A stretch of DNA of 64,000 nucleotides from Microbacterium sp. CGR2 (GTDB taxonomy: Bacteria > Actinomycetota > Actinomycetes > Actinomycetales > Microbacteriaceae), in assembly GCF_003626735.1 (NCBI RefSeq), contig NZ_RBHX01000001.1, positions 1,302,001-1,366,000 of the forward strand. Reading direction: 5' to 3'. The position numbers and the translations under genes were made by a program. This document shows, piece after piece, positions 1-64,000 of this stretch. Within the stretch, counting starts at the first letter, position 1, and every line of letters starts with the position of its first letter. The notes under the pieces are model-generated. The model was not told where the DNA came from. It saw only the letters and a program-made list of their open reading frames with translations, and made no database searches.

Positions 1-2
1 AA

Positions 3-1322
3 CACGGCATCGTGCCGCAGGACCAGCGCAAGAGCTGGTTGTCGATCGCGACCGTGTGGATCGCCATCGGCATCGATCTGTCCGGAGCGTTCCTCGGAGT
101 CGCGCTCGCCGCAGGGATGGCGTTCTGGCCGGCGATCGCCGCCACCATGCTCGGCTCGTTGCTCCTGGGCCTCCTGGCCATGGCCTGCGCCTATGTCGGC
201 GCGGCCACCGGACTGAGCAGCGCCATGATCTCCCGCGCCGTCTTCGGCAAGATCGGCGGCGCCATCCTCGCGCTGGCGATCGCCATCAGCCTGATCGGCT
301 GGTTCGCCGTCCAGGCAGGGTTCTTCGGCACGAACGCCCAGATCGCGTTCGCGGAGTTCACGGGCATCGACGTCCCCGTGCAGGTCTTCACCGGCATCGG
401 CGCCGTGCTGATGGCCATCACGGCATTCTGGGGCTACCGCTCGATCAATCGACTCAGCTCACTCGCCGTCCCGTTGCTTCTCCTGCTGCTGATCGTCGGA
501 ATCGTCGTCGCCTTCACCGTCAACGGCGCCGCGGGACTGGACGCGCCCGTCGAGGCGACCTTCACCTTCGGCGGCGCGGTCTCGCTGGTGATGGGCATCT
601 TCATCCTCGGCGTGGTCCTCGCTCCCGACATGGCGCGCTGGGCGAAGACCCCGAAGCAGGCCATGATCGCCGGCTTCGTCGGGTTCTTCTTCGGCAACTC
701 GATCATCCTCGTGGTCGCCATCGTGCTGGCCCGCGTCATGAACGGCACCGAACTCATGGCGATTTTCTTCGCGCTCGGCCTCGGTGGCGTTGCGGTCATC
801 GTGCTCATCCTCGCTCAGTGGACGACCAACACCACCAACCTCTATTCGGCCGGCCTCGCGTTCGCCGCGATCAGCGAGCGCCTCGACCGCCGCATCGTGA
901 CCGTCGTGCTCGGCGTGATCGGCATCGTCGTCGGCGTGATCGGCGCCGCCGACTACTTCGTGCAGTTCATCCTGGTGATCGGCGTCATCATCGCCCCGTA
1001 CGGCGGGGTCTACCTGGCGGCGTACTTCACGGGCCGAAAGGGCGCGCGCTGGGCGCACGACGCAGCGGTCCCGACGGTCGACGGCTGGTCGGTGGCGGCC
1101 TGGGTGGCCGGCATCCTCGTCGCCGTGGCGACGACCAATCCTGCCGACGGACCGGGCTTCGGCTGGTTCACGCTCACCACCATCTCGGCCCTCGACGGCC
1201 TGCTCGTCGGTTTCCTCGTCTACCTCGCTCTCGTGCCGCTGCGTCGCCGCACGGAACCGGATGCCGCGGCATCCCCCCACGTCGAGGAGACTGCTCGTCT
1301 CGGCGACGGAGCACACGCATGA
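3..1322 (+). CDS. NCS1-family cytosine/purine permease, 5' end outside window
   Basis: Inner-membrane transporter of the nucleobase:cation symporter-1 family, probably importing cytosine, a purine or a hydantoin. About twelve hydrophobic helices run through the whole protein, and the order of Gly-rich membrane blocks follows CodB (for example WTTNTTNLYSAGLAFA, matching the WTTNDNALYASGLGFA region recalled for CodB). The frame is open to the window edge: the GTG at 12 falls on the V of V-P-Q-x-x-R-K, a motif a dozen residues inside CodB, so the true start is just upstream and the gene is 5' truncated. It overlaps the DUF917 gene by four bases (ATGA) and heads an operon with it and a hydantoinase A gene. 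That context favours hydantoin or a related cyclic amide as substrate, which is inference. Confidence 0.85.
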   Translation, partial: HGIVPQDQRKSWLSIATVWIAIGIDLSGAFLGVALAAGMAFWPAIAATMLGSLLLGLLAMACAYVGAATGLSSAMISRAVFGKIGGAILALAIAISLIGWFAVQAGFFGTNAQIAFAEFTGIDVPVQVFTGIGAVLMAITAFWGYRSINRLSSLAVPLLLLLLIVGIVVAFTVNGAAGLDAPVEATFTFGGAVSLVMGIFILGVVLAPDMARWAKTPKQAMIAGFVGFFFGNSIILVVAIVLARVMNGTELMAIFFALGLGGVAVIVLILAQWTTNTTNLYSAGLAFAAISERLDRRIVTVVLGVIGIVVGVIGAADYFVQFILVIGVIIAPYGGVYLAAYFTGRKGARWAHDAAVPTVDGWSVAAWVAGILVAVATTNPADGPGFGWFTLTTISALDGLLVGFLVYLALVPLRRRTEPDAAASPHVEETARLGDGAHA

Positions 1323-2458
1323 CCGACAGGCATCTCACCGAAGCCGACATCGACGAGATCGCGCTCGGTGCCGCCGTGCTGGGGACCGGCGGCGGCGGCG
1401 ACCCGCACGTGGGCTCTCTGATGGCGAAGCGGCTCATCCGCCTGCACGGGCCGGTGCCCCTCATCGACGTCGACGATCTCACGGCCGACGACTTCATCGT
1501 GCCCATCGGCGGCATCGGAGCGCCGTCGGTGAGTGTCGAGCGCATTCAGGCCGAGTCCGAACTGCTCGCAGCCCTCACGGCGATCGAGCGCGCGGTCGGT
1601 CGCCGACCCACTGCGGTGATGCCGATCGAGGTCGGCGGCGGCAACTCGATGATCCCGATCGCGACGGCGGCCCTCGCCGGACTCCCCGTGGTCGACGGTG
1701 ACGCGATGGGCCGTGCCTTCCCCGAGGCGCAGATGGTGACCTTCCATCTCGCCGGGTACGGCCCGGGAGCGACCGTCATGGTCGACCACCACGGCAACGA
1801 GGTCGTCAGCCGGCCTGTCGACGGGGCGTGGTCTGAGCGTCTCGCGCGCGCGGTGACGGTCGAGATGGGAGGAGGCGCGACCATGATCGACTACGCCTAC
1901 GGCGGCGACGTCGTGCGCGAGTGCGCGATCCCCGGCACTCTGACGCTGGCGAAGCGCATCGGTCGCATTCTGCGGGGCGAGGATGCCGCAGGCCGAGAAC
2001 TTCGCGACGACGAGCGCATCGACGCCCTCTGCGACGATCTCGGGGCGCTGCGTCTGTTCGAGGGCAAGGTCGCCGACCTGCAGCGCGCTGTCGACGGCGG
2101 GTTCACCCGCGGGGCCGCCGAGCTCGACGGTGTCGGTGCGGATCGGGGGAGCGTCTTCCGTCTCGACTTCCAGAACGAGATGCTGCTCGCCCGTCGTGAC
2201 GGGGAGTTGGCGGCGGTCACCCCCGATCTCATCGCCGTGCTCGACCTGGCCACGGGGATGCCGATCACCACCGAGTCGCTCCGCTACGGCGCGCGCGTCG
2301 CGGTGGTGGCGATTCCGTGTCACGAGAAGTGGCGGACGCCGATGGGCCTCCGCACCGCAGGGCCCGCGCACTTCGGGTACGACGTCGACTGGATTCCGGT
2401 GGAGGACATCCCGCGAGGCCGCGGCGTACGCACGACGACCGAAGGGGAGGCGGCCTGA
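1319..2458 (+). CDS. DUF917 family protein, hydantoinase-associated
   Basis: A 379-residue cytoplasmic protein of the DUF917 family, which is usually encoded next to hydantoinase/oxoprolinase genes. Some members are described as S-methyl-thiohydantoin desulfurases. The N-terminus carries the family Gly-rich motif GTGGGGDP (residues 22-29). The central part contains GGGNSM and a Gly-rich stretch near VEMGGGATM, and the C-terminus has VVAIPCHEKW. The start is set by the ATGA overlap with the upstream permease; the longer open frame upstream is a shadow of the permease gene. The stop overlaps the next start (TGATG), implying translational coupling. The exact reaction cannot be read from sequence; a role in processing a cyclic ureide or thiohydantoin is the best inference. 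Confidence 0.85.
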   Translation: MTDRHLTEADIDEIALGAAVLGTGGGGDPHVGSLMAKRLIRLHGPVPLIDVDDLTADDFIVPIGGIGAPSVSVERIQAESELLAALTAIERAVGRRPTAVMPIEVGGGNSMIPIATAALAGLPVVDGDAMGRAFPEAQMVTFHLAGYGPGATVMVDHHGNEVVSRPVDGAWSERLARAVTVEMGGGATMIDYAYGGDVVRECAIPGTLTLAKRIGRILRGEDAAGRELRDDERIDALCDDLGALRLFEGKVADLQRAVDGGFTRGAAELDGVGADRGSVFRLDFQNEMLLARRDGELAAVTPDLIAVLDLATGMPITTESLRYGARVAVVAIPCHEKWRTPMGLRTAGPAHFGYDVDWIPVEDIPRGRGVRTTTEGEAA

Positions 2459-4005
2459 TGCCCCGGTACCGCATCGGAATCGACGTCGGTGGAACGAACA
2501 CGGATGCCGTGATCCTCGATGACCGGCTGGCCGTCGTCGCGTCGGTGAAGCGACCGACCACCCAGGACACCGGCGACGGCGTCTCGGACGCGATCGATGC
2601 CGTGCTCGCCGCATCCGGAATCGATCCTGCCCTGATCGCGCACGCGATGCTCGGGACGACGCACTGCACCAACGCCATCGTCGAGCGGCGTGGTCTCGGG
2701 CGCGTCGGAATCCTCCGGCTCGGCGCCCCGGCGACCACAGCGGTTCCGCCTCTCGAGGGGTGGCCGGACGACCTGCGCCGCGCGATGGGCGATCACGTCC
2801 ACGTGCTGACCGGTGGCTTCGAGGTCGACGGCCGAGTGCTCGCTCCCATCGACGAGCAGTCGGTGCGCGACGCGTGCGGTCTGATGCGCGGCGAGGTCGA
2901 CGCGGTGGCTGTGGTGGGTGTCTTCGCGCCGATCGATGAGAGTCAGGAGGAGCGCGTCACCGCGATCGTCACGGAGGAGCTCGGCGTTCCGGTCTCCCGG
3001 TCGGCACGCATCGGATCGCTCGGGCTCCTCGAGCGTGAGAACGCGACCGTTCTCAATGCGGCTCTGATGCAGACGCTGACGCAGATGGCGGCAGGCTTCG
3101 TCGCCGCACTGCGCGAGCGAGGCATCCCTGCCACGCCCTACTTCGGTCAGAACGACGGCACGCTCATGCAGCTCGAGTACGCGCTGGAGTTCCCGGTGCT
3201 CACGATCGGCTGCGGACCGACGAACTCGATCCGCGGCGCCGCGCACCTCTCCGGCGCGACCGACGCGCTGGTCGTCGACATCGGCGGCACGACGACCGAC
3301 ATCGGGGTGCTCGTCGACGGCTTCCCCCGTCAATCAGCACATGCCGTGGAGATCGGCGGCATCCGCACGAACTTCCGGATGCCGGACGTGCTCTCGGTCG
3401 GGCTCGGTGGCGGCACCGTCATCCACTCCGCCGGCGGTTCCGTCGCCATCGGCCCGGACAGTGTCGGGTACCGGTTGCCCCAAGAAGCGCTGGCGTTCGG
3501 CGGCGGCATCCTCACGGCCACCGATGTCGCACTGGCTGTGGGCGGTGCCGAGATCGGGCGCGTGCCGGTGCCGGTCGTCGACGCTCAGCTCGGATCCGAC
3601 GCCTGGGACGCGATGCGCGCGATGCTGGAGGACTCCATCGACCGGATGAAGCCGAACGCCGCGCCGGTGCCGGTGATCCTCGTCGGCGGCGGAGGCATCA
3701 TCGCGCCGGCCGAGCTCGACGGAGTCGCATCGCTCATCCGCCCGGACCACTTCGGTGCGGCGAACGCCGTGGGTGCGGCTCTCGGTGAGGTCGCCGGTCA
3801 GATCGAGAAGATCTACCGGGCCGATCCGACTGACCGCCGCGCATCACGCGACGATGCCGCTGCCGAGGCCACGGAGCGCGCGCGTCTGGCCGGGGCGGAG
3901 CCTTCGACGATCGAAGTCGTGGCCGTGGAGGAACTCCCCGTCGCCTACTCCGACGGGACCACCGTCCTCATCCGTGCGCGAGCAGTGGGGCGATTGGCGG
4001 CCTGA
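2458..4005 (+). CDS. Hydantoinase/oxoprolinase A-type ATPase
   Basis: A 515-residue protein of the HyuA (N-methylhydantoinase A/5-oxoprolinase subunit) family, which uses ATP to open cyclic amides. It shows the two actin-fold phosphate-binding motifs of the family: GIDVGGTNTDAV at residues 7-18 and VDIGGTTTDIG near residue 272. The Gly-rich GCGPTNSIRGA and GLGGGT segments are also present, as is the family-typical end with ELPVAYSDG. At about 515 residues it is the shorter type lacking the C-terminal extension of long HyuA proteins, and no HyuB partner lies beside it. This arrangement (permease, DUF917, short HyuA) recurs in actinobacteria. Its start overlaps the DUF917 stop by one base. Substrate unknown. 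Confidence 0.88.
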   Translation: MPRYRIGIDVGGTNTDAVILDDRLAVVASVKRPTTQDTGDGVSDAIDAVLAASGIDPALIAHAMLGTTHCTNAIVERRGLGRVGILRLGAPATTAVPPLEGWPDDLRRAMGDHVHVLTGGFEVDGRVLAPIDEQSVRDACGLMRGEVDAVAVVGVFAPIDESQEERVTAIVTEELGVPVSRSARIGSLGLLERENATVLNAALMQTLTQMAAGFVAALRERGIPATPYFGQNDGTLMQLEYALEFPVLTIGCGPTNSIRGAAHLSGATDALVVDIGGTTTDIGVLVDGFPRQSAHAVEIGGIRTNFRMPDVLSVGLGGGTVIHSAGGSVAIGPDSVGYRLPQEALAFGGGILTATDVALAVGGAEIGRVPVPVVDAQLGSDAWDAMRAMLEDSIDRMKPNAAPVPVILVGGGGIIAPAELDGVASLIRPDHFGAANAVGAALGEVAGQIEKIYRADPTDRRASRDDAAAEATERARLAGAEPSTIEVVAVEELPVAYSDGTTVLIRARAVGRLAA

Positions 4006-4118
4006 CGGCATCCGCTCTGCTCGAGGGGTCCACAGGCCCCGCTGTCAACCCCTTCGCCGATTCCGACGTGTGCCGGCTGAATGGGAACACACGAACGACG
4101 AACAGTGAGGAGCATCAC

Positions 4119-4574
4119 ATGGTGCAGATCATCGAGACAATCGACGTCGACGTTCCCGTCCGCACGGCCTACAACCAGTGGACGCAGTTCGAGAGCTTCC
4201 CGGAGTTCCTCGACGAGGTCGAGTCCATCACCCAGATCGACCCGACCCACACCCGGTGGAAGGTGAAAGTCGGCGGCGCGACGCGCGAGTTCGATGCCGA
4301 GATCACCGAACAGCATCCCGACGAGCGCGTCGCCTGGAACAGCATCGGCGGGGAGACGGAGCACGCGGGAGTGGTGACCTTCCACAAGCTCACCGAGACT
4401 TCCACGCGCGTCACGGTGCAGATCGACTGGGAGCCCGAGGGGCTGCTCGAGAAGGTCGGGTCGCTCGTCGGCGCAGGATCGCACGCCGTGAAGAAGGACC
4501 TGGACAACTTCAAGGAGTTCATCGAGAAGCGCGGAGTCGAGACCGGCTCCTGGCGCGGCGACGTGGACGCCTGA
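4119..4574 (+). CDS. SRPBCC/cyclase-dehydrase family protein
   Basis: A 151-residue helix-grip (SRPBCC, polyketide cyclase/dehydrase-like) protein. The N-terminus has the family pattern of a first strand (IIETIDVDVPV) followed by T-A-Y-N-Q-W and F-E-S-F-P-E-F. The middle holds a W-K-V-K-V strand and W-N-S-I, and the end is the long C-terminal helix. Such proteins bind hydrophobic ligands or assist in lipid and stress responses; no catalytic residue points to a function. The ATG at 4119 has the ribosome site GAGGAG (4107-4112) at good spacing, so the longer upstream start is rejected. It is followed at once by a strong terminator and looks monocistronic. Confidence 0.8.
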   Translation: MVQIIETIDVDVPVRTAYNQWTQFESFPEFLDEVESITQIDPTHTRWKVKVGGATREFDAEITEQHPDERVAWNSIGGETEHAGVVTFHKLTETSTRVTVQIDWEPEGLLEKVGSLVGAGSHAVKKDLDNFKEFIEKRGVETGSWRGDVDA

Positions 4575-4588
4575 CCGGAGAAACGCAG

Positions 4589-4629
4589 AAAAGGCCCGAA
4601 CGGCAGCTCACGCTCCGCTCGGGCCTTTT
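4589..4629 (+). terminator. Rho-independent terminator after the SRPBCC gene
   Basis: A stem with arms AAAAGGCCCGA and TCGGGCCTTTT encloses a loop of about 19 bases that can pair further (GCGG-type). It begins 15 bases after the stop codon and ends in TTTT, and its A/T flanks make it able to work in both directions. Confidence 0.85.
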
Positions 4630-4704
4630 CATGCCGGTCTGCCTCGTCCGCAGATCGCGGCGGAGCGGATGTCGGGCGTCGGCGCTGCGTGATTCGATGG
4701 GCAC

Positions 4705-5775
4705 ATGGATACGGAGCAGCGGCTGCGCGGCGAGACGAGGGCCGTCTGGGCGACCGTGGTCTGTTTCGTCGTGGGCACGGGCGCCGGCGTCGTGCTGCTG
4801 CGGGGCGATCCGCGGCCGCTGACCGGTGCGGACTCACTCGCGTTGCCGGCGGCCGTCATCGCCGGCGTCGTGGCCGCCGCCGCCTTCGCCGTGAGCACGC
4901 GCATGCACCGTCGTGGCGAGACGAGGGCGATGCCCCGCTGGCAGGCCGCGGTCTCGATGCTCTCTGCAGCGGCGCTGACCGTCGCCTTCGGGGCGGTGAC
5001 GATGATGGGCGTTCTCCTCGCGGGCGAGATCCTTGCGGCGGGCCTCCAGGGTCTCGAGTTGGCGGGGGTGGGCGGCGGCCTGCTGACCGGGGTCGCCTCG
5101 GCGGTGGGTGGGCGATTCGCCTTCGGTGCCGGCATCGGGCTGCGCACGGCAGATCTTGCCGGGCTGCTGTTCGGTTTTCTCGTGATCGGCACGCTGTTCG
5201 CCATGGTCACCGCGGTTGACCCGCGGTGGTGGGAGGAGAACTTCTCGCAGCTCGGGAACGGCGACGGGTCATGGGCGTTCAACGGCACCCTCGTGGTGGC
5301 GGGGCTGCTGATCGCCACGGTGGGGGCGTACATCGGTCGGGACCTGCACCGGATGCTCGGCGACGCGCCCCTCCTGCGCATCGCCTGGATCGTGGCGCTG
5401 TGGGCTCTGGCGGGTGCCGCCCTGGCTGCCGTCGGGCTGCTGCCGCTCGGTCAGGTGGAGGTCGCGCACAACATCGCCGCGTTCTCGACGCTCATGCTGT
5501 TCGCGGTGGCCGGCGTCGCCACGGTCGCCACGGTTCCGGGGCGCCCCGGCGCGCTCGTGATCACGACCATCGGTGTGATCCTTCTGATCGTCATCGCCGT
5601 CGCCCTGTGGGTGCCGTTCGGGGTGTACTCGGTGACCGCGCTGGAGGCGATCGTCATCGGACTCGGACTGCTCTGGGTCATGACCCTGGTGCGCGTGCTC
5701 GCCATCCTCGCTCCCGCCGAGTCGCGGCCCTCGGCGCGTGCCGCGCTGCTGCGCCACCGACCGCGGCATCCCTAG
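4705..5775 (+). CDS. DUF998-type multipass membrane protein
   Basis: A 356-residue integral membrane protein with about nine hydrophobic helices. A DUF998-like half begins with the loop DPRWWEENFSQLGNG (about residue 172) followed by AFNGTLVVAGLL, the family hallmark of an acidic W-W loop and an N-term F-S-Q-L-G before a helix. The first 150 residues form a separate four-helix block. The family has no assigned biochemical function. The gene starts with ATG after a terminator and has no partner downstream in the same operon. A charged Arg-rich tail (about residues 340-356) is cytoplasmic by the positive-inside rule. Confidence 0.7.
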   Translation: MDTEQRLRGETRAVWATVVCFVVGTGAGVVLLRGDPRPLTGADSLALPAAVIAGVVAAAAFAVSTRMHRRGETRAMPRWQAAVSMLSAAALTVAFGAVTMMGVLLAGEILAAGLQGLELAGVGGGLLTGVASAVGGRFAFGAGIGLRTADLAGLLFGFLVIGTLFAMVTAVDPRWWEENFSQLGNGDGSWAFNGTLVVAGLLIATVGAYIGRDLHRMLGDAPLLRIAWIVALWALAGAALAAVGLLPLGQVEVAHNIAAFSTLMLFAVAGVATVATVPGRPGALVITTIGVILLIVIAVALWVPFGVYSVTALEAIVIGLGLLWVMTLVRVLAILAPAESRPSARAALLRHRPRHP

Positions 5776-5868
5776 GCGGACGCGCGGGAAAGATAGGGCA
5801 TCCGTCCGATGTCGGCGGGGCACCTCAGAGCGGAGTGTAGGGATATCGCACACCGCCGAGGAGAAACC

Positions 5869-6141
5869 ATGTTCGATCACCCCTATCTCACCCAGATGGT
5901 CAGCACCTTCGAGCAGGAGGAGATCGGCCGCGCCGCCGAACGGCGCCGGTTCCTGCGTGAGCACGCCGACCAGATCGTCCCTCGCCCGGAGGGAAGGGTG
6001 CGGCGGATGCTGCGCCGGGTCTTCCGCCCGGGCGGTGGCGTGGCAGACGCGGAGGCGGCGGCCGGAAAGGCGGAGATCGCTCGCGGCGCGCTCACGCGGA
6101 CGGCCTCCCCGTGCGAGACGACGGCGGTCGCGGCGCGGTGA
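5869..6141 (+). CDS. Small hypothetical basic protein
   Basis: A 90-residue protein not assigned to a family. The first half is charged and probably helical (FEQEEIGRAAERRRFLREH), and an Arg-rich patch (RVRRMLRRVFR) around residues 43-53 could bind nucleic acid or membrane. The second half is Ala-rich and low in complexity. The ATG at 5869 is supported by GAGGAGA eight bases upstream, and it ends 68 bases before the LuxR-family start, so the two may be cotranscribed. The coding call rests on the ribosome site and codon pattern only. Confidence 0.5.
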   Translation: MFDHPYLTQMVSTFEQEEIGRAAERRRFLREHADQIVPRPEGRVRRMLRRVFRPGGGVADAEAAAGKAEIARGALTRTASPCETTAVAAR

Positions 6142-6209
6142 GCATCGTTCCCGCGACCCGGGGGTCAGGCCCGGTCACAGATGTCCGTCCGGAGTGGCAC
6201 GATGTGTCC

Positions 6210-9089
6210 ATGCCCGCATCCGCTTCGAGCACCGTGATGATCGGCCGCGATGCCGAGATCACCGAGCTTCGCCGCCAGTTCGACGACGTTCGCGCCGGCG
6301 GGTTCGCGGCGTTGCTCGTCGAGGGCGAAGCAGGCATCGGCAAGTCTCGTCTGCTGCGCGAATTCGGCGGAGAAGTCGCCCGGAACGCCGACGTGCACGT
6401 CGGATGGTGCCTCGATCTCGGTGGTTCTCGCACGCCCTACGGCCCGCTCACCGGCATCCTCCGTTCGATCGTGGGGCGCATCGGTGTCGACCGGGTACGC
6501 GAATCCGTGGGTGTGGGTGTCGAGGCTCTCGGGATGCTGCTGCCAGAACTCGCGTCCGCGCCCGACGACCGCGAGAGCACCAGCCCGGAACGACTCCGAG
6601 ACGCCATCGCGTCGCTCATCGAGTCGGCGGCCGAGAGCGCCCCGCAGGTGCTCGTCGTCGAAGACCTGCATTGGGCCGACGAATCGACTCTCGCGATGCT
6701 GTCGTTCCTGCTGCGCGCGCTCAGCCGGGGTCGCATCCTTCTCCTGATCACCTGCCGTACCGACGACGTGCGCCGCGGTGACGCGGTGAGCCGCTTCATC
6801 GGCGAAGCCACTCGCGCGCGCCTCCTCGACCGCCTCGCGATCACCCGGCTCGATCAAGACGCCGCGCGCGAACTCGCCCGGCAGATCACCGGCCGCCCGA
6901 TCACGTCCGCCGCCCTGGAACGCATGCAGGAGCGGGCCGAGGGCGTTCCTTTCTTCATCGAAGAGCTGGCGTGCTGCTCCAGCGGCCCCCTCCCCGACAG
7001 TCTCCGCGACCTCCTGCTGGCGCGCTTCGACCGGCTCGGCGACGACGCGCGGCACGTCGTGCAGGTCGTCTCCGGAGCAGAGCGGCCGCTTTCGCACTCG
7101 TTGGTCGCGGTTCTCGCTGCCTTGCCCGAGCAGCGACTCGACGAGGCCTTGCGCGAGGCGATGCGCAGCGGCATCCTCGTGACCGTCGATGACGACTACC
7201 GTTTCCGGCACGCGCTTCTGCGTGAGGCCGTGCATGACGATCTTCTTCCGGGGGAGCGCGCGCGACTGCATCGCGCGTACGCCGAAACGCTGGAGGCGCA
7301 GCACGCGACCACCGACGACGGCGACGCCGCCGCCCTCGCGTATCACTGGCAGCTCGCGCAGGACGACCGGCGTGCTCTCATAGCGGCCGCGCACGCGATG
7401 CGGCACGCGAAAGCCCGCTACGCCTTCGCGAGTGCAGGGCGTTTCGGGGAGATGGTGCTCGAACTGTGGTCACGGGTACCCGACGCCGCGGATGCCGCAG
7501 GTGTGGAGCGCCTCGACCTGCTGCTCCTGCTCGGCTCGATCCTGCGCAACGCCGGCGATGGGGAACGGGCGCTGGCCGTGGCGAACCTCGCGTTCGACGA
7601 GATCGATCCGGCAACCGTCGATCCGCGCCGGTACGCGCGTCTCCTGCGCAACAAGGCGCTGTACCTGGTCAACCTCGGTCGTCTTGGTGCCATCCCGCTG
7701 CTGCAGCAGGCCCTGGCCGTCGCCGAAGAGCGCATCGACGACGAGGTGTTCCGTGCAGAACTGCTCAACCACCTCGCGAGCCGCGTCGCGATCGCGGGCG
7801 ATCGCGAGGAGGCGATTCGTCTCGTCGATGAGGCCGAGCGTGCGGCGGCGCACGCGACGAGCACGGATCAGCTGTCGATCGCCGCGAACGTGCGCGGCGG
7901 CACGTTGGCGCAGCTGGGTCACGTCGACGCCGGCGTGCGCGAGTACGAACGAGCACGGCAACTCGCCAGCGGCCCGAACGCGGAGTTGCGGTACCGGGTG
8001 AACTACTCGGACATGCTCACACTCGTCGGACGGTATCGAGAGGCGGTCGAGGTCGCCGAAGAGGGCCTGCGCCGTGCGCGTGCGTTCCGCGTGGAGCGCA
8101 CCTCCGGGTCGATCATGGCGCAGAACATGATCGTGCCCTTGCTCGAGCTCGGGGAGGTGGGGCGCGTCGAGGAGATGCTCGCACGCGACTTCATGCAGGG
8201 CACTCTGCGTGTCTTCCGGATGTACATGAGCATGACGCGGGTCCGCGTGCTGGCGTGGCGCGGCCGGTCGGCGGAGGCTGAGGAGATGCTGCAGGAGTGG
8301 CTGCCCGCGTTCGAGGAGACGGGGGTCTCGGAACGTCAGATCTGGTACGACCGCGTGATGATGACGGTGGCGGCTGCCCAGAGCGCAGGCGACCTCCCTC
8401 GGGCGCTCGACGCGATCCTCGAGATGCTGCGGGATGAGCGACCGAGGCTGTTGCATCAGCGGCGGTTGCTGCTCGAGGGCGGGGCGATCATCGCGGAGCT
8501 GCGCGCGTCGGGCGTCGATGTGTCGGCAGCATCCGAATCCGTCCGTGCCGCGTGGATCGCCCAACCGGCGCAGCTGCAGAACGACGCGTGGTCCACGATC
8601 CTCTTCGCTCTGCTCGACCCGCGTCCCGACGCCGTCGACGCGGCGATCGGCTGCGCCGAGGGCGACGACGTCCCGGTGACGTTCCGGGTCGTCCTTCGGC
8701 TGGAGCGCGCACGGACGCTGGTGAACGACGGCGATCGTGCCGCGGCGGCGGTCACGCTCGCCGAAGCCGGAACGCTCGCCGCGTCACTCGAGCACGCGCC
8801 GCTGCAGGACGCCGTCGCGCGATTCGCTCGGGATGCCGGGCTCGGCACGTCCCCCGCCTCGACCGAGGCCGACGTGCTGACGGCGCGGGAGCGGCAGGTG
8901 CTCGACCTGATCGCCGAGGGGCTGAGCAACCGCCAGATCGGCGAGCGGCTGTTCATCAGCGTGAAGACGGTGAGTGTTCATGTGTCGGCGGTCCTGCGCA
9001 AGCTGGGCGTCAGCACGCGCACCGAAGCCGCCCTCGCGCATCAGAATCCGACGCACTCTGCCGCTGGCCAGCCAACCGTGGTACCGTGA
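6210..9089 (+). CDS. Large ATP-binding LuxR-family regulator (LAL/MalT type)
   Basis: A 959-residue transcription regulator of the large ATP-binding LuxR (LAL) type. Residues 10-45 begin an AAA/STAND ATPase with Walker A GEAGIGKS (39-46), and Walker B VLVVEDLHWAD lies near residue 147. The middle is a long helical repeat region of TPR-like character. The C-terminus (about 890-945) is a LuxR helix-turn-helix, starting LTARERQVLDLIAEG and including NRQIGERLFIS and VKTVSVHVS. The ATG at 6210 is chosen because the family ATPase domain begins about ten residues later; upstream starts only add non-conserved sequence. Inducer and targets are not evident. The stop is 75 bases before the cold-shock gene. 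Proteins of this type often control neighbouring secondary or carbon metabolism, but nothing here fixes a target. Confidence 0.88.
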   Translation: MPASASSTVMIGRDAEITELRRQFDDVRAGGFAALLVEGEAGIGKSRLLREFGGEVARNADVHVGWCLDLGGSRTPYGPLTGILRSIVGRIGVDRVRESVGVGVEALGMLLPELASAPDDRESTSPERLRDAIASLIESAAESAPQVLVVEDLHWADESTLAMLSFLLRALSRGRILLLITCRTDDVRRGDAVSRFIGEATRARLLDRLAITRLDQDAARELARQITGRPITSAALERMQERAEGVPFFIEELACCSSGPLPDSLRDLLLARFDRLGDDARHVVQVVSGAERPLSHSLVAVLAALPEQRLDEALREAMRSGILVTVDDDYRFRHALLREAVHDDLLPGERARLHRAYAETLEAQHATTDDGDAAALAYHWQLAQDDRRALIAAAHAMRHAKARYAFASAGRFGEMVLELWSRVPDAADAAGVERLDLLLLLGSILRNAGDGERALAVANLAFDEIDPATVDPRRYARLLRNKALYLVNLGRLGAIPLLQQALAVAEERIDDEVFRAELLNHLASRVAIAGDREEAIRLVDEAERAAAHATSTDQLSIAANVRGGTLAQLGHVDAGVREYERARQLASGPNAELRYRVNYSDMLTLVGRYREAVEVAEEGLRRARAFRVERTSGSIMAQNMIVPLLELGEVGRVEEMLARDFMQGTLRVFRMYMSMTRVRVLAWRGRSAEAEEMLQEWLPAFEETGVSERQIWYDRVMMTVAAAQSAGDLPRALDAILEMLRDERPRLLHQRRLLLEGGAIIAELRASGVDVSAASESVRAAWIAQPAQLQNDAWSTILFALLDPRPDAVDAAIGCAEGDDVPVTFRVVLRLERARTLVNDGDRAAAAVTLAEAGTLAASLEHAPLQDAVARFARDAGLGTSPASTEADVLTARERQVLDLIAEGLSNRQIGERLFISVKTVSVHVSAVLRKLGVSTRTEAALAHQNPTHSAAGQPTVVP

Positions 9090-9101
9090 GCAAGCGCGCG
9101 T

Positions 9102-9116
9102 ATCGGACGTTCCGAT
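9102..9116. promoter_or_regulatory. 15-bp perfect dyad upstream of the cold-shock gene
   Basis: ATCGGA-CGT-TCCGAT is a perfect 6-bp inverted repeat with a 3-base centre, about 50 bases before the cold-shock start. It could be an operator or part of the leader structure; which one is not decidable from sequence. Confidence 0.4.
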
Positions 9117-9125
9117 TCCGCGTAG

Positions 9126-9139
9126 GCCGTGCAAACGGC
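9126..9139 (+). promoter_or_regulatory. Small hairpin in the cold-shock mRNA leader
   Basis: GCCGT-GCAA-ACGGC forms a 5-bp stem with a four-base loop, 25 bases before the ATG and just ahead of an A-rich leader. Cold-shock mRNAs commonly have structured, temperature-sensitive leaders; assigning that role here is inference. Confidence 0.4.
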
Positions 9140-9164
9140 TAAGTAAACAGAAAGTAGAAAACAC

Positions 9165-9368
9165 ATGGCCACTGGCACTGTGAAATGGTTCAACGCTGAA
9201 AAGGGCTTCGGCTTCATCGCTCCCGATGACGGCTCGGACGACCTTTTCGCCCACTACTCGGCTATCGCCGGCTCCGGTTTCAAGGAGCTCCGCGAGAACC
9301 AGAAGGTCGAATTCGACGCTGAGCGTGGCCCCAAGGGCATGCAGGCGGCGAACATCCGCGCTCTCTGA
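9165..9368 (+). CDS. cspA: Cold-shock protein, CspA family
   Basis: A 67-residue single-domain cold-shock protein that binds single-stranded RNA/DNA and melts secondary structure. It matches the family over its whole length: [16 protein letters not shown] at the N-terminus with RNP1 KGFGFI (13-18), RNP2-like LFAH (27-30, where VFVH is more usual), and the conserved closing block [10 protein letters not shown]. The ATG follows an A-rich leader (AAGTAGAAAACAC) and two small dyads. A strong terminator follows 18 bases after the stop, so the gene is probably monocistronic. Several csp paralogues usually exist per genome, so the symbol marks the family only. Confidence 0.95.
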
Positions 9369-9386
9369 GCGCGCGCTGACTTCCTG

Positions 9387-9422
9387 AAGCCGGCCGGGTC
9401 CTCTTGGACCCGGCCGGCTTTT
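9387..9422 (+). terminator. Rho-independent terminator of the cold-shock gene
   Basis: Near-perfect 15-bp stem (AAGCCGGCCGGGTCC against GGACCCGGCCGGCTT) with a tetra-nucleotide loop and trailing T residues, 18 bases after the stop codon. Confidence 0.92.
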
Positions 9423-9453
9423 GCGTACCCCGGGGTATGTGACCACCGGGTAC

Positions 9454-9472
9454 TGAGGCATACCTAACCTTC
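9454..9472 (+). promoter_or_regulatory. Partial IdeR/DtxR iron box (upstream copy)
   Basis: TGAGGCATACCTAACCTTC has one perfect half-site of the DtxR/IdeR consensus (CCTAACCT) and a degraded second half. It lies 26 bases upstream of the better box, suggesting paired repressor binding in front of the siderophore uptake operon. Confidence 0.5.
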
Positions 9473-9479
9473 TGCTAGA

Positions 9480-9498
9480 TTAGGCCAGGCTTACCAAA
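9480..9498 (+). promoter_or_regulatory. IdeR/DtxR iron box upstream of the siderophore operon
   Basis: TTAGGCCAGGCTTACCAAA matches the 19-bp DtxR/IdeR consensus (TTAGGTTAGSCTAACCTAA) at about 16 of 19 positions. It overlaps a plausible -10 region (TAGATT, 9476-9481), as expected for an iron-dependent repressor site. Prediction: operon 9551-14468 is repressed when iron is plentiful. Confidence 0.8.
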
Positions 9499-9550
9499 GC
9501 CCGGCGCGCTTCGCGCCGCACCTCCCACCCCGAACTCGAAGGGAACGCCT

Positions 9551-10579
9551 GTGCGCACCTCCCGTCTCATCGCCCTCGGCGCCGCGGCAGCTCTTGCTGT
9601 CGGCCTCGCCGGATGCGCGTCGTCCGCTCCGGAATCCACCGCCTCCGCCGGAGGGAACCCCGCGTCCGACGAAGCGTTCCCCGTCACGGTGGAGCACGTC
9701 TACGGCGAGACCACCATCACCGAGAAGCCTGAGCGCGTCGCGACACTGGCGTGGGCCAACCACGAAGTCCCGCTTGCCCTCGGCGTCGTCCCGGTCGGCA
9801 TGGGCAAGGCGGCGTGGGGTGACGACGACGACAACGGCGTGCTGCCCTGGGTCGAGGAGAAGCTCGAAGAGCTCGACGCCGAGACGCCCGTCCTGTTCGA
9901 CGAGAGCGACGGCATCGACTACGAGGCCGTGGCCGACACCGAGCCCGACGTGATCCTCGCGGCCTACTCCGGCCTGACGCAGGAGGAGTACGACACTCTC
10001 TCCAAGATCGCGCCCGTCGTCGCCTACCCGAAGGTCGCCTGGGGCACCTCGGTCGACGAGATGATCGAGCTCAACTCCGCCGCCCTCGGCCTGGCCGAAG
10101 AGGGCGACGCCCTCATCGAGGAGCTGCACGCCGATGCGGATGCCGCCCTCGAAGCCAACAGCGAGCTGCAGGGCAAGAAGGTGCTCTTCGCGTACCTCGA
10201 CGCCGCAGACCTCAGCCAGGTCGGTTACTACACGGCGATCGACACGCGCCCCGGATACCTCACGAGCATCGGCCTGCCGTTGCCGGCCATCGTCGAGGAG
10301 AACGCCGACAGCACCGAGTTCTACCTGACGGTCAGCTCGGAGGAGGCGGACAAGTTCGCCGACGTCGACGTGTTCGTGACCTACGGCGACGAGTCGATCG
10401 TGCCGCTGCTGCAGGCCGACCCGCTGCTGTCGAAGATCCCCGCCATCGCCGAGGGTCGCATCGCCATCCTTCCCGATGCCACGCCGATCGCGGCATCCGC
10501 GAACCCGTCGCCGCTGTCCATTCCGTGGGGCCTCAGCGACTACCTCGGCATCCTGGCCGCGCCGCTCGCGGCACAGTGA
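9551..10579 (+). CDS. Iron-siderophore ABC transporter substrate-binding lipoprotein
   Basis: A 342-residue lipoprotein (periplasmic-binding type III fold, FepB/FhuD-like) that captures ferric siderophores at the outer face of the membrane. The signal peptide ends in lipobox LAGC with Cys22. The body shows the family pattern: V-Y-G-E-T-T-I-T-E-K-P-E-R-V-A at the first strand, the LGVVPVGMG segment, PDVILAAYSGLT and WGLSDYLG near the end. It is first in a five-gene operon with two permeases, an ATPase and a siderophore-interacting reductase, downstream of two IdeR boxes. The start is GTG at 9551; the GTG gives the basic n-region MRTSR. Siderophore type is unknown and no biosynthesis genes are nearby, so it may take up foreign siderophores. 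Confidence 0.92.
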   Translation: MRTSRLIALGAAAALAVGLAGCASSAPESTASAGGNPASDEAFPVTVEHVYGETTITEKPERVATLAWANHEVPLALGVVPVGMGKAAWGDDDDNGVLPWVEEKLEELDAETPVLFDESDGIDYEAVADTEPDVILAAYSGLTQEEYDTLSKIAPVVAYPKVAWGTSVDEMIELNSAALGLAEEGDALIEELHADADAALEANSELQGKKVLFAYLDAADLSQVGYYTAIDTRPGYLTSIGLPLPAIVEENADSTEFYLTVSSEEADKFADVDVFVTYGDESIVPLLQADPLLSKIPAIAEGRIAILPDATPIAASANPSPLSIPWGLSDYLGILAAPLAAQ

Positions 10580-10611
10580 GCCTCGGCTCCACCGGTTCGA
10601 TCTGAGCACCA

Positions 10612-11658
10612 GTGACCACTGTCGTCGCCGCCACCACACCCGGCACCGCAGACCTGCGGCGCCCGGTGTGGGCGCGCACCCTCTGGCTGCTGGTCGGGGT
10701 GGGGGTGCTGCTCGCGCTCTGCATCCTCTCGATCTGCTTCGGTGTGCGCGCGGTGAGCGTCGACGATGTCTTCGCCGCTCTCGCGGGCCAGGATGACACG
10801 CTCGCTCAGGCGGCCATCATCAAGCGCCTGCCCCGGACCGTGCTCGCGCTCCTCGTCGGAGCGGCGTTGGCGCTGTCGGGGGCGACGATGCAGGCCGTCA
10901 CCCGCAACCCGATCGCCGACCCCGGGATCCTGGGCGTCTCGAACGGAGCCTCGCTCGCCGTCGTCGTCGGTCTCGCCTTCGTCGGCCTCACCGACCCCTA
11001 CGGCCAGATGGCCCTCGCGATCGTCGGTGCCGCCATCGCGGCCGCCTTCGTCTACACGGTCGGCTCGCTCGGCCGCGGAGGGGCAACGCCTCTCAAGCTC
11101 GCCCTCGCGGGTGCCGCCACCTCGGCCGCCTTCGCCTCCCTCATCAGCGCCATCATGCTGCCGCGCGTCGACCTGCTGCAGGCCTTCCAGTCGTGGCAGA
11201 TCGGTGGTGTCGGCGGAGCGGAGTGGCCGCGGATCGCCCTCACCGCTCCCGTCCTCGCACTCGGCGCCCTCATCTGCTTCGCGAGCTCGCGCGGCATGAA
11301 CTCCCTCGCCCTCGGCGACGACATGGCCAAGGGGCTGGGCGAGCACGTCTTCCGCACACGTCTGTTCTCGGCCCTCGGCGCCGTGATCCTCGCCGGCGCC
11401 GCGACCGCCATCGCCGGTCCGATCGGATTCGTCGGCCTCGTCATCCCCCACGTCTGCCGGATGTTGATCGGCACGGACCACCGCTGGCTGCTGCCCTTCT
11501 CGGCCCTCGGTGGCGCCGCGCTGCTGCTGGCGAGCGACATCATCGGACGCGTCATCTCCCCGACGAGCGAAGAGATCCAGGTCGGGATCATCACCGCACT
11601 CATCGGAGCACCCTTCTTCATCTGGATCGTCCGCCGTCAGAAGGTGCGTGAGCTGTGA
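10612..11658 (+). CDS. FecCD-family siderophore ABC transporter permease 1
   Basis: A 348-residue permease of the BtuC/FecCD family with about ten membrane helices. Hallmarks are L-P-R-T-V-L-A-L-L-V-G-A-A-L-A-L-S-G near residue 73, the segment TRNPIADPGILGVSNGAS, and the ATPase-contact region GPIGFVGLVIPHVCRM, which is the coupling loop of the family. It pairs with the next gene as a heterodimer. The start is GTG at 10612, 32 bases after the lipoprotein stop, and the stop overlaps the next GTG by four bases. Regulated with the operon by the IdeR boxes. Confidence 0.93.
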   Translation: MTTVVAATTPGTADLRRPVWARTLWLLVGVGVLLALCILSICFGVRAVSVDDVFAALAGQDDTLAQAAIIKRLPRTVLALLVGAALALSGATMQAVTRNPIADPGILGVSNGASLAVVVGLAFVGLTDPYGQMALAIVGAAIAAAFVYTVGSLGRGGATPLKLALAGAATSAAFASLISAIMLPRVDLLQAFQSWQIGGVGGAEWPRIALTAPVLALGALICFASSRGMNSLALGDDMAKGLGEHVFRTRLFSALGAVILAGAATAIAGPIGFVGLVIPHVCRMLIGTDHRWLLPFSALGGAALLLASDIIGRVISPTSEEIQVGIITALIGAPFFIWIVRRQKVREL

Positions 11659-12728
11659 GCATCACCGAACAGACCCTCGCCCCGGCAGGAAAGCCCTCGT
11701 CCGCACAGGTGGCGGCGATCATCGCCGGTCGGCGCGCACGGCATCGACGCCATGCCACGGCCACGATCGTGCTCAGCATCCTGCTGCTCGCGCTCTTCGC
11801 GACCGCGCTCATGGTCGGCAACACCTTCTACAGCCTGGATGAGGTCGTCCGGGTGATCGTGGGCCAGACGGTTCCGGGCGCCTCGTTCACAGTCGGCGAG
11901 CTGCGACTGCCGCGGGCGGTGCTGGCGGTCCTGACCGGTCTGGCGTTCGGCATCGCGGGCGTGAGCTTCCAGACGCTGCTGCGCAACCCGCTCGCGTCTC
12001 CCGACATCATCGGCATCTCCAACGGCGCGAGCGCCGCCGCGGTGATCGGGATCGTCGTGCTCTCGCTGAACGGCCCGGCCGTCTCGGTGTTCGCCCTCGG
12101 GGGAGCGCTGGTCACCGCCGGCGCCATCTACCTGCTGTCGATCAAGAGCGGATTCGCCGGTACTCGGCTGATCCTCATCGGGATCGGCGTGGCGGCGATG
12201 CTCCAGAGCGTCGTCTCCTACGTGCTGTCGCGGGCGGCCGCCTGGGACATCCAGACGGCGATGCAGTGGATCGCCGGCAGTCTGAACAATGCGTCCTGGG
12301 AAAGGGTCGCTCCGATGGCGATCGCCGCCGTCGTCATCGTCCCGCTGATGTTCGCCCAGGGGCGAGCGCTCGGCGCGATGCAACTCGGGGACGACTCCGC
12401 CTCCGGCCTCGGGGTGCGGGTGAATCGCACCCGGCTGCTCTTCATGCTCGGCGCGGTCGCCCTCCTCGCCTTCGCCACGGCCGCAACCGGACCCATCGCG
12501 TTCGTCGCCTTCATGGCCGGACCCATCGCTGCGCGCATCACCGGTCCAGGAGCGAACCTGCTCGCCCCCAGCGCTCTCGTCGGCGCTGTTCTCGTGCTCG
12601 GTGCCGACCTGATCGCACAGTTCGCCTTCGGCGCCCGCTACCCGGTGGGTGTCGTGACGGGTGTGCTCGGCGCCCCGTACCTGATCTACCTGCTCATCCG
12701 CACCAACCGCTCGGGAGGATCGCTGTGA
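11655..12728 (+). CDS. FecCD-family siderophore ABC transporter permease 2
   Basis: The second permease subunit, 357 residues, also of the FecCD family with about ten helices. Matching landmarks are ELRLPRAVLAVLTG, LLRNPLASPDIIGISNGAS, and a coupling region reading GPIAFVAFMAGPIAARI. An extended basic N-terminus (RRARHRRHA) precedes the first helix. It starts with GTG in a GTGA overlap with the first permease and ends in the same kind of overlap with the ATPase gene, so all three are probably translationally coupled. It builds the membrane channel through which the ferric siderophore passes. Confidence 0.93.
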   Translation: MSITEQTLAPAGKPSSAQVAAIIAGRRARHRRHATATIVLSILLLALFATALMVGNTFYSLDEVVRVIVGQTVPGASFTVGELRLPRAVLAVLTGLAFGIAGVSFQTLLRNPLASPDIIGISNGASAAAVIGIVVLSLNGPAVSVFALGGALVTAGAIYLLSIKSGFAGTRLILIGIGVAAMLQSVVSYVLSRAAAWDIQTAMQWIAGSLNNASWERVAPMAIAAVVIVPLMFAQGRALGAMQLGDDSASGLGVRVNRTRLLFMLGAVALLAFATAATGPIAFVAFMAGPIAARITGPGANLLAPSALVGAVLVLGADLIAQFAFGARYPVGVVTGVLGAPYLIYLLIRTNRSGGSL

Positions 12729-13525
12729 CCGTCTCGCACAGCCTGTCCGCAGAGGGTGTCACCCTCTCTTACGGTGACCGCACGGTCATCGACGGCCTCG
12801 ACCTCGCGATCGCGCCGGGGAAGATCACCACCATCGTCGGCGCGAACGGATGCGGCAAGTCGACCCTCCTGCGCTCGCTCGCCCGTCTGCTCTCGCCGAG
12901 CGAGGGGCAGATCGTGCTGGACGGCAAGTCCGTGCACTCGCGGCACACCAAGGAGGTCGCGCGCATCCTCGGACTGCTGCCGCAGTCGCCGGTGGCACCC
13001 GAAGGCATCGCCGTGGCCGACCTGGTGGGGCGAGGACGGCATCCGCATCAGAAGATCCTCGCGCGGTGGAGCGCTCACGACTACGAGGTCGTCGCCGACG
13101 CTCTCGCCGCGACGGGCACGACCGAACTCGCCGACCGCAGCGTCGACGAACTCTCCGGCGGGCAGCGTCAGCGCGTGTGGATCGCCATGGCCCTGGCTCA
13201 GGAGACCGACATCCTGCTGCTGGACGAGCCGACGACCTTCTTGGACGTCGCCCACCAGATCGAGGTGCTCGATCTGCTCACTGATCTGAGCGTGTCGCGC
13301 GGCACCACGATCGTCATGGTCCTGCACGACCTCAACATGGCCGCCCGGTACGCCGACGAGCTGGTCGCCATGAAGGACGGGCGGGTGCACGCCGCCGGTG
13401 CTCCACAGGACGTCGTGACCGCCGGCCTCGTCGAAGAGGTCTTCGGCCTCGCGAACCAGATCACCATCGACCCCGTCTCGGGGAAGCCGATGGTCACACC
13501 GATCGGAAGGCATCATGTCCGCTGA
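12725..13525 (+). CDS. Siderophore ABC transporter ATPase (FepC/FhuC-like)
   Basis: A 266-residue ABC ATPase that powers the two FecCD permeases. Visible motifs are Walker A GANGCGKST (39-47), Q-loop LLPQSP, signature LSGGQRQR (about 142-149), Walker B ILLLDEPT (about 162) and the H-loop in VMVLHDLNMAARYAD, a string typical of FecE/FepC ATPases. The start is GTG at 12725, overlapping the permease stop; the longer upstream frame is a shadow of the permease gene. It overlaps the downstream reductase gene by 11 bases. Whole length agrees with the family (about 260). Confidence 0.93.
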   Translation: MTVSHSLSAEGVTLSYGDRTVIDGLDLAIAPGKITTIVGANGCGKSTLLRSLARLLSPSEGQIVLDGKSVHSRHTKEVARILGLLPQSPVAPEGIAVADLVGRGRHPHQKILARWSAHDYEVVADALAATGTTELADRSVDELSGGQRQRVWIAMALAQETDILLLDEPTTFLDVAHQIEVLDLLTDLSVSRGTTIVMVLHDLNMAARYADELVAMKDGRVHAAGAPQDVVTAGLVEEVFGLANQITIDPVSGKPMVTPIGRHHVR

Positions 13526-14468
13526 GGCGACCACCACCGAACGACCGACCTACGTTCTCACGCGAGCGGAGGTGCGCGCTGTCGAGCGCATCTCGCCGTA
13601 CTTCGTGCGGGTGACGTTCGGTGGTGATGACCTGTTCGAGTTCGGCACACCGGGCGACGTCTTCGACGCTCGGGTCAAGCTCATCTTCCCGCCGGCATCC
13701 GGGGTTCTCTGCGAACTCGATCGGTCGGGCGACGACTGGTGGCAGTCGTTCCTCGCCGTGCCGGAGGAGGAGCGGGGCTCCATGCGCACATACTCCGTCC
13801 GTCAGCTTCGGGTCACCGAAGCCGGAACCGAGGTCGACATCGACTTCGTCCTGCACCTCGAGCCCGGGCTCACCGGACCCGCGTCACGCTGGGCGAGCAC
13901 GGCGGCCGTGGGGCAGGAGCTCTACCTCATCGGTCCGCGGCGTGGCGTTCGTGAGCACGGCGGGGCTGAGTACGCTCCGGGAACCGCGGCGTCGGTCGTG
14001 CTCGCCGGCGACGAGACGGCGGCTCCGGCCATCGCCCGCATCCTCGAGGACGCTCCCCGCGACCTGCGGGGCGTGGCGTTCATCGAAGTGCCCTCCCCGC
14101 CCGACATCCTGCGCATCGACGCTCCGTCGGGCGTCGAGGTGCACTGGCTGCCGCGCGAGGCCGGCGAGCTGCACGGCCGGCAACTGATCCCCGCCGTGCT
14201 GGAACACCTCGGGGACGAGGATGCCGCAGAAGAGATCCGTGTGAAGGACATCGAGGGCGAAGCGCTGCTCTGGGAGACGCCGGAGTACTCCGGCCTCGGT
14301 GAGGAGATCCCCGCCGCGGATGCCGTCGCCGAACGCTACTTCTGGATCGCGGGAGAGAGCGGTGTCGTGACGACCCTCCGCCGGCACCTCGTGAAGGACC
14401 TCGGCATCGACCGCGGGCAGGTCGCCTTCATGGGGTATTGGCGTCGCGGCGTCGCGATGCGCGGCTGA
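13515..14468 (+). CDS. Siderophore-interacting protein, FAD-dependent ferric-siderophore reductase
   Basis: A 317-residue cytoplasmic flavoprotein of the SIP (ViuB/YqjH) family, which reduces imported ferric siderophore to release Fe2+. The FAD-binding motif RTYSVRQ appears near residue 95. The fold then has a linker FVLHLEPGLTGPASRWA, typical of SIP proteins, a NAD(P)H-binding half with VVLAGDETAAPAIARIL, and the C-terminal YFWIAGESGVVTTLRRHL and GYWRRG motifs. It is the last gene of the siderophore operon, overlapping the ATPase by 11 bases, and is followed by a bidirectional terminator. Function is well supported by both motifs and context. Confidence 0.92.
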   Translation: MSAEATTTERPTYVLTRAEVRAVERISPYFVRVTFGGDDLFEFGTPGDVFDARVKLIFPPASGVLCELDRSGDDWWQSFLAVPEEERGSMRTYSVRQLRVTEAGTEVDIDFVLHLEPGLTGPASRWASTAAVGQELYLIGPRRGVREHGGAEYAPGTAASVVLAGDETAAPAIARILEDAPRDLRGVAFIEVPSPPDILRIDAPSGVEVHWLPREAGELHGRQLIPAVLEHLGDEDAAEEIRVKDIEGEALLWETPEYSGLGEEIPAADAVAERYFWIAGESGVVTTLRRHLVKDLGIDRGQVAFMGYWRRGVAMRG

Positions 14469-14502
14469 GTCCCAGAGCAGGGTTTGCGGCGCGGGGAGCA
14501 CG

Positions 14503-14539
14503 AAGAAGCCCGGCATCCACGACGGATGCCGGGCTTCTT
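14503..14539. terminator. Bidirectional terminator between convergent genes
   Basis: Perfect 16-bp stem (AAGAAGCCCGGCATCC against GGATGCCGGGCTTCTT) with loop ACGAC. It sits between the convergent reductase and hydrolase genes, and A/T-rich ends serve both strands. Confidence 0.9.
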
Positions 14540-14548
14540 GCGGCAGGG

Positions 14549-15468
<920 letters not shown>

Positions 15469-15488
15469 ATGTCAAGTAAACTCTTGGT

Positions 15489-16052
15489 ATGACCGAAGAA
15501 GAGGCACGCGAACGCATCCTCGCCGCGGCGGAGGATCTCTACTACCGCAAGGGATACGCGGCTGTCGGCATCGACGAGCTCCGTCAAGCCGCCGGCGTGT
15601 CGCTGCGGCGTCTGTACGGGATCTTTCCCGCGAAAGACGACATCATCGTCGCGGTGCTCGCTCGAAAGCACCGCCTCTGGGAGGACTCGCTCTCGACGGC
15701 GGTGACGGATGCCGGAGACGACCCGCGCACGCGCCTTCTGGCTGTCTACGACTACCTGCAGGCGTGGTTCTGCACCGACGACTTCCGCGGCTGCGCCTTC
15801 ATCAACGCGTTCGGCGAGCTGGGCGGCACCCATCCCGAGGTCGCGTCGATCGTTCGCACACACAAGGCGTCGTTCCAGGAATACATGGCCGGACTCGTCG
15901 CGAGCACCGGGGCCTCTCCGCTGCTGGCGGCGCAGTTGTCGATCCTGGCGGAGGGAGCGCAGAGCACCGCCGCGATCTCCGCGGACCCTGAGGTCGCCGT
16001 GCAGGCACGCCGCGCCGCCGAGGTGCTGATCGACGCGGCGATCTCCCGCTGA
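15489..16052 (+). CDS. TetR/AcrR-family repressor
   Basis: A 187-residue TetR-family regulator. The N-terminal helix-turn-helix is clear: R-I-L-A-A-A-E-D-L-Y-Y-R-K-G-Y, then VGIDELRQAAGVSLRRLYGIFPAKDDIIVAVL, the standard T-x-x-x-I-A-x-x-A-G-V-s-x-x-x-x-Y-x-x-F-x-x-K layout. The C-terminal ligand domain contains DDFRGCAFINAFGEL, typical of the TetR_C_11-like group. It faces the hydrolase gene and two GAGAACG palindromes, so it very likely represses both itself and the hydrolase and is released by the hydrolase substrate or a related chemical. Confidence 0.9.
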   Translation: MTEEEARERILAAAEDLYYRKGYAAVGIDELRQAAGVSLRRLYGIFPAKDDIIVAVLARKHRLWEDSLSTAVTDAGDDPRTRLLAVYDYLQAWFCTDDFRGCAFINAFGELGGTHPEVASIVRTHKASFQEYMAGLVASTGASPLLAAQLSILAEGAQSTAAISADPEVAVQARRAAEVLIDAAISR

Positions 16053-16063
16053 CGGTCGCGAGC

Positions 16064-16110
16064 CTTACTCGGTCTCGCGCACGATGAGCCCGGTGTCGAG
16101 GAGGTCAGGC
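16064..16110 (-). pseudogene. Possible C-terminal remnant of a LacI-type regulator
   Basis: Read on the minus strand, the bases just before a TAA at 16064-16066 translate to PDLLDTGLIVRETE. This resembles the closing strand of LacI-family proteins (L-x-x-L-I-V-R-E-S-T). No upstream LacI coding remains: an in-frame stop interrupts about 14 codons further up. Either a decayed gene end or a chance match; the stretch is too short to decide. Confidence 0.25.
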
Positions 16111-16128
16111 GTTGAGCGGTTGTTACGC

Positions 16129-16150
16129 AACCAAAGTGTCTTACTTGGTT
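16129..16150. promoter_or_regulatory. Inverted repeat AACCAA...TTGGTT upstream of the TspO-like gene
   Basis: Perfect 6-bp arms AACCAA and TTGGTT separated by ten bases, centred about 76 bases before the ATG of the TspO-like gene. The sequence is AT-richer than its surroundings and could be an operator; no regulator in the window is an obvious partner. Confidence 0.35.
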
Positions 16151-16215
16151 AGCGAAATGATCGCTGCGTGTCAAGGCCGGTGCGCGGGACGGCTGAGCCT
16201 CGTACCGTACTGAAC

Positions 16216-17013
16216 ATGGAATCCCGGACGCAGGATATCGCCCGCCAGGGCCTGATCATCGCCTCGGCGACCTTCATGCTGATCGCCGCCGCCATCGGAT
16301 CCGGTGCTTTCGGGGGCACGTCGGTGAGTGAACTGCAGGATGGCGCTCTCTCCGCGCAGGGCTCTTATCTGGCGCCCGCCGGACCCGCGTTCTCCATCTG
16401 GTCCCTGATCTACCTCGGATTGATCGCGTACACGGTCTGGCAGGCGCTGCCCGCGCAACGTGCGGATGAGCGTCAGCGCGCCGCCGGCGGATGGATCGCC
16501 GCATCCATGGTGCTCAACGGCCTCTGGCTGGTGACGGCGCAGTTCTGGTCGCTCATCGCCACCGTCATCGTGATCGCCCTGCTGCTCGGCGTTCTGGCGC
16601 GGGTGATCGTGGTGCTCGGGCGCTTCCCCGCGCGGAACCTCGCCGACCGCATTCTCACCGACGGCGCCAACGGGCTCCACTTCGGCTGGGTCACGATCGC
16701 GACCGTGGCGAACACCAGCGCCTGGCTCACGCAGATCGCGCCCGCCAGCTGGGCCGACCAGGCCGAGGTGTGGGCGATGGCCGTGCTGGTCGTCGTGCTC
16801 GTGATCGGTGTCGCCAGTGCCTGGTTCACCGGCCGCATCGCACCGGCGCTTGCGACAGCATGGGGCCTGGCATGGCTTGCCGTCGGCCGACTGACCGGAG
16901 AGCCCGAGAGCACCACCACGGCGATCGTGGCGATCATCGTCGCCGTCGTACTCGTCGCCGCCGGGGTCGTCGGGGCGCTGCGCCGCCGTAGGGCTCACAC
17001 GACGAGTCGGTAG
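16216..17013 (+). CDS. TspO/MBR-like integral membrane protein
   Basis: A 265-residue membrane protein with about seven helices, related to the tryptophan-rich sensory protein (TspO/MBR) superfamily. The strongest signal is PAGPAFSIWSLIYLGLIAYTVWQALP, here at residues 55-80, which matches the P-P-x-x-x-F-x-x-x-W-x-x-L-Y-x-x-x-G region of that family in its longer actinobacterial form. Later helices contain ANGLHFGWVTIATVANTSAWL. TspO proteins bind porphyrins or steroids; the larger bacterial relatives are uncharacterised. The ATG at 16216 is preferred over GTG at 16168. Its end overlaps the convergent kdpE gene by 19 bases with no terminator between them. Confidence 0.65.
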   Translation: MESRTQDIARQGLIIASATFMLIAAAIGSGAFGGTSVSELQDGALSAQGSYLAPAGPAFSIWSLIYLGLIAYTVWQALPAQRADERQRAAGGWIAASMVLNGLWLVTAQFWSLIATVIVIALLLGVLARVIVVLGRFPARNLADRILTDGANGLHFGWVTIATVANTSAWLTQIAPASWADQAEVWAMAVLVVVLVIGVASAWFTGRIAPALATAWGLAWLAVGRLTGEPESTTTAIVAIIVAVVLVAAGVVGALRRRRAHTTSR

Positions 17014-17666
17014 CCCATCCCGGCTTCGGTGAGCAGATGCTCGGGCGCGCCCGGCTCCCGCTCGAGCTTCTTGCGCAGCTGCGACATGTACAACCGCAGG
17101 TAACCGGAGTCCGAGACCTGCTCGCTGCCCCAGATCTCCCTCAGCAGATCCTGCCGAGTCGCGAGCGACCCCGGATGCCGCGACAGGTGCTCCAGCATCC
17201 GCCATTCGGTGGGGGTCAGATGCACTCGGGACCCGGCCCTGGTGACGGTCTTGGTCGCGAGGTCGACGACGACGTCGCCGAAAGCCACCGTCGATTCGCC
17301 GCCCGTCGGCAGAGATCGACGCGAGAGGGCCCGCAGCCGCGCCAGCAGCTCATCCACCTGGAACGGCTTGGTGACGAAGTCGTCGGCCCCCGCGTCGAGT
17401 GCATCCACCTTGTCGGCGGAGCCCGTGCGCCCGGACACCACGATGATCGGAACGCTCGTCCATCCACGCAGCGCCTGGATCACCTCGATGCCGTCGAGCC
17501 GCGGCATACCCAGGTCGAGCATGATGATGTCGGGGTGGCTCTGCGCAGCCACGGCGATCGCGGCGGCGCCGTCGGCCGCGACCACGATCTCGTAGCCGTG
17601 TGCGCCCAGGGTGATGCGCAGCGCTCGGACCATCTGCGGGTCGTCATCGGCGATCAGGAGCTTCAT
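16995..17666 (-). CDS. kdpE: KdpE response regulator
   Basis: A 223-residue OmpR/PhoB-type response regulator, partner of KdpD. The receiver domain has the acidic pocket DDD (7-9), the phospho-acceptor Asp51 in IIMLDLGMP, and the KP motif in DDFVTKPF (Lys about 102). The winged-helix domain contains LTPTEWRMLEHLSRHPG and ends GYRL. Phosphorylated KdpE activates the kdp transport genes under potassium limitation or turgor stress. Its start overlaps the kdpD stop (ATGA). It is the last gene of the kdp operon and converges on the TspO-like gene. Confidence 0.95.
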   Translation of the reverse strand: MKLLIADDDPQMVRALRITLGAHGYEIVVAADGAAAIAVAAQSHPDIIMLDLGMPRLDGIEVIQALRGWTSVPIIVVSGRTGSADKVDALDAGADDFVTKPFQVDELLARLRALSRRSLPTGGESTVAFGDVVVDLATKTVTRAGSRVHLTPTEWRMLEHLSRHPGSLATRQDLLREIWGSEQVSDSGYLRLYMSQLRKKLEREPGAPEHLLTEAGMGYRLVV

Positions 17667-20200
17667 GCCGTCTCCTCGGACTCGGCAGATTCCGCGGCGA
17701 GGGGCAGCGAGATGACCATCGTGAGACCCCCACCAGGAGTGTCCTCGGGTGTCAAAGTACCGCCCATGCCTTCGGTGAAACCGCGGGACAGGGCGAGGCC
17801 GAGACCGAGGCCGGTGGTGTTGTCGGTGTCGCCGAACCGTTGGAACGGTTCGAAGATGCTGTCGCGCCGCTCCGGGGCGATACCCGCACCGCGGTCGATG
17901 ATGCGGATTTCGGCGCGGTCGCCGAGCGCGCTGGTGGAGACGATGACCCTGTTGCCGGCGGGCGCGTGACGGTGGGCATTGGCGAGCACGTTGACGAGCA
18001 CGCGCTCCAGCAGCACAGGATCGGCCAGCAGTGGGGGCAGGTCGGCATCGAGGGCGAGCTCGACGTCGGCGGGCCCGAGGCCCAGTTCATCAACGGCCGC
18101 CAAGACGGGGCCGGCGGCATCGATCCGTGAGGCGGAGACGCCGAGCACTCCCGCCTGCACACGGCTCACATCCAGCAGGTCGGTGACGAGCGCCGAGAGC
18201 TTCGCGAGACTCTCGTCCGCGGTCTCCAGCAGCTCGGCGCGGTCTGAGGCGGACAGCTCCTGCGCGCCGCGAAGCCCTCCGATCGCGGCGACGGCCGACG
18301 CGAGAGGGCGGCGAAGATCGTGACTGACGGCGGAGAGCAGGGCGCTGCGCATCTGGTCGGTCTCGGCGAGAGCTTCGGCCTCGCGGGCGGTGGCGCGGAG
18401 GTCGGTGTGTTCGATGGCGGCTGACAGCTGCGCCACGATCGCGTCGAGCAGGCGGCGTTCCGGGCCGGCCAGGGGAGCGCCGTGCAACTCCAACGTCGCG
18501 CGCGCGACGCCATCCGCACCGACACCGACGGGTACGGTGCTGGCGCGCCCGTCGGCCACCGGTTCACCGTCACGGGCGATGACCTCTCCGTCGGGTGCGA
18601 GCAGGCGCACGCCGCTCAGTCCGAATGCCTCCCGGGTACGGCTGACCAGGGCGAGCACGGCGTTGTCGCCGCGGAGCACATTGCCGGCGACCGCGGCGAG
18701 GAGTTCGGCCTCCGCGGCCGCGCGCTGAGCGGTGCGAGCTCGCCGTGCGGCCTGGTCGACGATGATGCTCACGAGGATCGCGATCAGGACGTAGAGCGCG
18801 AGGGCGAGCACGTGCAGCGGATGGGCGACGGTGATGGTGAAGAGCGGCGCGACGAAGAGGAAGTCCAGCGTGACGCCGGAGAGAACCGCGGCGAACACGG
18901 CAGGGCGCACGCCGCCGATCAGAGCGACCACCACCACGAGCAGCTGATAGGCGAGCACTTCGGCCGTGATCGATTCGGGGCTGCGGTAGGTGAACATCAC
19001 CCACGAAAGGATGGGGCCGATCAGGAGGGCGACGCCGAAGCCGAGCAGCTGCCGTCGCCAGCCCAGCGCGCCGCCGGTGACCCGAGGGAGGGCGAGGCGC
19101 CCGCCGGCGGCCGCGTGCGTGACGATGTGCACGTCGATGTCGCCGGAGCGCCGGATCACCTCGGCGCCGATCCCCGGCCCTGTCACTGCGGCGGTCAGTC
19201 GGCCGCGCCTGCTGACCCCGATGACCAGCTGGGTGGCGTCGGCTCCCTGGGCGAATTCGACGAGGGTGCCGGGGATGTCGTCGCCGACGACCTGGTGGTA
19301 GCTGCCGCCGAGGGACTCCACAAGTGCCCGCTGCGCGGCGAGAGTGCCCGGCGTCTCATCGCGCAGCCCGTCCTGTGCGGAGACGTGCACGGCGAGCAGC
19401 TCTCCTCCGGCGGAGCGCGCCGCGATGCGGGCGCCTCGTCGCAGGAGCGTCTCACCCTCCGGTCCTCCGGTGAGCGCGACGACGACCCGCTCGCGAGCCT
19501 GCCAGGCGCTTTCGATGCCCTGCGCCGCGCGATACGTGCGCAGGGCGCTGTCGACCTCGTCGGCGAGCCAGAGAAGCGCGAGTTCTCGGAGCGCAGTGAG
19601 GTTGCCGAGGCGGAAGTAGTTCGACAGAGCCGCGTCGATACGCTCCGCCGGATACACCTGGCCGGCGGCGAGTCGATCGCGCAGCGACTGCGGGGCGAGG
19701 TCGACGACCTCGATCTCGTCGGCGGCACGGACCACGGCATCCGGGATGGTCTCCTGCTGGGCGATGCCGGTGATCTTCTCCACGACCGCGTTCAAAGACT
19801 CGACGTGCTGCACGTTGACGGTGGTGATGACGTCGATGCCCGCCGCGAGCAGCTGCTCGACGTCCTGCCACCGCTTCCGATGCTCGGACCCGGGACTGTT
19901 CGTGTGGGCGAGCTCGTCGACCAAAGCGATCTCGGGGGAACGGGCGAGGACGGCGCCGAGGTCGAGTTCGGTCAGGGGCACGCCGCGGTGATCGTCCACG
20001 CGGCGAGGGATCACCGGCAAGCCGACGGTCTGCGCCTGAGTCGCCGCCCGACCGTGGGTCTCGACGATCGCGATGACGACGTCGTGCCCTTCCTCCTGCA
20101 ACCGACGGCCTTCGCCGAGCATCTCGAAGGTCTTGCCGACGCCGGGGGCGGCGCCCAGCAGAACGCGAAGACGGCCGCGGTGTGACCGCTCTGCGCTCAT
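17663..20200 (-). CDS. kdpD: KdpD sensor histidine kinase
   Basis: An 845-residue membrane sensor kinase for potassium/turgor. The N-terminal KdpD domain carries Walker A GAAPGVGKT (about 16-24) and VDELAHTN. A universal-stress-protein-like domain follows (about 230-370). Four membrane helices lie at about residues 385-485, then a GAF-like segment. The dimerisation helix has the phospho-acceptor His near 627 in SAVSHDLRRPLAS, and the ATPase shows N (NVLANAHRHAP), G1 (DRGAGIAPE), F (FEPFQRFG) and G2 (GLGLGLAL) boxes. Full length for the family. It overlaps kdpC by four bases and kdpE by four. All domains look intact. Confidence 0.95.
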   Translation of the reverse strand: MSAERSHRGRLRVLLGAAPGVGKTFEMLGEGRRLQEEGHDVVIAIVETHGRAATQAQTVGLPVIPRRVDDHRGVPLTELDLGAVLARSPEIALVDELAHTNSPGSEHRKRWQDVEQLLAAGIDVITTVNVQHVESLNAVVEKITGIAQQETIPDAVVRAADEIEVVDLAPQSLRDRLAAGQVYPAERIDAALSNYFRLGNLTALRELALLWLADEVDSALRTYRAAQGIESAWQARERVVVALTGGPEGETLLRRGARIAARSAGGELLAVHVSAQDGLRDETPGTLAAQRALVESLGGSYHQVVGDDIPGTLVEFAQGADATQLVIGVSRRGRLTAAVTGPGIGAEVIRRSGDIDVHIVTHAAAGGRLALPRVTGGALGWRRQLLGFGVALLIGPILSWVMFTYRSPESITAEVLAYQLLVVVVALIGGVRPAVFAAVLSGVTLDFLFVAPLFTITVAHPLHVLALALYVLIAILVSIIVDQAARRARTAQRAAAEAELLAAVAGNVLRGDNAVLALVSRTREAFGLSGVRLLAPDGEVIARDGEPVADGRASTVPVGVGADGVARATLELHGAPLAGPERRLLDAIVAQLSAAIEHTDLRATAREAEALAETDQMRSALLSAVSHDLRRPLASAVAAIGGLRGAQELSASDRAELLETADESLAKLSALVTDLLDVSRVQAGVLGVSASRIDAAGPVLAAVDELGLGPADVELALDADLPPLLADPVLLERVLVNVLANAHRHAPAGNRVIVSTSALGDRAEIRIIDRGAGIAPERRDSIFEPFQRFGDTDNTTGLGLGLALSRGFTEGMGGTLTPEDTPGGGLTMVISLPLAAESAESEETA

Positions 20201-20799
20201 TCACTCTCCCGGTCGTCCAGCGCGAGGTTGAGTTCGGCGACGTTGATGCGTTGCTCGCCGAGGAATCCCAGATCCCGCCCTTGAATCCTAGACTCCACGA
20301 GGGTGCGCACCTCCTCCGTGCTCAGGCCTCTGGCCTCGGCGACGCGTGTGACCTGGAGCAGCGCGTACGCGACGCTGATGTGAGGATCGAGGCCGGAAGC
20401 GGACGCGGTGACGGCGTCGGCGGGGACTCCGTCGACGGAGACCCCCTCGCGCTCCGCGATCGCCGACCGGCGCTCCTCGATGGCCGCGACGAGGTCGGGG
20501 TTCTCCGGCCCGAGGTTGCTGCCACCGGACGCCGTGCCGTCGTAGCCGTCGCCGGCTGCCGACGGACGCGACTGGAAGTACTCGGGCAGCGCGTCGCCCT
20601 CGGCATCCTGGAACGACTGCCCGATGAGCGCGCTTCCCCGGTCGCCGTCCAGCGGGGAGCCGTTCGCCTGCCACGGCAACGCGAGCTGACCGATCCCGGT
20701 GACCAGCAGCGTGTACCCGACGCCGAGCACGAGGGTGAGGACGAGTATCGCGCGGACGGCGACGCCGGCGGTGCGGACAGTGCTGCGAGTGGATGACAT
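20197..20799 (-). CDS. kdpC: KdpC potassium-transporting ATPase subunit C
   Basis: A 200-residue subunit of the KdpFABC potassium pump, with one N-terminal membrane helix (about 11-35) and an outside-facing domain that helps the complex reach high K+ affinity. Family landmarks are YTLLVTGIGQL, GSALIGQSF, YFQSRPSAAG, the S-N-L-G-P-x-N-P motif, SASGLDPHISVAYA and the closing VNVAELNLALD-type segment (here INVAELNLALD). Forty-two bases separate it from kdpB; it overlaps kdpD by four bases. Length agrees with KdpC from other actinobacteria. Confidence 0.95.
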   Translation of the reverse strand: MSSTRSTVRTAGVAVRAILVLTLVLGVGYTLLVTGIGQLALPWQANGSPLDGDRGSALIGQSFQDAEGDALPEYFQSRPSAAGDGYDGTASGGSNLGPENPDLVAAIEERRSAIAEREGVSVDGVPADAVTASASGLDPHISVAYALLQVTRVAEARGLSTEEVRTLVESRIQGRDLGFLGEQRINVAELNLALDDRESE

Positions 20800-20841
20800 G
20801 GAGTGCCTTCTTTGCGGGTCGGAAGCCGGGTCGGAGATGGA

Positions 20842-23112
20842 TCAGAAGCCGGGGATCAGGCTCATGAGGAGATCGATGAGCTTGATGCCGACGAAGGGGG
20901 CGACCACCCCGCCGAGGCCGTAGATCAACAGGTTGCGCTGCAGGATCTGCGAGGCGCTCGCCGGCCGGTACTTCACGCCCCGCAGCGCGAGGGGGATCAG
21001 GAAGACGATCACGATCGCGTTGAAGATGATCGCGCTCGTCACGGCGGATGCCGGGGAGTGCAGCTGCATCACGTTGAGCGCCGCGAGCCCGGGGAAGATG
21101 CCCATGAACATGGCGGGGATGATGGCGAAGTACTTCGCGACATCGTTGGCCAACGAGAACGTGGTGAGCGCACCCCGGGTGATCAGCAGCTGCTTGCCGA
21201 TGCGGACGATGTCGATGAGCTTCGTCGGGTCCGAGTCGAGGTCGACCATGTTGCCGGCCTCCTTCGCAGCCGACGTGCCGGTGTTCATCGCGACTCCGAC
21301 ATCCGCCTGCGCGAGTGCGGGAGCGTCATTCGTGCCGTCGCCGGTCATCGCGACCAGTCGCCCGCCCTCCTGCTCGCGTCGGATGAGGGCGAGCTTGTCC
21401 TCCGGGGTGGCCTCGGCGAGGAAGTCGTCGACTCCGGCCTCCGCGGCGATCGCCTTGGCTGTCAGCGGGTTGTCGCCCGTGATCATGACCGTGCGGATGC
21501 CCATGCTGCGGAGCTCCTCGAACCGCGCGCGGAGTCCGTCCTTCACGATGTCCTTCAGGTGCACGACGCCGAGGACCCGGGCGCCCTCCCTGTTGTTGCG
21601 TGCGACTTGTCGGGAGATTTCACGGATGTCGGCCCGATTCGCGGCATCCGGCCCGACATGTGTACTTTCTCCCGACAAGTGTGCCGCCGCAGGACTCGCG
21701 GGGACGACCGCGACGACGAGAGGTGTGCCGCCGCTCTGGGCGACAGCATCCGTTCTGGTGCTGAGTTCCTGGTCCACCTCGTCGAGACCGAGCCACGCCG
21801 CCACCGCGGACGCCGCACCCTTGCGGATCTGTGTGCCGTCGGCAAGGTCGAGGCCGCTCATGCGGGTCTGGGCGGTGAAGGGCACCACGACCGCATCCGC
21901 CGGCTGCTCGACCCGGATGTCGTGAGCCTCGGCGAGCTGGACGATCGAGGCGCCCTCGGGGGTGGGATCTGCGAGCGACGAGAGCGCGGCGACCCGCAGC
22001 AGCTCGTCGGCATCGACACCGGGGAGGGGAAGCACCTCGTGCGCTCGCCGGTTGCCGTACGTGATCGTGCCCGTCTTGTCGAGCAGCAGCGTGGTGACGT
22101 CGCCCGCGGCTTCGACCGCTCGCCCCGACATCGCCAGGACGTTGCGCTGCACGAGCCGGTCCATGCCCGCGATGCCGATGGCCGACAGCAGGGCGCCGAT
22201 GGTCGTGGGGATGAGACACACCAGCAGTGCGATCAGCACCGGGATGCTCACGGGAGACGCGGCATACGCGGCGATCGGGTTAAGCGCGAGGACCACCACG
22301 ACGAACACGATCGACAGGCTCGCGAGCAGGATGTTGAGGGCGATCTCGTTCGGCGTGCGCTGCCGACTCGCGCCCTCGACGAGAGCGATCATCCGGTCGA
22401 CGAAGGTCTCTCCCGGCTTCGAGGTGATGCGCACCACGATGCGGTCCGACAGCACCCGGGTTCCGCCGGTGACGGCGCTGCGATCACCGCCGGACTCGCG
22501 GACGACCGGGGCGCTCTCACCGGTGATCGCGGATTCGTCGACCGTCGCGATCCCGGCGATGATGTCGCCGTCACCGGGGACGAGCTCACCCGCGGACACG
22601 ACGACGACGTCGTCTCGCTGCAGCTCTGCCGACGAGACCTGCACCGTCTCGGCATGCTCGGCGGCCGCATCCGCCTTCTGGTCGTAGCCGACGACCTGTC
22701 GTGCCTGGGTGCTCGTCCGGGTCTCGCGCAGACTCGCGGCCTGGGCCTTGCCGCGGCCTTCCGCCACCGACTCGGCGACGTTGGCGAAGAACACCGTGAG
22801 CCACAACCAGACGGCGATTCCCCAGGTGAACGGCGCCGGGATGGGCGTGCCTCCGGAATCGGCGGGCCCGCCCAAGAACGGTTCGGCGACGGCGAGCACG
22901 GTGGTGAAGGCGGCGCCCACCCACACCAGCATCATCACGGGATTGCGGGCGAGGGCGGCGGGGTTGAGTTTGCGCACCGCGCCGGGCCCCGCCTCGACGA
23001 GTTGCGACCAGCCGAAGGCGCGGGCAGGTTTCGACTCGGTCTCGGTCGTTGAGCGAGCGGAGCGAGACGAAACGTCACGTGCGGCGGCAGGAGAGGTGGT
23101 GTCGATGGACAT
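20842..23112 (-). CDS. kdpB: KdpB P-type ATPase subunit with two repeat-derived insertions
   Basis: The catalytic P-type ATPase subunit of the KdpFABC pump; ATP drives phosphorylation of Asp345 in DKTGT. Also visible are TGES (actuator), [10 protein letters not shown] and [18 protein letters not shown] (P domain), and the conserved C-terminal helices. At 756 residues it is about 70 longer than E. coli KdpB (682). Part of the excess is a block of about 40 residues at 470-509, between TPLVVAV and [11 protein letters not shown], where other KdpB proteins as recalled have only a few residues (for example VVVEGSRVLGV). Residues 478-503 of it are encoded by a 76-bp double-hairpin repeat. A second repeat encodes residues 14-24. 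The frame is intact, so the gene should be expressed; the inserted loop lies at the N/P domain boundary. Confidence 0.93.
21605..21680 (-). repeat. 76-bp double-hairpin repeat element inside kdpB
   Basis: Perfect 13-bp terminal inverted repeats (ACTTGTCGGGAGA at 21605-21617, TCTCCCGACAAGT at 21668-21680) enclose a second hairpin with arms ATGTCGG and CCGACAT (21626-21632, 21653-21659, extendable to about 12 bp with two mismatches). Blocks TCGGGAG, TTTCAC, GGCCCG, CGGCATCCG and GACAAGTGTG recur in order in the intergenic element at 28747-28830. The element is read in frame as KdpB residues 478-503. Confidence 0.8.
23043..23073 (-). repeat. 31-bp dispersed repeat in the 5' end of kdpB
   Basis: Reverse complement of the sequence at 60678-60708 with one mismatch in 31. 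The core GAGCGAGCGGAGCGAG is rich in GAGCG/CGCTC. Here it is translated as KdpB residues 14-24 ([11 protein letters not shown]), within an N-terminal extension absent from E. coli KdpB. Confidence 0.8.
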
Positions 23113-23113
23113 G

Positions 23114-24793
23114 TCAGATGAGTCCTTCAGCGAGGGGGCCCAGCGCGAGCACGGGGAAATAGGTGAGTGCGGTGACGATCACGGTCACGGCGACGAGCAG
23201 GCCGACGAACTGCGGCCGATGGGTGGGGAGGGTGCCCGTGGTGGAGGGGATGCGCTCCTGCGCGGCGAGGGAGCCCGCCAGCGCCAGCACGAGCACGATC
23301 GGCAGGAATCGGCCGAGGAGCATCGCGACACCCAGTGCGGTGTTGAACCACGGGGTGTTCGCGGTGAGGCCGGCGAATGCCGAGCCGTTGTTGTTCGCGG
23401 CCGAGGTGAACGCGTAGAGCACTTCACTCATCCCGTGCACACCTGGATTGAGGATGCTCGTCGACTCGACGTCTTCGCGGATGCCCGGCACCGCGAAACT
23501 CAATGCCGTGCCCCCGAGGACGAGGGTCGGCACCACGAGGATGTAGAGGCTGGCGAGCTTGATCTCACGCGGTGTGATCCGCTTGCCGAGGTACTCCGGG
23601 GTGCGTCCGACGAGCAGGCCACCGACGAACACCGCGATGATCGCCAGCACCAGCATCCCGTACAGGCCGGAGCCGACCCCGCCGGGAGCGACCTCGCCGA
23701 GCATCATGTTCAGCATCGGCATCATGCCGCCGAGAGCCGTGTACGAGTCGTGCATCGAGTTGACGGCGCCGGTCGAGGTGAGCGTGCTGGCGCTGCCGAA
23801 GAGGGTGGAGCCGAGGATGCCGAAGCGCTGCTCCTTGCCCTCCAGAGCCGCTCCCGCGAGTTCCGGGGCGCTGCCTCGGCCGGCCAGCTCGATGGCCGAC
23901 AGTGCAAAGGTCGAGACGAGGAAGATCATGCCCATGACCGCGGCGATCGCATAGCCCTGGCGGTGGTCGCCGATCATGCGGCCGAACGTGCGGGGAAGGG
24001 CGAACGGGATCACGAGGATCAGCAGGATCTCGACGAGGTTCGTCCAGCCGGTCGGGTTCTCGAAGGGGTGGGCGGAGTTGGCGTTGAAGAACCCGCCGCC
24101 GTTCGTGCCGAGGAGCTTGATCGCCTCCTGCGAGGCGACCGGGCCGCCCGGGAGAGTCTGCGTTCCGCCGGAGACCGTGGTGACGTCGGTGAATCCGCCG
24201 AAGTTCTGAATGACCCCGCCGGCGAGGAGCGTCACCGCGCCGATCAGCGCGAGCGGGACGAGCAGGCGTCCGAGGCCGCGGGTCAGATCGACCCAGAAGT
24301 TCCCGATCGTCGGTGAGGCACGGCGTGCGAGGCCGCGGATCAGCGCGATCGCGATCGCGAGGCCGACCGCTGCGGAGACGAAGTTCTGCACGGTGAGGCC
24401 GGCGAGCTGAACGACGTAGCCCATCGTCTGCTCGGGCGAGTAGGACTGCCAGTTCGTATTGGCGACGAACGACGCCGCGGTGTTGAACGCGAGCCCCTCG
24501 GGCACGGCGGGCAGGCCGAGCGAGGCGGGCAGGAACGCCTGCAGTCGTTGCAGTCCGTAGACGAGAAGGAAGCCCACCAGTGAGAAGGCGAGGACGCTTC
24601 GTGCGTATGCGCGCCAGGTCTGCTCCGCGCGGGAGTCGACGCCGATGAGGCGGTACAGGCCGCGTTCGATGCGGAGATCGCGCGGAGACGAGTAGACGTG
24701 GGCGATGTAGTCGCCGAGGGGGCGATACAGCACGACGAGCACGACCACGACGGCGATGGCCTGCAGGATGCCGAACCAGATCGACGCGTCCAT
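23114..24793 (-). CDS. kdpA: KdpA potassium-binding and translocating subunit
   Basis: The 559-residue channel-like subunit of the Kdp pump, of the superfamily of K+ transporters, with about ten membrane helices and four repeated selectivity segments. Landmarks are [10 protein letters not shown] near the N-terminus, [19 protein letters not shown], the second selectivity segment [20 protein letters not shown] and a later [18 protein letters not shown], all hallmarks of KdpA. It starts one base past the kdpF stop (ATG inside ATGA) and ends one base before kdpB. No truncation or unusual insertion is visible. Confidence 0.96.
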
Positions 24794-24882
24794 CAGAACC
24801 GCTCCGGCGCGACGAGAGCGACCACGAGGTAGACGACGGCGGCGACCGCGAGGGCGGCGGCGGCGATCTCGAAGACGATCAC
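24793..24882 (-). CDS. kdpF: KdpF small stabilising subunit
   Basis: A 29-residue single-helix membrane peptide ([19 protein letters not shown]) that ends in A-P-E-R-F, the classic KdpF tail (A-L-x-x-P-E-R-F). It stabilises the KdpFABC complex in the membrane. The GTG start is preceded by AGAGG-type bases and overlaps the stop of the upstream small ORF (GTGA); its own TGA overlaps the kdpA ATG. The gene is short enough to be missed by default length cut-offs. Confidence 0.92.
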
Positions 24883-25019
24883 GAGAGGTCCTCTCCGGTC
24901 ACGGCTTCGCGGCGAGCGGAGGCGCCCCGGCGCGGGCCGGGGCGTTCCACGCCGGAGGCGACCAAGGAGACGAGGGAGAAGAGCGCAATAGTCAGCGCGA
25001 TGTAGAGGATGTCGAGCAC
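24879..25019 (-). CDS. Small membrane protein heading the kdp operon
   Basis: A 46-residue protein: one hydrophobic helix ([25 protein letters not shown]) followed by a basic, Arg-rich tail. The only in-frame start is GTG at 25019, since a TGA closes the frame about 20 codons upstream. Its stop overlaps the kdpF GTG (GTGA), so it is coupled to the operon. Small proteins beginning with a similar LDxxYIALTI helix precede kdpF in many actinobacteria, but no function is assigned. It could be a second accessory subunit of the Kdp complex, by analogy with KdpF. Confidence 0.7.
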
Positions 25020-25354
25020 GCTGTCGATCCAACTCCCGCGCGGGCTCCGCTTCCGCGATCCTCACGCTTTCCCTACGGTTTCCCGCCCGACCCATGCGCG
25101 TTGCTCACGGCATCCGACTTTCTGCGCGGGCTCCGGTCGCACTTTCGGCCGGGCTGGCCGGTCTCCTTTCCGTTCCGGTCGCACTTTCGGCCGGGCTGGT
25201 CGGCCGGAGGCGGCGGCAACTGCGACCGGAATCGACGCCTACTGGTCGGTAGTAGCACGAACTGCGACCGGAGCGGTCGACCCTCACGAAATCGTTCAAG
25301 GGGGCGTCGCGGATCCACAGCCCATTCCGATCACGAACCCGTAACGTCGAGGAC
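25020..25354. other. Intergenic region between the kdp operon and the alarmone synthetase
   Basis: A 335-base gap between two divergent transcription units. It must hold the kdp promoter and that of the synthetase, yet no convincing -35/-10 pair was picked out. Much of it is occupied by four copies of the CCGGTCGCA repeat. No riboswitch fold or further ORF with a plausible ribosome site was recognised. Confidence 0.6.
25131..25273. repeat. CCGGTCGCA repeat family, locus A (four copies)
   Basis: Two direct copies begin TCCGGTCGCACTTTCGGCC (25132 and 25174; each about 26 bases, identical to GGGCTGG). Two copies follow in opposite orientation with core AACTGCGACCGGA (25218-25230 and 25260-25272). 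The copies can pair as inverted repeats. The same core appears at 56232-56331. Confidence 0.75.
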
Positions 25355-26053
25355 ATGACGTCGCTGCAGGTCACCGAGGATGCGATCAACGAGGCCCGTG
25401 AACTGCGTGACGAGTTCCAGCGTTTCCTGCGCGAGTACGAGTTCGGGATGCGCGAGGTCGAGACGAAGATCTCGATCCTTCGTGACGAGTTCACCCACGA
25501 TCACGCGTACAACCCGATCGAGCACGTCAAGAGTCGGCTGAAGACGCCGGACAGCATCGTGGAGAAGATCGCGCGCAAGGGCATCGCGGAGCCCGACTTC
25601 GAACGCATCCGCGCCGAGATCACCGACATCGCGGGGGTGCGGGTGACGTGCAGCTTCGTCGCCGACGTGTACCGGCTCTTCGATCTCCTCACCGCTCAGG
25701 ACGATGTCACGGTGCGGACGGTGAAGGACTACATCGCCTCGCCGAAGGAGAACGGCTACAAGAGCCTGCACGCCATCATCGAGGTGCCGGTGTTCCTGTC
25801 GACCGGTGCGCTGACGGTGCCGGTCGAAGTGCAGTTCCGCACCATCGCGATGGACTTCTGGGCCAGCCTCGAGCACAAGATCTACTACAAGTTCTCGAAC
25901 CGCGTCCCCTCCCACCTCGTCGACAGCCTGACCGAGGCCGCGGATGCCGCCGCCGAGCTCGACAGCCGCATGGAGCGCCTGCACCGCGAGGCCCACGGCA
26001 CGCCGCACGCAACCCTCGCTCCGCCACCCCCGCCGCACATCGTCGAGGTCTGA
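25355..26053 (+). CDS. Small alarmone synthetase (GTP pyrophosphokinase, RelQ/YjbM type)
   Basis: A 232-residue stand-alone (p)ppGpp synthetase that transfers pyrophosphate from ATP to GDP/GTP. The RelA/SpoT synthetase core is clear: HVKSRLKTPDSIVEKI, ITDIAGVRVTCSFVADVYRLFDLL, the catalytic DYIASPKENGYKSLHAII, and VEVQFRTIAMDFWASLEHKIYYK. No hydrolase, TGS or ACT domain is present, which separates it from long RelA/Rel. The C-terminus is a Pro-rich tail (about 220-228) without known role. The ATG at 25355 lies 22 bases after the last repeat-rich bases. It gives a route for stress-induced alarmone synthesis independent of ribosomes. Confidence 0.93.
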   Translation: MTSLQVTEDAINEARELRDEFQRFLREYEFGMREVETKISILRDEFTHDHAYNPIEHVKSRLKTPDSIVEKIARKGIAEPDFERIRAEITDIAGVRVTCSFVADVYRLFDLLTAQDDVTVRTVKDYIASPKENGYKSLHAIIEVPVFLSTGALTVPVEVQFRTIAMDFWASLEHKIYYKFSNRVPSHLVDSLTEAADAAAELDSRMERLHREAHGTPHATLAPPPPPHIVEV

Positions 26054-26096
26054 CGGCGCGCCGTTCCATCCGATCGCGGCCTGTCTCCGAACAACG

Positions 26097-26132
26097 GGTG
26101 AGCCCACCGTCAGGTGAGCACACCGTCAGGTG
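26097..26132 (+). repeat. 16-bp tandem direct repeat before the molybdoenzyme gene
   Basis: Two adjacent copies of GGTGAGCMCACCGTCA (M is C then A; 15 of 16 identical) at 26097 and 26113, followed by a third GGTG. Each unit contains the small dyad GGTG-NNNN-CACC. Location 15-50 bases before the ATG of the sulfite-oxidase-like gene suggests operator or leader function. Confidence 0.65.
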
Positions 26133-26147
26133 GCAGAGGAGACGATC

Positions 26148-27770
26148 ATGGCCCAGCGCAGCGGGAAACGATTCATCGTATGGGCGGCTCTCGCGGGCGT
26201 GATCAGCGGCGCCGTGTTCCTCGCGGCCGCGGAGTTGTTCGCGCTGCTGTTCGCGCGGGCGGCGAGTCCCGTCCTCGCGGTGGGTGGGTTCGTGATCGAC
26301 ATCGTGCCTCAGCCGTTCAAGGAGTTCGCGATCGCGACCTTCGGCGAGTACGACAAGATCGCCCTTCTGGCCGGTCTCGGACTGGCCGTGTTCATCGCCT
26401 CCGCGATCGCCGGCGTGTTGCAGCTGCTGCGTCCGCCGCTCGGCGTCGTCGCACTGGTCATCGCGGGAGTGCTCTCGACGGCGGCGATCGTGACCCGCGC
26501 CGGAGTGACAGCTCTCGCCTTCCTCCCGCCTGTTCTCGGCACGATCGCCGGGTGCGTCATCCTCCTGTTCCTCGTCCGGCGCCTGCGGGCATGGCGGGCG
26601 GCGACGACCCTCGCAGTCCAGAGCGACGACGACGCGGTGACCGACACCACCGACAAGACCGACACCACCGATGCGCCGGTAGACCCGGCTGCGCGGACCG
26701 GGTTCGACCGTCGCCGCTTCTTCATGCTGGCAGCCATCTCCGGAGCATCCGCGGTGATCGTCGGTATCACGGCGCGCACAGTGAGCATGGCGGTGTCGTC
26801 GGTCGAGGCGATCCGCGGCGCTCTCAAGCTCCCGGCGGCCAAGACGACCGTGACGGTCCCGTCCGGTGCCGAGCTCGACATCCCGGGATTGAGCCCGCTG
26901 TTCACCCCGAACAAGGACTTCTACCGTGTCGACACGGCACTGACGGTCCCCACGATCGATCCGGAGACCTGGCGACTGGTCATCGACGGCATGGTCGACG
27001 AGCGCGTCGAGCTGTCGTTCCAGGACATCCTCGACATGGGCCTCGACGAATACGCGATCACGCTCACCTGCGTCTCGAACGAGGTGGGCGGAGAGCTGGT
27101 CGGCAACGCGATATGGCTCGGTGTGCCGTTGCGCGATGTGCTGGCCAAGGCCGGACCGAAGTCGGGCGCCGACATGGTGCTGTCCCGCAGCGTCGACGGG
27201 TACACCGCGAGCACGCCACTGGCGGCACTCACGGACGACGGACTCGACGCGATCCTCGCCGTCGCCATGAACGGAGAGCCGTTGCCCCTCGAGCACGGTT
27301 TCCCGGTGCGCATGGTGGTGCCGGGTCTGTACGGCTACGTGTCGGCGACGAAGTGGCTCACCGAGTTGAAGGTCACCACGTTCGCCGATGACGAGGCCTA
27401 CTGGACACCGCGCGGCTACAGCGCGGAGGCGCCGATCAAGTTCTCCTCGCGACTCGACACTCCGAGCATCGGCGAGGCGGTTCCGGCGGGCCGCATTCCG
27501 CTCGCCGGGGTCGCATGGGCGCAGTCTGTGGGCATCGAACGCGTCGAGGTGCGCATCGACGAAGGGGAATGGACGCCCGCGACGATGTCGACGCCGATCA
27601 ACGACGACACCTGGGTGCAGTGGTTCATGGAATGGGACGCGACGCCTGGCACCCACTACGTCGCCGTTCGCGCGGTCAACAAAGACGGCGACCTCCAGAT
27701 CGAGGAGCGTGCGCCCATCGCGCCGAACGGTTCCTCCGGATGGCAGCGTTCGCTCATCCGGGTCACCTGA
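26148..27770 (+). CDS. Membrane-anchored molybdopterin oxidoreductase, sulfite oxidase-like
   Basis: A 540-residue enzyme with an N-terminal four-helix membrane domain (about residues 8-155), a charged linker (DTTDKTDTTDA) and a further hydrophobic segment, then a sulfite-oxidase-type molybdopterin domain. The expected molybdenum ligand is Cys308 in ITLTCVSNEVGG, a close match to the family T-x-x-C-x-x-N. The C-terminal part (about 430-540) is a Mo-co dimerisation-type immunoglobulin fold (GVAWAQSVGIERVEVRIDEGEW). The ATG at 26148 follows AGAGGAGA. The next two genes are mog and moaE, which make the cofactor. The substrate is unknown; sulfite or a sulfoxide are candidates by family. No heme-binding site is apparent. 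Confidence 0.88.
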   Translation: MAQRSGKRFIVWAALAGVISGAVFLAAAELFALLFARAASPVLAVGGFVIDIVPQPFKEFAIATFGEYDKIALLAGLGLAVFIASAIAGVLQLLRPPLGVVALVIAGVLSTAAIVTRAGVTALAFLPPVLGTIAGCVILLFLVRRLRAWRAATTLAVQSDDDAVTDTTDKTDTTDAPVDPAARTGFDRRRFFMLAAISGASAVIVGITARTVSMAVSSVEAIRGALKLPAAKTTVTVPSGAELDIPGLSPLFTPNKDFYRVDTALTVPTIDPETWRLVIDGMVDERVELSFQDILDMGLDEYAITLTCVSNEVGGELVGNAIWLGVPLRDVLAKAGPKSGADMVLSRSVDGYTASTPLAALTDDGLDAILAVAMNGEPLPLEHGFPVRMVVPGLYGYVSATKWLTELKVTTFADDEAYWTPRGYSAEAPIKFSSRLDTPSIGEAVPAGRIPLAGVAWAQSVGIERVEVRIDEGEWTPATMSTPINDDTWVQWFMEWDATPGTHYVAVRAVNKDGDLQIEERAPIAPNGSSGWQRSLIRVT

Positions 27771-27809
27771 GCCGGTGCGGCCGGGTGCGTCCACCCCTAG
27801 GGTGGACCC

Positions 27810-28298
27810 ATGACGACGCTCCCCGCGCACGTGATCACCGTTTCCGACCGATCGTTCGCGGGCGAGCGCGAGGATCGCAGCGGACCGATCGCCGTCGGCC
27901 TGCTCCGGGATGCCGGATGGCACTGCCCCGATCCTGAAGTGGTGGCCGACGGCGCCGACTCGGTGGCGGATGCTCTGCGCAGAGCCGTCGCCCGCGGCGT
28001 CCGGTTGATCGTCACCACCGGCGGTACCGGCGTGAGCCCGCGGGACCTGACGCCGGAGGGCACGAGCAGAGTCATCACTCGGGAGATCCCGGGGATCGCA
28101 GAAGAGCTGCGGCGCAGCGGTCTGGCCGACACGCCCCTGTCTGTGCTGTCCCGCGGCCTCGCCGGCATCGTCGACCCCGAGGGCGCGCTGATCGTGAACC
28201 TCCCCGGTTCGGCGCGCGCCGTGTCCTTCGGAGTTCCCGTCGTGCTCGGCGTCGCCGCGCACATCGTCGATCAGGTCAAGGGTGGAGATCACACATGA
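27810..28298 (+). CDS. mog: Molybdopterin adenylyltransferase, MogA/MoaB family
   Basis: A 162-residue protein of the MoCF-binding family that adenylates molybdopterin before molybdenum insertion. The signature TTGGTGVSPRDLTPEG occurs at about residues 69-84 and NLPGSARAV near 131, together with ITVSDRSFAGEREDRSGP at the start, all typical of MogA/MoaB. It begins 40 bases after the molybdoenzyme gene and overlaps moaE by four bases (ATGA). Cytoplasmic, cofactor pathway. MoaB in some bacteria is inactive, but the Asp and Ser/Thr motif residues look intact here. Confidence 0.92.
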   Translation: MTTLPAHVITVSDRSFAGEREDRSGPIAVGLLRDAGWHCPDPEVVADGADSVADALRRAVARGVRLIVTTGGTGVSPRDLTPEGTSRVITREIPGIAEELRRSGLADTPLSVLSRGLAGIVDPEGALIVNLPGSARAVSFGVPVVLGVAAHIVDQVKGGDHT

Positions 28299-28729
28299 AC
28301 GATGTACGAGTGGCGGCGTTGAGTGAGGAGCTCCTCGACCTCGACGCGCATCTGCGAGCGGTCGACGATCCGGCTCTGGGAGCCGTGACGACCTTCATCG
28401 GGCGGGTGCGGGACAACGACCCGGATGCCGCCACCCCGGTGGTCGGTCTGGAGTACTCGGCACACCCCGACGCGGAGGCGACTCTGCGGCGGATCGCCGA
28501 GGAGGCCGGGGCGGATGCCGCTGCTCCCGCGGTCGTGGCGGTCAGTCATCGTGTCGGTCGTCTCGACGTCGGCGATGCGGCCGTGGTGATCGCGGTGGCC
28601 TCTGCCCACCGGGCCGAAGCGTTCGAGGTGTGCCGTGCGGTCATCGAGGCGATCAAGCGCGATCTCCCCGTCTGGAAGCGGCAGCTCGAGTCCGACGGCT
28701 CGACGTCGTGGAAGGGCATCGGCGGCTGA
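28295..28729 (+). CDS. moaE: Molybdopterin synthase large subunit MoaE
   Basis: A 144-residue catalytic subunit that, with MoaD, converts cyclic pyranopterin monophosphate to molybdopterin. Landmarks are GAVTTFIGRVRDND, VGLEYSAHPDAEATL, the H-R-V-G-R-L-D-V-G-D-A-A-V segment, A-S-A-H-R-A-E-A-F-E and the closing DLPVWKRQL with the conserved active-site Lys. Start overlaps mog. It converges on moaD, and the 120-base gap between them holds a double-hairpin repeat. Confidence 0.94.
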   Translation: MNDVRVAALSEELLDLDAHLRAVDDPALGAVTTFIGRVRDNDPDAATPVVGLEYSAHPDAEATLRRIAEEAGADAAAPAVVAVSHRVGRLDVGDAAVVIAVASAHRAEAFEVCRAVIEAIKRDLPVWKRQLESDGSTSWKGIGG

Positions 28730-28746
28730 CACGCCGTCTGCTCGCG

Positions 28747-28830
28747 CACACACGTCGGGAGCTTTCACACACGTAGGCCCGTAACCGGGCATACGTGCCG
28801 GCATCCGTGAAAAGTCCAGACAAGTGTGTG
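28747..28830. repeat. 84-bp double-hairpin element between moaE and moaD
   Basis: Outer arms CACACACGTCGGGAG...TTTCAC and GTGAAAAGTCCAGACAAGTGTGTG pair with a few mismatches. The inner hairpin has arms ACGTAGGCCCG and CGGGCATACGT around TAAC. Shared ordered blocks with the kdpB element (TCGGGAG, TTTCAC, GGCCCG, CGGCATCCG, GACAAGTGTG) mark one family. Its position between convergent genes would also let it act as a bidirectional terminator. Confidence 0.75.
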
Positions 28831-28849
28831 GAGGTCGGGAGGGCCCGCA

Positions 28850-29083
28850 TCAACCGCCGGCGAAGGGCGGGAGGACATCGATGAGCTGCGCGTCGTCGAG
28901 GGGGCGGTCGTCGTCCGCCCGCACACCGTCGATCATCACCGCGCAGCGCGGCAGGATGTCGGCGAGGGCCGGATGCTCCGCGACGACGGCGGCACGGAGG
29001 GCGGAGAGCGAGCGCTCGCCGCGTTCCTCCTGATCCACGCCGGCGGCTTCGGCCGCTGCCGCGAAGTAGCGCACGCGGGTCAT
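28850..29083 (-). CDS. moaD: Molybdopterin synthase sulfur-carrier subunit MoaD
   Basis: A 77-residue ubiquitin-fold sulfur carrier. It ends in the required Gly-Gly (LPPFAGG), which is adenylated by MoeB and then thiocarboxylated, and it starts with the usual VRYFAAAAEAAG strand-helix pair. The ATG at 29083 lies inside an overlap with moaC (ATGA), which fixes the start; the longer frame upstream is a moaC shadow. It is the last gene of the minus-strand unit moeB-moeA-moaC-moaD and meets moaE convergently, so the two halves of the synthase are made from opposite strands. Confidence 0.93.
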   Translation of the reverse strand: MTRVRYFAAAAEAAGVDQEERGERSLSALRAAVVAEHPALADILPRCAVMIDGVRADDDRPLDDAQLIDVLPPFAGG

Positions 29084-29601
29084 CGCGGTTCCTCGGATGC
29101 CGCGGCGGCAGCATCCATCCGGCTCTCGGGCTCGCCGGGGCGGACCCAGTCTCCCGAACGCCCGCCGGACTTCGCCACGATGCGGACGTCTTCGATGACG
29201 ACCGAGCGATCGATGCCCTTGATCATGTCGACGACGGCGAGCGCGGTCACCGACACGGCGGTGAGGGCTTCCATCTCGACGCCGGTGCGGTCGGCGGTTC
29301 CGACGGTCGCCTCGATGAGCACACCGTCGTCGACGATGTCGAGCTCGACGCTCGCGCGGTGCACGCCGATCACGTGCGCGAGGGGAAGCAGCGCGGGGGT
29401 CGACTTCGCCGCCTGGATGCCGGCGATACGGGCGACCGCCAGAACGTCGCCCTTGGGGGCCGTGCCGTCGCGGAGTGCCGTGATCACCTCGGTGCTGCAG
29501 CGCACGAAGCCGCGCGCAGTCGCGGTGCGGACGGTCGGCTGCTTCGCGGTGACATCGACCATGTGCGCGCGGCCGGCGGAATCCAGGTGCGGGAAGCTCA
29601 T
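29080..29601 (-). CDS. moaC: Cyclic pyranopterin monophosphate synthase MoaC
   Basis: A 173-residue enzyme that, after MoaA, forms cyclic pyranopterin monophosphate from the GTP-derived intermediate. The signature HMVDVTAKQPTVRTATARG (from residue 13) and the later KSTPALLPLAHVIG, VEMEALTAVSVTALAVVDMIKG and KSGGRSGDW are all present with conserved Lys and Asp residues. Start ATG 29601 overlaps the moeA stop. The partner MoaA is encoded 24 kb away at 53520. Length slightly above the family because of an Ala-rich tail. Confidence 0.95.
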   Translation of the reverse strand: MSFPHLDSAGRAHMVDVTAKQPTVRTATARGFVRCSTEVITALRDGTAPKGDVLAVARIAGIQAAKSTPALLPLAHVIGVHRASVELDIVDDGVLIEATVGTADRTGVEMEALTAVSVTALAVVDMIKGIDRSVVIEDVRIVAKSGGRSGDWVRPGEPESRMDAAAAASEEPR

Positions 29602-30833
29602 CCGACCAGCATGACATCGATCACGTCGCCGACGGCAACGGCAGCGATGTCCGCCGGCACGATCGCGAATGCGTGCGCACGGGCGAGGCCCCCGGCCAGG
29701 TGTGAACCCGATCCGCCGGCGGTCGCTGGTCGTACGGTACCGGCGGCGAGATCGACGACGGCCGGCAGGTACTGGCGGCGTCCCGGGGGCGTGGTCCACG
29801 CGGTGTCGGCGGTGAACGGCGCGCGCGGGCGGTGGATGTCGGCGCGGCCCTGCAGGGCGAGGAGGGCCGGGCGTACGAACACCTCGAAGGAGACGGCCAC
29901 GCTGACGGGATTGCCGGGGAGACCGAAGACCAGGGCGCCCGATGTCAGCACCCCGAACGCCTGCGGTTTGCCGGGCTGCATCGCGACGGGCGCGAACTCC
30001 ACCTGGCCGCCACCATCGAATGCTCCGCGCACCGGTTCATAGGCGCCTGCGCTCACGCCGCCCGTGAACACGATGACGTCGACACCGCGGGCGACGGCAT
30101 CGGCGGTGACGGTCCTGACAGCATCGGCATCGTCGGGCATGCGGGCGACGAGGACGACCTCGGCATCGGCATCCGTCACCAGCTGGGCGAGCAGGGGGCC
30201 GTTCGAGTCCGGGATGCGACCGCGCGCCGGCGGCTCGCCGGGGGTGAGCAGCTCGCTCCCGGTAGAGATCACGGCCACGCGCGGCGCGCGAGTGACGGCG
30301 ACTTCGGAGATGCCTGCAGCCACGGCTGCTGCGAGCTGGAAGGCGCCGAGGCGTTCACCCGCGGGCACCACCTCGTCGCCCTGCTGCAGATCCGCGCCGC
30401 GTCGACGCACGAAGGCGTTCGGCTTCGCGGGGGAGCGGAGAACGGTCACCTCGCCGAGCGAGTCGGCGAGACCGCCGACGGTGTCTTCGAACGGCACGAT
30501 CGTGTCGGCAGCCGTCGGAGTCGGGGAGCCGGTCATGATGCGGGCGGCTTCCCCCTCGTCGAGCGGCGGGTCGGTCGAGACCCCGGCGGGAAGATCGGCG
30601 ATGACGCGCAACCTGACTGGATTCTCTTCGGATGCCGTGGCCACGTCCGCCGCTCGCACGGCGAAGCCGTCCATCGCGGAGTTGTCGAAGGGTGGGATGT
30701 CGTGGGCTGCGGTCGCCGAGTGCGCGAGGGTCCTTCCCGCGGCATCCCGTACCGGTCGCGTCTCGCCGGGGAGGACGCGGACGGCGTCGAGGACGCGAGC
30801 AAGCTGGTCTTCGACCGTGCGGAGCGTGTTCAT
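29598..30833 (-). CDS. moeA: Molybdopterin molybdenumtransferase MoeA
   Basis: A 411-residue enzyme that inserts molybdate into adenylated molybdopterin. Domain signals are DIPPFDNSAMDGFAVRAAD near the N-terminus, RIMTGSPTPTAADTIVPFE, the MoCF-type active-site region with STGSELLTPGE and GRIPDSNGP, VFTGGVSAGAYEPV, and the C-terminal beta barrel with GLPGNPVSVAVSFEVFVRP. All family motifs look intact. The ATG at 30833 overlaps the moeB stop, so the upstream extension in the same frame is a shadow of moeB. Works in the cytoplasm as the last cofactor step with Mog. Confidence 0.95.
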   Translation of the reverse strand: MNTLRTVEDQLARVLDAVRVLPGETRPVRDAAGRTLAHSATAAHDIPPFDNSAMDGFAVRAADVATASEENPVRLRVIADLPAGVSTDPPLDEGEAARIMTGSPTPTAADTIVPFEDTVGGLADSLGEVTVLRSPAKPNAFVRRRGADLQQGDEVVPAGERLGAFQLAAAVAAGISEVAVTRAPRVAVISTGSELLTPGEPPARGRIPDSNGPLLAQLVTDADAEVVLVARMPDDADAVRTVTADAVARGVDVIVFTGGVSAGAYEPVRGAFDGGGQVEFAPVAMQPGKPQAFGVLTSGALVFGLPGNPVSVAVSFEVFVRPALLALQGRADIHRPRAPFTADTAWTTPPGRRQYLPAVVDLAAGTVRPATAGGSGSHLAGGLARAHAFAIVPADIAAVAVGDVIDVMLVG

Positions 30834-31603
30834 GCGGGTGCCGCCGCGGCGGGGCGGATCGCGATCTCGTGCTGGCGTGCCGAGAGGGCGTCGATCACCG
30901 CGAGCCGACCGAGCAGAGGCGTGCCCGCGCCGGTGAGGAGTTTCACGACTTCGGTGGCCAGCATCCCGCCGACCTGCACGCACAGCGCTCCGAGCACGCC
31001 GACCTGGGCGCAGCTCGGTGGCTCTCCCTCCGTGCCGAGGGGAAAGAGGTCCGTCAGCACGACCGGCTCGCCCTCGGGTGGATTCGACCAGAAGACGGTG
31101 ACCTGGGCGTGCCATTCCTGCACGGCACCCCAGACCAGGGGGAGCCCCAGCGTTTCAGTGGCGGCGGCGACATCGCGACGCGTCGCGAACGAGTCGCTGG
31201 TGTCGACCACGACGTCGGCGCCCGCAAGCAGACGCTCGGCGTTGGTGGTGTCGAGGCGCTCCGGGAGCTGGGTGACCACGGTGGTCGGGGAGAGTGCCGT
31301 GATGGCGCGCGCGGCCGAAGCGGTCTTCGCCGTGCCGATGTCTTCGACGCGATGCGCGAGCTGGCGCTGCAGATTCGTGAGCTCGACGTGGTCGTCGTCG
31401 ATCACGGTGAGTGAGCCGATGCCGGCCGCGGCGAGGGCGAGCAGGGCGGGCGATCCGAGACCGCCGGCGCCGATGACGGTGACTCGTGCGGCCGCCAACC
31501 GGCGCTGCCCTTCTTCGCCGATCCCGGTGAGGACCGCGTGCCGGGCGGTGCGGATGAGCTCGGTCGGCTCCAGCGCCGGGGCCGGCGCGACGAGAGGATG
31601 CAT
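30830..31603 (-). CDS. moeB: MoeB/ThiF-type adenylyltransferase
   Basis: A 257-residue E1-like enzyme that adenylates the C-terminal glycine of MoaD. The nucleotide fold has VIGAGGLGSPALLALAAAGIG and VIDDDHVELTNLQRQ, the classic MoeB/ThiF string; a catalytic-type Cys lies in PPSCAQVGVLGALC. Unlike E. coli MoeB, no pair of C-x-x-C zinc motifs is seen, and there is no C-terminal rhodanese domain. It is first in the unit moeB-moeA-moaC-moaD; an AraC-type gene on the same strand ends 86 bases upstream. MoeB here may also serve other sulfur carriers. Confidence 0.9.
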   Translation of the reverse strand: MHPLVAPAPALEPTELIRTARHAVLTGIGEEGQRRLAAARVTVIGAGGLGSPALLALAAAGIGSLTVIDDDHVELTNLQRQLAHRVEDIGTAKTASAARAITALSPTTVVTQLPERLDTTNAERLLAGADVVVDTSDSFATRRDVAAATETLGLPLVWGAVQEWHAQVTVFWSNPPEGEPVVLTDLFPLGTEGEPPSCAQVGVLGALCVQVGGMLATEVVKLLTGAGTPLLGRLAVIDALSARQHEIAIRPAAAAPA

Positions 31604-31689
31604 GGGTTCAGGGTATGCCCGGCCGCCGGGTACCCGCAGAGCGTAGATCTACGAAGGCCCGCCGACCGGTCGAGCGTGGTCGCGTCGTG

Positions 31690-32532
31690 TCACGGGCGCC
31701 GCGCGAGCGCGCGGTTCATCTGCTTGGCTGACGCGAATCCTGCGAGCTCGGCGGCCTGGGAAGCCGGGAGAACTTTCGCGTGCGGCATCCGATCGATCTC
31801 GGTGACGCGGCGCCGTTCGATCTCACGGCGCGGAGTAGTCCCGAACCGCGCGAAGGCGTTGTGCACCGTGCGGACACTCACTGACAGCTCTCTGGCGAGC
31901 CTCGCAACGTCGAAGCCCGGATTGCGGAAATGCGACTCGATCGCATTCTGCGCCGCCATGAACAGTCCGTCGTGATGGAGAGAGTCCCAGCCGATCTCGT
32001 CGCTGCCGGCTTCATCGAGTGCGCCCGCCACCAGATGCTCGAGGGCGAGGCCGAGGTGTCGCTGCGCGGTCACGCTTGTCGGTGCGGGTGAGTTCAGCAC
32101 CGTGTTCGTCATTGTGAGAAGGGCGCGGACGGACGCGTTGCGCATCGAGATCGGTTCGTGGAAGCGGAAGCGTGATTGTCCCTCTTTGAGGAACGTGGGT
32201 TCGAAGTACCAGACGAAGCGTGCGGTTGTGGTGAGTGTCTGTGCCGTCGTCGGCGCCTCACCGTCGAGAAGGATCAGTGAGTCAGATTCAGCGGTGACCG
32301 CTTTGCCGTCGACGTCGAATTCGAACCCGCCCTCTACCGTGTAGACAAGGTACGTCCGTTCGGGGGCTGTGGTCAGGTTGTAACCCGCCGAATTGGACCA
32401 TGCACGGCCCATTCCATACTGCGGGTGCTGAGTGGTCTCGGCGACCAATCCGGGGTCGATCTCACCTCGTGGATGCCATCCGAAGTCGTCGCATTCTTCG
32501 GCCGCGTCCACGCCCATCGCCATGATCTTCAC
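31690..32532 (-). CDS. AraC-family transcription regulator
   Basis: A 280-residue regulator with an N-terminal sensing domain and a C-terminal AraC helix-turn-helix pair (about 195-280): AIESHFRNPGFDVARLARELSVSVRTVHNAFARFG, then a second, degenerate half ending KQMNRALARR. The middle has the cupin-like TYLVYTVEGGFEFDVDG. The GTG at 32532 is supported by GGGAGGGG seven bases before it. It is divergent from the large surface protein (235-base gap) and upstream of moeB on the same strand, so either could be its target. Ligand unknown. The second HTH helix lacks the usual G-F-x-x-x-S-x-F-x-R-x-F-K, reading GFASAKQMNRAL. Confidence 0.82.
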   Translation of the reverse strand: MKIMAMGVDAAEECDDFGWHPRGEIDPGLVAETTQHPQYGMGRAWSNSAGYNLTTAPERTYLVYTVEGGFEFDVDGKAVTAESDSLILLDGEAPTTAQTLTTTARFVWYFEPTFLKEGQSRFRFHEPISMRNASVRALLTMTNTVLNSPAPTSVTAQRHLGLALEHLVAGALDEAGSDEIGWDSLHHDGLFMAAQNAIESHFRNPGFDVARLARELSVSVRTVHNAFARFGTTPRREIERRRVTEIDRMPHAKVLPASQAAELAGFASAKQMNRALARRP

Positions 32533-32767
32533 CAGCGTTCCCCTCCCAAGGATCTGCCGTCTACGTTATTTGATCCGCCCTCGGCCTGGCCGCTCAGGAG
32601 CGCGGTTCGGCGGGCGCCAGGCGGGTCAATTTCTGCACCGCCTGGACACTTTCTGCACACTTGCCGCTGCCGCATATCGGAGCCTGGTGATTCGCTGTGA
32701 GCGCCCCTAGGTTTGGCTCGGAATGTCTCCCGTCGCCTGGACGGGAACTCGGAGCCGGAGGGGCACA

Positions 32768-35700
32768 ATGCGTCTGAAATACAGGGACGGTCGGGCACGA
32801 CCGTCGTGGATTCGAAAGGCCGGTTCACTGCTGGCCACGGGAGCGCTCGTCGCCTCCGGCCTTGCGGTGGCGACGGCCACGCTGGCCGCACCGCCCGCGC
32901 AGGCGGAAGAGAACGTCCCTGGCGTGCCGGCCGGATTCGAGACGACTTTCTACGCGTACATGGAGGCGGGCGACAGTCTTGACGTCTCCTTCACCAAAGC
33001 ATTCACGAATGACGACGGGGGCTACGCGTTTAGCGTCATCGATCCCACGGGCACCGTCGCCTGGTCGTGTTCGATCACGGAAGCTCAAGCTGTGGGGACG
33101 ACCTGCGCTATCCCCGATCTCACGGGGCCCGCGGGTGCGTGGACGATCGTGCAGGACCAGACCACGACGTCCGGCGGCAGCAGCTTCGACTGGAACATCA
33201 CCGTCAGCAACAGCGCCGATGTCGCCCAGACCGGTCGCGTGTGGACCAACAACTACGGCGCCTATCAGACCGACGGCGTGCAGACTCGCGATCTGTCGTA
33301 CACCGTTCTGAACGACACCGGCTACCGCTACGCCGTCAACCTCAACGACTACAACGGCATCGGCTCGCGGATCATCGCGAACAGCCTGGGCCTGACCGGC
33401 CCGGATGGGGAGCCGTTGTACGAGTCCGGACCGGCAGCCGGTATCAACCCCGCCTTGACCAGCCCGCCGTACCGCATCTTCTTCGAGGAGCCTTCGGCAG
33501 CGCTTCCCGCAACCGCACCGTCCGCGGAAGGAACTCTCACCGTCGCTCCGCCGCTGCTGACTCCCGCCGAGCTCGCAGTGGACGATCTGGCGTTCACGCC
33601 GTCCTCCGTGAACTCGGGCTCCGGCACCTTCTCCTACTCGATCAACGAGCGCTTCTCTGGCGCATACAACTTGCAGGTCGACACGAACGGCAACGGCTCC
33701 TATGACGACGCCGTGGACCGCACGATCAGGCTAGGCGCAGACGGGTCAGGGGAGTACACGTATGACTTCGACGGCCTCGACGGCGAGGGCAATGTCGTCG
33801 CGGACTGCACGCTCATGAACGCGCGCATCTTCTTCGACCAGCTCGGAGAGTTCCACCTGCTCCAGGTCGACGTCGAAGGCCGCACCGGCGGCCTCGAGAT
33901 CATCCGCCTCAATGGCTCCGCCGCCGCTGCGGACACGATCTACTGGAACGACACGAACCTCGAAGCCACGACCGGACCGCGCGCGAACACGACGCCGGTG
34001 CTCGACGGCACCGCTGGGGTGGCAAGCACGGGCGGCGTGCACGGCTGGGCCAACAACGGCAACAGCTGGGGCAACAACCGCACCATCGATGACTGGACGT
34101 ACGACCCCATCGCGCTCGCCGCTGGCGAGATTCAGATCGGTGGCCGCTGCCTCGACATCGAGAAGACGTCGGATGCTGACGCCGACACGCGCGTGGGCGA
34201 CACCGTGACCTACACCGTCACGGCGACCAACACCGGCGTTCTCGACTACACCGAAGCGACCCCCGCCACCGTCACCGATGACCTCGCCGGTGTCCTGGAC
34301 GACGCGACGTACAACACCAACGCTTCGTCTGATCTGCCGGGAACGGTCGTCTACGAGGAGCCCAAGATATCGTGGACCGGTGCACTTCCGGCCGGTGAAA
34401 CGGTGAGTATCACCTACACCGTGACGCTCGTCGCGGGTGGCGACGGTGCTGTCCGAAACGTCGCTTTCTCGCCTCCGCCGGGTATTACGACGACGCCTGT
34501 CTGCGACCCACCCGATGCTGATGGACTCGACCCCGAGACCGGCATTCCCTGTGCGGAGAACGAGTTCGAGCTGCCGCGTCTGACGGTTGAGAAGACCTCT
34601 GATGTTGCGGACCTCCCGGCCGATGGTGGTGAGGTCACGTATGAGGTGACGGTCACGAACGCGGGTCCCGGTGTCTACACCGAGGACGCACCCGCGATGC
34701 TCACCGACGACCTCAGCGACGTTCTCGACGACGCCGAGTTCGGTTCGATCGTCGCCCCCGCAACGGGTGCGGAGTTCGACGAGGCGACGGAGACCCTGAC
34801 CTGGTCGGGACCGCTGGGTGTGGGCGAGTCGGTCACGATCTCGTACACGGTTACCTACGACTCGACCACCGGCGACAACGTGCTGTTGAACGTCGCCTGT
34901 GTCCCCGAGGGGGAGACCGCTCCGGGCGCGGAGAGCTGCGACACGGTTCGCATCCCCGCCGCCGCCCTCGAGGTGACGAAGTCGGTCGACCCGGCTTCAG
35001 GAACCACGGTGGCTGCCGGTGAGACGCTGACGTACACGCTCAGCTTCATCAGCACAGGTGAGACGGCCGCGACAATCGACAAGGTCGACGACCTCGCCGA
35101 CGTCCTCGACGACGCCGAGCTGGTGGCGGGATCGATCGTCACCTCGAACCCGGCGCTGACGGCGGAGCTCACGGGCACCGACCTGGCGATCACCGGTTCG
35201 GTTCCCGCGGGTGAGACCTACACGGTCACCTACTCGGTCCGGGTGAACCAGTACCCCGAGCAGGCGAACCACATTCTCGCGAACGTGGTGCAGAACCCCG
35301 ACGGCACGTGTGATGTCGGTGGCTGCCCGGAGACGGAGAACCCGATCCGCCACTTCTCGATCGAGAAGTCCTCGGACACCGTTGAAGGTGTGCAGACCAG
35401 TGATGTGGTGACCTACACGGTCACACTCACGAACGACGGAGAAGGTGCATACACCGACGACGTGCCGGCAGGCATGACTGACGACCTCACCGACGTGCTC
35501 GACGACGCCGCCTACAACGGCGACGCCGAGGCGGTCGCGTCCGACGGGTCCCAGGTTCCGGCACCCACCTTCAGCACCCCGGTGCTCGCATGGTCGGGTC
35601 CGCTGGCCGTCGGAGAGTCCGTCTCGATCACCTACACGGTGACCGTGACGAACCAGGGTGACGCTGACCTCGTCAACGTGGCCGGTCCGGTCTGCGGTCC

Positions 35701-37117
35701 GGAAGAGGTCTGTGACCCCACTCCCCCGGTAGAGATCCCGCTCCCGCGGATCACTCCGACCAAGTCGTCTGACCCGGCCACCGGTTCGGACGTCGTCGCC
35801 GGTCAGGTTGTCACGTACACCGTGACATTCACCAACGACGGCCAGGCCGCCGGGGACGTTGCAGCCACGGACGATCTGAGCAGTGTCCTGGACGACGCTG
35901 AGCTGACCGACGGGCCGACCACGGACGTGGACGCGATCAGCGCGGAATTCGACTCCGAAGCCCAGACGCTTCGTGTTGAAGGCCCGCTCGCCGCGGGTGC
36001 GACTGTGACGGTCACCTACCAGGTGACGGTGCTGCCCGATGGGGAGCGCGGGGACAACTTCCTCACCAACGTCGTGACCTCGGACACCCCGCCGTACGAA
36101 TGCGACCCGGCTGACACCGACTGCGACCCGTTCCCGCCGCCCACGACCGAGCACCAGATCGGTGAGCTCGACGACTGGAAAACGGTCGACCCGGCATCCG
36201 GATCGACGGTTCGCGCCGGCCAGGTCGTGACCTACACGCTGCACTTCGAGAACACCGGAGAGGCACCCGTGTCGGTCGACCGTGAGGATGTCCTGACCAA
36301 GGTCCTGGATGACGCGACGGTCACCTCGCAGCCGGCGAGTTCGGATGCAGCGCTGACTCCGTCTGCCGTTGAAGGAGAGCGATTCTCCATCACCGGTTCC
36401 CTCGCTGCCGGCCAGGTCGTCACGGTCACCTACCAGGTGACGGTGAACGCCGACGGCGCCCGCGGTGACGACCAGCTGGGTAACTTCCTGGTCGACACCG
36501 GCGAGGTCCCTCCGACGGAGTGCGTCCCCGAGGACACGGAACGCCCTGACTGCACCGTGAACTACGTCTCCAACGTCGCGGTCACCAAGTCGGCGAACCC
36601 GACCTCTGGCACAGAGGTCGAGCAGGGGCAGGAGGTCACCTACACGCTGACGTTCCGCAACGTGTCGACGAACCCGGCTGCGGCAGATGCTGACGTCGAC
36701 TACACCGACCACATGGCCGATGTTCTCGATGACGCTACGCTGACGCAGGCACCGCAGGCTTCGGCCGCCGCGCTGACCGCGACGGCTTCGGGGCAGAACA
36801 TCCGGATCGTCGGAGCGCTGGCTTCCGGCGAGACGGTGACGGTCACGTACGGCGTCACGGTGAAGGACTGGTCCGCGCAGGGCAACCACAGCCTCGGCAA
36901 CGTCGTTGCTGTGAGCGGCGAGGAACCGATCTGCGTTGACGGCAACGAGCTGTGCACGTCACACCCGTTGACGGAGCCTGAGGGGCTCGCAATCACCGGT
37001 GGTGAGGTTGCTGCATGGGTCGTGATCACGGGTCTGATGCTTCTCGTCGGAGGTGGCGCGCTCATGATGGCTCGCCGTCGCCGGGAGGAGATCGCCGCGG
37101 TCGAGTCGATCGACTGA
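32768..37117 (+). CDS. Large surface protein with DUF11-like repeats and LAITG sorting signal
   Basis: A 1449-residue secreted, wall-anchored protein. Signal peptide about residues 1-46 (basic start, hydrophobic LLATGALVASGLAVATATLAA, A-Q-A cut). Residues 50-455 form a beta-rich head with a Ca-binding-like loop DTNGNGSYDDAVD. Seven repeats of about 130 residues start near 464, 607, 736, 865, 997, 1136 and 1272; each opens with KS/KT-x-D/N, has V-T-Y-x-V/L and closes with V-L-D-D-A, as in DUF11/isopeptide-type surface domains. The C-terminus has GLAITGG, a hydrophobic helix and RRRRE, an LAxTG (class E sortase) signal. ATG 32768 has CCGGAGGGG upstream. A perfect hairpin terminator follows. Likely adhesin or stalk protein. 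No sortase gene is in the window. Confidence 0.88.
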   Translation: MRLKYRDGRARPSWIRKAGSLLATGALVASGLAVATATLAAPPAQAEENVPGVPAGFETTFYAYMEAGDSLDVSFTKAFTNDDGGYAFSVIDPTGTVAWSCSITEAQAVGTTCAIPDLTGPAGAWTIVQDQTTTSGGSSFDWNITVSNSADVAQTGRVWTNNYGAYQTDGVQTRDLSYTVLNDTGYRYAVNLNDYNGIGSRIIANSLGLTGPDGEPLYESGPAAGINPALTSPPYRIFFEEPSAALPATAPSAEGTLTVAPPLLTPAELAVDDLAFTPSSVNSGSGTFSYSINERFSGAYNLQVDTNGNGSYDDAVDRTIRLGADGSGEYTYDFDGLDGEGNVVADCTLMNARIFFDQLGEFHLLQVDVEGRTGGLEIIRLNGSAAAADTIYWNDTNLEATTGPRANTTPVLDGTAGVASTGGVHGWANNGNSWGNNRTIDDWTYDPIALAAGEIQIGGRCLDIEKTSDADADTRVGDTVTYTVTATNTGVLDYTEATPATVTDDLAGVLDDATYNTNASSDLPGTVVYEEPKISWTGALPAGETVSITYTVTLVAGGDGAVRNVAFSPPPGITTTPVCDPPDADGLDPETGIPCAENEFELPRLTVEKTSDVADLPADGGEVTYEVTVTNAGPGVYTEDAPAMLTDDLSDVLDDAEFGSIVAPATGAEFDEATETLTWSGPLGVGESVTISYTVTYDSTTGDNVLLNVACVPEGETAPGAESCDTVRIPAAALEVTKSVDPASGTTVAAGETLTYTLSFISTGETAATIDKVDDLADVLDDAELVAGSIVTSNPALTAELTGTDLAITGSVPAGETYTVTYSVRVNQYPEQANHILANVVQNPDGTCDVGGCPETENPIRHFSIEKSSDTVEGVQTSDVVTYTVTLTNDGEGAYTDDVPAGMTDDLTDVLDDAAYNGDAEAVASDGSQVPAPTFSTPVLAWSGPLAVGESVSITYTVTVTNQGDADLVNVAGPVCGPEEVCDPTPPVEIPLPRITPTKSSDPATGSDVVAGQVVTYTVTFTNDGQAAGDVAATDDLSSVLDDAELTDGPTTDVDAISAEFDSEAQTLRVEGPLAAGATVTVTYQVTVLPDGERGDNFLTNVVTSDTPPYECDPADTDCDPFPPPTTEHQIGELDDWKTVDPASGSTVRAGQVVTYTLHFENTGEAPVSVDREDVLTKVLDDATVTSQPASSDAALTPSAVEGERFSITGSLAAGQVVTVTYQVTVNADGARGDDQLGNFLVDTGEVPPTECVPEDTERPDCTVNYVSNVAVTKSANPTSGTEVEQGQEVTYTLTFRNVSTNPAAADADVDYTDHMADVLDDATLTQAPQASAAALTATASGQNIRIVGALASGETVTVTYGVTVKDWSAQGNHSLGNVVAVSGEEPICVDGNELCTSHPLTEPEGLAITGGEVAAWVVITGLMLLVGGGALMMARRRREEIAAVESID

Positions 37118-37133
37118 CCCGAGTGACCAGGTG

Positions 37134-37178
37134 GTGTGCCCCCGCGTATTGCGCGGGGGCACACCCTTGTTCGGTCTT
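37134..37178 (+). terminator. Terminator after the surface protein gene
   Basis: Perfect 13-bp stem (GTGTGCCCCCGCG against CGCGGGGGCACAC, arms 37134-37146 and 37152-37164) with loop TATTG, 17 bases after the stop, followed by a T-rich tract (CCTTGTTCGGTCTTGTT). Confidence 0.88.
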
Positions 37179-37233
37179 GTTCTTGCCCGCCAGGGCTGCC
37201 GTCAACGTCCCTGACATCGAACCGAGCGGAGCC

Positions 37234-37506
37234 ATGGAGCGCAATCACACAGTGTGGGACAAAGCTGCCGTCATCGACCAGCTCGACGGTCTCCTCGAAG
37301 GCGGCTGGATCAGGGGCGGCAATACTTTCGAGCTGCTGAGCGTCGTCGGGATGCGCATCCTGATCGTGGTCGACCACGCCGTCACGGTGCACCATCGCGG
37401 AGTCCGGGACGAGTTCTTCACCTCAGCCACCTTCGCTGGCCCCGATGCGGCCGAACGGGCTGCGGCGCACGCCGGCGCCACCGCACGCCGCGCCGCGCGG
37501 CGATGA
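37234..37506 (+). CDS. Small hypothetical protein
   Basis: A 90-residue protein with no family recognised. The N-terminal half looks folded: DKAAVIDQLDGLLEGGWIRGGNTFELL, then a hydrophobic strand GMRILIVVDHAVTVHHRG. The end is Ala/Arg-rich (ERAAAHAGATARRAARR). The ATG at 37234 is the first good start after the terminator, but the ribosome site (GAGCGGAGCC) is weak. It stands alone between the surface protein and the HTH-Mop gene. Codon use favours G/C at third positions, which supports but does not prove coding. Confidence 0.45.
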   Translation: MERNHTVWDKAAVIDQLDGLLEGGWIRGGNTFELLSVVGMRILIVVDHAVTVHHRGVRDEFFTSATFAGPDAAERAAAHAGATARRAARR

Positions 37507-37618
37507 AGGCTCATCGACCACGCTGCTTCCAGAGCGGCGGCAACTGCCCTGTGAGGAAAAATCCGCGTACGCGTCCGTTCTGCTCCTGAGCATCCGCACC
37601 AGCGGTAGTCTGCAGTGC

Positions 37619-38011
37619 ATGCAGACCTACCGAATCGCCCGCGCCGCGCAACTCCTCGGTGTGAGTGACGACACGGTGCGCCGCTGGATCGACCAGGGGC
37701 TGCTGCCGGTGACGGATGCCTCACCCGCAGAGATCCCCGGCGATGCGCTCGCAGCTCGCGCGGTCGCACTCGCAGCCGAGGCAAAAGCTGCGGGCGACGC
37801 CGCCTCCAGTGCACGCAACCGGTTCGTCGGCATCGTCACTCGCGTGCAGATCGACGGCGTGATGGCTCAGGTCGATATCCAGGCCGGGCCGCATCGCGTC
37901 GTCTCGCTGATGTCTGCCGAGGCCGCACGCGACCTGCACCTGGAGGTGGGCTCCTTGGCTACGGCATCCGTCAAGGCGACGCAGGTCGTCGTCGAAGTCT
38001 CGAAAGGCTGA
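37619..38011 (+). CDS. HTH-Mop (TOBE) molybdate-binding regulator
   Basis: A 130-residue protein with two parts: a MerR/excisionase-type helix-turn-helix at residues 1-30 (TYRIARAAQLLGVSDDTVRRWIDQG) and a Mop/TOBE molybdate-binding domain at about 65-130 (RNRFVGIVTRVQIDGVMAQVDI, HRVVSLMSAEAARDL, GSLATASVKATQVVVEV). It is one base away from modA, so it leads the modABC operon. By family it should sense cytoplasmic molybdate and set expression of the transporter, taking the place of ModE. The ATG is decided by the HTH position. The perfect dyad CGCGTACGCG at 37564-37573 is a candidate site in its own upstream region. Confidence 0.85.
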   Translation: MQTYRIARAAQLLGVSDDTVRRWIDQGLLPVTDASPAEIPGDALAARAVALAAEAKAAGDAASSARNRFVGIVTRVQIDGVMAQVDIQAGPHRVVSLMSAEAARDLHLEVGSLATASVKATQVVVEVSKG

Positions 38012-38012
38012 C

Positions 38013-38777
38013 ATGTCGCGCGCGCTCCGCTCCGCGACGGTGGCTGTCGCTGTCGTTCTAAGCCTCACGGGCTGCGCGGGTCCTGCCCAGCCGGCCGGAT
38101 CCGCATCCGACGACGGCCTCAGCGGCGAGGTGACCGTCTACGCCGCCGCGTCCCTCGCCGGAGCCTTCGACGCGATGAGCGAAGCCTTCACCGTGGCGCA
38201 CCCCGACGTGAAGGTCAGCCCCGTCTATGACGGCTCCGCGACGCTCGTCACCCAGATTCTCGAAGGCGCCCCGGCCGACGTCTTCGCCTCCGCGGACGAG
38301 GCGAACATGCAGAAGGCCGCCGAACTCACGGCCGAGCCGACCGTCTTCGCGACCAACACGCTCGTGATCGCCGTGCCTGAAGGCAATCCCGCCGGCGTCG
38401 AAACGCTCGCCGATCTGGACGACGTCACGACAGTGCTGTGCGCACCCGAAGTACCGTGCGGTGCAGCATCCGCTGAACTCCTCGAGACCGCTGATGTCAC
38501 CATCGAGGCTGCCAGCGTCGAGCAGAACGTGACCGCCGTGCTCACGAAGGTCGCAGCCGGAGAAGCCGACGCCGGTCTCGTCTACTCCACCGACGTGATC
38601 GGCCGGGATGACGTCGATGCCATCGTCCCGGAGGGGGCCCACGAAGTCGTCAATCGCTATCCGATCGCGACGCTCGCTGACGCGCGCAACGCGCAGGCCG
38701 CTGACGTATTCGTCTCCTTCGTGCTCTCCGGCGAAGGGCAGAGCATCCTGTCGCGCTTCGGCTTCGGGGCGCCATGA
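38013..38777 (+). CDS. modA: ModA molybdate-binding lipoprotein
   Basis: A 254-residue molybdate-binding lipoprotein. The signal peptide has lipobox LTGC with Cys21. The family ligand-contact motifs are present: VYAAASLAGAFDAM, the Y-D-G-S-A-T-L-V-T-Q-I-L-E-G-A-P-A-D-V-F-A-S-A-D block, NTLVIAVPEGNPA, and the tail ADARNAQAADVFVSFVLSGEGQSIL. It starts one base after the regulator stop and its stop overlaps modB by four bases. Delivers molybdate to ModB/C at the membrane. Confidence 0.94.
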   Translation: MSRALRSATVAVAVVLSLTGCAGPAQPAGSASDDGLSGEVTVYAAASLAGAFDAMSEAFTVAHPDVKVSPVYDGSATLVTQILEGAPADVFASADEANMQKAAELTAEPTVFATNTLVIAVPEGNPAGVETLADLDDVTTVLCAPEVPCGAASAELLETADVTIEAASVEQNVTAVLTKVAAGEADAGLVYSTDVIGRDDVDAIVPEGAHEVVNRYPIATLADARNAQAADVFVSFVLSGEGQSILSRFGFGAP

Positions 38778-39562
38778 CCGAGGCCCGCACGCAGGGGTAC
38801 GCGCCTCGGTCGCTCGCGGTTCCCGCGCTCGTCGGCCTGGCGTTCCTCATCCTCCCGCTCGCGGCTCTCGTCGCCCGAGTGGAGTGGTCGACGTTCGTCG
38901 CCGACGTGACTTCGGATGCCGCGCTCTCAGCCCTCGGGCTCTCGCTCAGCACAGGTCTCGGCGCCACCGTGATCTGCATCATCGTCGGCGTCCCTCTGGC
39001 GCTGTACATCGCCCGGTCGGGGCCGCGGCTCGCTGCCGTGCTCCGCGCGGCTGTCACCGTGCCCCTCGTGCTTCCCCCCATGGTCGGCGGCGTCGCGCTG
39101 CTGTACCTGTTCGGCCGCGCGGGGTGGTTCGGCGGGCTCGGACTGTCGTTCAGCACACCGGCCGTCGTTCTCGCCCAGACGTTCGTCGCGCTGCCGTTCC
39201 TGGTGCTCGCCGTCGAGGGCGCGGTGCGGGCGTCCGGCGTGGACTACGAGCGCACGGCCGCTGCGCTGGGGGCGAGCAGGTGGACCATCCTGCGACGCAT
39301 CACACTGCCGCTCGCGGCGCCCGGAATCGTCGCCGGTGTCGTGCTGTGCTTCGCGCGCGCCATCGGCGAGTTCGGTGCGACGGCCCTGTTCGCCGGAAAC
39401 CGTCCGGGTGTCACGCAGACGATGCCGCTCGCGATCTACACCGCGTTCAACGGCGCCGGGGTCTCGCAGGGGGCGGCGGTGGCGCTCGCCTTGCTGCTGC
39501 TCGCCGCCGCGATCGCCGTGCTGCTGCTCGTGCGCGGATGGCGGCCGGGGGCGGCGCGATGA
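38774..39562 (+). CDS. modB: ModB molybdate ABC transporter permease
   Basis: A 262-residue permease with about six helices. The ATPase-contact EAA loop reads E-R-T-A-A-A-L-G-A-S-R-W-T-I-L-R-R-I-T-L-P near residues 158-178, followed by PGIVAGVVLCFARAIGEFGATALFAGN, which is diagnostic of ModB/CysT-type permeases. Overlaps modA and modC by four bases each. It forms the channel for molybdate. Confidence 0.94.
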   Translation: MTEARTQGYAPRSLAVPALVGLAFLILPLAALVARVEWSTFVADVTSDAALSALGLSLSTGLGATVICIIVGVPLALYIARSGPRLAAVLRAAVTVPLVLPPMVGGVALLYLFGRAGWFGGLGLSFSTPAVVLAQTFVALPFLVLAVEGAVRASGVDYERTAAALGASRWTILRRITLPLAAPGIVAGVVLCFARAIGEFGATALFAGNRPGVTQTMPLAIYTAFNGAGVSQGAAVALALLLLAAAIAVLLLVRGWRPGAAR

Positions 39563-40644
39563 GCGGGGTTGATCGGGCTCCGTCGGGGGCGAGCGGACTC
39601 CGCGCCCATGTCGTCGTGGCCCGCGAGCACTTTGCTGTCGACGTCGCCGTGGAGGTGGCGGCGGGAGAGACCGTCGCTGTCATGGGGCCGAGCGGCGCGG
39701 GCAAGTCGACGCTCCTCCAGGCGCTGGCCGGGCTCGAACCGTTGACGGCGGGCGTGGTCGAGATCGACGGGCGCACAGTCGACCGGGCGACTGCTCCGCG
39801 GGTGCATGCGGCCCCGATGAACCGTGGCATCGTGCTCCTCGGGCAGGATGCGCGGCTGTTCCCGCACCTGTCCGTGCGGGAGAACGTCGCCTTCGGGCCA
39901 CGGGCGGCAGGCGTCGATGCCCGCGCGGCGCGGGACTCTGCCGATGGGTGGCTGGCACGTGTCGGCCTGCCCGGTGCGGGGGATCGGATGCCGCGCGAGC
40001 TCTCCGGCGGTGAAGGGCAGCGCGTCGCCGTCGCCCGCGCGCTCGCCGCCTCGCCGCGTGCCGTGCTGCTGGACGAGCCGCTCGTGGCCCTCGACCCGGA
40101 GACGGCCGGTGACATCCGACGGATGCTGCGCGACCAGCTCGCGGGCGTCACCACCATCGCCGTCACACATGACGCGGCCGATGCCGTCGCCCTTGCGGAG
40201 CGGTTGATCGTCATCGAATCCGGCCGCGTCACCCAGAGCGGCCCGGTGCGAGAGGTGCTGGCGACACCGGCATCCGGCTTCGTCGCGTCGATCGCCGACG
40301 TCAACCGGATCGTGGGCGTGGCGAGAGACGGCGGATGGCAGAGCGGCGGGGTGCGGTTGACCAGTGCGGATGCTGCCTCGCGTGCGCATGCAGAAGTGGA
40401 CGGCACGGCGCTCGCCGCAGTCTTCCGCCCGACGGATGCACAGATCGTTCACGCGTCGCGGGACGACCCCAACACGTGGCTCACCGATGTCACACGGATC
40501 GAGCCCACCCTCGACGGCGCTCGAGTGCAGACCCCGTCCTGCGTAGTCGACGTGTCCTTGGCGGAGGCTGCGCGGCTGGCGCCCGGTGACTCCGTGCGCC
40601 TGCACATCGAACCTGCGCACGTGCGCTTCGTCCGGGCGGCGTGA
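39559..40644 (+). CDS. modC: ModC molybdate ABC transporter ATPase
   Basis: A 361-residue ATPase with Walker A MGPSGAGKST (about 43-52), Q-loop VLLGQDARLFPHLSV, signature LSGGEGQR, Walker B VLLDEPLVALD and the H-loop in VTHDAADAVALA. The C-terminal 100 residues form a TOBE-type regulatory domain (AVFRPTDAQIV, ending LHIEPAHVRFV). The ATG at 39559 overlaps the modB stop; a longer frame upstream is a shadow. It ends about 60 bases before the ArsR-type gene, with no obvious terminator between. Confidence 0.93.
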   Translation: MSGVDRAPSGASGLRAHVVVAREHFAVDVAVEVAAGETVAVMGPSGAGKSTLLQALAGLEPLTAGVVEIDGRTVDRATAPRVHAAPMNRGIVLLGQDARLFPHLSVRENVAFGPRAAGVDARAARDSADGWLARVGLPGAGDRMPRELSGGEGQRVAVARALAASPRAVLLDEPLVALDPETAGDIRRMLRDQLAGVTTIAVTHDAADAVALAERLIVIESGRVTQSGPVREVLATPASGFVASIADVNRIVGVARDGGWQSGGVRLTSADAASRAHAEVDGTALAAVFRPTDAQIVHASRDDPNTWLTDVTRIEPTLDGARVQTPSCVVDVSLAEAARLAPGDSVRLHIEPAHVRFVRAA

Positions 40645-40667
40645 GATTCATCTCCGCGATTGCGCCA

Positions 40668-40687
40668 TTGACAAATTAAACTGTCAA
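40668..40687. promoter_or_regulatory. Inverted repeat upstream of the ArsR-type regulator
   Basis: TTGACA-N8-TGTCAA, perfect 6-bp arms with a TTAA centre (16 of 20 positions symmetric), ending 17 bases before the regulator ATG. It is likely an autoregulatory operator; TTGACA could double as a -35 hexamer. Notably AT-rich for this DNA. Confidence 0.65.
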
Positions 40688-40703
40688 TACGGACAATGAG
40701 TCC

Positions 40704-41285
40704 ATGAAGTTCCTCGACACTCCCGATCTCGTCCGGGCGGCGCTGTCGCCGATCCGGCGCAGCCTCCTTGAGATGCTGCAGGACCCGAGTTCCGCCAGCC
40801 GTTTGGCCGAGGAGCTGTCCGTTCCGCGACAGCGGGTGAACTATCACCTCAAGGAACTCGAGAATGCCGGCCTCGTCGAACTCGTCGAGGAGCGGCAGCG
40901 CCGCGGTTTCACGGAGCGGGTGTTCCGCGCGACCCATGCGTCGCTGGTCGTCGATCCCGCGGTGGTCAGCAGCGCCGTCGAGGAGTTCCAGGACAACTAC
41001 GCCTCCGAGCACCTCGTCGACGTGGCGGCCGGCACCGTGCGGGACGTCGCGCGGATGCAGTCCGAGGCGGAGAAAGCGGGTCAGCGGCTCTTGACCTTCA
41101 CGATTGAGACGGAGGTCCGCTTCGCGGAGCCCGGCGACCTGTCCCGCTTCGCCGAAGCGCTGACGGATGCCGTGCGGCAGACCGTCGAAGCGTTCGACGC
41201 GGTCGACGGCCGCCCCTATCGGCTGGTCGCGGGTGCTCATCCCGCGCCCAGGGCACGAAGAGATGAAGGAGTGAGCGATGTCTGA
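40704..41285 (+). CDS. ArsR-type winged-helix regulator
   Basis: A 193-residue regulator with an N-terminal winged helix: SPIRRSLLEMLQDPSSASRLAEELSVPRQRVNYHLKELENAGLVELVEERQRRG (about 15-68). This is the ArsR/HTH_20 pattern of N-Y-H-L-x-x-L. The rest is helical and may bind a ligand or dimerise; no metal-binding Cys pair is present, so a metal sensor is unlikely. It overlaps the following SRPBCC gene by eight bases, a pairing common in actinobacteria (ArsR regulator plus AHSA1/SRPBCC protein). The TTGACA/TGTCAA dyad upstream suggests autoregulation. Confidence 0.87.
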   Translation: MKFLDTPDLVRAALSPIRRSLLEMLQDPSSASRLAEELSVPRQRVNYHLKELENAGLVELVEERQRRGFTERVFRATHASLVVDPAVVSSAVEEFQDNYASEHLVDVAAGTVRDVARMQSEAEKAGQRLLTFTIETEVRFAEPGDLSRFAEALTDAVRQTVEAFDAVDGRPYRLVAGAHPAPRARRDEGVSDV

Positions 41286-41988
41286 AAGGCCCAAGATCCA
41301 GATCACCGTTGCTGCACCCGCAAGCGCAGTCTGGGAGGCACTGCGAGACCGAGATCGGATCCGCCAATGGCACGGTTGGGAGTTCGACGGTGGGGTGGAC
41401 GGCAGTCTGGACCAGGAGATCGACCTCATCTACTTCACGGACGTCAAGGAGGACGAACGGGGGATCCTGCTCAACGGCGGGGACCGGGTCGACGTGGAAC
41501 CGGTGGACGGGGGCACGAGGGTCACGCTGACGCGGGCCGCGCCGTCGGGCGACGCCGACTGGGATCGCTACTACGACGACATCACGGAAGGGTGGATCAC
41601 CTTCATCGAGCAGTTGGGATTCGCCGTCGAACGGCACCCGAGCGGCACGAGGCGAACGATCCTTCTCCGGGGACACGTGAGCGTGTCTCCCCTGGATGCG
41701 ATGGGCGTTGCAGACCTTCAGCCGGGCGACCGGTTCATGGCCGCCCTGCCCGCGGCGACGGTGACCGGCCGCGTCCGCTTCCGGTCCGAGCACCAGATCG
41801 GTCTCGTCGTCGACGGATGGAATGACGGGCTGCTGGTCCTCAGTCACGTGCCGGAGAGCGGTGTGGGGATGGCGCTGCTGAGTCTCTACGACGTGAAGGA
41901 CGACGTGATCACAGCGCTCAGCGAGCGCTGGGGAGAGTGGTGGTCCTCCGCGATCCAGCATCCGCATACGCCTCGCTCAGACGGGTGA
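41278..41988 (+). CDS. SRPBCC (AHSA1-like) domain protein
   Basis: A 236-residue protein with an AHSA1-type SRPBCC domain in the first 125 residues (IQITVAAPASAVWEALRDRDRIRQWHGWEFDGG, then a long helix DDITEGWITFIEQLGFAVE). A second segment of about 100 residues includes VSPLDAMGVADLQPGDRF and ends SERWGEWWSSAIQH. It is translationally coupled to the ArsR-type regulator. Ligand unknown. It converges on the MFS exporter gene, overlapping its end by 12 bases, and no terminator is apparent. Confidence 0.78.
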   Translation: MSERPKIQITVAAPASAVWEALRDRDRIRQWHGWEFDGGVDGSLDQEIDLIYFTDVKEDERGILLNGGDRVDVEPVDGGTRVTLTRAAPSGDADWDRYYDDITEGWITFIEQLGFAVERHPSGTRRTILLRGHVSVSPLDAMGVADLQPGDRFMAALPAATVTGRVRFRSEHQIGLVVDGWNDGLLVLSHVPESGVGMALLSLYDVKDDVITALSERWGEWWSSAIQHPHTPRSDG

Positions 41989-43194
41989 TCGCCGCTGCAC
42001 CCGGCTCCAGAGAATGACTCCACCCGCACCGAGTGCGCACACCGCGAGAAATACGGCCGTCGGGTACACCGTCGAGACGCCGAAAGACGCGACGAGGGGC
42101 GCGGCGAGTGCACCGGCGATCATCGTCGAAGAACCCAGCACGGATGCTGCTGTGCCGGCGCGGGCGCCGTGGTTCTGAAGCGCCGAGGCCTGCAGGCACG
42201 GCGACAGCACGCCGAACGATGCCGTGAAGCAGAACAACGGGCCGACGAACGCCGCGAGCGAACCAGGAGGCGCCACCAGGACCCCGGTGACGAGCACGAC
42301 GACGGAACCGGCCGCTCCGGCCGCGCCCAGGGCGATGACCTTCTGCAGTCCCCAGCGCCCGCTCAACCGCGCACTGACCTGCGCTCCCACGATCATGACC
42401 GCCCCGTGCCCGCCGAAGACCAGTGCGTACGCGGTCGGGCCCAGCCCGTAGACATCCTGGAAGAGGAACGACGACGACGCCATGTATCCCATCATTCCGG
42501 CCCACAACAGAGTGTTCGCCGCGAGAGGGAACCGATAGCTCGCGTCTGTGACCATGGCGCGATAGTCGGCTGTAAGCGCGCGGATGCTGCCGGAACTGCG
42601 CGACTCCGGCGCGTGGGTCTCGTGCGGCGCCACGGTGAAGACGATGGCGACGCCGAGCGCTGCGCCGAAACCGACCAGCGTCCAGAAGAGGCCTCGCCAA
42701 TCGGTGATCTGCAGCAGCAACGCTCCCAGGGCAGGAGAGGTCACCACGAACGTGCCGTTGATCAGCTGAAGCCGGGCGAGGAGGCGAACCATCCGGGCGC
42801 CCGCCGCACAGTCCCGGACGATCGCGAGGGTGATCACCGCGCCGGCTGACGCGCCGACGCCCTGCACCACCCTTGCCCCGATGAGAACCTCGATCGAGGG
42901 AGCCGCCGCGCAGATGACGGATGACACGACGTACAGTCCGAGCGCGGCGACGAGCGGACGCATCCTCCCGATTCGATCCGACAGGGGGCCGGCCGTCAAC
43001 TGTCCTGCGGCCATCCCGAGAAAGGCCCCGGTGAGGGTGAACGACACGAGCCCCGGCGTGGCGTCCAAGCTCGTCGCGATGGCCGGGAACGCCGGCAGAT
43101 ACAAGTCCATCGTGAGCGGCCAGAGCGCCTGCACGAATCCGAGGACGATGAAGAACAGGGCGGAGGGCGCCGAGACCTTTTCACTACCAGGCAT
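41977..43194 (-). CDS. MFS exporter, Bcr/CflA family
   Basis: A 405-residue major-facilitator protein with twelve helices of the drug-resistance Bcr/CflA group (DHA1). Motif A reads GPLSDRIGRMRPL after helix 2, and the D1-type motif DLYLPAFPAIATSLDATPGLVSFTLTGAFLGMAAGQL is a Bcr/CflA hallmark. Motif C-like GVGASAGAVITLAIVRD follows. It is last in the minus-strand sugar operon and overlaps the aldo/keto reductase gene by 11 bases. In this setting it may export a sugar or metabolite rather than a drug; both are inference. Confidence 0.88.
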   Translation of the reverse strand: MPGSEKVSAPSALFFIVLGFVQALWPLTMDLYLPAFPAIATSLDATPGLVSFTLTGAFLGMAAGQLTAGPLSDRIGRMRPLVAALGLYVVSSVICAAAPSIEVLIGARVVQGVGASAGAVITLAIVRDCAAGARMVRLLARLQLINGTFVVTSPALGALLLQITDWRGLFWTLVGFGAALGVAIVFTVAPHETHAPESRSSGSIRALTADYRAMVTDASYRFPLAANTLLWAGMMGYMASSSFLFQDVYGLGPTAYALVFGGHGAVMIVGAQVSARLSGRWGLQKVIALGAAGAAGSVVVLVTGVLVAPPGSLAAFVGPLFCFTASFGVLSPCLQASALQNHGARAGTAASVLGSSTMIAGALAAPLVASFGVSTVYPTAVFLAVCALGAGGVILWSRVQRRSPV

Positions 43195-44152
43195 ATGCCT
43201 CGGGAGCCGGGCCGCCCGGACCCGGCCAGATGCGGTCCAGCTCGGCGAGGTCTTCTTCGGTGAGTTCTATGTCCAGCGACGCCAGCGCGCTGTGCAGATG
43301 CGGCATCCGCCGCGGTCCGACGATCGGCGCGGTGACGGTGGGCTGATGGAGCAGCCAAGCCAGCCCGAGGGCTGCCGGATCGACCCCGCGGTCGTCAGCG
43401 AACCGCTCGTACCGCTCGACCTGCTCACGTCGGTGCCCGCTGAGCCGCGCCGCGTCACTGCGCGAGGTGTCGGTCTTTCGAAGCACGCCGGCGAGCTCGC
43501 CGCCGGCGAGCGGTGACCAGGGAAGCAGGCCCATGCCGTATTCGGCGGCCGCCGGCGCGACTTCGAGTTCGACCGTCCGTTTCGCCAGACTGTAGACCGA
43601 CTGCTCTGTCACGAGAGGCTGTCGGCGTCCGGCAACCGCGTTCTCCTGGTACTGGGCGATGTTCCATCCGGCGAAGTTGGACGATCCGACATAGACGATC
43701 TTTCCTTGATCGGCGAGACGGGAGAACGCGTCCTGCACCTCATCGACGTGCACCCCCTTGTCGATGTGGTGCATCTGATAGAGATCGATGCGATCCGTCT
43801 GGAGACGACGGAGCGACGCCTCGACGGCACGACGGATGTTGAGCGATGAGAGTCCTTCGTCATTCACGCCTGCGCCCATCCGTCCGTACACCTTCGTGGC
43901 GAGGACGATCTCGTCGCGGTGCCCGCGCGAGGAGAGCCATCGACCGACCAGCTCCTCGGTCTGCCCGGGTTCGTCGCCCCACGGCCGGCCGCCGTACACG
44001 TCGGCGGTATCGAAGAAGTTCACCCCCGCTTCGAAAGCCGCGTCGAGGATCTCGAAGGATTCCTCCTCACCGATCACGGGTCCCATGTTCATCGTCCCCA
44101 GTGCGATCCGGCTCACCCGCGCTCCGGCGCGACCCAACTTCGTGTATTTCAT
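43184..44152 (-). CDS. Aldo/keto reductase
   Basis: A 322-residue NADPH-dependent aldo/keto reductase of the YajO/tas-like subfamily. The catalytic tetrad is Asp48, Tyr53, Lys87 and His128 (FFDTADVYGG, LATKVYG, LYQMHHID). The NADP-binding end is present (P-I-V-G-P-R-R-M). It is in the sugar operon, overlapping the GH42 stop by four bases and the MFS start by 11. Acts on an aldehyde or keto-sugar; the exact substrate cannot be told. The ATG at 44152 matches the family start MKYTKLGRAG. Confidence 0.9.
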   Translation of the reverse strand: MKYTKLGRAGARVSRIALGTMNMGPVIGEEESFEILDAAFEAGVNFFDTADVYGGRPWGDEPGQTEELVGRWLSSRGHRDEIVLATKVYGRMGAGVNDEGLSSLNIRRAVEASLRRLQTDRIDLYQMHHIDKGVHVDEVQDAFSRLADQGKIVYVGSSNFAGWNIAQYQENAVAGRRQPLVTEQSVYSLAKRTVELEVAPAAAEYGMGLLPWSPLAGGELAGVLRKTDTSRSDAARLSGHRREQVERYERFADDRGVDPAALGLAWLLHQPTVTAPIVGPRRMPHLHSALASLDIELTEEDLAELDRIWPGPGGPAPEAYAW

Positions 44153-46140
44153 GACGTTTCCTCCTCGGTTCGGATGATGGCCCACTCGTACGGCTGCAAC
44201 CGCAGCTGAGTGACCGGCTGAGATGTATGAATGTCCGTGCCGCTGATGGGCACGGTGGCGTCGATGCCTCCGTGGTTGATGATCGTCACGTACTCGCCCC
44301 GTCGGCTCGCATCGACGAAGGGGACGGGAGCTCCGTCCAGCAGGGACTCGATGCCGAGGGTGGCGCAGAGGGATTCCAAGATCGCGCGTGCGGCGGAGGC
44401 GTCGGGCACTGTCGCGAGGTAGTCGGCATGACCGTCGCCGAAAGTGTTGCGAGTGAGCGCCGGTGCGCCGACCTCCCGGCCGCCAGCGAATCGTCCGATC
44501 ACCTCCGCGCCGTGCACCCGGATCACCTCGGCGGCGGTGTGACCGCGGAGATCTCCGAACGGCGTGTGCACCGTCACGCTGTCGAGGCCCGGCCCATGGT
44601 CGCCTCCGGGTGGGACCAGAGCGCCGAACTCGAGCGCCTCGATGCCGAGCACTTCGCGGAGGGCGACCGTGAAGCCGCCTTCGCGGAAGGCGCAGTCCGC
44701 GTCGACGACATCGGAGAAGGCCGTCACGAAGAGGTGTCCGCCTGCTTCGACGTAATGACGGAGGACCCCGGCGGTGCGGTCGTCGACCAGGAAGAGGCTC
44801 GGGGCGATGACGAGGTCGTAGCGGGACAGGTCCTCGTCGCCGCGGACGAGGTCGACGGGGAGGTGAAGCTGCTGCGCGGCGCCGTGCCATGCGCGCGCAT
44901 GCGCCTCGTAGTCGACGACCGTCGGCAGGTCTGGACTGCTCGCCGCCCACCAGCTGTCCCACTGGAACACCAGGGCGATGCGGGCGCCGCTGGTGCCGGC
45001 GGGGAGTTCGGGCAGCGCGCGCAGAGCCTCTCCGAGCCGGACGACCTCGCGCCAGATCCGGGTGTCGGTGCCGGCGTGCGGCAGCATCGCGGAGTGGAAT
45101 TTCTCAGCCCCGCGGCGGGACTGACGCCACTGGAAGAAGAGGATCCCGTCCGCGCCACGGCCCACCGACTGCAGCGACAGCGCCTCAGCCTGGCCCGGAG
45201 CTTTGGGAGCATTGGTGATTCGGGAGTTCGCCGCCTCCGTCGCCTGCTCCATCACCAGCCAGGGGAGGCCCGGCTTCAACGAGCGCATGAGGTCTCTGGT
45301 GAACGCGGAGTCGAGGTACGCTTCGGGGTCGTTCGGATCCGGGTACGTGTCGTCGGAGATGATGTCGACCTCCTGAGCCCACCGCCAGTAGTCGGCCGCG
45401 GGAAAGGCTCCCATGAAGTTCGTCGTGACGGGCTGGGTCGCTCCCGCGGCGCGGAGAATGTCACGCTCCATCACGAACAGTTCCAACAGAGCGTCCGAGG
45501 TGAACCGGCGGAAGTCGAGTTCGGACGCGGGGTTGTGTATGTACGGAGCGTGGCGCGGAAGCGGAACCTCGTCGAACGAGCCGAAGCCCTGTGACCAGAA
45601 CACCGTCCCCCAACGGGCGTTGAGCGTGCCGATGTCGCGATACTTCTCCTGCAGCCAGCGACGGAATGCCCGCTCGGCGTTCTCCGAGTAATCGTGATGT
45701 AGGTGGCAGCCGTACTCGTTGTTCACGTGCCACATCTGCACGGCCGGATGCCGGGCATACCGTGCTGCCATCGTCGCGACGAGGTCGGAGGCGAGCCGTC
45801 GGTATTCGGGCGACGTCGGTGCGTAGTGCTGACGGCTGCCCGGCGAGTAGACGACGCCCTCACGGTCGCGCGGCAGCATCTGCGGATAGGCGGTCGTCGC
45901 CCACGGAGGTGGTGAGGCTGTGGCCGTGGCCAGGTTCACTCCGATACCCGCGCCGTGCAGCAGATCGAGGATCTCGTCCAGCCAGTCCCAGTCGAATTCG
46001 CCCTCCCTCCGTTGGATGCGCCCCCAGGCGAACACGCCGACGGTCACGAGAGTGACGCCGGCCTCCTGCATCCGTTCGATGTCCTCCTGCCAGATCGCTC
46101 GGTCCCACTGTTCGGGGTAGTAGTCGCCGCCGTAGTGCAT
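44149..46140 (-). CDS. GH42 family beta-galactosidase
   Basis: A 663-residue glycoside hydrolase of family 42. The TIM barrel starts at MHYGGDYYPEQW and holds the acid/base Glu142 (HVNNEYG) and the nucleophile Glu298 (PWLVMEQ). A trimerisation domain follows (about 390-600) and a small beta domain to the end, the standard three-domain layout. No signal peptide, so it works in the cytoplasm on imported oligosaccharides. The ATG at 46140 is taken because it has AAGGA upstream and matches the family start; an upstream start in the same frame adds twelve unconserved residues. It is coded between the LacI gene and the reductase. Substrate: probably a beta- or alpha-galactoside or arabinoside. Confidence 0.93.
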   Translation of the reverse strand: MHYGGDYYPEQWDRAIWQEDIERMQEAGVTLVTVGVFAWGRIQRREGEFDWDWLDEILDLLHGAGIGVNLATATASPPPWATTAYPQMLPRDREGVVYSPGSRQHYAPTSPEYRRLASDLVATMAARYARHPAVQMWHVNNEYGCHLHHDYSENAERAFRRWLQEKYRDIGTLNARWGTVFWSQGFGSFDEVPLPRHAPYIHNPASELDFRRFTSDALLELFVMERDILRAAGATQPVTTNFMGAFPAADYWRWAQEVDIISDDTYPDPNDPEAYLDSAFTRDLMRSLKPGLPWLVMEQATEAANSRITNAPKAPGQAEALSLQSVGRGADGILFFQWRQSRRGAEKFHSAMLPHAGTDTRIWREVVRLGEALRALPELPAGTSGARIALVFQWDSWWAASSPDLPTVVDYEAHARAWHGAAQQLHLPVDLVRGDEDLSRYDLVIAPSLFLVDDRTAGVLRHYVEAGGHLFVTAFSDVVDADCAFREGGFTVALREVLGIEALEFGALVPPGGDHGPGLDSVTVHTPFGDLRGHTAAEVIRVHGAEVIGRFAGGREVGAPALTRNTFGDGHADYLATVPDASAARAILESLCATLGIESLLDGAPVPFVDASRRGEYVTIINHGGIDATVPISGTDIHTSQPVTQLRLQPYEWAIIRTEEETS

Positions 46141-46198
46141 GCTCGTCCTTCGTCGAATCGGGGCGCTCTCGGGCACAGGGCGGCCGAGGTGCGGGAAT

Positions 46199-47203
46199 TC
46201 AATGGGTGCGGGTGGATTGGCGCTGTACGAGAGAGGGTTGGAACCGCACGGATTCCAGGGACTCGGCGGGACCCGCGAGGGCCGCGAGCAGAAGGCCTGC
46301 CGCCCGGCGCCCCATCTCGACGCTCGGCTGACTGATCGATGTCAGCGGCACGATGGCGGAGCCGGCGAAGTCGATGTCGTCGTATCCGATGATCGCGATA
46401 TCCGCGGGCACGGAGACCCCGTGATGGATCAGGCTCTGCAGGATCCCGAGTGCGACCTCGTCGTTGCCGCCGAAGACCCCGTCAGGACGATCCGCCGGGT
46501 CCATAGCCGCGATGCGATCGCCGATATCCCGACCGAGGCGAACGTTGAGAGTCGTCGTCTCGATGACGCTGAAGCGTGCTCCGGCCTGCGTCACGGCGCG
46601 CTGCGCACCCTCGAAGCGCTCCCGCATCTGAGCGACGCGGAACGGGCCGCCGACGAACGCCACGTGCCGAGCGCCCGCCGCGAGAAGATGCTCCGCCGCC
46701 ATGGCTCCCCCGCGCACGTCGTCCAGCGACACGGACAGATGGACTCCGGACGGGTCCGCGCGGTCCACCAGCACGATGGGTACGTCGCGCTTTTCGAACC
46801 GGTCCAGACCCGAGAGGTCGTCCGAGACGGGCGCGAGCAGGATCCCGTCGAGTCGCTGCCGGTCGAACAGATCCAGGTATCGCGATTCCCGTTCGTGCGA
46901 GTCGTAGCTGTTGCCGACGATCACGGCGTAGCCGGACTGCTCGGCGACCTCTTCCGCACCCAGCACGGCGCCCGAGAAGAAGGGGTTCGTGATGTTGATG
47001 ACAGCCATCCCGATCGCATCGCTGCGCCCCGCTCGCAGCTGCCGGGCGGCGACGTTGGGCACATAGCCGAGTTCGTCGATCGCCTGGTGCACGCGGAGCG
47101 CGGCGGATGCCGAGACCAGCTCCGGCCGATTCAGAACGTTCGAGACCGTGGCGACGGAGAGCCCTGCACGGCTCGCGACGTCGCGGATGCCGACATCAGC
47201 CAC
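46199..47203 (-). CDS. LacI-family repressor of the sugar operon
   Basis: A 334-residue LacI-type regulator. The helix-turn-helix and hinge are typical: IRDVASRAGLSVATVSNVLNRPELVSASAALRVHQAIDELGYVPNVAARQLR. The ligand domain has the usual AVINITNPFFSGAVLGAE, GILLAPVSDD, HVAFVGGP, GVFGGNDEVALGIL and IIGYDDIDFAG strings. Two starts are possible. GTG at 47203 is chosen because GGAGG sits five bases before it; GTG at 47218 has no such site. It likely binds the tandem TGAAACGTTT sites at 53336-53361 and responds to the sugar taken up by the ABC system. It is within the operon, so it may be autoregulated. Confidence 0.92.
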   Translation of the reverse strand: MADVGIRDVASRAGLSVATVSNVLNRPELVSASAALRVHQAIDELGYVPNVAARQLRAGRSDAIGMAVINITNPFFSGAVLGAEEVAEQSGYAVIVGNSYDSHERESRYLDLFDRQRLDGILLAPVSDDLSGLDRFEKRDVPIVLVDRADPSGVHLSVSLDDVRGGAMAAEHLLAAGARHVAFVGGPFRVAQMRERFEGAQRAVTQAGARFSVIETTTLNVRLGRDIGDRIAAMDPADRPDGVFGGNDEVALGILQSLIHHGVSVPADIAIIGYDDIDFAGSAIVPLTSISQPSVEMGRRAAGLLLAALAGPAESLESVRFQPSLVQRQSTRTH

Positions 47204-47663
47204 GGCGACCTCCCACACGCTGCAGGCTCGTCAGGAGATCGATCCGTGCGTCGATCTTCTCCGCAGCGGGACCGTGCACGATGCTGACCGCCCACGGGGC
47301 GTCCGTCGCAAGCCCGATGCCGCCCTCTTCGGCGTCGTCCGTCGGAGACGCGGAGACGAGAGCGATGCCGGCGGTGCGTACGGAGGTGCCGTGGTCTTTC
47401 CACTCCTTGGTGGGGGCCGGGTAGAAGACCACGCGGCCTGCGTGGAGCTGGAGGGACGCGGCCAGTCGGCCGTGGCTGAAGATCTCGAGCCGGTCACCCC
47501 GGTCCGACGCCAGCATGAGGTATCCGGCGACGAGTCGCCATTTCGGTGTGAACGACACATGGGCGTCGGTGAAGGAGCCGAGTTCATCGCCGGCGGGGCT
47601 GCCGACTCGTACGAGCTCGTAATCGATGGCGTCGACCGCGATCCCCTTCCACATCTTTCTCAC
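47196..47663 (-). CDS. Hypothetical protein of the sugar operon
   Basis: A 155-residue protein with no family that I recognise. It looks beta-rich: VDAIDYELVRVGSPAGDELGSFTDAHVSFTPKW, RLEIFSHGRLAASLQLHAGRVVFYPAP. It contains no Cys motif, signal peptide or membrane helix. The GTG start at 47663 is chosen on GGAGG seven bases upstream and overlaps the ThuA stop; its end overlaps the LacI start by eight bases. Tight coupling between a ThuA-like protein and a repressor suggests a role in the same catabolic step, but that is inference. Confidence 0.65.
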   Translation of the reverse strand: MRKMWKGIAVDAIDYELVRVGSPAGDELGSFTDAHVSFTPKWRLVAGYLMLASDRGDRLEIFSHGRLAASLQLHAGRVVFYPAPTKEWKDHGTSVRTAGIALVSASPTDDAEEGGIGLATDAPWAVSIVHGPAAEKIDARIDLLTSLQRVGGRRG

Positions 47664-48352
47664 CTATGCGCCTCCGATGCCGTCAGAAGCGCGCCCGCGG
47701 TCGCCGCAAGCCACTCCGCGTGCACGGCGGACTCGAAGGACTCGACGCCATGACCGAGGGCGTCGTAGACGACGGGCCCGCCGCTCGGAGTCGGCCCGGT
47801 CCACCATACGAGCGGATACGTGGTGCCGTCCTCGGTGTGCCGGGCCAGCACCTGCACGTGGGGACGAACGTCCAGCGAAGTGTATCGCTCGTCATAGACG
47901 AAGAAATCACCTGGGAACGCCACCATGCCCGATGGAGAGGTCTCGACAGCGGCCGTCTGGATGAGCGCGTTGCCGATCTGCGGATGCATGCTGACTCCCG
48001 GCACCCAGCGGCCGCCGAGCATGCGGAACCAGCGCTCATCGTCCCGGAAGGCCAGGGAGCTCGAGTGCATGGCGAGTATCGGACCTCCTGCACGATGGTG
48101 CGCCTCGATCGCGTCGACCTGGGCGCCGGACGGGGACGGCGGAACCGAAAGGTCGCCGCTCACGTTGAGCACGAGCAGATCGGCGGGACCCCAGGAGCTC
48201 GGATCGATCGTGGTCGCGATCCGCACATCGCCGACACCGCTCACGACATCCGCGATCGCAGCGGAGGTGGCATCGAGCGCGTGCCAGGGGTCAGCATGGC
48301 CGTCGGCGCCGCTCACGATGACCACACGGCGCGCGGTTCCCGGATCAGTCAT
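47660..48352 (-). CDS. ThuA-like domain protein
   Basis: A 230-residue protein with a ThuA-like fold related to class I glutamine amidotransferases, described from trehalose/sugar utilisation operons. Family signals: VVIVSGADGHADPWHA at the start, LLVLNVSGDLSVPP, ILAMHSSSLAFRDD, W-V-P-G-V-S-M-H-P, PLVWWTG and GGPVVYDALGHGVESFES near the end, whose D-x-L-G-H-x-x-x-S is typical of ThuA. No obvious catalytic Cys is at the amidotransferase elbow. It overlaps both flanking genes by 4-8 bases. Function in the sugar pathway is inferred from context only. Confidence 0.8.
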   Translation of the reverse strand: MTDPGTARRVVIVSGADGHADPWHALDATSAAIADVVSGVGDVRIATTIDPSSWGPADLLVLNVSGDLSVPPSPSGAQVDAIEAHHRAGGPILAMHSSSLAFRDDERWFRMLGGRWVPGVSMHPQIGNALIQTAAVETSPSGMVAFPGDFFVYDERYTSLDVRPHVQVLARHTEDGTTYPLVWWTGPTPSGGPVVYDALGHGVESFESAVHAEWLAATAGALLTASEAHR

Positions 48353-49304
48353 TGATCCACGTCCGCTCTGCGGGGCGCAGGCTGTCGAGCTCGTCCCACA
48401 GCTCGTCCGGGATGGGAACTGCGAGCTGGGTGATGGTGTCCTGAAGCTGCGCAGGTGAAACCATCCCGCAGATCGTGGAGTGGATGCGAGGATCGCGCGT
48501 CGAAGCTTGCAGTGCCGCCGCGATCAGCGGCACGCCGTGACGTTCGCACGCGCGTCCCATCGCGTCGACGGCGGTGAGCAGCTCATCCTGAGCCCTTCGG
48601 TAGTGATAGTTGTCGGTGACACGCGGCCATGCGCTCAGGATGCCGCCGCCATAGACCGCGCCGTTGATCACTCCGATTCCTGCTTCCGCGGCGACCGTGA
48701 GCAGCTCGTCCGCCGTGCGGTCTACCAGTGTGAAGCGGTTGTGCGTGATCAGGGCGTCGAAGATCCCGGTTTCGACGAATCGCTGCAGCAGCGTCGCCGG
48801 TCCGCCAGAGATGCCGACGTGATCGGCATACCCCTCATCGCGCAGCGCCATGAGCGTTTCGACGGGGCCGCCGGCTTCCATTGCCTGTTCGAAGGTGATG
48901 TGCTCGGGGTCGTGCAGGTACAGCAACGGCACTCGAGAGAGACCGAGGCGGGTGAGGCTTTCGTCCAACGAACGTCGCATCCGGTCGCGATCGAAGGAGT
49001 CCGTGATCGGATCGCGATCGAGCTTCGTCTGGATGACGAAGTCGTCCGGCGCCTCGGCCTGAGCCAGAGCCACTCCGATCCGCCGCTCACTCTCGCCGTC
49101 TCCGTAGTTGTTGGATGTGTCGAGGAAGTTGACCGACGAGCTGAAGGCGGCATGGACCGTCGATACGGCATCCTCCTCGGGAACGGTCAGTCCGTGCACC
49201 GGAGAGGCCACACCCCATGCTGCGGTACCGAGACAGACGGGCGACACGCGCAGGCCGGTTCGGCCCAGCTCCACCCGGCCGATCGTGATGTCGACGGAAG
49301 TCAT
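48345..49304 (-). CDS. Aldo/keto reductase, D-threo-aldose 1-dehydrogenase-like
   Basis: A 319-residue aldo/keto reductase. The N-terminal VELGRTGLRVSPVCLGTAAWG is the family start, followed by NFLDTSNNYGDGESERRIG (Asp and Tyr of the tetrad), IQTKLDRD (Lys) and LLYLHDPEHI (His). The D-P-E-H-x-x-F-E insert and the GVINGAVYGGGILS segment are typical of the D-threo-aldose/L-fucose dehydrogenase group, which oxidise L-fucose, D-arabinose or L-galactose. It is downstream of the sugar permeases with a four-base overlap. The group assignment points to an aldose as the operon substrate. Confidence 0.86.
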   Translation of the reverse strand: MTSVDITIGRVELGRTGLRVSPVCLGTAAWGVASPVHGLTVPEEDAVSTVHAAFSSSVNFLDTSNNYGDGESERRIGVALAQAEAPDDFVIQTKLDRDPITDSFDRDRMRRSLDESLTRLGLSRVPLLYLHDPEHITFEQAMEAGGPVETLMALRDEGYADHVGISGGPATLLQRFVETGIFDALITHNRFTLVDRTADELLTVAAEAGIGVINGAVYGGGILSAWPRVTDNYHYRRAQDELLTAVDAMGRACERHGVPLIAAALQASTRDPRIHSTICGMVSPAQLQDTITQLAVPIPDELWDELDSLRPAERTWIND

Positions 49305-50302
49305 TCGAACGAGTCACCTCCTCGGAGACGGTCCACCAGCACAGCGACGATCAGGATCGCAGCGACGATGAGGTCGAGGTAGTCAGGATCGAAGAAGTTG
49401 ATGTTCAGGATATTCGTGATCCCGGCGACCACGAGCAGGCCGAACAGTCCGCCGAGGGGATTTCCCACGCCTCCACGGGTGATGGAATAACCGCCGATCA
49501 TGAGCGCGGCGTAGATCTGGAACTCGAGTCCGATGCCGAGGACGTTCGAGGCGGAGCCCAACTGGCCGACGTAGAGGATCCCGCCGATGGCTGCACCCAC
49601 GCTGCTGGCCACGAGCGCTGCGATGCGCACGCGCGAGACCGAGATGCCGGCACGAGCTGCGGCGCGGGGATCACCGCCGACCGCCTGCACCTTTCGGCCT
49701 CCTCGCGTCTTGGAGACGAACCCGGCGGCGATGAGAGTCAGGCCCATGGCGATCAGCAGCAGAGTCGGGAAGCCGAGCACAGCGCCCTGGGTGAGGTCGT
49801 ACAGCGGCTCGACCAGTGTCGTGGGCGGCGCGTTCACCACGATCACCTGACACAGCCCGCGCAGAAGGGTCAGCATCCCGAGGGTTACCGCGAGAGGCTC
49901 GGCGCCGAACCGGACGATGACCAGCGCGTTGACGAGCCCGACCACCGCTCCCACGACGACGGTGATGCCGGCGACGAGCCAGGGGTCCAGCCCCGCCGAG
50001 ACCAGCTGATTGAAGATGACCGCGCCGAAGCCGACCATCGAGCCGATCGAAAGGTCCACGACCCCGGCCAACAGGGCGAACGATGCCATCACGGCGACGA
50101 TGAGGGGTATCGCGACGCTCACTCCGACGATCTGGATGTTCGACGGTGAGAGGAAACCCGGTCCTGTCCACAGGAGCCCGATGATGATGGTCGCCGCGAG
50201 CGTGACCCCGATGCTGCCGATCGGCCCCTTGAGCGACTCGACCACGCGAGCGCGGCCGGAAGGTGGCGCATCGCTGAACAGCTGCGCGGTAGTGGTGGTC
50301 AT
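49301..50302 (-). CDS. Ribose-type ABC sugar transporter permease 2
   Basis: A 333-residue permease of the RbsC/branched-chain-type superfamily with about nine helices. Landmarks are ALLAGVVDLSIGSMVGFGA, LGMLTLLRGL, VGGDPRAAARAGISVSRVRIAAL (cytoplasmic coupling loop) and LIGGYSITRGGVGNPLGGLFG-type G-rich loop. The ATG at 50302 has GAGGAG ten bases upstream. It overlaps the other permease stop by four bases and the reductase start by four. It is one half of the membrane channel. Confidence 0.92.
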   Translation of the reverse strand: MTTTTAQLFSDAPPSGRARVVESLKGPIGSIGVTLAATIIIGLLWTGPGFLSPSNIQIVGVSVAIPLIVAVMASFALLAGVVDLSIGSMVGFGAVIFNQLVSAGLDPWLVAGITVVVGAVVGLVNALVIVRFGAEPLAVTLGMLTLLRGLCQVIVVNAPPTTLVEPLYDLTQGAVLGFPTLLLIAMGLTLIAAGFVSKTRGGRKVQAVGGDPRAAARAGISVSRVRIAALVASSVGAAIGGILYVGQLGSASNVLGIGLEFQIYAALMIGGYSITRGGVGNPLGGLFGLLVVAGITNILNINFFDPDYLDLIVAAILIVAVLVDRLRGGDSFE

Positions 50303-51318
50303 CGTGCGCTCCTCTTCAGGCGGAAGCCATCGAATCCGACGGCGAAAATCAGTAGTGCGCCTTGGAAGACCATCGCCCATGCCGGAGCGAGGCCGAAGAA
50401 GGCGATGGAGGTCGGGATGGTGGCGAGGAAGCCGACGCTCAGCAGCAGGACGAGCAGGTTGCCTTTGCCGCCGGAGAGGCTCACGCCGGCGAGGATGACC
50501 GCGGCGATGACGATCAACTGGAACCCGGCGCCGGCGTTCGGGGTGAAGCTCGGGTTGACGGCGGTGAACATCACTCCGGACAGGCCGGCGACCGCACCGG
50601 CGCCGATGAAGGTGCCGAGGCGAGCCCGGCGCAGCGAGATGCCGCGCGCTTTGGCGGCCTGGGCGTTGCCACCGACGGCGATGAGTCGGCGACCCCACCG
50701 GGTGTAGGCCAGAGCGAGGCCGGCGAGGACGACGACGGCGATCATCGGCCAGAAGATGTTCGGAAGCCCGAGGAACCTCCCGAGACCGAACTGGCGCAGC
50801 TCGCTGCCGGCGGGGATCTGCGCCGACTGGAAGAGGAGCAGCATGAGCGCGAGGCCGCCGAACCCCGTCGCGAGCGTCACGATGATCGGATTCAGCTTGC
50901 CGAACACGACGATCAGGCCGTTGAGTGCTCCCCAGGCGGCACCGGTGAGGATTCCGACCGTGACGGCGACGGCCGTCGGGCCGCCGGCGTTGAGCACCAT
51001 CACCGTCGTCCAAGCGCTGAGGATCAGACTCACGGGCAGGCTCAGGTCCAGGAGGCCGCCGCTGATCACGACAAGAGATTGCGCGACGGCGAGCATGCCG
51101 GAGATGGATGCGGTGAAGGTCACCGCGAGCAGGGTCTGGGTCGACAGGAAGTCAGGGCGGACGATGGTGGTCACCACGATGAGAAGCACCCACACGCCTG
51201 CGATCGTCAGGGCATCTCGAACCGCCGTGCCCGACCGGGCGTCGGAACGGCCTGCCGGCACGTTCCGACGCCCGGCGGGGGTCGCCGGTTCGGTCGAGGA
51301 GAGGAGAGAGGATTCCAT
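50299..51318 (-). CDS. Ribose-type ABC sugar transporter permease 1
   Basis: A 339-residue permease of the RbsC family, partner to the next gene. It has SLVVISGGLLDLSLPVSLILSA, LNPIIVTLATGFGGLAL, the coupling loop VGGNAQAAKARGISLRRARLG, and GVSLSGGKGNLLVLLLSVGF. A 55-residue polar N-terminus precedes the first helix. ATG at 51318 is the start that fits the family; the longer frame in front is spurious. It follows the substrate-binding gene by 35 bases. Confidence 0.92.
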   Translation of the reverse strand: MESSLLSSTEPATPAGRRNVPAGRSDARSGTAVRDALTIAGVWVLLIVVTTIVRPDFLSTQTLLAVTFTASISGMLAVAQSLVVISGGLLDLSLPVSLILSAWTTVMVLNAGGPTAVAVTVGILTGAAWGALNGLIVVFGKLNPIIVTLATGFGGLALMLLLFQSAQIPAGSELRQFGLGRFLGLPNIFWPMIAVVVLAGLALAYTRWGRRLIAVGGNAQAAKARGISLRRARLGTFIGAGAVAGLSGVMFTAVNPSFTPNAGAGFQLIVIAAVILAGVSLSGGKGNLLVLLLSVGFLATIPTSIAFFGLAPAWAMVFQGALLIFAVGFDGFRLKRSAR

Positions 51319-51353
51319 GATCTGTCGTACGCGTCTCAATCGACCGGGCGGAT

Positions 51354-52442
51354 TCAGGGCTGGCAGAACAGGTCGTAGAGCGTGGTTCCCTCCGGAGCAT
51401 CCGCCAGGGCAGCGACACGGTCGTCGATGCTCGGAATCTCGGATGCCTGCTCCTGGCTCACGGCGCACGGCGTCACACTGACAGCGGCGTCGTCGCCGGT
51501 GTCTTTGACTTCCGGGGCCTCACCGGCGGCGATCTGGTCGGCGATCTCGAACGCGAAGGCGGGGTATCCCTCGAGGAAGTACATCACGCTGCCAGCGAGG
51601 TTCGGGTCGACGTTGTCGCCTGTGATGAGTCCGCCGTCCTGGCCCCACCCCATGATCGAGGCATCGCGGCCCAGCTGGGTCGCCGCCTGCAGTGCGCCCA
51701 CGACGGCCTGGTCGTTGAGGCCGACGACGAGGATGTTCTCCGCGTCCGGGTTGGCGGCGAACACGCCGGGCGCGTTGGCCAGGGACGTGGTGAGGTTCCC
51801 ATCCGCCTCGAACGACACATACGCGTCTTCTGGGATGTCCGGGCATGTCTCCTTCACGGCGTCGCGGGCGTTGCCGGTGCGCCACGTGTTGATCTGACCG
51901 GCCGATGTCCCCTCCGCGGAGATCACCAGGTCGACGTCGCAGTCCCACTCCTGCTTGGCGAGTTCGCCCAGGCGCGTTCCACCCTCTGTCCCGGCGTCGG
52001 CGTTGTCCACCCCGACGAAATACCAGCCCTCCTGAGCGATGTCGAAGGTGATGACGGGAATCTCGGCATCGGCGTACTTCTTGGCGATCACCGGGTTCAC
52101 CGACGGCTGACCGTTGAACATCATCACGACGTCGACGCCCTGCTGGATGAAGAGGTCGGCGTTCTTGGTAGCGGTCGCCTCGCTGTTGTCGTTGCTCAGC
52201 TCGACGAACTCCCAGTCGCGCTGCTCGGCGAGAGCGGCGGCGACGTCGCCCTGCAGCTCCTGCCAATCGGCGTCAGGCTGGCCGCCGACGGCGAAACCGA
52301 CGGTGAAGGTGTCGTCATCGCCGCCGCCGGTTCCCGCACCGCTGCCGGTGTCGCCGACGGTGCTGCAACCGGTCAGAAGAGCTGTCGCCGCGGCGACGGA
52401 GATGATGCCCGCGCGGAGGCGGGGGACAGTGGAGTGCTTCAT
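51354..52442 (-). CDS. Sugar ABC transporter substrate-binding lipoprotein
   Basis: A 362-residue lipoprotein of the ribose/galactose-binding (type I periplasmic) fold. The lipobox LTGC gives Cys26 and is followed by a Gly/Asp linker. The fold shows FTVGFAVGGQPDADWQELQGDV, FIQQGVDVVMMFNGQPSVNPVIAKKYADAEIPVITFDI, VGVDNADAGTEGGTRLGELAKQEW and NILVVGLNDQAVVGALQAA. The ATG at 52442 is preceded by AAAGGAG at good spacing. It captures a monosaccharide or small oligosaccharide and delivers it to the two permeases encoded next. Confidence 0.92.
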   Translation of the reverse strand: MKHSTVPRLRAGIISVAAATALLTGCSTVGDTGSGAGTGGGDDDTFTVGFAVGGQPDADWQELQGDVAAALAEQRDWEFVELSNDNSEATATKNADLFIQQGVDVVMMFNGQPSVNPVIAKKYADAEIPVITFDIAQEGWYFVGVDNADAGTEGGTRLGELAKQEWDCDVDLVISAEGTSAGQINTWRTGNARDAVKETCPDIPEDAYVSFEADGNLTTSLANAPGVFAANPDAENILVVGLNDQAVVGALQAATQLGRDASIMGWGQDGGLITGDNVDPNLAGSVMYFLEGYPAFAFEIADQIAAGEAPEVKDTGDDAAVSVTPCAVSQEQASEIPSIDDRVAALADAPEGTTLYDLFCQP

Positions 52443-52495
52443 TGCAAATGCTCCTTTGTGATTTCGGACGTGCTCGGTGGATTCAGGCAAACGTT

Positions 52496-53314
52496 CTAGG
52501 TGACGACGGGCGCCGTGTCTTCGGGCGTTTCGACGTCGGCGGGGATGGCGCCGGTGATGAGGCCCACGATGACCTCCGGGGTGACGTCGGCCACGTTGCG
52601 TGTCGCGATGGAACGCCCGAGGCGCATGACGGTGAAGCGATCGGCGACGGTGACGAGCTGCTGCATGTTGTGACTGACGAGGATGACACTGACGCCGTGG
52701 TCGCGCAGCCGCTTGATCAGGTCGAGCACCTGCTGCGATTCGCGGACGCCGAGCGCCGCGGTCGGCTCGTCGAGGATGACGATCCGCCGGCCCCAGAGAA
52801 GCGCGCGGGCGATCGCCAGGCATTGCCGCTGGCCGCCCGACATGCCCTTGACAGATACGTTGACCGACTGGATTCCGACCTGGAGCTCCTGCAGCACCTT
52901 TCGCGCCTCGCTCCGCATGGCGCGATCGTTGACGACATCGAGGAACCGCAGGATCGCGTTCTTCGAGAGGACTTCGCGACCGAGGTAGACGTTCTGCACT
53001 GCGGACATCGTGTCGACCAGTGCGAGATCCTGATAGACCGTCTCGATGCCCGCGCTCAAGGCATCGGACGGCTTGCGGAACGAGACCCGCTCACCGTCGA
53101 CTTCGATCGTGCCCGCGTCGGGGACGACGGCGCCGGACAGGACTTTCAGAAGAGTCGACTTGCCCGCGCCGTTGTCGCCGACCAGCCCCATGACCTCGCC
53201 GCGTCGCAACGTGAGCGATGCGTCCGCGAGTGCCACAACGGCCCCGTATCGCCGAGTGATGTTCCGTGCCTGCAGCGCGATCGTGCCGTCCGCGCTCGCC
53301 TCTGCTCGCTCCAT
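52496..53314 (-). CDS. Sugar ABC transporter ATPase, single-domain type
   Basis: A 272-residue ATPase with one nucleotide-binding domain, unlike the two-domain RbsA (about 500 residues), so it probably works as a homodimer (as in fructose-type FrcA). Motifs: Walker A GDNGAGKST, Q-loop TVYQDLALVDTM, signature MSGGQRQCLAIARAL (Cys where Arg/Ala is usual), Walker B IVILDEPTAAL and H-loop ILVSHNMQQL. It is the first gene of the eleven-gene minus-strand operon. A pair of LacI-type operators lies 22 bases upstream of its start. Confidence 0.9.
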   Translation of the reverse strand: MERAEASADGTIALQARNITRRYGAVVALADASLTLRRGEVMGLVGDNGAGKSTLLKVLSGAVVPDAGTIEVDGERVSFRKPSDALSAGIETVYQDLALVDTMSAVQNVYLGREVLSKNAILRFLDVVNDRAMRSEARKVLQELQVGIQSVNVSVKGMSGGQRQCLAIARALLWGRRIVILDEPTAALGVRESQQVLDLIKRLRDHGVSVILVSHNMQQLVTVADRFTVMRLGRSIATRNVADVTPEVIVGLITGAIPADVETPEDTAPVVT

Positions 53315-53335
53315 ACCAACCCCATCGTTCGTACT

Positions 53336-53361
53336 TGAAACGTTTTAGATGAAACGTTTAA
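53336..53361. promoter_or_regulatory. Tandem LacI-type operators before the sugar operon
   Basis: TGAAACGTTTTA (53336-53347) and TGAAACGTTTAA (53350-53361) are near-palindromes on the AAACGTTT core, with the central CpG of LacI-family operators. They are 14 bases apart, just upstream of the ATPase gene. The repressor encoded at 46199-47203 is the obvious partner. Confidence 0.75.
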
Positions 53362-53519
53362 ATCAGTAAAGCACGGCCTCTGAGAAGTTGGCAAGCACTA
53401 TTTCCGACGCCAGCGGCCCGGGGATGGCCCCTGGCAATACACCGCCCATCGCGTCACGCGACCCTGCGCGTCATCCCCGAGGGTTAGTCTCAGAAGATGT
53501 CGGGGAGCGAGGGGCAGCG

Positions 53520-54617
53520 ATGACGGCCGTGCCGGTCGTGATCGGTGTGCGAGCGCCTGCTGCGCCGCCCGTTCCGACCCCCAGCCCCATGGCCGCCGGC
53601 ACTCTTGTCGACACGCACGGCCGGGTGCATCGCGACCTGCGCATCTCGCTGACCGACCGCTGCTCGCTGCGCTGCACCTATTGCATGCCCGAGCAGGGTA
53701 ACGAGTGGCTCGCGCGCACCAGCATCCTCTCCACCGACGAGATCGTCGAGGTCGCCGAAGTGGCCGCCTCTCTCGGCATCCGCACCTTCCGGCTGACCGG
53801 CGGCGAGCCGCTGCTGCGCGCCGACATCGTCGAGGTCGTGCGCCGTGTCGCGCGCATCGAGGGTGCCGACGGTCCCGTGGAAGTCGCCATGACCACCAAT
53901 GGGATCAGCCTCGCAAAGAAGCTTCCCGAGCTGATCGACGCCGGGCTCACCCGACTGAACATCAGCATCGACACGGTGAACCGCCAGCGCTTCGCCGACC
54001 TCACCCGCCGCGATCGCCTCGACGACGTCCTCGAAGGCATTGCTGCGGCAGCGGCATCCGAACTCCGCCCCCTCAAGCTCAACGCCGTCGCGATGCGCGG
54101 CGTCAACGATGACGAGCTCACCGACCTCGTCGCCTTCGCGATGGAAGTCGGCGCGCAGCTGCGTTTCATCGAGCAGATGCCGTTGGATGCCGGCCACACC
54201 TGGGACCGCGCCACGATGGTCACCCGCGAAGAGATCCTCGAGAAGCTCGGCGAGCGCTGGCAGCTCGAGCCGGTGCCGGGCCGAGGGGGCGCCCCCGCCG
54301 AGAAGTGGCGCATCGACGGCGGCCCGCACGAGGTCGGCGTGATCGCGTCCGTGACCGCACCGTTCTGCGGGGCGTGCGACCGGCTGCGTCTGACCGCCGA
54401 CGGCCAATTCCGCAACTGCCTCTTCTCCAACGCCGAATACGACCTGACGACCCTGCTGCGCGGAGACGCCTCGACTCCGGCATCCGTTCCGGGCCGACGT
54501 GTCGACGCGATCGCCGACCTGCTGCGCGCGTGCGTGCACGGCAAGCTTCCCGGCCACGCCATCAACGACCCGTCGTTTCTGCAGCCCGCCCGCGGCATGA
54601 ACGCCATCGGCGGCTGA
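53520..54617 (+). CDS. moaA: GTP 3',8-cyclase MoaA
   Basis: A 365-residue radical-SAM enzyme that starts molybdenum cofactor synthesis from GTP. The N-terminal cluster motif C-x3-C-x2-C is Cys48, Cys52 and Cys55 (CSLRCTYC). TGGEPLLR and the NISIDT string follow, and the C-terminal cluster is C-x2-C-x13-C at 283, 286 and 300. It ends in Gly-Gly, needed for activity. The ATG at 53520 has AGGGG upstream; the Pro-rich first 25 residues are not conserved. It lies 24 kb from moaC and next to a divergent sugar operon, so it is separated from the other cofactor genes. Confidence 0.95.
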   Translation: MTAVPVVIGVRAPAAPPVPTPSPMAAGTLVDTHGRVHRDLRISLTDRCSLRCTYCMPEQGNEWLARTSILSTDEIVEVAEVAASLGIRTFRLTGGEPLLRADIVEVVRRVARIEGADGPVEVAMTTNGISLAKKLPELIDAGLTRLNISIDTVNRQRFADLTRRDRLDDVLEGIAAAAASELRPLKLNAVAMRGVNDDELTDLVAFAMEVGAQLRFIEQMPLDAGHTWDRATMVTREEILEKLGERWQLEPVPGRGGAPAEKWRIDGGPHEVGVIASVTAPFCGACDRLRLTADGQFRNCLFSNAEYDLTTLLRGDASTPASVPGRRVDAIADLLRACVHGKLPGHAINDPSFLQPARGMNAIGG

Positions 54618-54704
54618 AGCAGGCCGACTCGCGCCATACTCGCGCGATCTTGCGATCGGGCGCCAGTACTGGGAGCATCGCCTGGTGGAACAAGGGGAGC
54701 GACG

Positions 54705-54986
54705 ATGAGCGCAGCGCGTGTCGGAACGGAGACCATCGCCGACCTCGACAAGGTCACCGACCTCGACGAGCTGGTCGGCATCGACCGCGGACAGCAGATC
54801 TGCGAGTGCGATCACGGGACCGAAGAGGCGTACGCGCCGTGCGGCCGAAAGGCCAAGTGGCGCGTCAGCATCGACTGTGTCTGCGGAGAGAACCACCCGC
54901 GCCGCGTCGAACTGCTGTGCTCGCGCTGCCTGCGCACCCTGCGCATGGACTACGACCGCGAGGCCATCACCGCCCGCCGGCTCTAG
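54705..54986 (+). CDS. Small Cys-rich (zinc-ribbon-like) protein
   Basis: A 93-residue protein with seven Cys residues: ICECDHG, a single Cys in YAPCG, DCVCGENH and LLCSRCLRTL. The paired C-x-C, C-x-C and C-x-x-C look like a zinc-ribbon or double knuckle. No family was recognised. The ATG at 54705 has AAGGGGAG at good spacing. It follows moaA by 87 bases and its end overlaps the convergent amidohydrolase by four bases. A role in metal handling or protein-nucleic acid contact is possible but not shown. Confidence 0.7.
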   Translation: MSAARVGTETIADLDKVTDLDELVGIDRGQQICECDHGTEEAYAPCGRKAKWRVSIDCVCGENHPRRVELLCSRCLRTLRMDYDREAITARRL

Positions 54987-56197
54987 CCGAGGAACTCCCG
55001 AGCCGCGGCCGACAGAGCGGTGACGCCGACCTCGATGGTCGGGTGGATCTCCGGCGCGTAGAACGGCGAGTGATTCGTCGGAATGTCCTTATCGAGGCGA
55101 CCCGCGGCCGACGCCTCGGCGAACCGGGCCGCGTCGACCCCGCCGAAGAACCAGAACACCAGGGGAGCGCCGGCGTCACGGGCGAACCACGAGACGTCCT
55201 CGCTTCCGGTGAACATGCCGGGGTCGATGACGGATGCTTCGCCCAAGGCTCGTTGCAGTGCCGAGGTCGCACGTGCGGTGGCTTCCTCGTCGTTGATCGT
55301 CGCCGGCAGCGTGTGGAGGGTGTGGATCTCAGGCTCGCGTTCGGCGCCGGACGCCATCGCCTCGGCGCGCACGATGCGCTCGACGCTCGCCAGCATCTTC
55401 TCGCGGGCCTCGTCGTTCGGGTAGCGCAGGCTCAGCTCCAGCTTCGCCTCGGCCGGGATGATGTTGTTCTTCAGGCCGGCATGAATCGAACCCACCGTGA
55501 CGACGCCCACGCCCTGCGGGTCGACCTCGCGGGAGGCGATGGTCTGCAGGCGCATGACGGTCGCCGCGGCCATCACAATCGGGTCGATCGTGGAGTGCGG
55601 ACGTGAGCCGTGGCCACCTCGCCCGTGCAGGGTGACAGTCAGGCCATCGGATGCCGCCATCTGCGTGCCGCTGCGCACCCCGATGACTCCGGCGGGAAGC
55701 GGGGTGACATGCTGACCGAGCACGACGTCGGGCTTCGGGTAGCGATCCAGGATGCCGTCGCTCAGCATCGCGCGTGCGCCGGCGCCGTACTCCTCAGCGG
55801 GCTGAATCAGGACGACGAGCGTGCCGGTCCACTCGGCGCGATCGGAGACGAGCTTCTCGACGGCACCGATCATGGCGGTCACGTGCATGTCGTGGCCGCA
55901 CGCGTGCATGACGGGCACGGTGTTGCCTCCGGGATCGACGCCCTTCGCCGTGCTCGCGTACGCCAGGCCGGTCTGCTCCTCGACGGGCAGCGCGTCCATG
56001 TCGGCGCGGACCCACACGACCGGGCCATCGCCGTTGCGAAGGATGCCGACCACTCCCGTGACTCCGACGCCCTCCTCGACCTCCAGGCCGAGATCACGCA
56101 GATGTGCGGCGGCGATGCCGGCGGTGCGCGTCTCCTGGAATGACAGCTCCGGATGCTGGTGCAGGTCGATATAGAGCGCTTCGAGGTCGATCGTCAT
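54983..56197 (-). CDS. M20-family amidohydrolase (hippurate/N-acyl-amino-acid hydrolase)
   Basis: A 404-residue metal-dependent amidohydrolase of the M20D/AbgB-HipO group. The start is the family LHQHPELSFQETRTAGIAA. Metal ligands are visible in MHACGHDMHVTAMIG (Cys, His) and QPAEEYGAGA (Glu, Glu), with the dimer-domain motif GRGGHGSRPH and a closing His in PTNHSPFYAP. It removes acyl or benzoyl groups from amino acids or from conjugates. Cytoplasmic; monocistronic, with a repeat-rich region upstream. No terminator is seen between its convergent neighbour and it. Confidence 0.92.
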   Translation of the reverse strand: MTIDLEALYIDLHQHPELSFQETRTAGIAAAHLRDLGLEVEEGVGVTGVVGILRNGDGPVVWVRADMDALPVEEQTGLAYASTAKGVDPGGNTVPVMHACGHDMHVTAMIGAVEKLVSDRAEWTGTLVVLIQPAEEYGAGARAMLSDGILDRYPKPDVVLGQHVTPLPAGVIGVRSGTQMAASDGLTVTLHGRGGHGSRPHSTIDPIVMAAATVMRLQTIASREVDPQGVGVVTVGSIHAGLKNNIIPAEAKLELSLRYPNDEAREKMLASVERIVRAEAMASGAEREPEIHTLHTLPATINDEEATARATSALQRALGEASVIDPGMFTGSEDVSWFARDAGAPLVFWFFGGVDAARFAEASAAGRLDKDIPTNHSPFYAPEIHPTIEVGVTALSAAAREFLG

Positions 56198-56231
56198 GGC
56201 CCCGAGCCTATCCGGAGGTGCGAGCTTGACG

Positions 56232-56331
56232 TTCCGGTCGCAGTTGCTGCCGTGATGCGCCCGGCACCGATGCTCCGGTCGCAGTTACTGCCGTCACAGC
56301 GTCGTCGATCCGGCACGAAGTGCGACCGGAA
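56232..56331. repeat. CCGGTCGCA repeat family, locus B (three copies)
   Basis: TTCCGGTCGCAGTT (56232-56245), CTCCGGTCGCAGTT (56273-56286) and, inverted, AAGTGCGACCGGAA (56318-56331). The two direct copies are both followed by a G-C-T-G-C-C or A-C-T-G-C-C. The inverted one can pair with either. Same core as the intergenic region at 25131-25273. It fills most of the 202-base gap downstream of the hypothetical membrane protein. Confidence 0.75.
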
Positions 56332-56399
56332 CAGACGAGCGGATGCCCAAGTGACACGAACCGAGACCGGAAACCGCAACGCTCGACGGCAACTTGCTC

Positions 56400-56798
56400 T
56401 CAGCTTCGCGCGCGAGCGGACTCCCGGAGGCGGAGGGCGCTGTACGCACAAACCGCCGCTGAAGCAATGAGGGCGATCCCGCCGAATCCGGATGCTGCGC
56501 CCAGAGGAGTCGCGAATGCGTTGACGAATGCCGTGACTCCCATGACCGCGAAGAGTGCAGCGAGGATCGCGCTGGCGCGGGCCGTGGCGGCGACGCGCCA
56601 CCACGGCCTCGGCGCGTCACTCTCCTGGGGTCCGCGAAAGAACCGAGCGCACAGTGCGAACAGACCGATCGCGGCGACGATCCACCAGATGTACCCGGCC
56701 AGCACACTCACGAGAGCAAGCGCGACGGCGATGAGCACTCCGAGGATGATTCCGGCCAGCACGAAGCCCGCTTTTGCGGGAGTCTCTCGAATACGCAT
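56400..56798 (-). CDS. Hypothetical membrane protein with four helices
   Basis: A 132-residue protein with four predicted helices (FVLAGIILGVLIAVALALV, IWWIVAAIGLFALCARFF, ASAILAALFAVMGVTAFV and GFGGIALIASAAVCAYSAL). No family recognised. The ATG at 56798 has AAAGGG ten bases upstream; the alternative GTG at 56807 is too close to that site. It follows the secreted-protein gene by 18 bases on the same strand, so both may be one transcript. Its helices show no catalytic motif. Confidence 0.6.
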   Translation of the reverse strand: MRIRETPAKAGFVLAGIILGVLIAVALALVSVLAGYIWWIVAAIGLFALCARFFRGPQESDAPRPWWRVAATARASAILAALFAVMGVTAFVNAFATPLGAASGFGGIALIASAAVCAYSALRLRESARARS

Positions 56799-56816
56799 GC
56801 AAATCACGCCCTTTCG

Positions 56817-57710
56817 CTACGCCACCACGTAGAAGCTGGTTGAGCTGCAGTAATTGAATCCGCATGAGCGGTAGTCGACGCGGACTCGTTTGTTCTGCCA
56901 GTATGCCTGCTCGATCGCAGTCCGCGGAGCGAGCCCTGCGCAAGAAATGCTCAGAGGCCACGGGATGGGTACAACAGAGCAGAGTGAGCCGAGGTTCCTC
57001 AGCCCGCTGTACATCCTCCTCACCTCAGCCTTCGAAATGTAGATCGATGAAGTGGTGTAGCTCGGATCTGCCACGACCGGGTAGGCGATATCCCCGTCCA
57101 GGTTGACGATCTGGGTCAGGGTCGCACCGTCGACCTCATAGTGCGTTGCGACATCCTTGCCATTGGCATCCTTCGCCCACGGCGAAGCGAAGGCACCTAC
57201 CTCGTGTCCCGTCACGTCGAGGAGCACGGCTCCGGTCCCTTCGAGCGACAGAGTGACGCCCTCTGGGAGGTCGAGAACATAGTCATATCGTGTCGGTGCT
57301 TCGTCGCTGCTTATGAAGGTGGCAACCTGCACGGTGCTGTCTTCATGGATGACGACCACGCTACTCGTCGAGTTGGCGTTGTCGAATGTGACAGTGCCCA
57401 GATCGGTGCTTGCACCGATGTGTGCGTCGTCGGCAAATGGTAAGCCGATGTTGAGGACGCCGTCACCGACGCCCACGGATAGTCCATCGCCAGCGTCCGA
57501 AGTTAGGGGCTGGACCAGTTTCGTCGGTGCTGAGGCCTGGCTACCGAGAATGTCAACGTCGACGGCAGTCGCCATGTCTTTTGGTGTGGCCCGAGTGAAC
57601 GCGTCGACAGCGGTCTCAGCATCAGCATCAGCATCAGCGGACCCGGCGCTGAGCATGGAAGCGACCAACACGAGCGTCCCAAAGATCGCTGCTGTTGTTT
57701 TGCTTAACAT
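56817..57710 (-). CDS. Secreted protein with hexanucleotide repeat, lower GC
   Basis: A 297-residue exported protein without a recognised family. The signal peptide (MLSKTTAAIFGTLVLVASMLSAGSA) is followed at once by ADADADA (residues 25-31) encoded by a TCAGCA hexamer repeat. The body looks beta-rich (GDGLSVGVGDGVLNIGLPF, LSLEGTGAVLLDVTGHEVGAF, YPVVADPSYTTSS), resembling actinobacterial secreted proteins with a VxxDP maturation region. The C-terminus has four Cys in two pairs (LCSVVP, SISCAG, RSCGFNYCSS), fit for disulfides. ATG 57710 has AAGGAGAAGG upstream. Codons with A/T third bases are more frequent than in the neighbours, suggesting transfer. Divergent from a small XRE regulator. Confidence 0.75.
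   Translation of the reverse strand: MLSKTTAAIFGTLVLVASMLSAGSADADADAETAVDAFTRATPKDMATAVDVDILGSQASAPTKLVQPLTSDAGDGLSVGVGDGVLNIGLPFADDAHIGASTDLGTVTFDNANSTSSVVVIHEDSTVQVATFISSDEAPTRYDYVLDLPEGVTLSLEGTGAVLLDVTGHEVGAFASPWAKDANGKDVATHYEVDGATLTQIVNLDGDIAYPVVADPSYTTSSIYISKAEVRRMYSGLRNLGSLCSVVPIPWPLSISCAGLAPRTAIEQAYWQNKRVRVDYRSCGFNYCSSTSFYVVA
57616..57639 (-). repeat. Hexanucleotide tandem repeat (TCAGCA) in the secreted-protein gene
   Basis: Four consecutive units of TCAGCA (the last ending in G). On the coding strand this is a TGCTGA repeat encoding alternating Ala-Asp at residues 24-32, next to the signal peptide cleavage site. Copy-number changes would keep frame. Confidence 0.85.
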
Positions 57711-57889
57711 GTTCCTTCTCCTTTGCGTTGGGGATCCGTCTCTGAAGTCGGTGCGGCGGCCCCTCGTGTTGGACATAACGAGAGTCTTCGCCGTAGCCGC
57801 GTGAAGTCCAGAAAGCGCACCTTCTGGACTTCTGTCGCAGGACGTGGCACGCTCGCGCACAGCTCGCACGACGCAGTTGGAGGTGAGCG

Positions 57890-58144
57890 ATGCCCTCACG
57901 AGTGATGGATCTCGTTGCAGAGCGACTGCTGGCGTACCGCCGCAGATATGAGCTGTCCCAGGAAGAAGCAGCGCAGCAGATCGGATGTTCGATTCCGACG
58001 TACAGACACCTGGAACAGCCAAGCGCTGATCCGGATCACATCCCAGATCCCAAGCTGAGCACACTCATGCGCATCTTCACGACGCTGCAACTCGACCAAA
58101 CTCTGCTCGACGCATTGACTCGATCTGAGCACGAGGGGCGATAG
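57890..58144 (+). CDS. Small XRE-type DNA-binding protein
   Basis: An 84-residue protein that is almost only a Cro/C1-type helix-turn-helix: LLAYRRRYELSQEEAAQQIGCSIPTYRHLEQ (about 13-43), then a short dimerisation tail. The ATG at 57890 has GGAGGTGAG at good spacing. It is divergent from the secreted protein and is in the same lower-GC patch; it may control that gene. It could also be the antitoxin of a lost pair; no toxin is adjacent. Confidence 0.78.
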   Translation: MPSRVMDLVAERLLAYRRRYELSQEEAAQQIGCSIPTYRHLEQPSADPDHIPDPKLSTLMRIFTTLQLDQTLLDALTRSEHEGR

Positions 58145-58183
58145 CGGATTCGCGGTCAGGGCGGCTGGTCGAGCCGGTCCGGA

Positions 58184-58825
58184 TCAGTTCTTGCGAAGGT
58201 ACGTCCGCAGTTGGGGCGCCGGGCGCAGCACGCCGTTGACGATCGCGCGGATGGCGAACTCGGTGGCGGCGCCCAGTTCGATGACCTCCGGATGCAGGAG
58301 CCACTGCAGCTGCAGACCGTCCATCACGGCCAGGATCGCGGCGGATGCCTCGGCGACGGCATCCGGATCGTCGACGCCCTCCTGCGCGCATAGCTGGTGG
58401 AACGCGGCCGTCACCTCGCGGCGGAGCGTCGTGTACCGCTCTTCGAAGTACTCACGTCCGGGATGGTCGTCGGTGACGGATTCTGAGGAAAGCACCGCAT
58501 ACGCCTGGACGATTCCCGGCCGCTTCTCGTTGGCGAAGGCTGTGCGCACGAGGTGCACGAACAGTTCGGGCCCGCCGGGGATGTGCTTCTCGGCGAGTTC
58601 GGCGACATCGGTCTGGTCGCGGTAGGAGAGGACCTCCAGCAGGAGCTTCTGCTTCGACCCGAAATGGTGAAGGACCCCCGCATGCGTGAGTCCGACCTGC
58701 TCCGCGACGTCGGCGAGCGTGCCGTTCGTCGACCCCTTGTTACCGAAGATCTCCACAGCAGCCTTGAGGATCTGCTCGCGCTTCGCTCGGGTCGACGGAC
58801 GTACCCGGGATTCCCCGTCTGCCAC
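58184..58825 (-). CDS. TetR-family repressor of the peptide transporter
   Basis: A 213-residue TetR regulator. The DNA-binding part reads REQILKAAVEIFGNKGSTNGTLADVAEQVGLTHAGVLHHFGSKQKLLLEVL (about 16-66). The ligand domain resembles the TetR_C group with GLQLQWLLHPE near the end. GTG start at 58825. Between it and the transporter gene are two palindromic sites (58863-58876, 58886-58909), so it very likely regulates itself and the ABC operon. Its ligand may be the imported compound. Confidence 0.9.
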   Translation of the reverse strand: MADGESRVRPSTRAKREQILKAAVEIFGNKGSTNGTLADVAEQVGLTHAGVLHHFGSKQKLLLEVLSYRDQTDVAELAEKHIPGGPELFVHLVRTAFANEKRPGIVQAYAVLSSESVTDDHPGREYFEERYTTLRREVTAAFHQLCAQEGVDDPDAVAEASAAILAVMDGLQLQWLLHPEVIELGAATEFAIRAIVNGVLRPAPQLRTYLRKN

Positions 58826-58862
58826 TGTGACCCCTTTGCCGATTCGTTACTTGCCATCGTAC

Positions 58863-58876
58863 TTACCAGTCAGTAA
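58863..58876. promoter_or_regulatory. TetR operator candidate 1
   Basis: TTAC-CAGTCA-GTAA, 4-bp arms, sharing the TTAC/GTAA ends with the second site. About 38 bases from the TetR start. Confidence 0.55.
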
Positions 58877-58885
58877 CCTCACAAC

Positions 58886-58909
58886 TACTTACTTTCTCGA
58901 CAGTAAGTA
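58886..58909. promoter_or_regulatory. TetR operator candidate 2
   Basis: TACTTACT-N8-AGTAAGTA, perfect 8-bp arms, in the divergent gap between the TetR gene and the peptide-binding gene, 67 bases before the latter. The stronger of the two sites; AT-rich against the background. Confidence 0.8.
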
Positions 58910-58975
58910 ATCCCGGAAGCATCGGGCGGACGTCCGGTGGCCACACAGCACAATGACCGTGCCCAAGGAGAAGCA

Positions 58976-60646
58976 ATGAAGCTCAGAAGATCCCTGATCG
59001 CCGTCGCAGCGATCGCCGCCCTCAGTACCTCGGTGCTCGCCGGATGTGCAGCCGGGGGCGGCTCGGACGACGCCGGAGACTCGAAGGACTCTCCGGCTCT
59101 CACCATCGCCAAGCCCGACGGTGCCATCACCACCGAGTCGAACAACCCGTGGGTCGGCGACTCGTCCGCCAACCGCCTCGGCTACAAGAACGTCATCTTC
59201 GAACCCCTCGCCCTGGTCAACCCGGTCGGCGACAACGAGACCACTCCGTGGCTGGCCGAGAAGGTCGAGTGGAACGACGACTTCACGCAACTCACCGTCA
59301 CCCCGCGTGCCGACGTCACCTGGAGCGACGGCGAGGAATTCACCGCTGACGACGTCGTCTTCTCCTACGACCTGATCCGCAACACTCCCGCCTTCGACAC
59401 CGGCAACATCCAGCTCACCGACATCGCCAAAGACGGGGACAACGTCGTTCTCTCCTTCGCGGAGTCGAAGTTCGTCAAGCAGGCCCAGGTCCTGCACATC
59501 CCGATGGTCCCCGAGCACGTCTGGAAGGACATCGCCGACCCGACCACCGAGGTCGCCCCCGATCCCGTCGGCACCGGCCCGTACACGCTCGAGAAGTTCA
59601 GCAGCCAGTCGGTCACGCTCCAGGCGCGTGACGACTACTGGGCCGGCGACCTCGCCGTGCCGACGCTGTACTACATCTCGTACAACGACAACACGGCCCT
59701 CACCACCGCCCTCGCCAACGGCGACGCCGACTGGGCGCAGGCCTTCATCCCCGACGTGCAGAGTGCATTCGTCGACAAGGACCCCGAGCACAACGTCTTC
59801 TGGGCGGCGAACACGCTCTCCCCGGATGTGCTGTTCCTCAACCACCAGGCGAAGCCGTTCAACGACCTCGCCTTCCGTCAGGCCGTGAACATGGTCATCG
59901 ACCGTGCCGCGCACACCGAGATCGCGCGGGAGAACGCCGGACCGGAGCTCACGTCCGTCACCGGACTTCCGACGCCCGTCGGCGAGAAGTACGTCGCTGA
60001 GGAGTTCAAGGGCGAGGAGTTCTCGATCGACGTCGACGGCGCACGCGCGATCCTCGAGGACGCCGGCTACACCTGGGACGGCGACGCCCTCATCGACCCG
60101 GACGGCGAGCCCGTCTCCTTCACCCTGCAGGTTCCGCAGGGGTGGAACGACTACGTCACCGGCATCAGCCTGATCGCCGACCAGGTCAAGGAGACCCTCG
60201 GCGCAGACGCGAAGGTCGACACCCCGGATGCCGACACCTGGTGGGCCAACAAGCGCACCGGTGACTTCGACGCGATCATGCACTGGGTCGACGGCGGCAC
60301 CACACCGTACGACCTCTACTCCGACACGATGGACGGCCGCTGGCTTCTCGCAGGCGACGAGGTCGACTTCAACTTCGGTCGCTACGAGAACGAGCGGGCG
60401 ACCGAACTGCTGAACACCTACGCGACGGCGGCCACCGACGAGGAGCGCACGGCCGCGATCGAAGAGGTGCAGAAGATGTTCGTGGAGGATGTGCCGGTGA
60501 TCGCCGTCGGCACCCACCCGGTGCTGGGCGAGTACAACACCCGCGGCTACGTGGGATGGCCGAGCGAAGAGGACCAGTACGCGACGGCTGACCCCGTGCA
60601 GGTCACCGTCCCGCTGATCCTGACGAAGCTCAAGCCGGCCGAGTAA
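58976..60646 (+). CDS. Peptide ABC transporter substrate-binding lipoprotein (DppA/OppA type)
   Basis: A 556-residue lipoprotein of the SBP_bac_5 family (di/oligopeptide or nickel binding). Lipobox LAGC gives Cys24. The fold shows DVTWSDGEEFTADDVVFSYDLI, the family W-S-D-G-x-x-x-T-A-x-D-V, GTGPYTLEKF, then AFRQAVNMVIDR, and the closing FVEDVPVIAVGTHP. The ATG at 58976 follows AAGGAG. First gene of an operon with two ATPases and two permeases and next to a TetR repressor. The substrate may be a peptide or an oligosaccharide; not decidable here. Confidence 0.93.
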   Translation: MKLRRSLIAVAAIAALSTSVLAGCAAGGGSDDAGDSKDSPALTIAKPDGAITTESNNPWVGDSSANRLGYKNVIFEPLALVNPVGDNETTPWLAEKVEWNDDFTQLTVTPRADVTWSDGEEFTADDVVFSYDLIRNTPAFDTGNIQLTDIAKDGDNVVLSFAESKFVKQAQVLHIPMVPEHVWKDIADPTTEVAPDPVGTGPYTLEKFSSQSVTLQARDDYWAGDLAVPTLYYISYNDNTALTTALANGDADWAQAFIPDVQSAFVDKDPEHNVFWAANTLSPDVLFLNHQAKPFNDLAFRQAVNMVIDRAAHTEIARENAGPELTSVTGLPTPVGEKYVAEEFKGEEFSIDVDGARAILEDAGYTWDGDALIDPDGEPVSFTLQVPQGWNDYVTGISLIADQVKETLGADAKVDTPDADTWWANKRTGDFDAIMHWVDGGTTPYDLYSDTMDGRWLLAGDEVDFNFGRYENERATELLNTYATAATDEERTAAIEEVQKMFVEDVPVIAVGTHPVLGEYNTRGYVGWPSEEDQYATADPVQVTVPLILTKLKPAE

Positions 60647-60677
60647 GAACGGCGCACCCGGTCGTGGGGCGCGAGGC

Positions 60678-60708
60678 GTTTCGTCTCGCTTCGCTCGCTC
60701 AACGACCG
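60678..60708 (+). repeat. 31-bp dispersed repeat upstream of the ABC ATPase
   Basis: Matches the reverse complement of the copy in kdpB (23043-23073) with one mismatch. It runs from GTTTCGTCTCGC through CGCTCGCTCAACGACCG. Its 3' end is the first part of the adjacent 26-bp tandem repeats. Confidence 0.85.
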
Positions 60709-60795
60709 GGTGCCGCCCGCTCGCTCAACGACCGGGTGCCGCCCGCTCGCTCAACGACCGGGTGCCACCCGCTCGCTCAACGACCGGGTGCCGCC
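60692..60795 (+). repeat. Four tandem 26-bp repeats between binding protein and ATPase genes
   Basis: Four head-to-tail 26-bp units starting at 60692, 60718, 60744 and 60770; each begins CGCTCGCTCAACGACCGGG and ends in GCCGCC, the third with one substitution (GCCACC). The 5' half of each unit equals the end of the 31-bp dispersed repeat. No spacers, so not a CRISPR. The array sits 27 bases before the ATPase start. Confidence 0.92.
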
Positions 60796-60822
60796 CGCTC
60801 GCCTCCCACGAAAGCGAACCTC

Positions 60823-61643
<821 letters not shown>

Positions 61644-61647
<4 letters not shown>

Positions 61648-62456
61648 CTCTCCTCGAATTCCAGAACGTCTCCAAGCGCTACCGCGTGCGCGGTGCCGCA
61701 CCTCTCCTCGCCCTCGACGACGTCAGCTTCACGCTGCGCGACCGGCAGACGATCGCGCTGGTCGGCCAGTCCGGCAGCGGGAAGTCGACGATCGCGAAGA
61801 TCCTGACGCAGCTCGAGACCCCGACCTCCGGGCAGGTCAGCCTCGACGGGTCGCCGATCCCTCGTCACGGACGGGGCCTGCGCCGATACCGCCAGCAGCT
61901 GCGGATGGTGTTCCAGGATCCGTTCGCGTCGCTCAACCCGGCCCACTCCATCCGCTACCACCTGGAGCGTCCGCTGCAGCTCGACTCCGTGGTCCCCAAA
62001 GACGAGGTCGAGGCCGAGGTGCGGCGCCTGTTGGAGCGGGTGCGCCTTGATGCGGATGCCGTGATCGACCGTCGTCCGCACGAACTCTCCGGTGGTCAGC
62101 GACAGCGCGTCGCGATCGCCAGGGCTCTCGCGTCCCGCCCCCTGCTCCTCGTGGCCGACGAGCCGGTGTCGATGCTCGACGTCTCCATCCGGCTCGGCGT
62201 GCTCCATCTGCTCGCCGATCTGCAGCGCGAGGAAGGTCTCGGCGTGCTCTACATCACCCACGACCTCGCAACCGCCCGTCACTTCAGCGACGAGATCATG
62301 GTGCTCCACCACGGGAAGGTCGTCGAGCACGGCCCCGCCGACGACGTCATCCTGAATCCACAGCATCCGTACACCCGAGAACTCCGCGCCGCCTCACCCG
62401 ATCCCGAGAAGCACTTCGCCGTTGCGGCACCGCACCCGTTCGGAGGACTCGAATGA
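61644..62456 (+). CDS. Peptide ABC transporter ATPase 2 (DppF/OppF type)
   Basis: A 270-residue ABC ATPase: Walker A GQSGSGKST, Q-loop MVFQDPFASLNPAHSI (the classic OppF/DppF form), signature LSGGQRQR, Walker B LLVADEPVSMLDV and H-loop VLYITHDLATARHFSD. It pairs with the preceding ATPase as a heterodimer. It overlaps both neighbours by four bases. Complete by family length. Confidence 0.93.
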
Positions 62457-63448
62457 AGATCCCGGTCCGCTTCATCGCCGGTCGCACCGCGTTCTATCTG
62501 TTCACCGCGTGGGCGGCGATCACGATCAACTTCTTCCTGCCTCGGATGATGAAGGGCGACCCGGTCACCGCGTACATGCAGAAGAACGCCGGCCAGATCA
62601 GTCCGGAGGCCGAACGCGCGCTGCGTATCCTCTTCGGTCTCGATGAGGACTCCTCCCTCTGGCAGCAGTACGTCGACTACTGGCAGCTGCTCTTCTCGGG
62701 CGACCTCGGCCGGTCGTTCTCCAACGGCCTCGCACCGGTCGGCGAGGTGATCGCGGGGGCCCTGCCCTGGACGGTCGGTCTCGTCGGCATCGCCACGATC
62801 CTCTCGTTCCTGATCGGGACGGCAGCGGGGGCCGTGATCGGGTGGCGACGCGGCAGCCGAGCCGACGTCATCGTGCCGATCTCGACCTTCTTCAGCACCG
62901 TGCCGTACTTCTGGCTCGGGCTCATCGCGATCGCGGTCCTGTCGTCCACGCTCGGCTGGTTCCCGGCATCCCACGCCTACGACAAGGGCTCGAGTCCCGA
63001 GTTCAGCGCAGACTTCGTCGGACAGGTGATCGCTCACGGCGCTCTCCCGGTGCTGACGATCGTCGTGGCGTCCCTCGGCGGATGGATCCTCGGCATGCGC
63101 AACATGATGCTGACCGTCCTCGACGAGGACTACATCACCGTCGCACAGGCCAAGGGCATGCCGAACCAGCGGGTGCTGTGGCGCTACGCCGCTCGCAACG
63201 CCGTCCTGCCGCAGCTGTCCAGCTTCGCGCTCTCGATCGGCTTCATCGTCGGCGGCACCATCGTCATGGAGATGGTGTTCTCCTACCCCGGCGTCGGCAA
63301 GCTGCTGCTGGACGCCACCAACGCGAAGGACTACCCGCTCATGCAGGGCCTGTTCCTCATCATCACGATGGCGGTCCTGCTCGCAAACATCCTCGCCGAC
63401 ATCGCATACGCGGTGCTCGATCCGCGCACTCGGCAGTCGGAGGCCTGA
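62453..63448 (+). CDS. Peptide ABC transporter permease 1 (DppB type)
   Basis: A 331-residue permease with six helices. Signature stretches are FFLPRMMKGDPVTAYM near the start (DppB proteins have x-P-G-D-P), G-L-D-x-x-x-x-x-Q-Y-x-x-Y here as GLDEDSSLWQQYVDYW, the EAA loop region with DYITVAQAKGMPNQRVLWRYAARNAVLP, and GTIVMEMVFSYPGVGKLL. It overlaps the second ATPase by four bases and is followed one base later by permease 2. Confidence 0.93.
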   Translation: MKIPVRFIAGRTAFYLFTAWAAITINFFLPRMMKGDPVTAYMQKNAGQISPEAERALRILFGLDEDSSLWQQYVDYWQLLFSGDLGRSFSNGLAPVGEVIAGALPWTVGLVGIATILSFLIGTAAGAVIGWRRGSRADVIVPISTFFSTVPYFWLGLIAIAVLSSTLGWFPASHAYDKGSSPEFSADFVGQVIAHGALPVLTIVVASLGGWILGMRNMMLTVLDEDYITVAQAKGMPNQRVLWRYAARNAVLPQLSSFALSIGFIVGGTIVMEMVFSYPGVGKLLLDATNAKDYPLMQGLFLIITMAVLLANILADIAYAVLDPRTRQSEA

Positions 63449-63449
63449 G

Positions 63450-64000
63450 ATGACACTTTCCCCCTCGGCGGAGAACACCGCAGCGGCGACCCCGAACGTC
63501 CCGCACACCGGGATGCCGGAGACGGCCACCCTCCGCACCCCTGCCACGAAGAAGCCGCCGGAGAAGACCTTCTGGTCGCAGCTCGGGTCGTCGTTCGCCA
63601 TGTTCCGCAACCGGAAGTCGGTCGCCGGACTCATCATCCTCGGTGTCTTCGTGCTCATCGCGATCTTCAGCGACGTGATCGCGCCCTACGGTCCGCTGGA
63701 GAAGGACTACACGGCACTGCGTCAGCCGCCGTCCTGGGGTCACCTGCTCGGCACGACCCACATGGGTGAAGACATCTTCAGTCAGATCATCTACGGCACC
63801 CGCGGTGTTCTGATCGTCGGCTTCCTCGCCGGCATCATGGGCACCTTCATCGCGGTGATCATGGGCGTCGTCTCGGGATACACCCGTGGCTGGCGCAGCG
63901 AGTCTCTCTCCGCTCTGACGAACGTGTTCCTGGTGATCCCGGGGCTTCCGCTGATCATCATCGTCGCATCGCAGTTCGAAGATCCGCCGCTCGTGCTGAT
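63450..64000 (+). CDS. Peptide ABC transporter permease 2 (DppC type), cut by window end
   Basis: The first 183 residues of a DppC-type permease; the frame runs off the window. Visible are a 40-residue polar N-terminus, the first helix (SVAGLIILGVFVLIAIF, then DVIAPYGP), the family loop QPPSWGHLLGTTHMGEDIFSQIIYGTRGVL, and GVVSGYTRGWRSE. The start is ATG at 63450, two bases after the DppB stop. Gene order in the operon is binding protein, ATPase, ATPase, permease, permease. Confidence 0.9.
   Translation, partial: MTLSPSAENTAAATPNVPHTGMPETATLRTPATKKPPEKTFWSQLGSSFAMFRNRKSVAGLIILGVFVLIAIFSDVIAPYGPLEKDYTALRQPPSWGHLLGTTHMGEDIFSQIIYGTRGVLIVGFLAGIMGTFIAVIMGVVSGYTRGWRSESLSALTNVFLVIPGLPLIIIVASQFEDPPLVL

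What the first reader, a model, noticed from the sequence alone, without database searches (positions are those of the whole stretch)
21605..21680. A double-hairpin repeat element inserted in frame in kdpB, adding about 40 residues
The sequence shows perfect 13-bp terminal inverted repeats around a second hairpin, all read in frame as KdpB residues 478-503. KdpB here runs TPLVVAV, about 40 extra residues (470-509), then [11 protein letters not shown], whereas KdpB proteins as I recall them have only a few residues between these blocks. The same ordered sequence blocks occur in a non-coding element at 28747-28830, so a mobile intergenic element appears to have become part of a protein. Similar cases are known for rickettsial palindromic elements but I know of none described in actinobacterial Kdp. 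The loop is at the N/P-domain boundary, near where nucleotide-domain motion occurs, so it could tune pump activity or be tolerated as a surface loop.
Basis: partly seen in the sequence, partly recalled or inferred. Interest (0 to 1): 0.82.

Follow-up and report, generated by a model that had tools for sequence, protein, structure and literature searches.

The report
Nuclease-paired palindrome inside potassium pump KdpB
A short dispersed palindromic DNA element, relatives of which sit on both sides of a gene for an uncharacterised nuclease-like protein, has landed inside a bacterial potassium-pump gene and is read as part of the protein, at a spot that related species have filled with different repeats.

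Summary
Window 21600-21685 is an 86-bp nested palindrome read in frame in an intact KdpB that has about 40 residues absent from E. coli KdpB. It is one of 21 places in this Microbacterium genome; 18 are called intergenic and kdpB is the one clear coding copy. 82 of 198 genus genomes have the family. The KdpB loop is a hotspot: of 120 parsed genus loops, 75 have 12 aa or less and 26 have 20 or more; 22 of these 26 carry one of three palindromic families.

Unexpected: copies bracket a gene with AbiEi-N and DUF559 (Vsr-like) domains. In 24 of 32 genus DUF559 loci the two flanks share a repeat beyond the 99th percentile of 1500 random controls. For 7 of 8 A-type KdpB inserts the best-matching DUF559 flank lies in the same genome (5) or its sister (2); 1 of 100,000 random assignments does as well. 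Best reading: a REP/RAYT-like partnership with an unrelated nuclease, whose solo copies sometimes enter proteins. The pairing is shown; that DUF559 moves the element is inferred.

The parts
21600..21685 (.). 86-bp family A element inside kdpB
   Evidence: model R1 match G000:C1:1323600-1323685, E 3.7e-19
21605..21617 (+). left 13-bp arm
   Evidence: exact
21668..21680 (-). right 13-bp arm, inverted
   Evidence: exact
21586..21705 (-). codons 470-509 of kdpB, the extra stretch
   Evidence: absent from E. coli KdpB
20842..23112 (-). kdpB
   Evidence: TIGR01497
23114..24793 (-). kdpA
   Evidence: TIGR00680
20197..20799 (-). kdpC
   Evidence: PRK00315, TIGR00681
28745..28830 (.). second family A copy in the window, intergenic
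   Evidence: R1 E 1e-15; absent from the spacer in nine relatives
23047..23072 (+). half of a family B palindrome, read in frame as about residues 14-22 of KdpB
   Evidence: exact pattern match, 0 expected in shuffles

Best explanation
The insert is a solo copy of the terminal element of a two-part system: one DUF559 gene (AbiEi-like winged-helix N-terminus, PD-(D/E)XK Vsr-like C-terminus) with an 86-bp element on each side, plus many solo elements elsewhere in the genome. Shown here: dispersal at constant length, relatives without the element at an orthologous spacer, paired repeats around DUF559 genes, and agreement of the motif variant between KdpB inserts and DUF559 flanks of the same or sister genome. 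Inferred: the winged-helix domain binds the four ACnnnTGnCGGG sites, the nuclease domain cuts at or near the element, and repair or strand transfer copies it to new places. Most copies last only in spacers. In KdpB the turn between two strands tolerates extra residues, so a copy that keeps the frame can persist as a flexible surface loop; other repeat families use the same permissive spot.
For: 21 places in the own genome at E 5.8e-9 or better, next match 0.06, all 85-87 bp. Two A copies 1034 bp apart bracket a DUF559 gene on G000:C2, with the same arrangement in G115 and G065. In 24 of 32 genus DUF559 loci the flanks share a repeat above the 99th percentile of 1500 same-geometry controls, 21 above their maximum. 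Outside the genus, 10 of 27 loci of the order exceed all 100 of their own shuffles. R1 finds 7 of the 8 A-type KdpB inserts at E 6.6e-5 or better (L034 0.057) and none of the other 30 KdpB loci given to it below 0.3. Best DUF559 flank match in own genome for G000, G065, G125, G021, G124 and in the sister genome for G134 and G186; 1 of 100,000 random assignments reaches the sum. Second duo in the own genome: DUF559 locus L302 has family D on both sides and D copies lie in the window. DUF559 proteins keep E, D and ExD-like residues of the nuclease fold in most of 19 aligned (motif recalled). AbiEi-family antitoxins bind pairs and fours of 23-bp inverted repeats (PMC7319586, passages).
Against: No transposition seen, no target duplication identified. 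8 of 32 genus loci and 17 of 27 order loci lack a clear shared flank. G126 has an A insert but no matching DUF559 flank among its two loci (own rank 13 of 14); for G134 and G186 some unrelated genomes score above the own one. Kinship is not modelled in the permutation. The three A-bracketed DUF559 genes of G000, G115 and G065 share one neighbourhood, so they are one event. Families B and C fill the same loop without any DUF559 link. A DUF559 protein of Caulobacter is interpreted as a mismatch-repair enzyme (PMC12907096, passages).
Confidence: 0.58

Rival explanations
1. The flanking elements are operators: the AbiEi-like domain represses its own gene through them, and dispersed copies are regulatory or terminator-like sites spread by some other process.
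For: AbiEi-family antitoxins repress their own operon through inverted repeats, two or four of them (PMC7319586, passages). Many solo copies sit just past gene ends.
Against: The repeat is on both sides of the gene, not only upstream. Copies inside kdpB and inside an ECF ATPase linker are not at promoters. Relatives lack the copy at the same spacer. It does not say how the copies spread.
Confidence: 0.22
2. An ordinary MITE of an IS or transposase not in this genome; DUF559 is a passenger that uses or sits in such elements.
For: Inverted symmetry, constant length, dispersal and solo copies are MITE-like. MITEs making in-frame fusions are known (PMC10969869, passages).
Against: Motif variants follow DUF559 flanks genome by genome. 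The other close pair of A copies, 1090541/1092608, brackets genes that I read as a MerR-type regulator and an MFS transporter, no transposase. No systematic search for a transposase with these ends was made.
Confidence: 0.15
3. The extra KdpB residues are a slowly lengthening low-complexity loop and the palindrome is a coincidence.
For: Some long loops hold tandem or low-complexity stretches (L036, parts of L138 and L033).
Against: Inserts match copies elsewhere in the same genome: 82% over 81 bases in G000, 88% in G125, and the G125 query 89% to a second place in G134.
Confidence: 0.03

Closest known systems
REP sequences and REPINs with RAYT/TnpA-REP transposases
   Same: Dispersed palindromes, mostly intergenic, with a single cognate nuclease-type gene flanked by them, and motif matched to that gene (PMC8266576 abstract and introduction; PMC3116915 abstract).
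   Different: REPs are 20-50 nt with a GTAG-type tag and a HuH tyrosine enzyme; here 86 bp, four sites, a DUF559 (PD-(D/E)XK) protein. No Y1_Tnp in the own genome at E <= 1.
Rickettsia palindromic elements (RPE)
   Same: Palindromes of several families inserted in frame in unrelated genes (PMC10969869 passages).
   Different: RPEs are about 150 bp and nearly half lie in ORFs; here 86 bp, one clear coding copy of 21 in the own genome, and a candidate partner enzyme.
MITEs
   Same: Short, non-autonomous, inverted symmetry.
   Different: No transposase or target duplication found; two sites per end, like IR/DR ends (recalled).
AbiEi antitoxins and Vsr-like DUF559 proteins
   Same: AbiEi_4 and DUF559 domains; AbiEi-type profiles also match in PADLOC.
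   Different: Published roles seen are operon autoregulation (PMC7319586) and mismatch repair (PMC12907096, where 'palindrom' and 'transpos' occur 0 times). No dispersed repeats described in the passages seen.

Membership tests
Protein-coding palindromic element (RPE-like) | Palindromic repeat read in frame in an otherwise conserved gene | tested here: met
   kdpB; also an ECF ATPase linker in G123 and G032
Protein-coding palindromic element (RPE-like) | Same family also found elsewhere in the genome | tested here: met
   21 places
Rickettsia RPE proper | About 150 bp, Rickettsia | tested here: not met
   86 bp, Microbacterium by named relatives
REP/RAYT | HuH Y1 transposase gene in the genome | tested here: not met
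   PF01797: 0 matches in the own genome, 10 of 14 controls ring
REP/RAYT | Single-strand cleavage by the partner enzyme | not testable with these tools
   needs biochemistry
MITE | Target site duplication | tested here: inconclusive
   empty and filled KdpB loops compared, boundaries ambiguous
MITE | Related autonomous element with transposase | not tested
   no systematic search; only DUF559 seen between close pairs on G000:C2
Structured RNA | Compensatory base changes | tested here: not met
   0 of 15 pairs; no Rfam match over its gathering score in 11 loci
DUF559 (PF04480) | Match over the curated cut-off | tested here: met
   29.7-32.7 bits against 20.6 for three bracketed proteins

The most novel reading that the evidence does not exclude
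A class of mobile palindromes in Actinobacteria is spread by AbiEi-DUF559 proteins, enzymes of a restriction fold not known as transposases, each with its own cognate four-site element of about 86 bp; solo copies enter proteins in one preferred reading frame, with KdpB of Microbacterium as a recurrent landing place.
Probability: 0.5. Interest if true: 0.92.

Novelty: new variant of a known kind. Interest (0 to 1): 0.82.

Why it matters
If DUF559 moves these palindromes, a common gene family now labelled unknown function or AbiEi-domain gains a role, and a second enzyme class besides the HuH RAYTs would be paired with dispersed palindromes. The KdpB loop is a natural record of repeats turned into protein (21 changes of long-loop state on one tree) in a pump with solved structures, so whether such inserts are neutral or useful becomes testable.

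Tried and rejected
Conserved RNA hairpin: rejected, no compensatory pairs, no Rfam match over threshold. RAYT as agent: no Y1_Tnp in the own genome. DUF559 as agent of families B and C: not supported; in the six genomes tested (G057, G110, G114, G062, G083, G195) own scores are 34 or less. The A pair at 1090541/1092608 as an autonomous unit: it brackets other kinds of genes. Coding calls at 299203 and C2:147880 I read as upstream sequence of an ArfB-like gene and as 5' over-extension of the DUF559 frame. Among five genus coding calls L236 has no Pfam match and in L233 the element lies past the last domain; I do not count these two. The first flank test took the wrong strand for '-' loci and is replaced. 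Target duplications: looked for in KdpB loops, boundaries unclear. A structure of DUF559 was not modelled.

Full report
OBSERVATION. The 13-bp arms are exact at 21605-21617 and 21668-21680, and 0 of 200 shuffles fold as well as 21600-21690. kdpB (20842-23112, minus) is open and matches TIGR01497 at 965 bits; kdpA and kdpC beside it match their families. E. coli KdpB has no residues where this protein has about 40. An AlphaFold2 model from 26 sequences (mean pLDDT 75.4, pTM 0.61) puts the insert between strands 463-470 and 512-523; residues 471-490 have mean pLDDT 66 and 50, residues 491-510 are drawn as helix at 70-71. This fits an exposed turn and shows nothing about function.

THE FAMILY. 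A BLAST of 91 bp against the own genome gave 45 matches, both strands and weak ones included. I aligned 16 copies (A1; mean column identity 75%; five places found later are not in it), built model R1 and searched the own genome: 43 matches, that is 21 places at E 5.8e-9 or better plus one at 0.06. An ORF-based call puts 18 of 21 outside genes and 3 inside; two of the three I read as over-extended frames, leaving kdpB. In the genus 82 of 198 genomes have a match at E <= 0.001, with at most 22 candidates scored per genome. The pairing signal is weak: 15 consensus pairs, none changed on both sides. The conserved bases fall in four copies of a site like ACnnnTGnCGGG, two direct and two inverted.

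EMPTY SITES. The second window copy (28745-28830) lies between genes that I read as moaE and moaD. Of 38 relatives searched 21 matched the region; I inspected nine. In G005, G015, G016, G011, G010 and G019 the spacer is 0-13 bp; in G013 and G017 it is about 74 and 43 bp; G002 has a spacer of about the same length with other sequence, itself with an inverted repeat. R1 finds the element in G000 (E 1e-17) and in none of these nine spacers; the only hit touching one is 14 bits in G010, E 0.05.

THE KDPB LOOP. KdpB was found in 126 of 198 genus genomes. I held 123 loci (three fragmentary ones left out) and parsed 120 loops (L172, L222, L225 failed). After moving four misplaced anchors: 75 loops of 12 aa or less, 19 of 13-19, 26 of 20 or more, up to 102. 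By DNA motif 13 are family C and 4 family B; 8 are family A, set by eye from architecture. R1, run later on 38 KdpB loci, finds 7 of these 8 at E 6.6e-5 or better, L034 at 0.057, and the other 30 loci at nothing below 0.3. Of the 26 long loops 8 are A, 4 B, 10 C and 4 unassigned. On a FastTree of the proteins without the loop Fitch counts are A 6, B 4, C 11, long loop 21; some nodes have low support and gain is not told from loss. Of 80 named loci from the search for related loci 55 loops were parsed: 51 have 15 aa or less; the longest are 24 (Microbacterium mangrovi, C-like) and 26 aa. The own KdpB also carries half a family B palindrome near its N-terminus.

THE PARTNER. Two A copies 1034 bp apart on G000:C2 bracket one gene; G115:C9 and G065:C22 show the same in the same neighbourhood, so this is one event. 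The products match DUF559; the G000 one also AbiEi_4. The own genome has three DUF559 matches; 195 of 198 genus genomes have at least one. In 33 DUF559 loci (own three and the 30 fetched, from the best-scoring matches) R1 finds pairs at seven, 1016-1063 bp apart, the weakest member at E 0.04. Without R1: comparing 420 bp upstream and downstream, 24 of 32 loci (L323 too short) exceed the 99th percentile of 1500 random pairs of the same geometry and 21 exceed their maximum. These are best domain matches, not a random sample. From the order, 10 of 27 loci exceed all 100 of their shuffles.

THE COGNATE TEST. For eight genomes with an A-type insert I compared the insert with 63 of 71 DUF559 loci found in 14 genomes (30 per call could be fetched). 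Best own scores: G065 98, G000 66, G125 58, G021 54, G124 53, G134 41, G186 41, G126 25. Own genome ranks first of 14 in five. For G134 the best is its sister G125 (59), but G110 and G083 also pass the own score (44, 42); for G186 the best is its sister G124 (52), with G021 at 42; G126 ranks 13th, its best being G065 (47). Seven of eight exceed the maximum of 60 shuffled inserts. The sum is reached by 1 of 100,000 random assignments; kinship is not modelled. Matches lie on both sides of the gene in G000, G065, G125, G124 and G021, and are shorter or weaker in G134 and G186. G021 is clear: insert and flank share the variant TTTGTCGGGAGGATTC. Families B and C did not match in six genomes. Second duo: own locus L302, a more distant DUF559 protein, has family D on both sides, and the window has D copies at 25121-25231 and 56227-56335.

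OTHER PROTEINS. Of 22 genus A loci, 16 are called intergenic, 5 inside a frame, 1 (G126 kdpB) is at a contig edge. Two of the five lie in the linker of a two-domain ECF transporter ATPase (G123, G032) and one at the C-terminus of a DUF2520 protein (G059). The coding copies I compared are read in one frame (S-G-E-x-T-D-A-G ... D-I-R-x-x-S-R-Q-V in the TGTCGGG type). That frame is stop-free in 34 of 40 strand readings of 20 other own-genome copies, against 28 and 22 for the other two, so openness explains part of the choice.

LITERATURE. Ten searches of the open library listed no paper whose title or shown abstract treats palindromes in KdpB, protein-coding palindromes in Microbacterium, or DUF559 with palindromic repeats; the listings are capped. 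DUF559 occurs in 14 held papers, none in title or abstract. Seen: PMC8266576 abstract and introduction; PMC3116915 abstract; PMC10969869, PMC12907096 and PMC7319586 passages; PMC3733652 listing only.

JUDGEMENT. A dispersed element in KdpB: near certain. Hotspot: strong. Pairing with DUF559: strong in the genus sample, moderate beyond. DUF559 as the moving enzyme: inferred. Effect on the pump: unknown.

Noticed in passing
window 25121-25231 and 56227-56335: Two copies of another four-site palindrome (family D, GGTCGCAGTT type) that also stands on both sides of a second DUF559-like gene of this genome (L302).
   Followed up: partly
window 60679-60760: A family B palindrome followed by tandem pieces of its arm; the same family is half present in the N-terminus of KdpB.
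   Followed up: no
L242 (G123), residues about 288-317 and a later loop with LRQAQGSG: An ECF transporter ATPase with a family A element in its linker and what looks like a family C piece in the second domain.
   Followed up: partly
L053 against L032 (KdpB loops of G039 and G028): The short loop of G039 keeps GGCCCTTCGA, the first bases of the family C insert of its neighbour, as if the insert had been deleted between its arms.
   Followed up: no
L417 (G002), spacer orthologous to window 28730-28850: The same spacer holds a different sequence with an inverted repeat (CACCTGCATGA ... TCATGCAGGTG), perhaps another such element.
   Followed up: no
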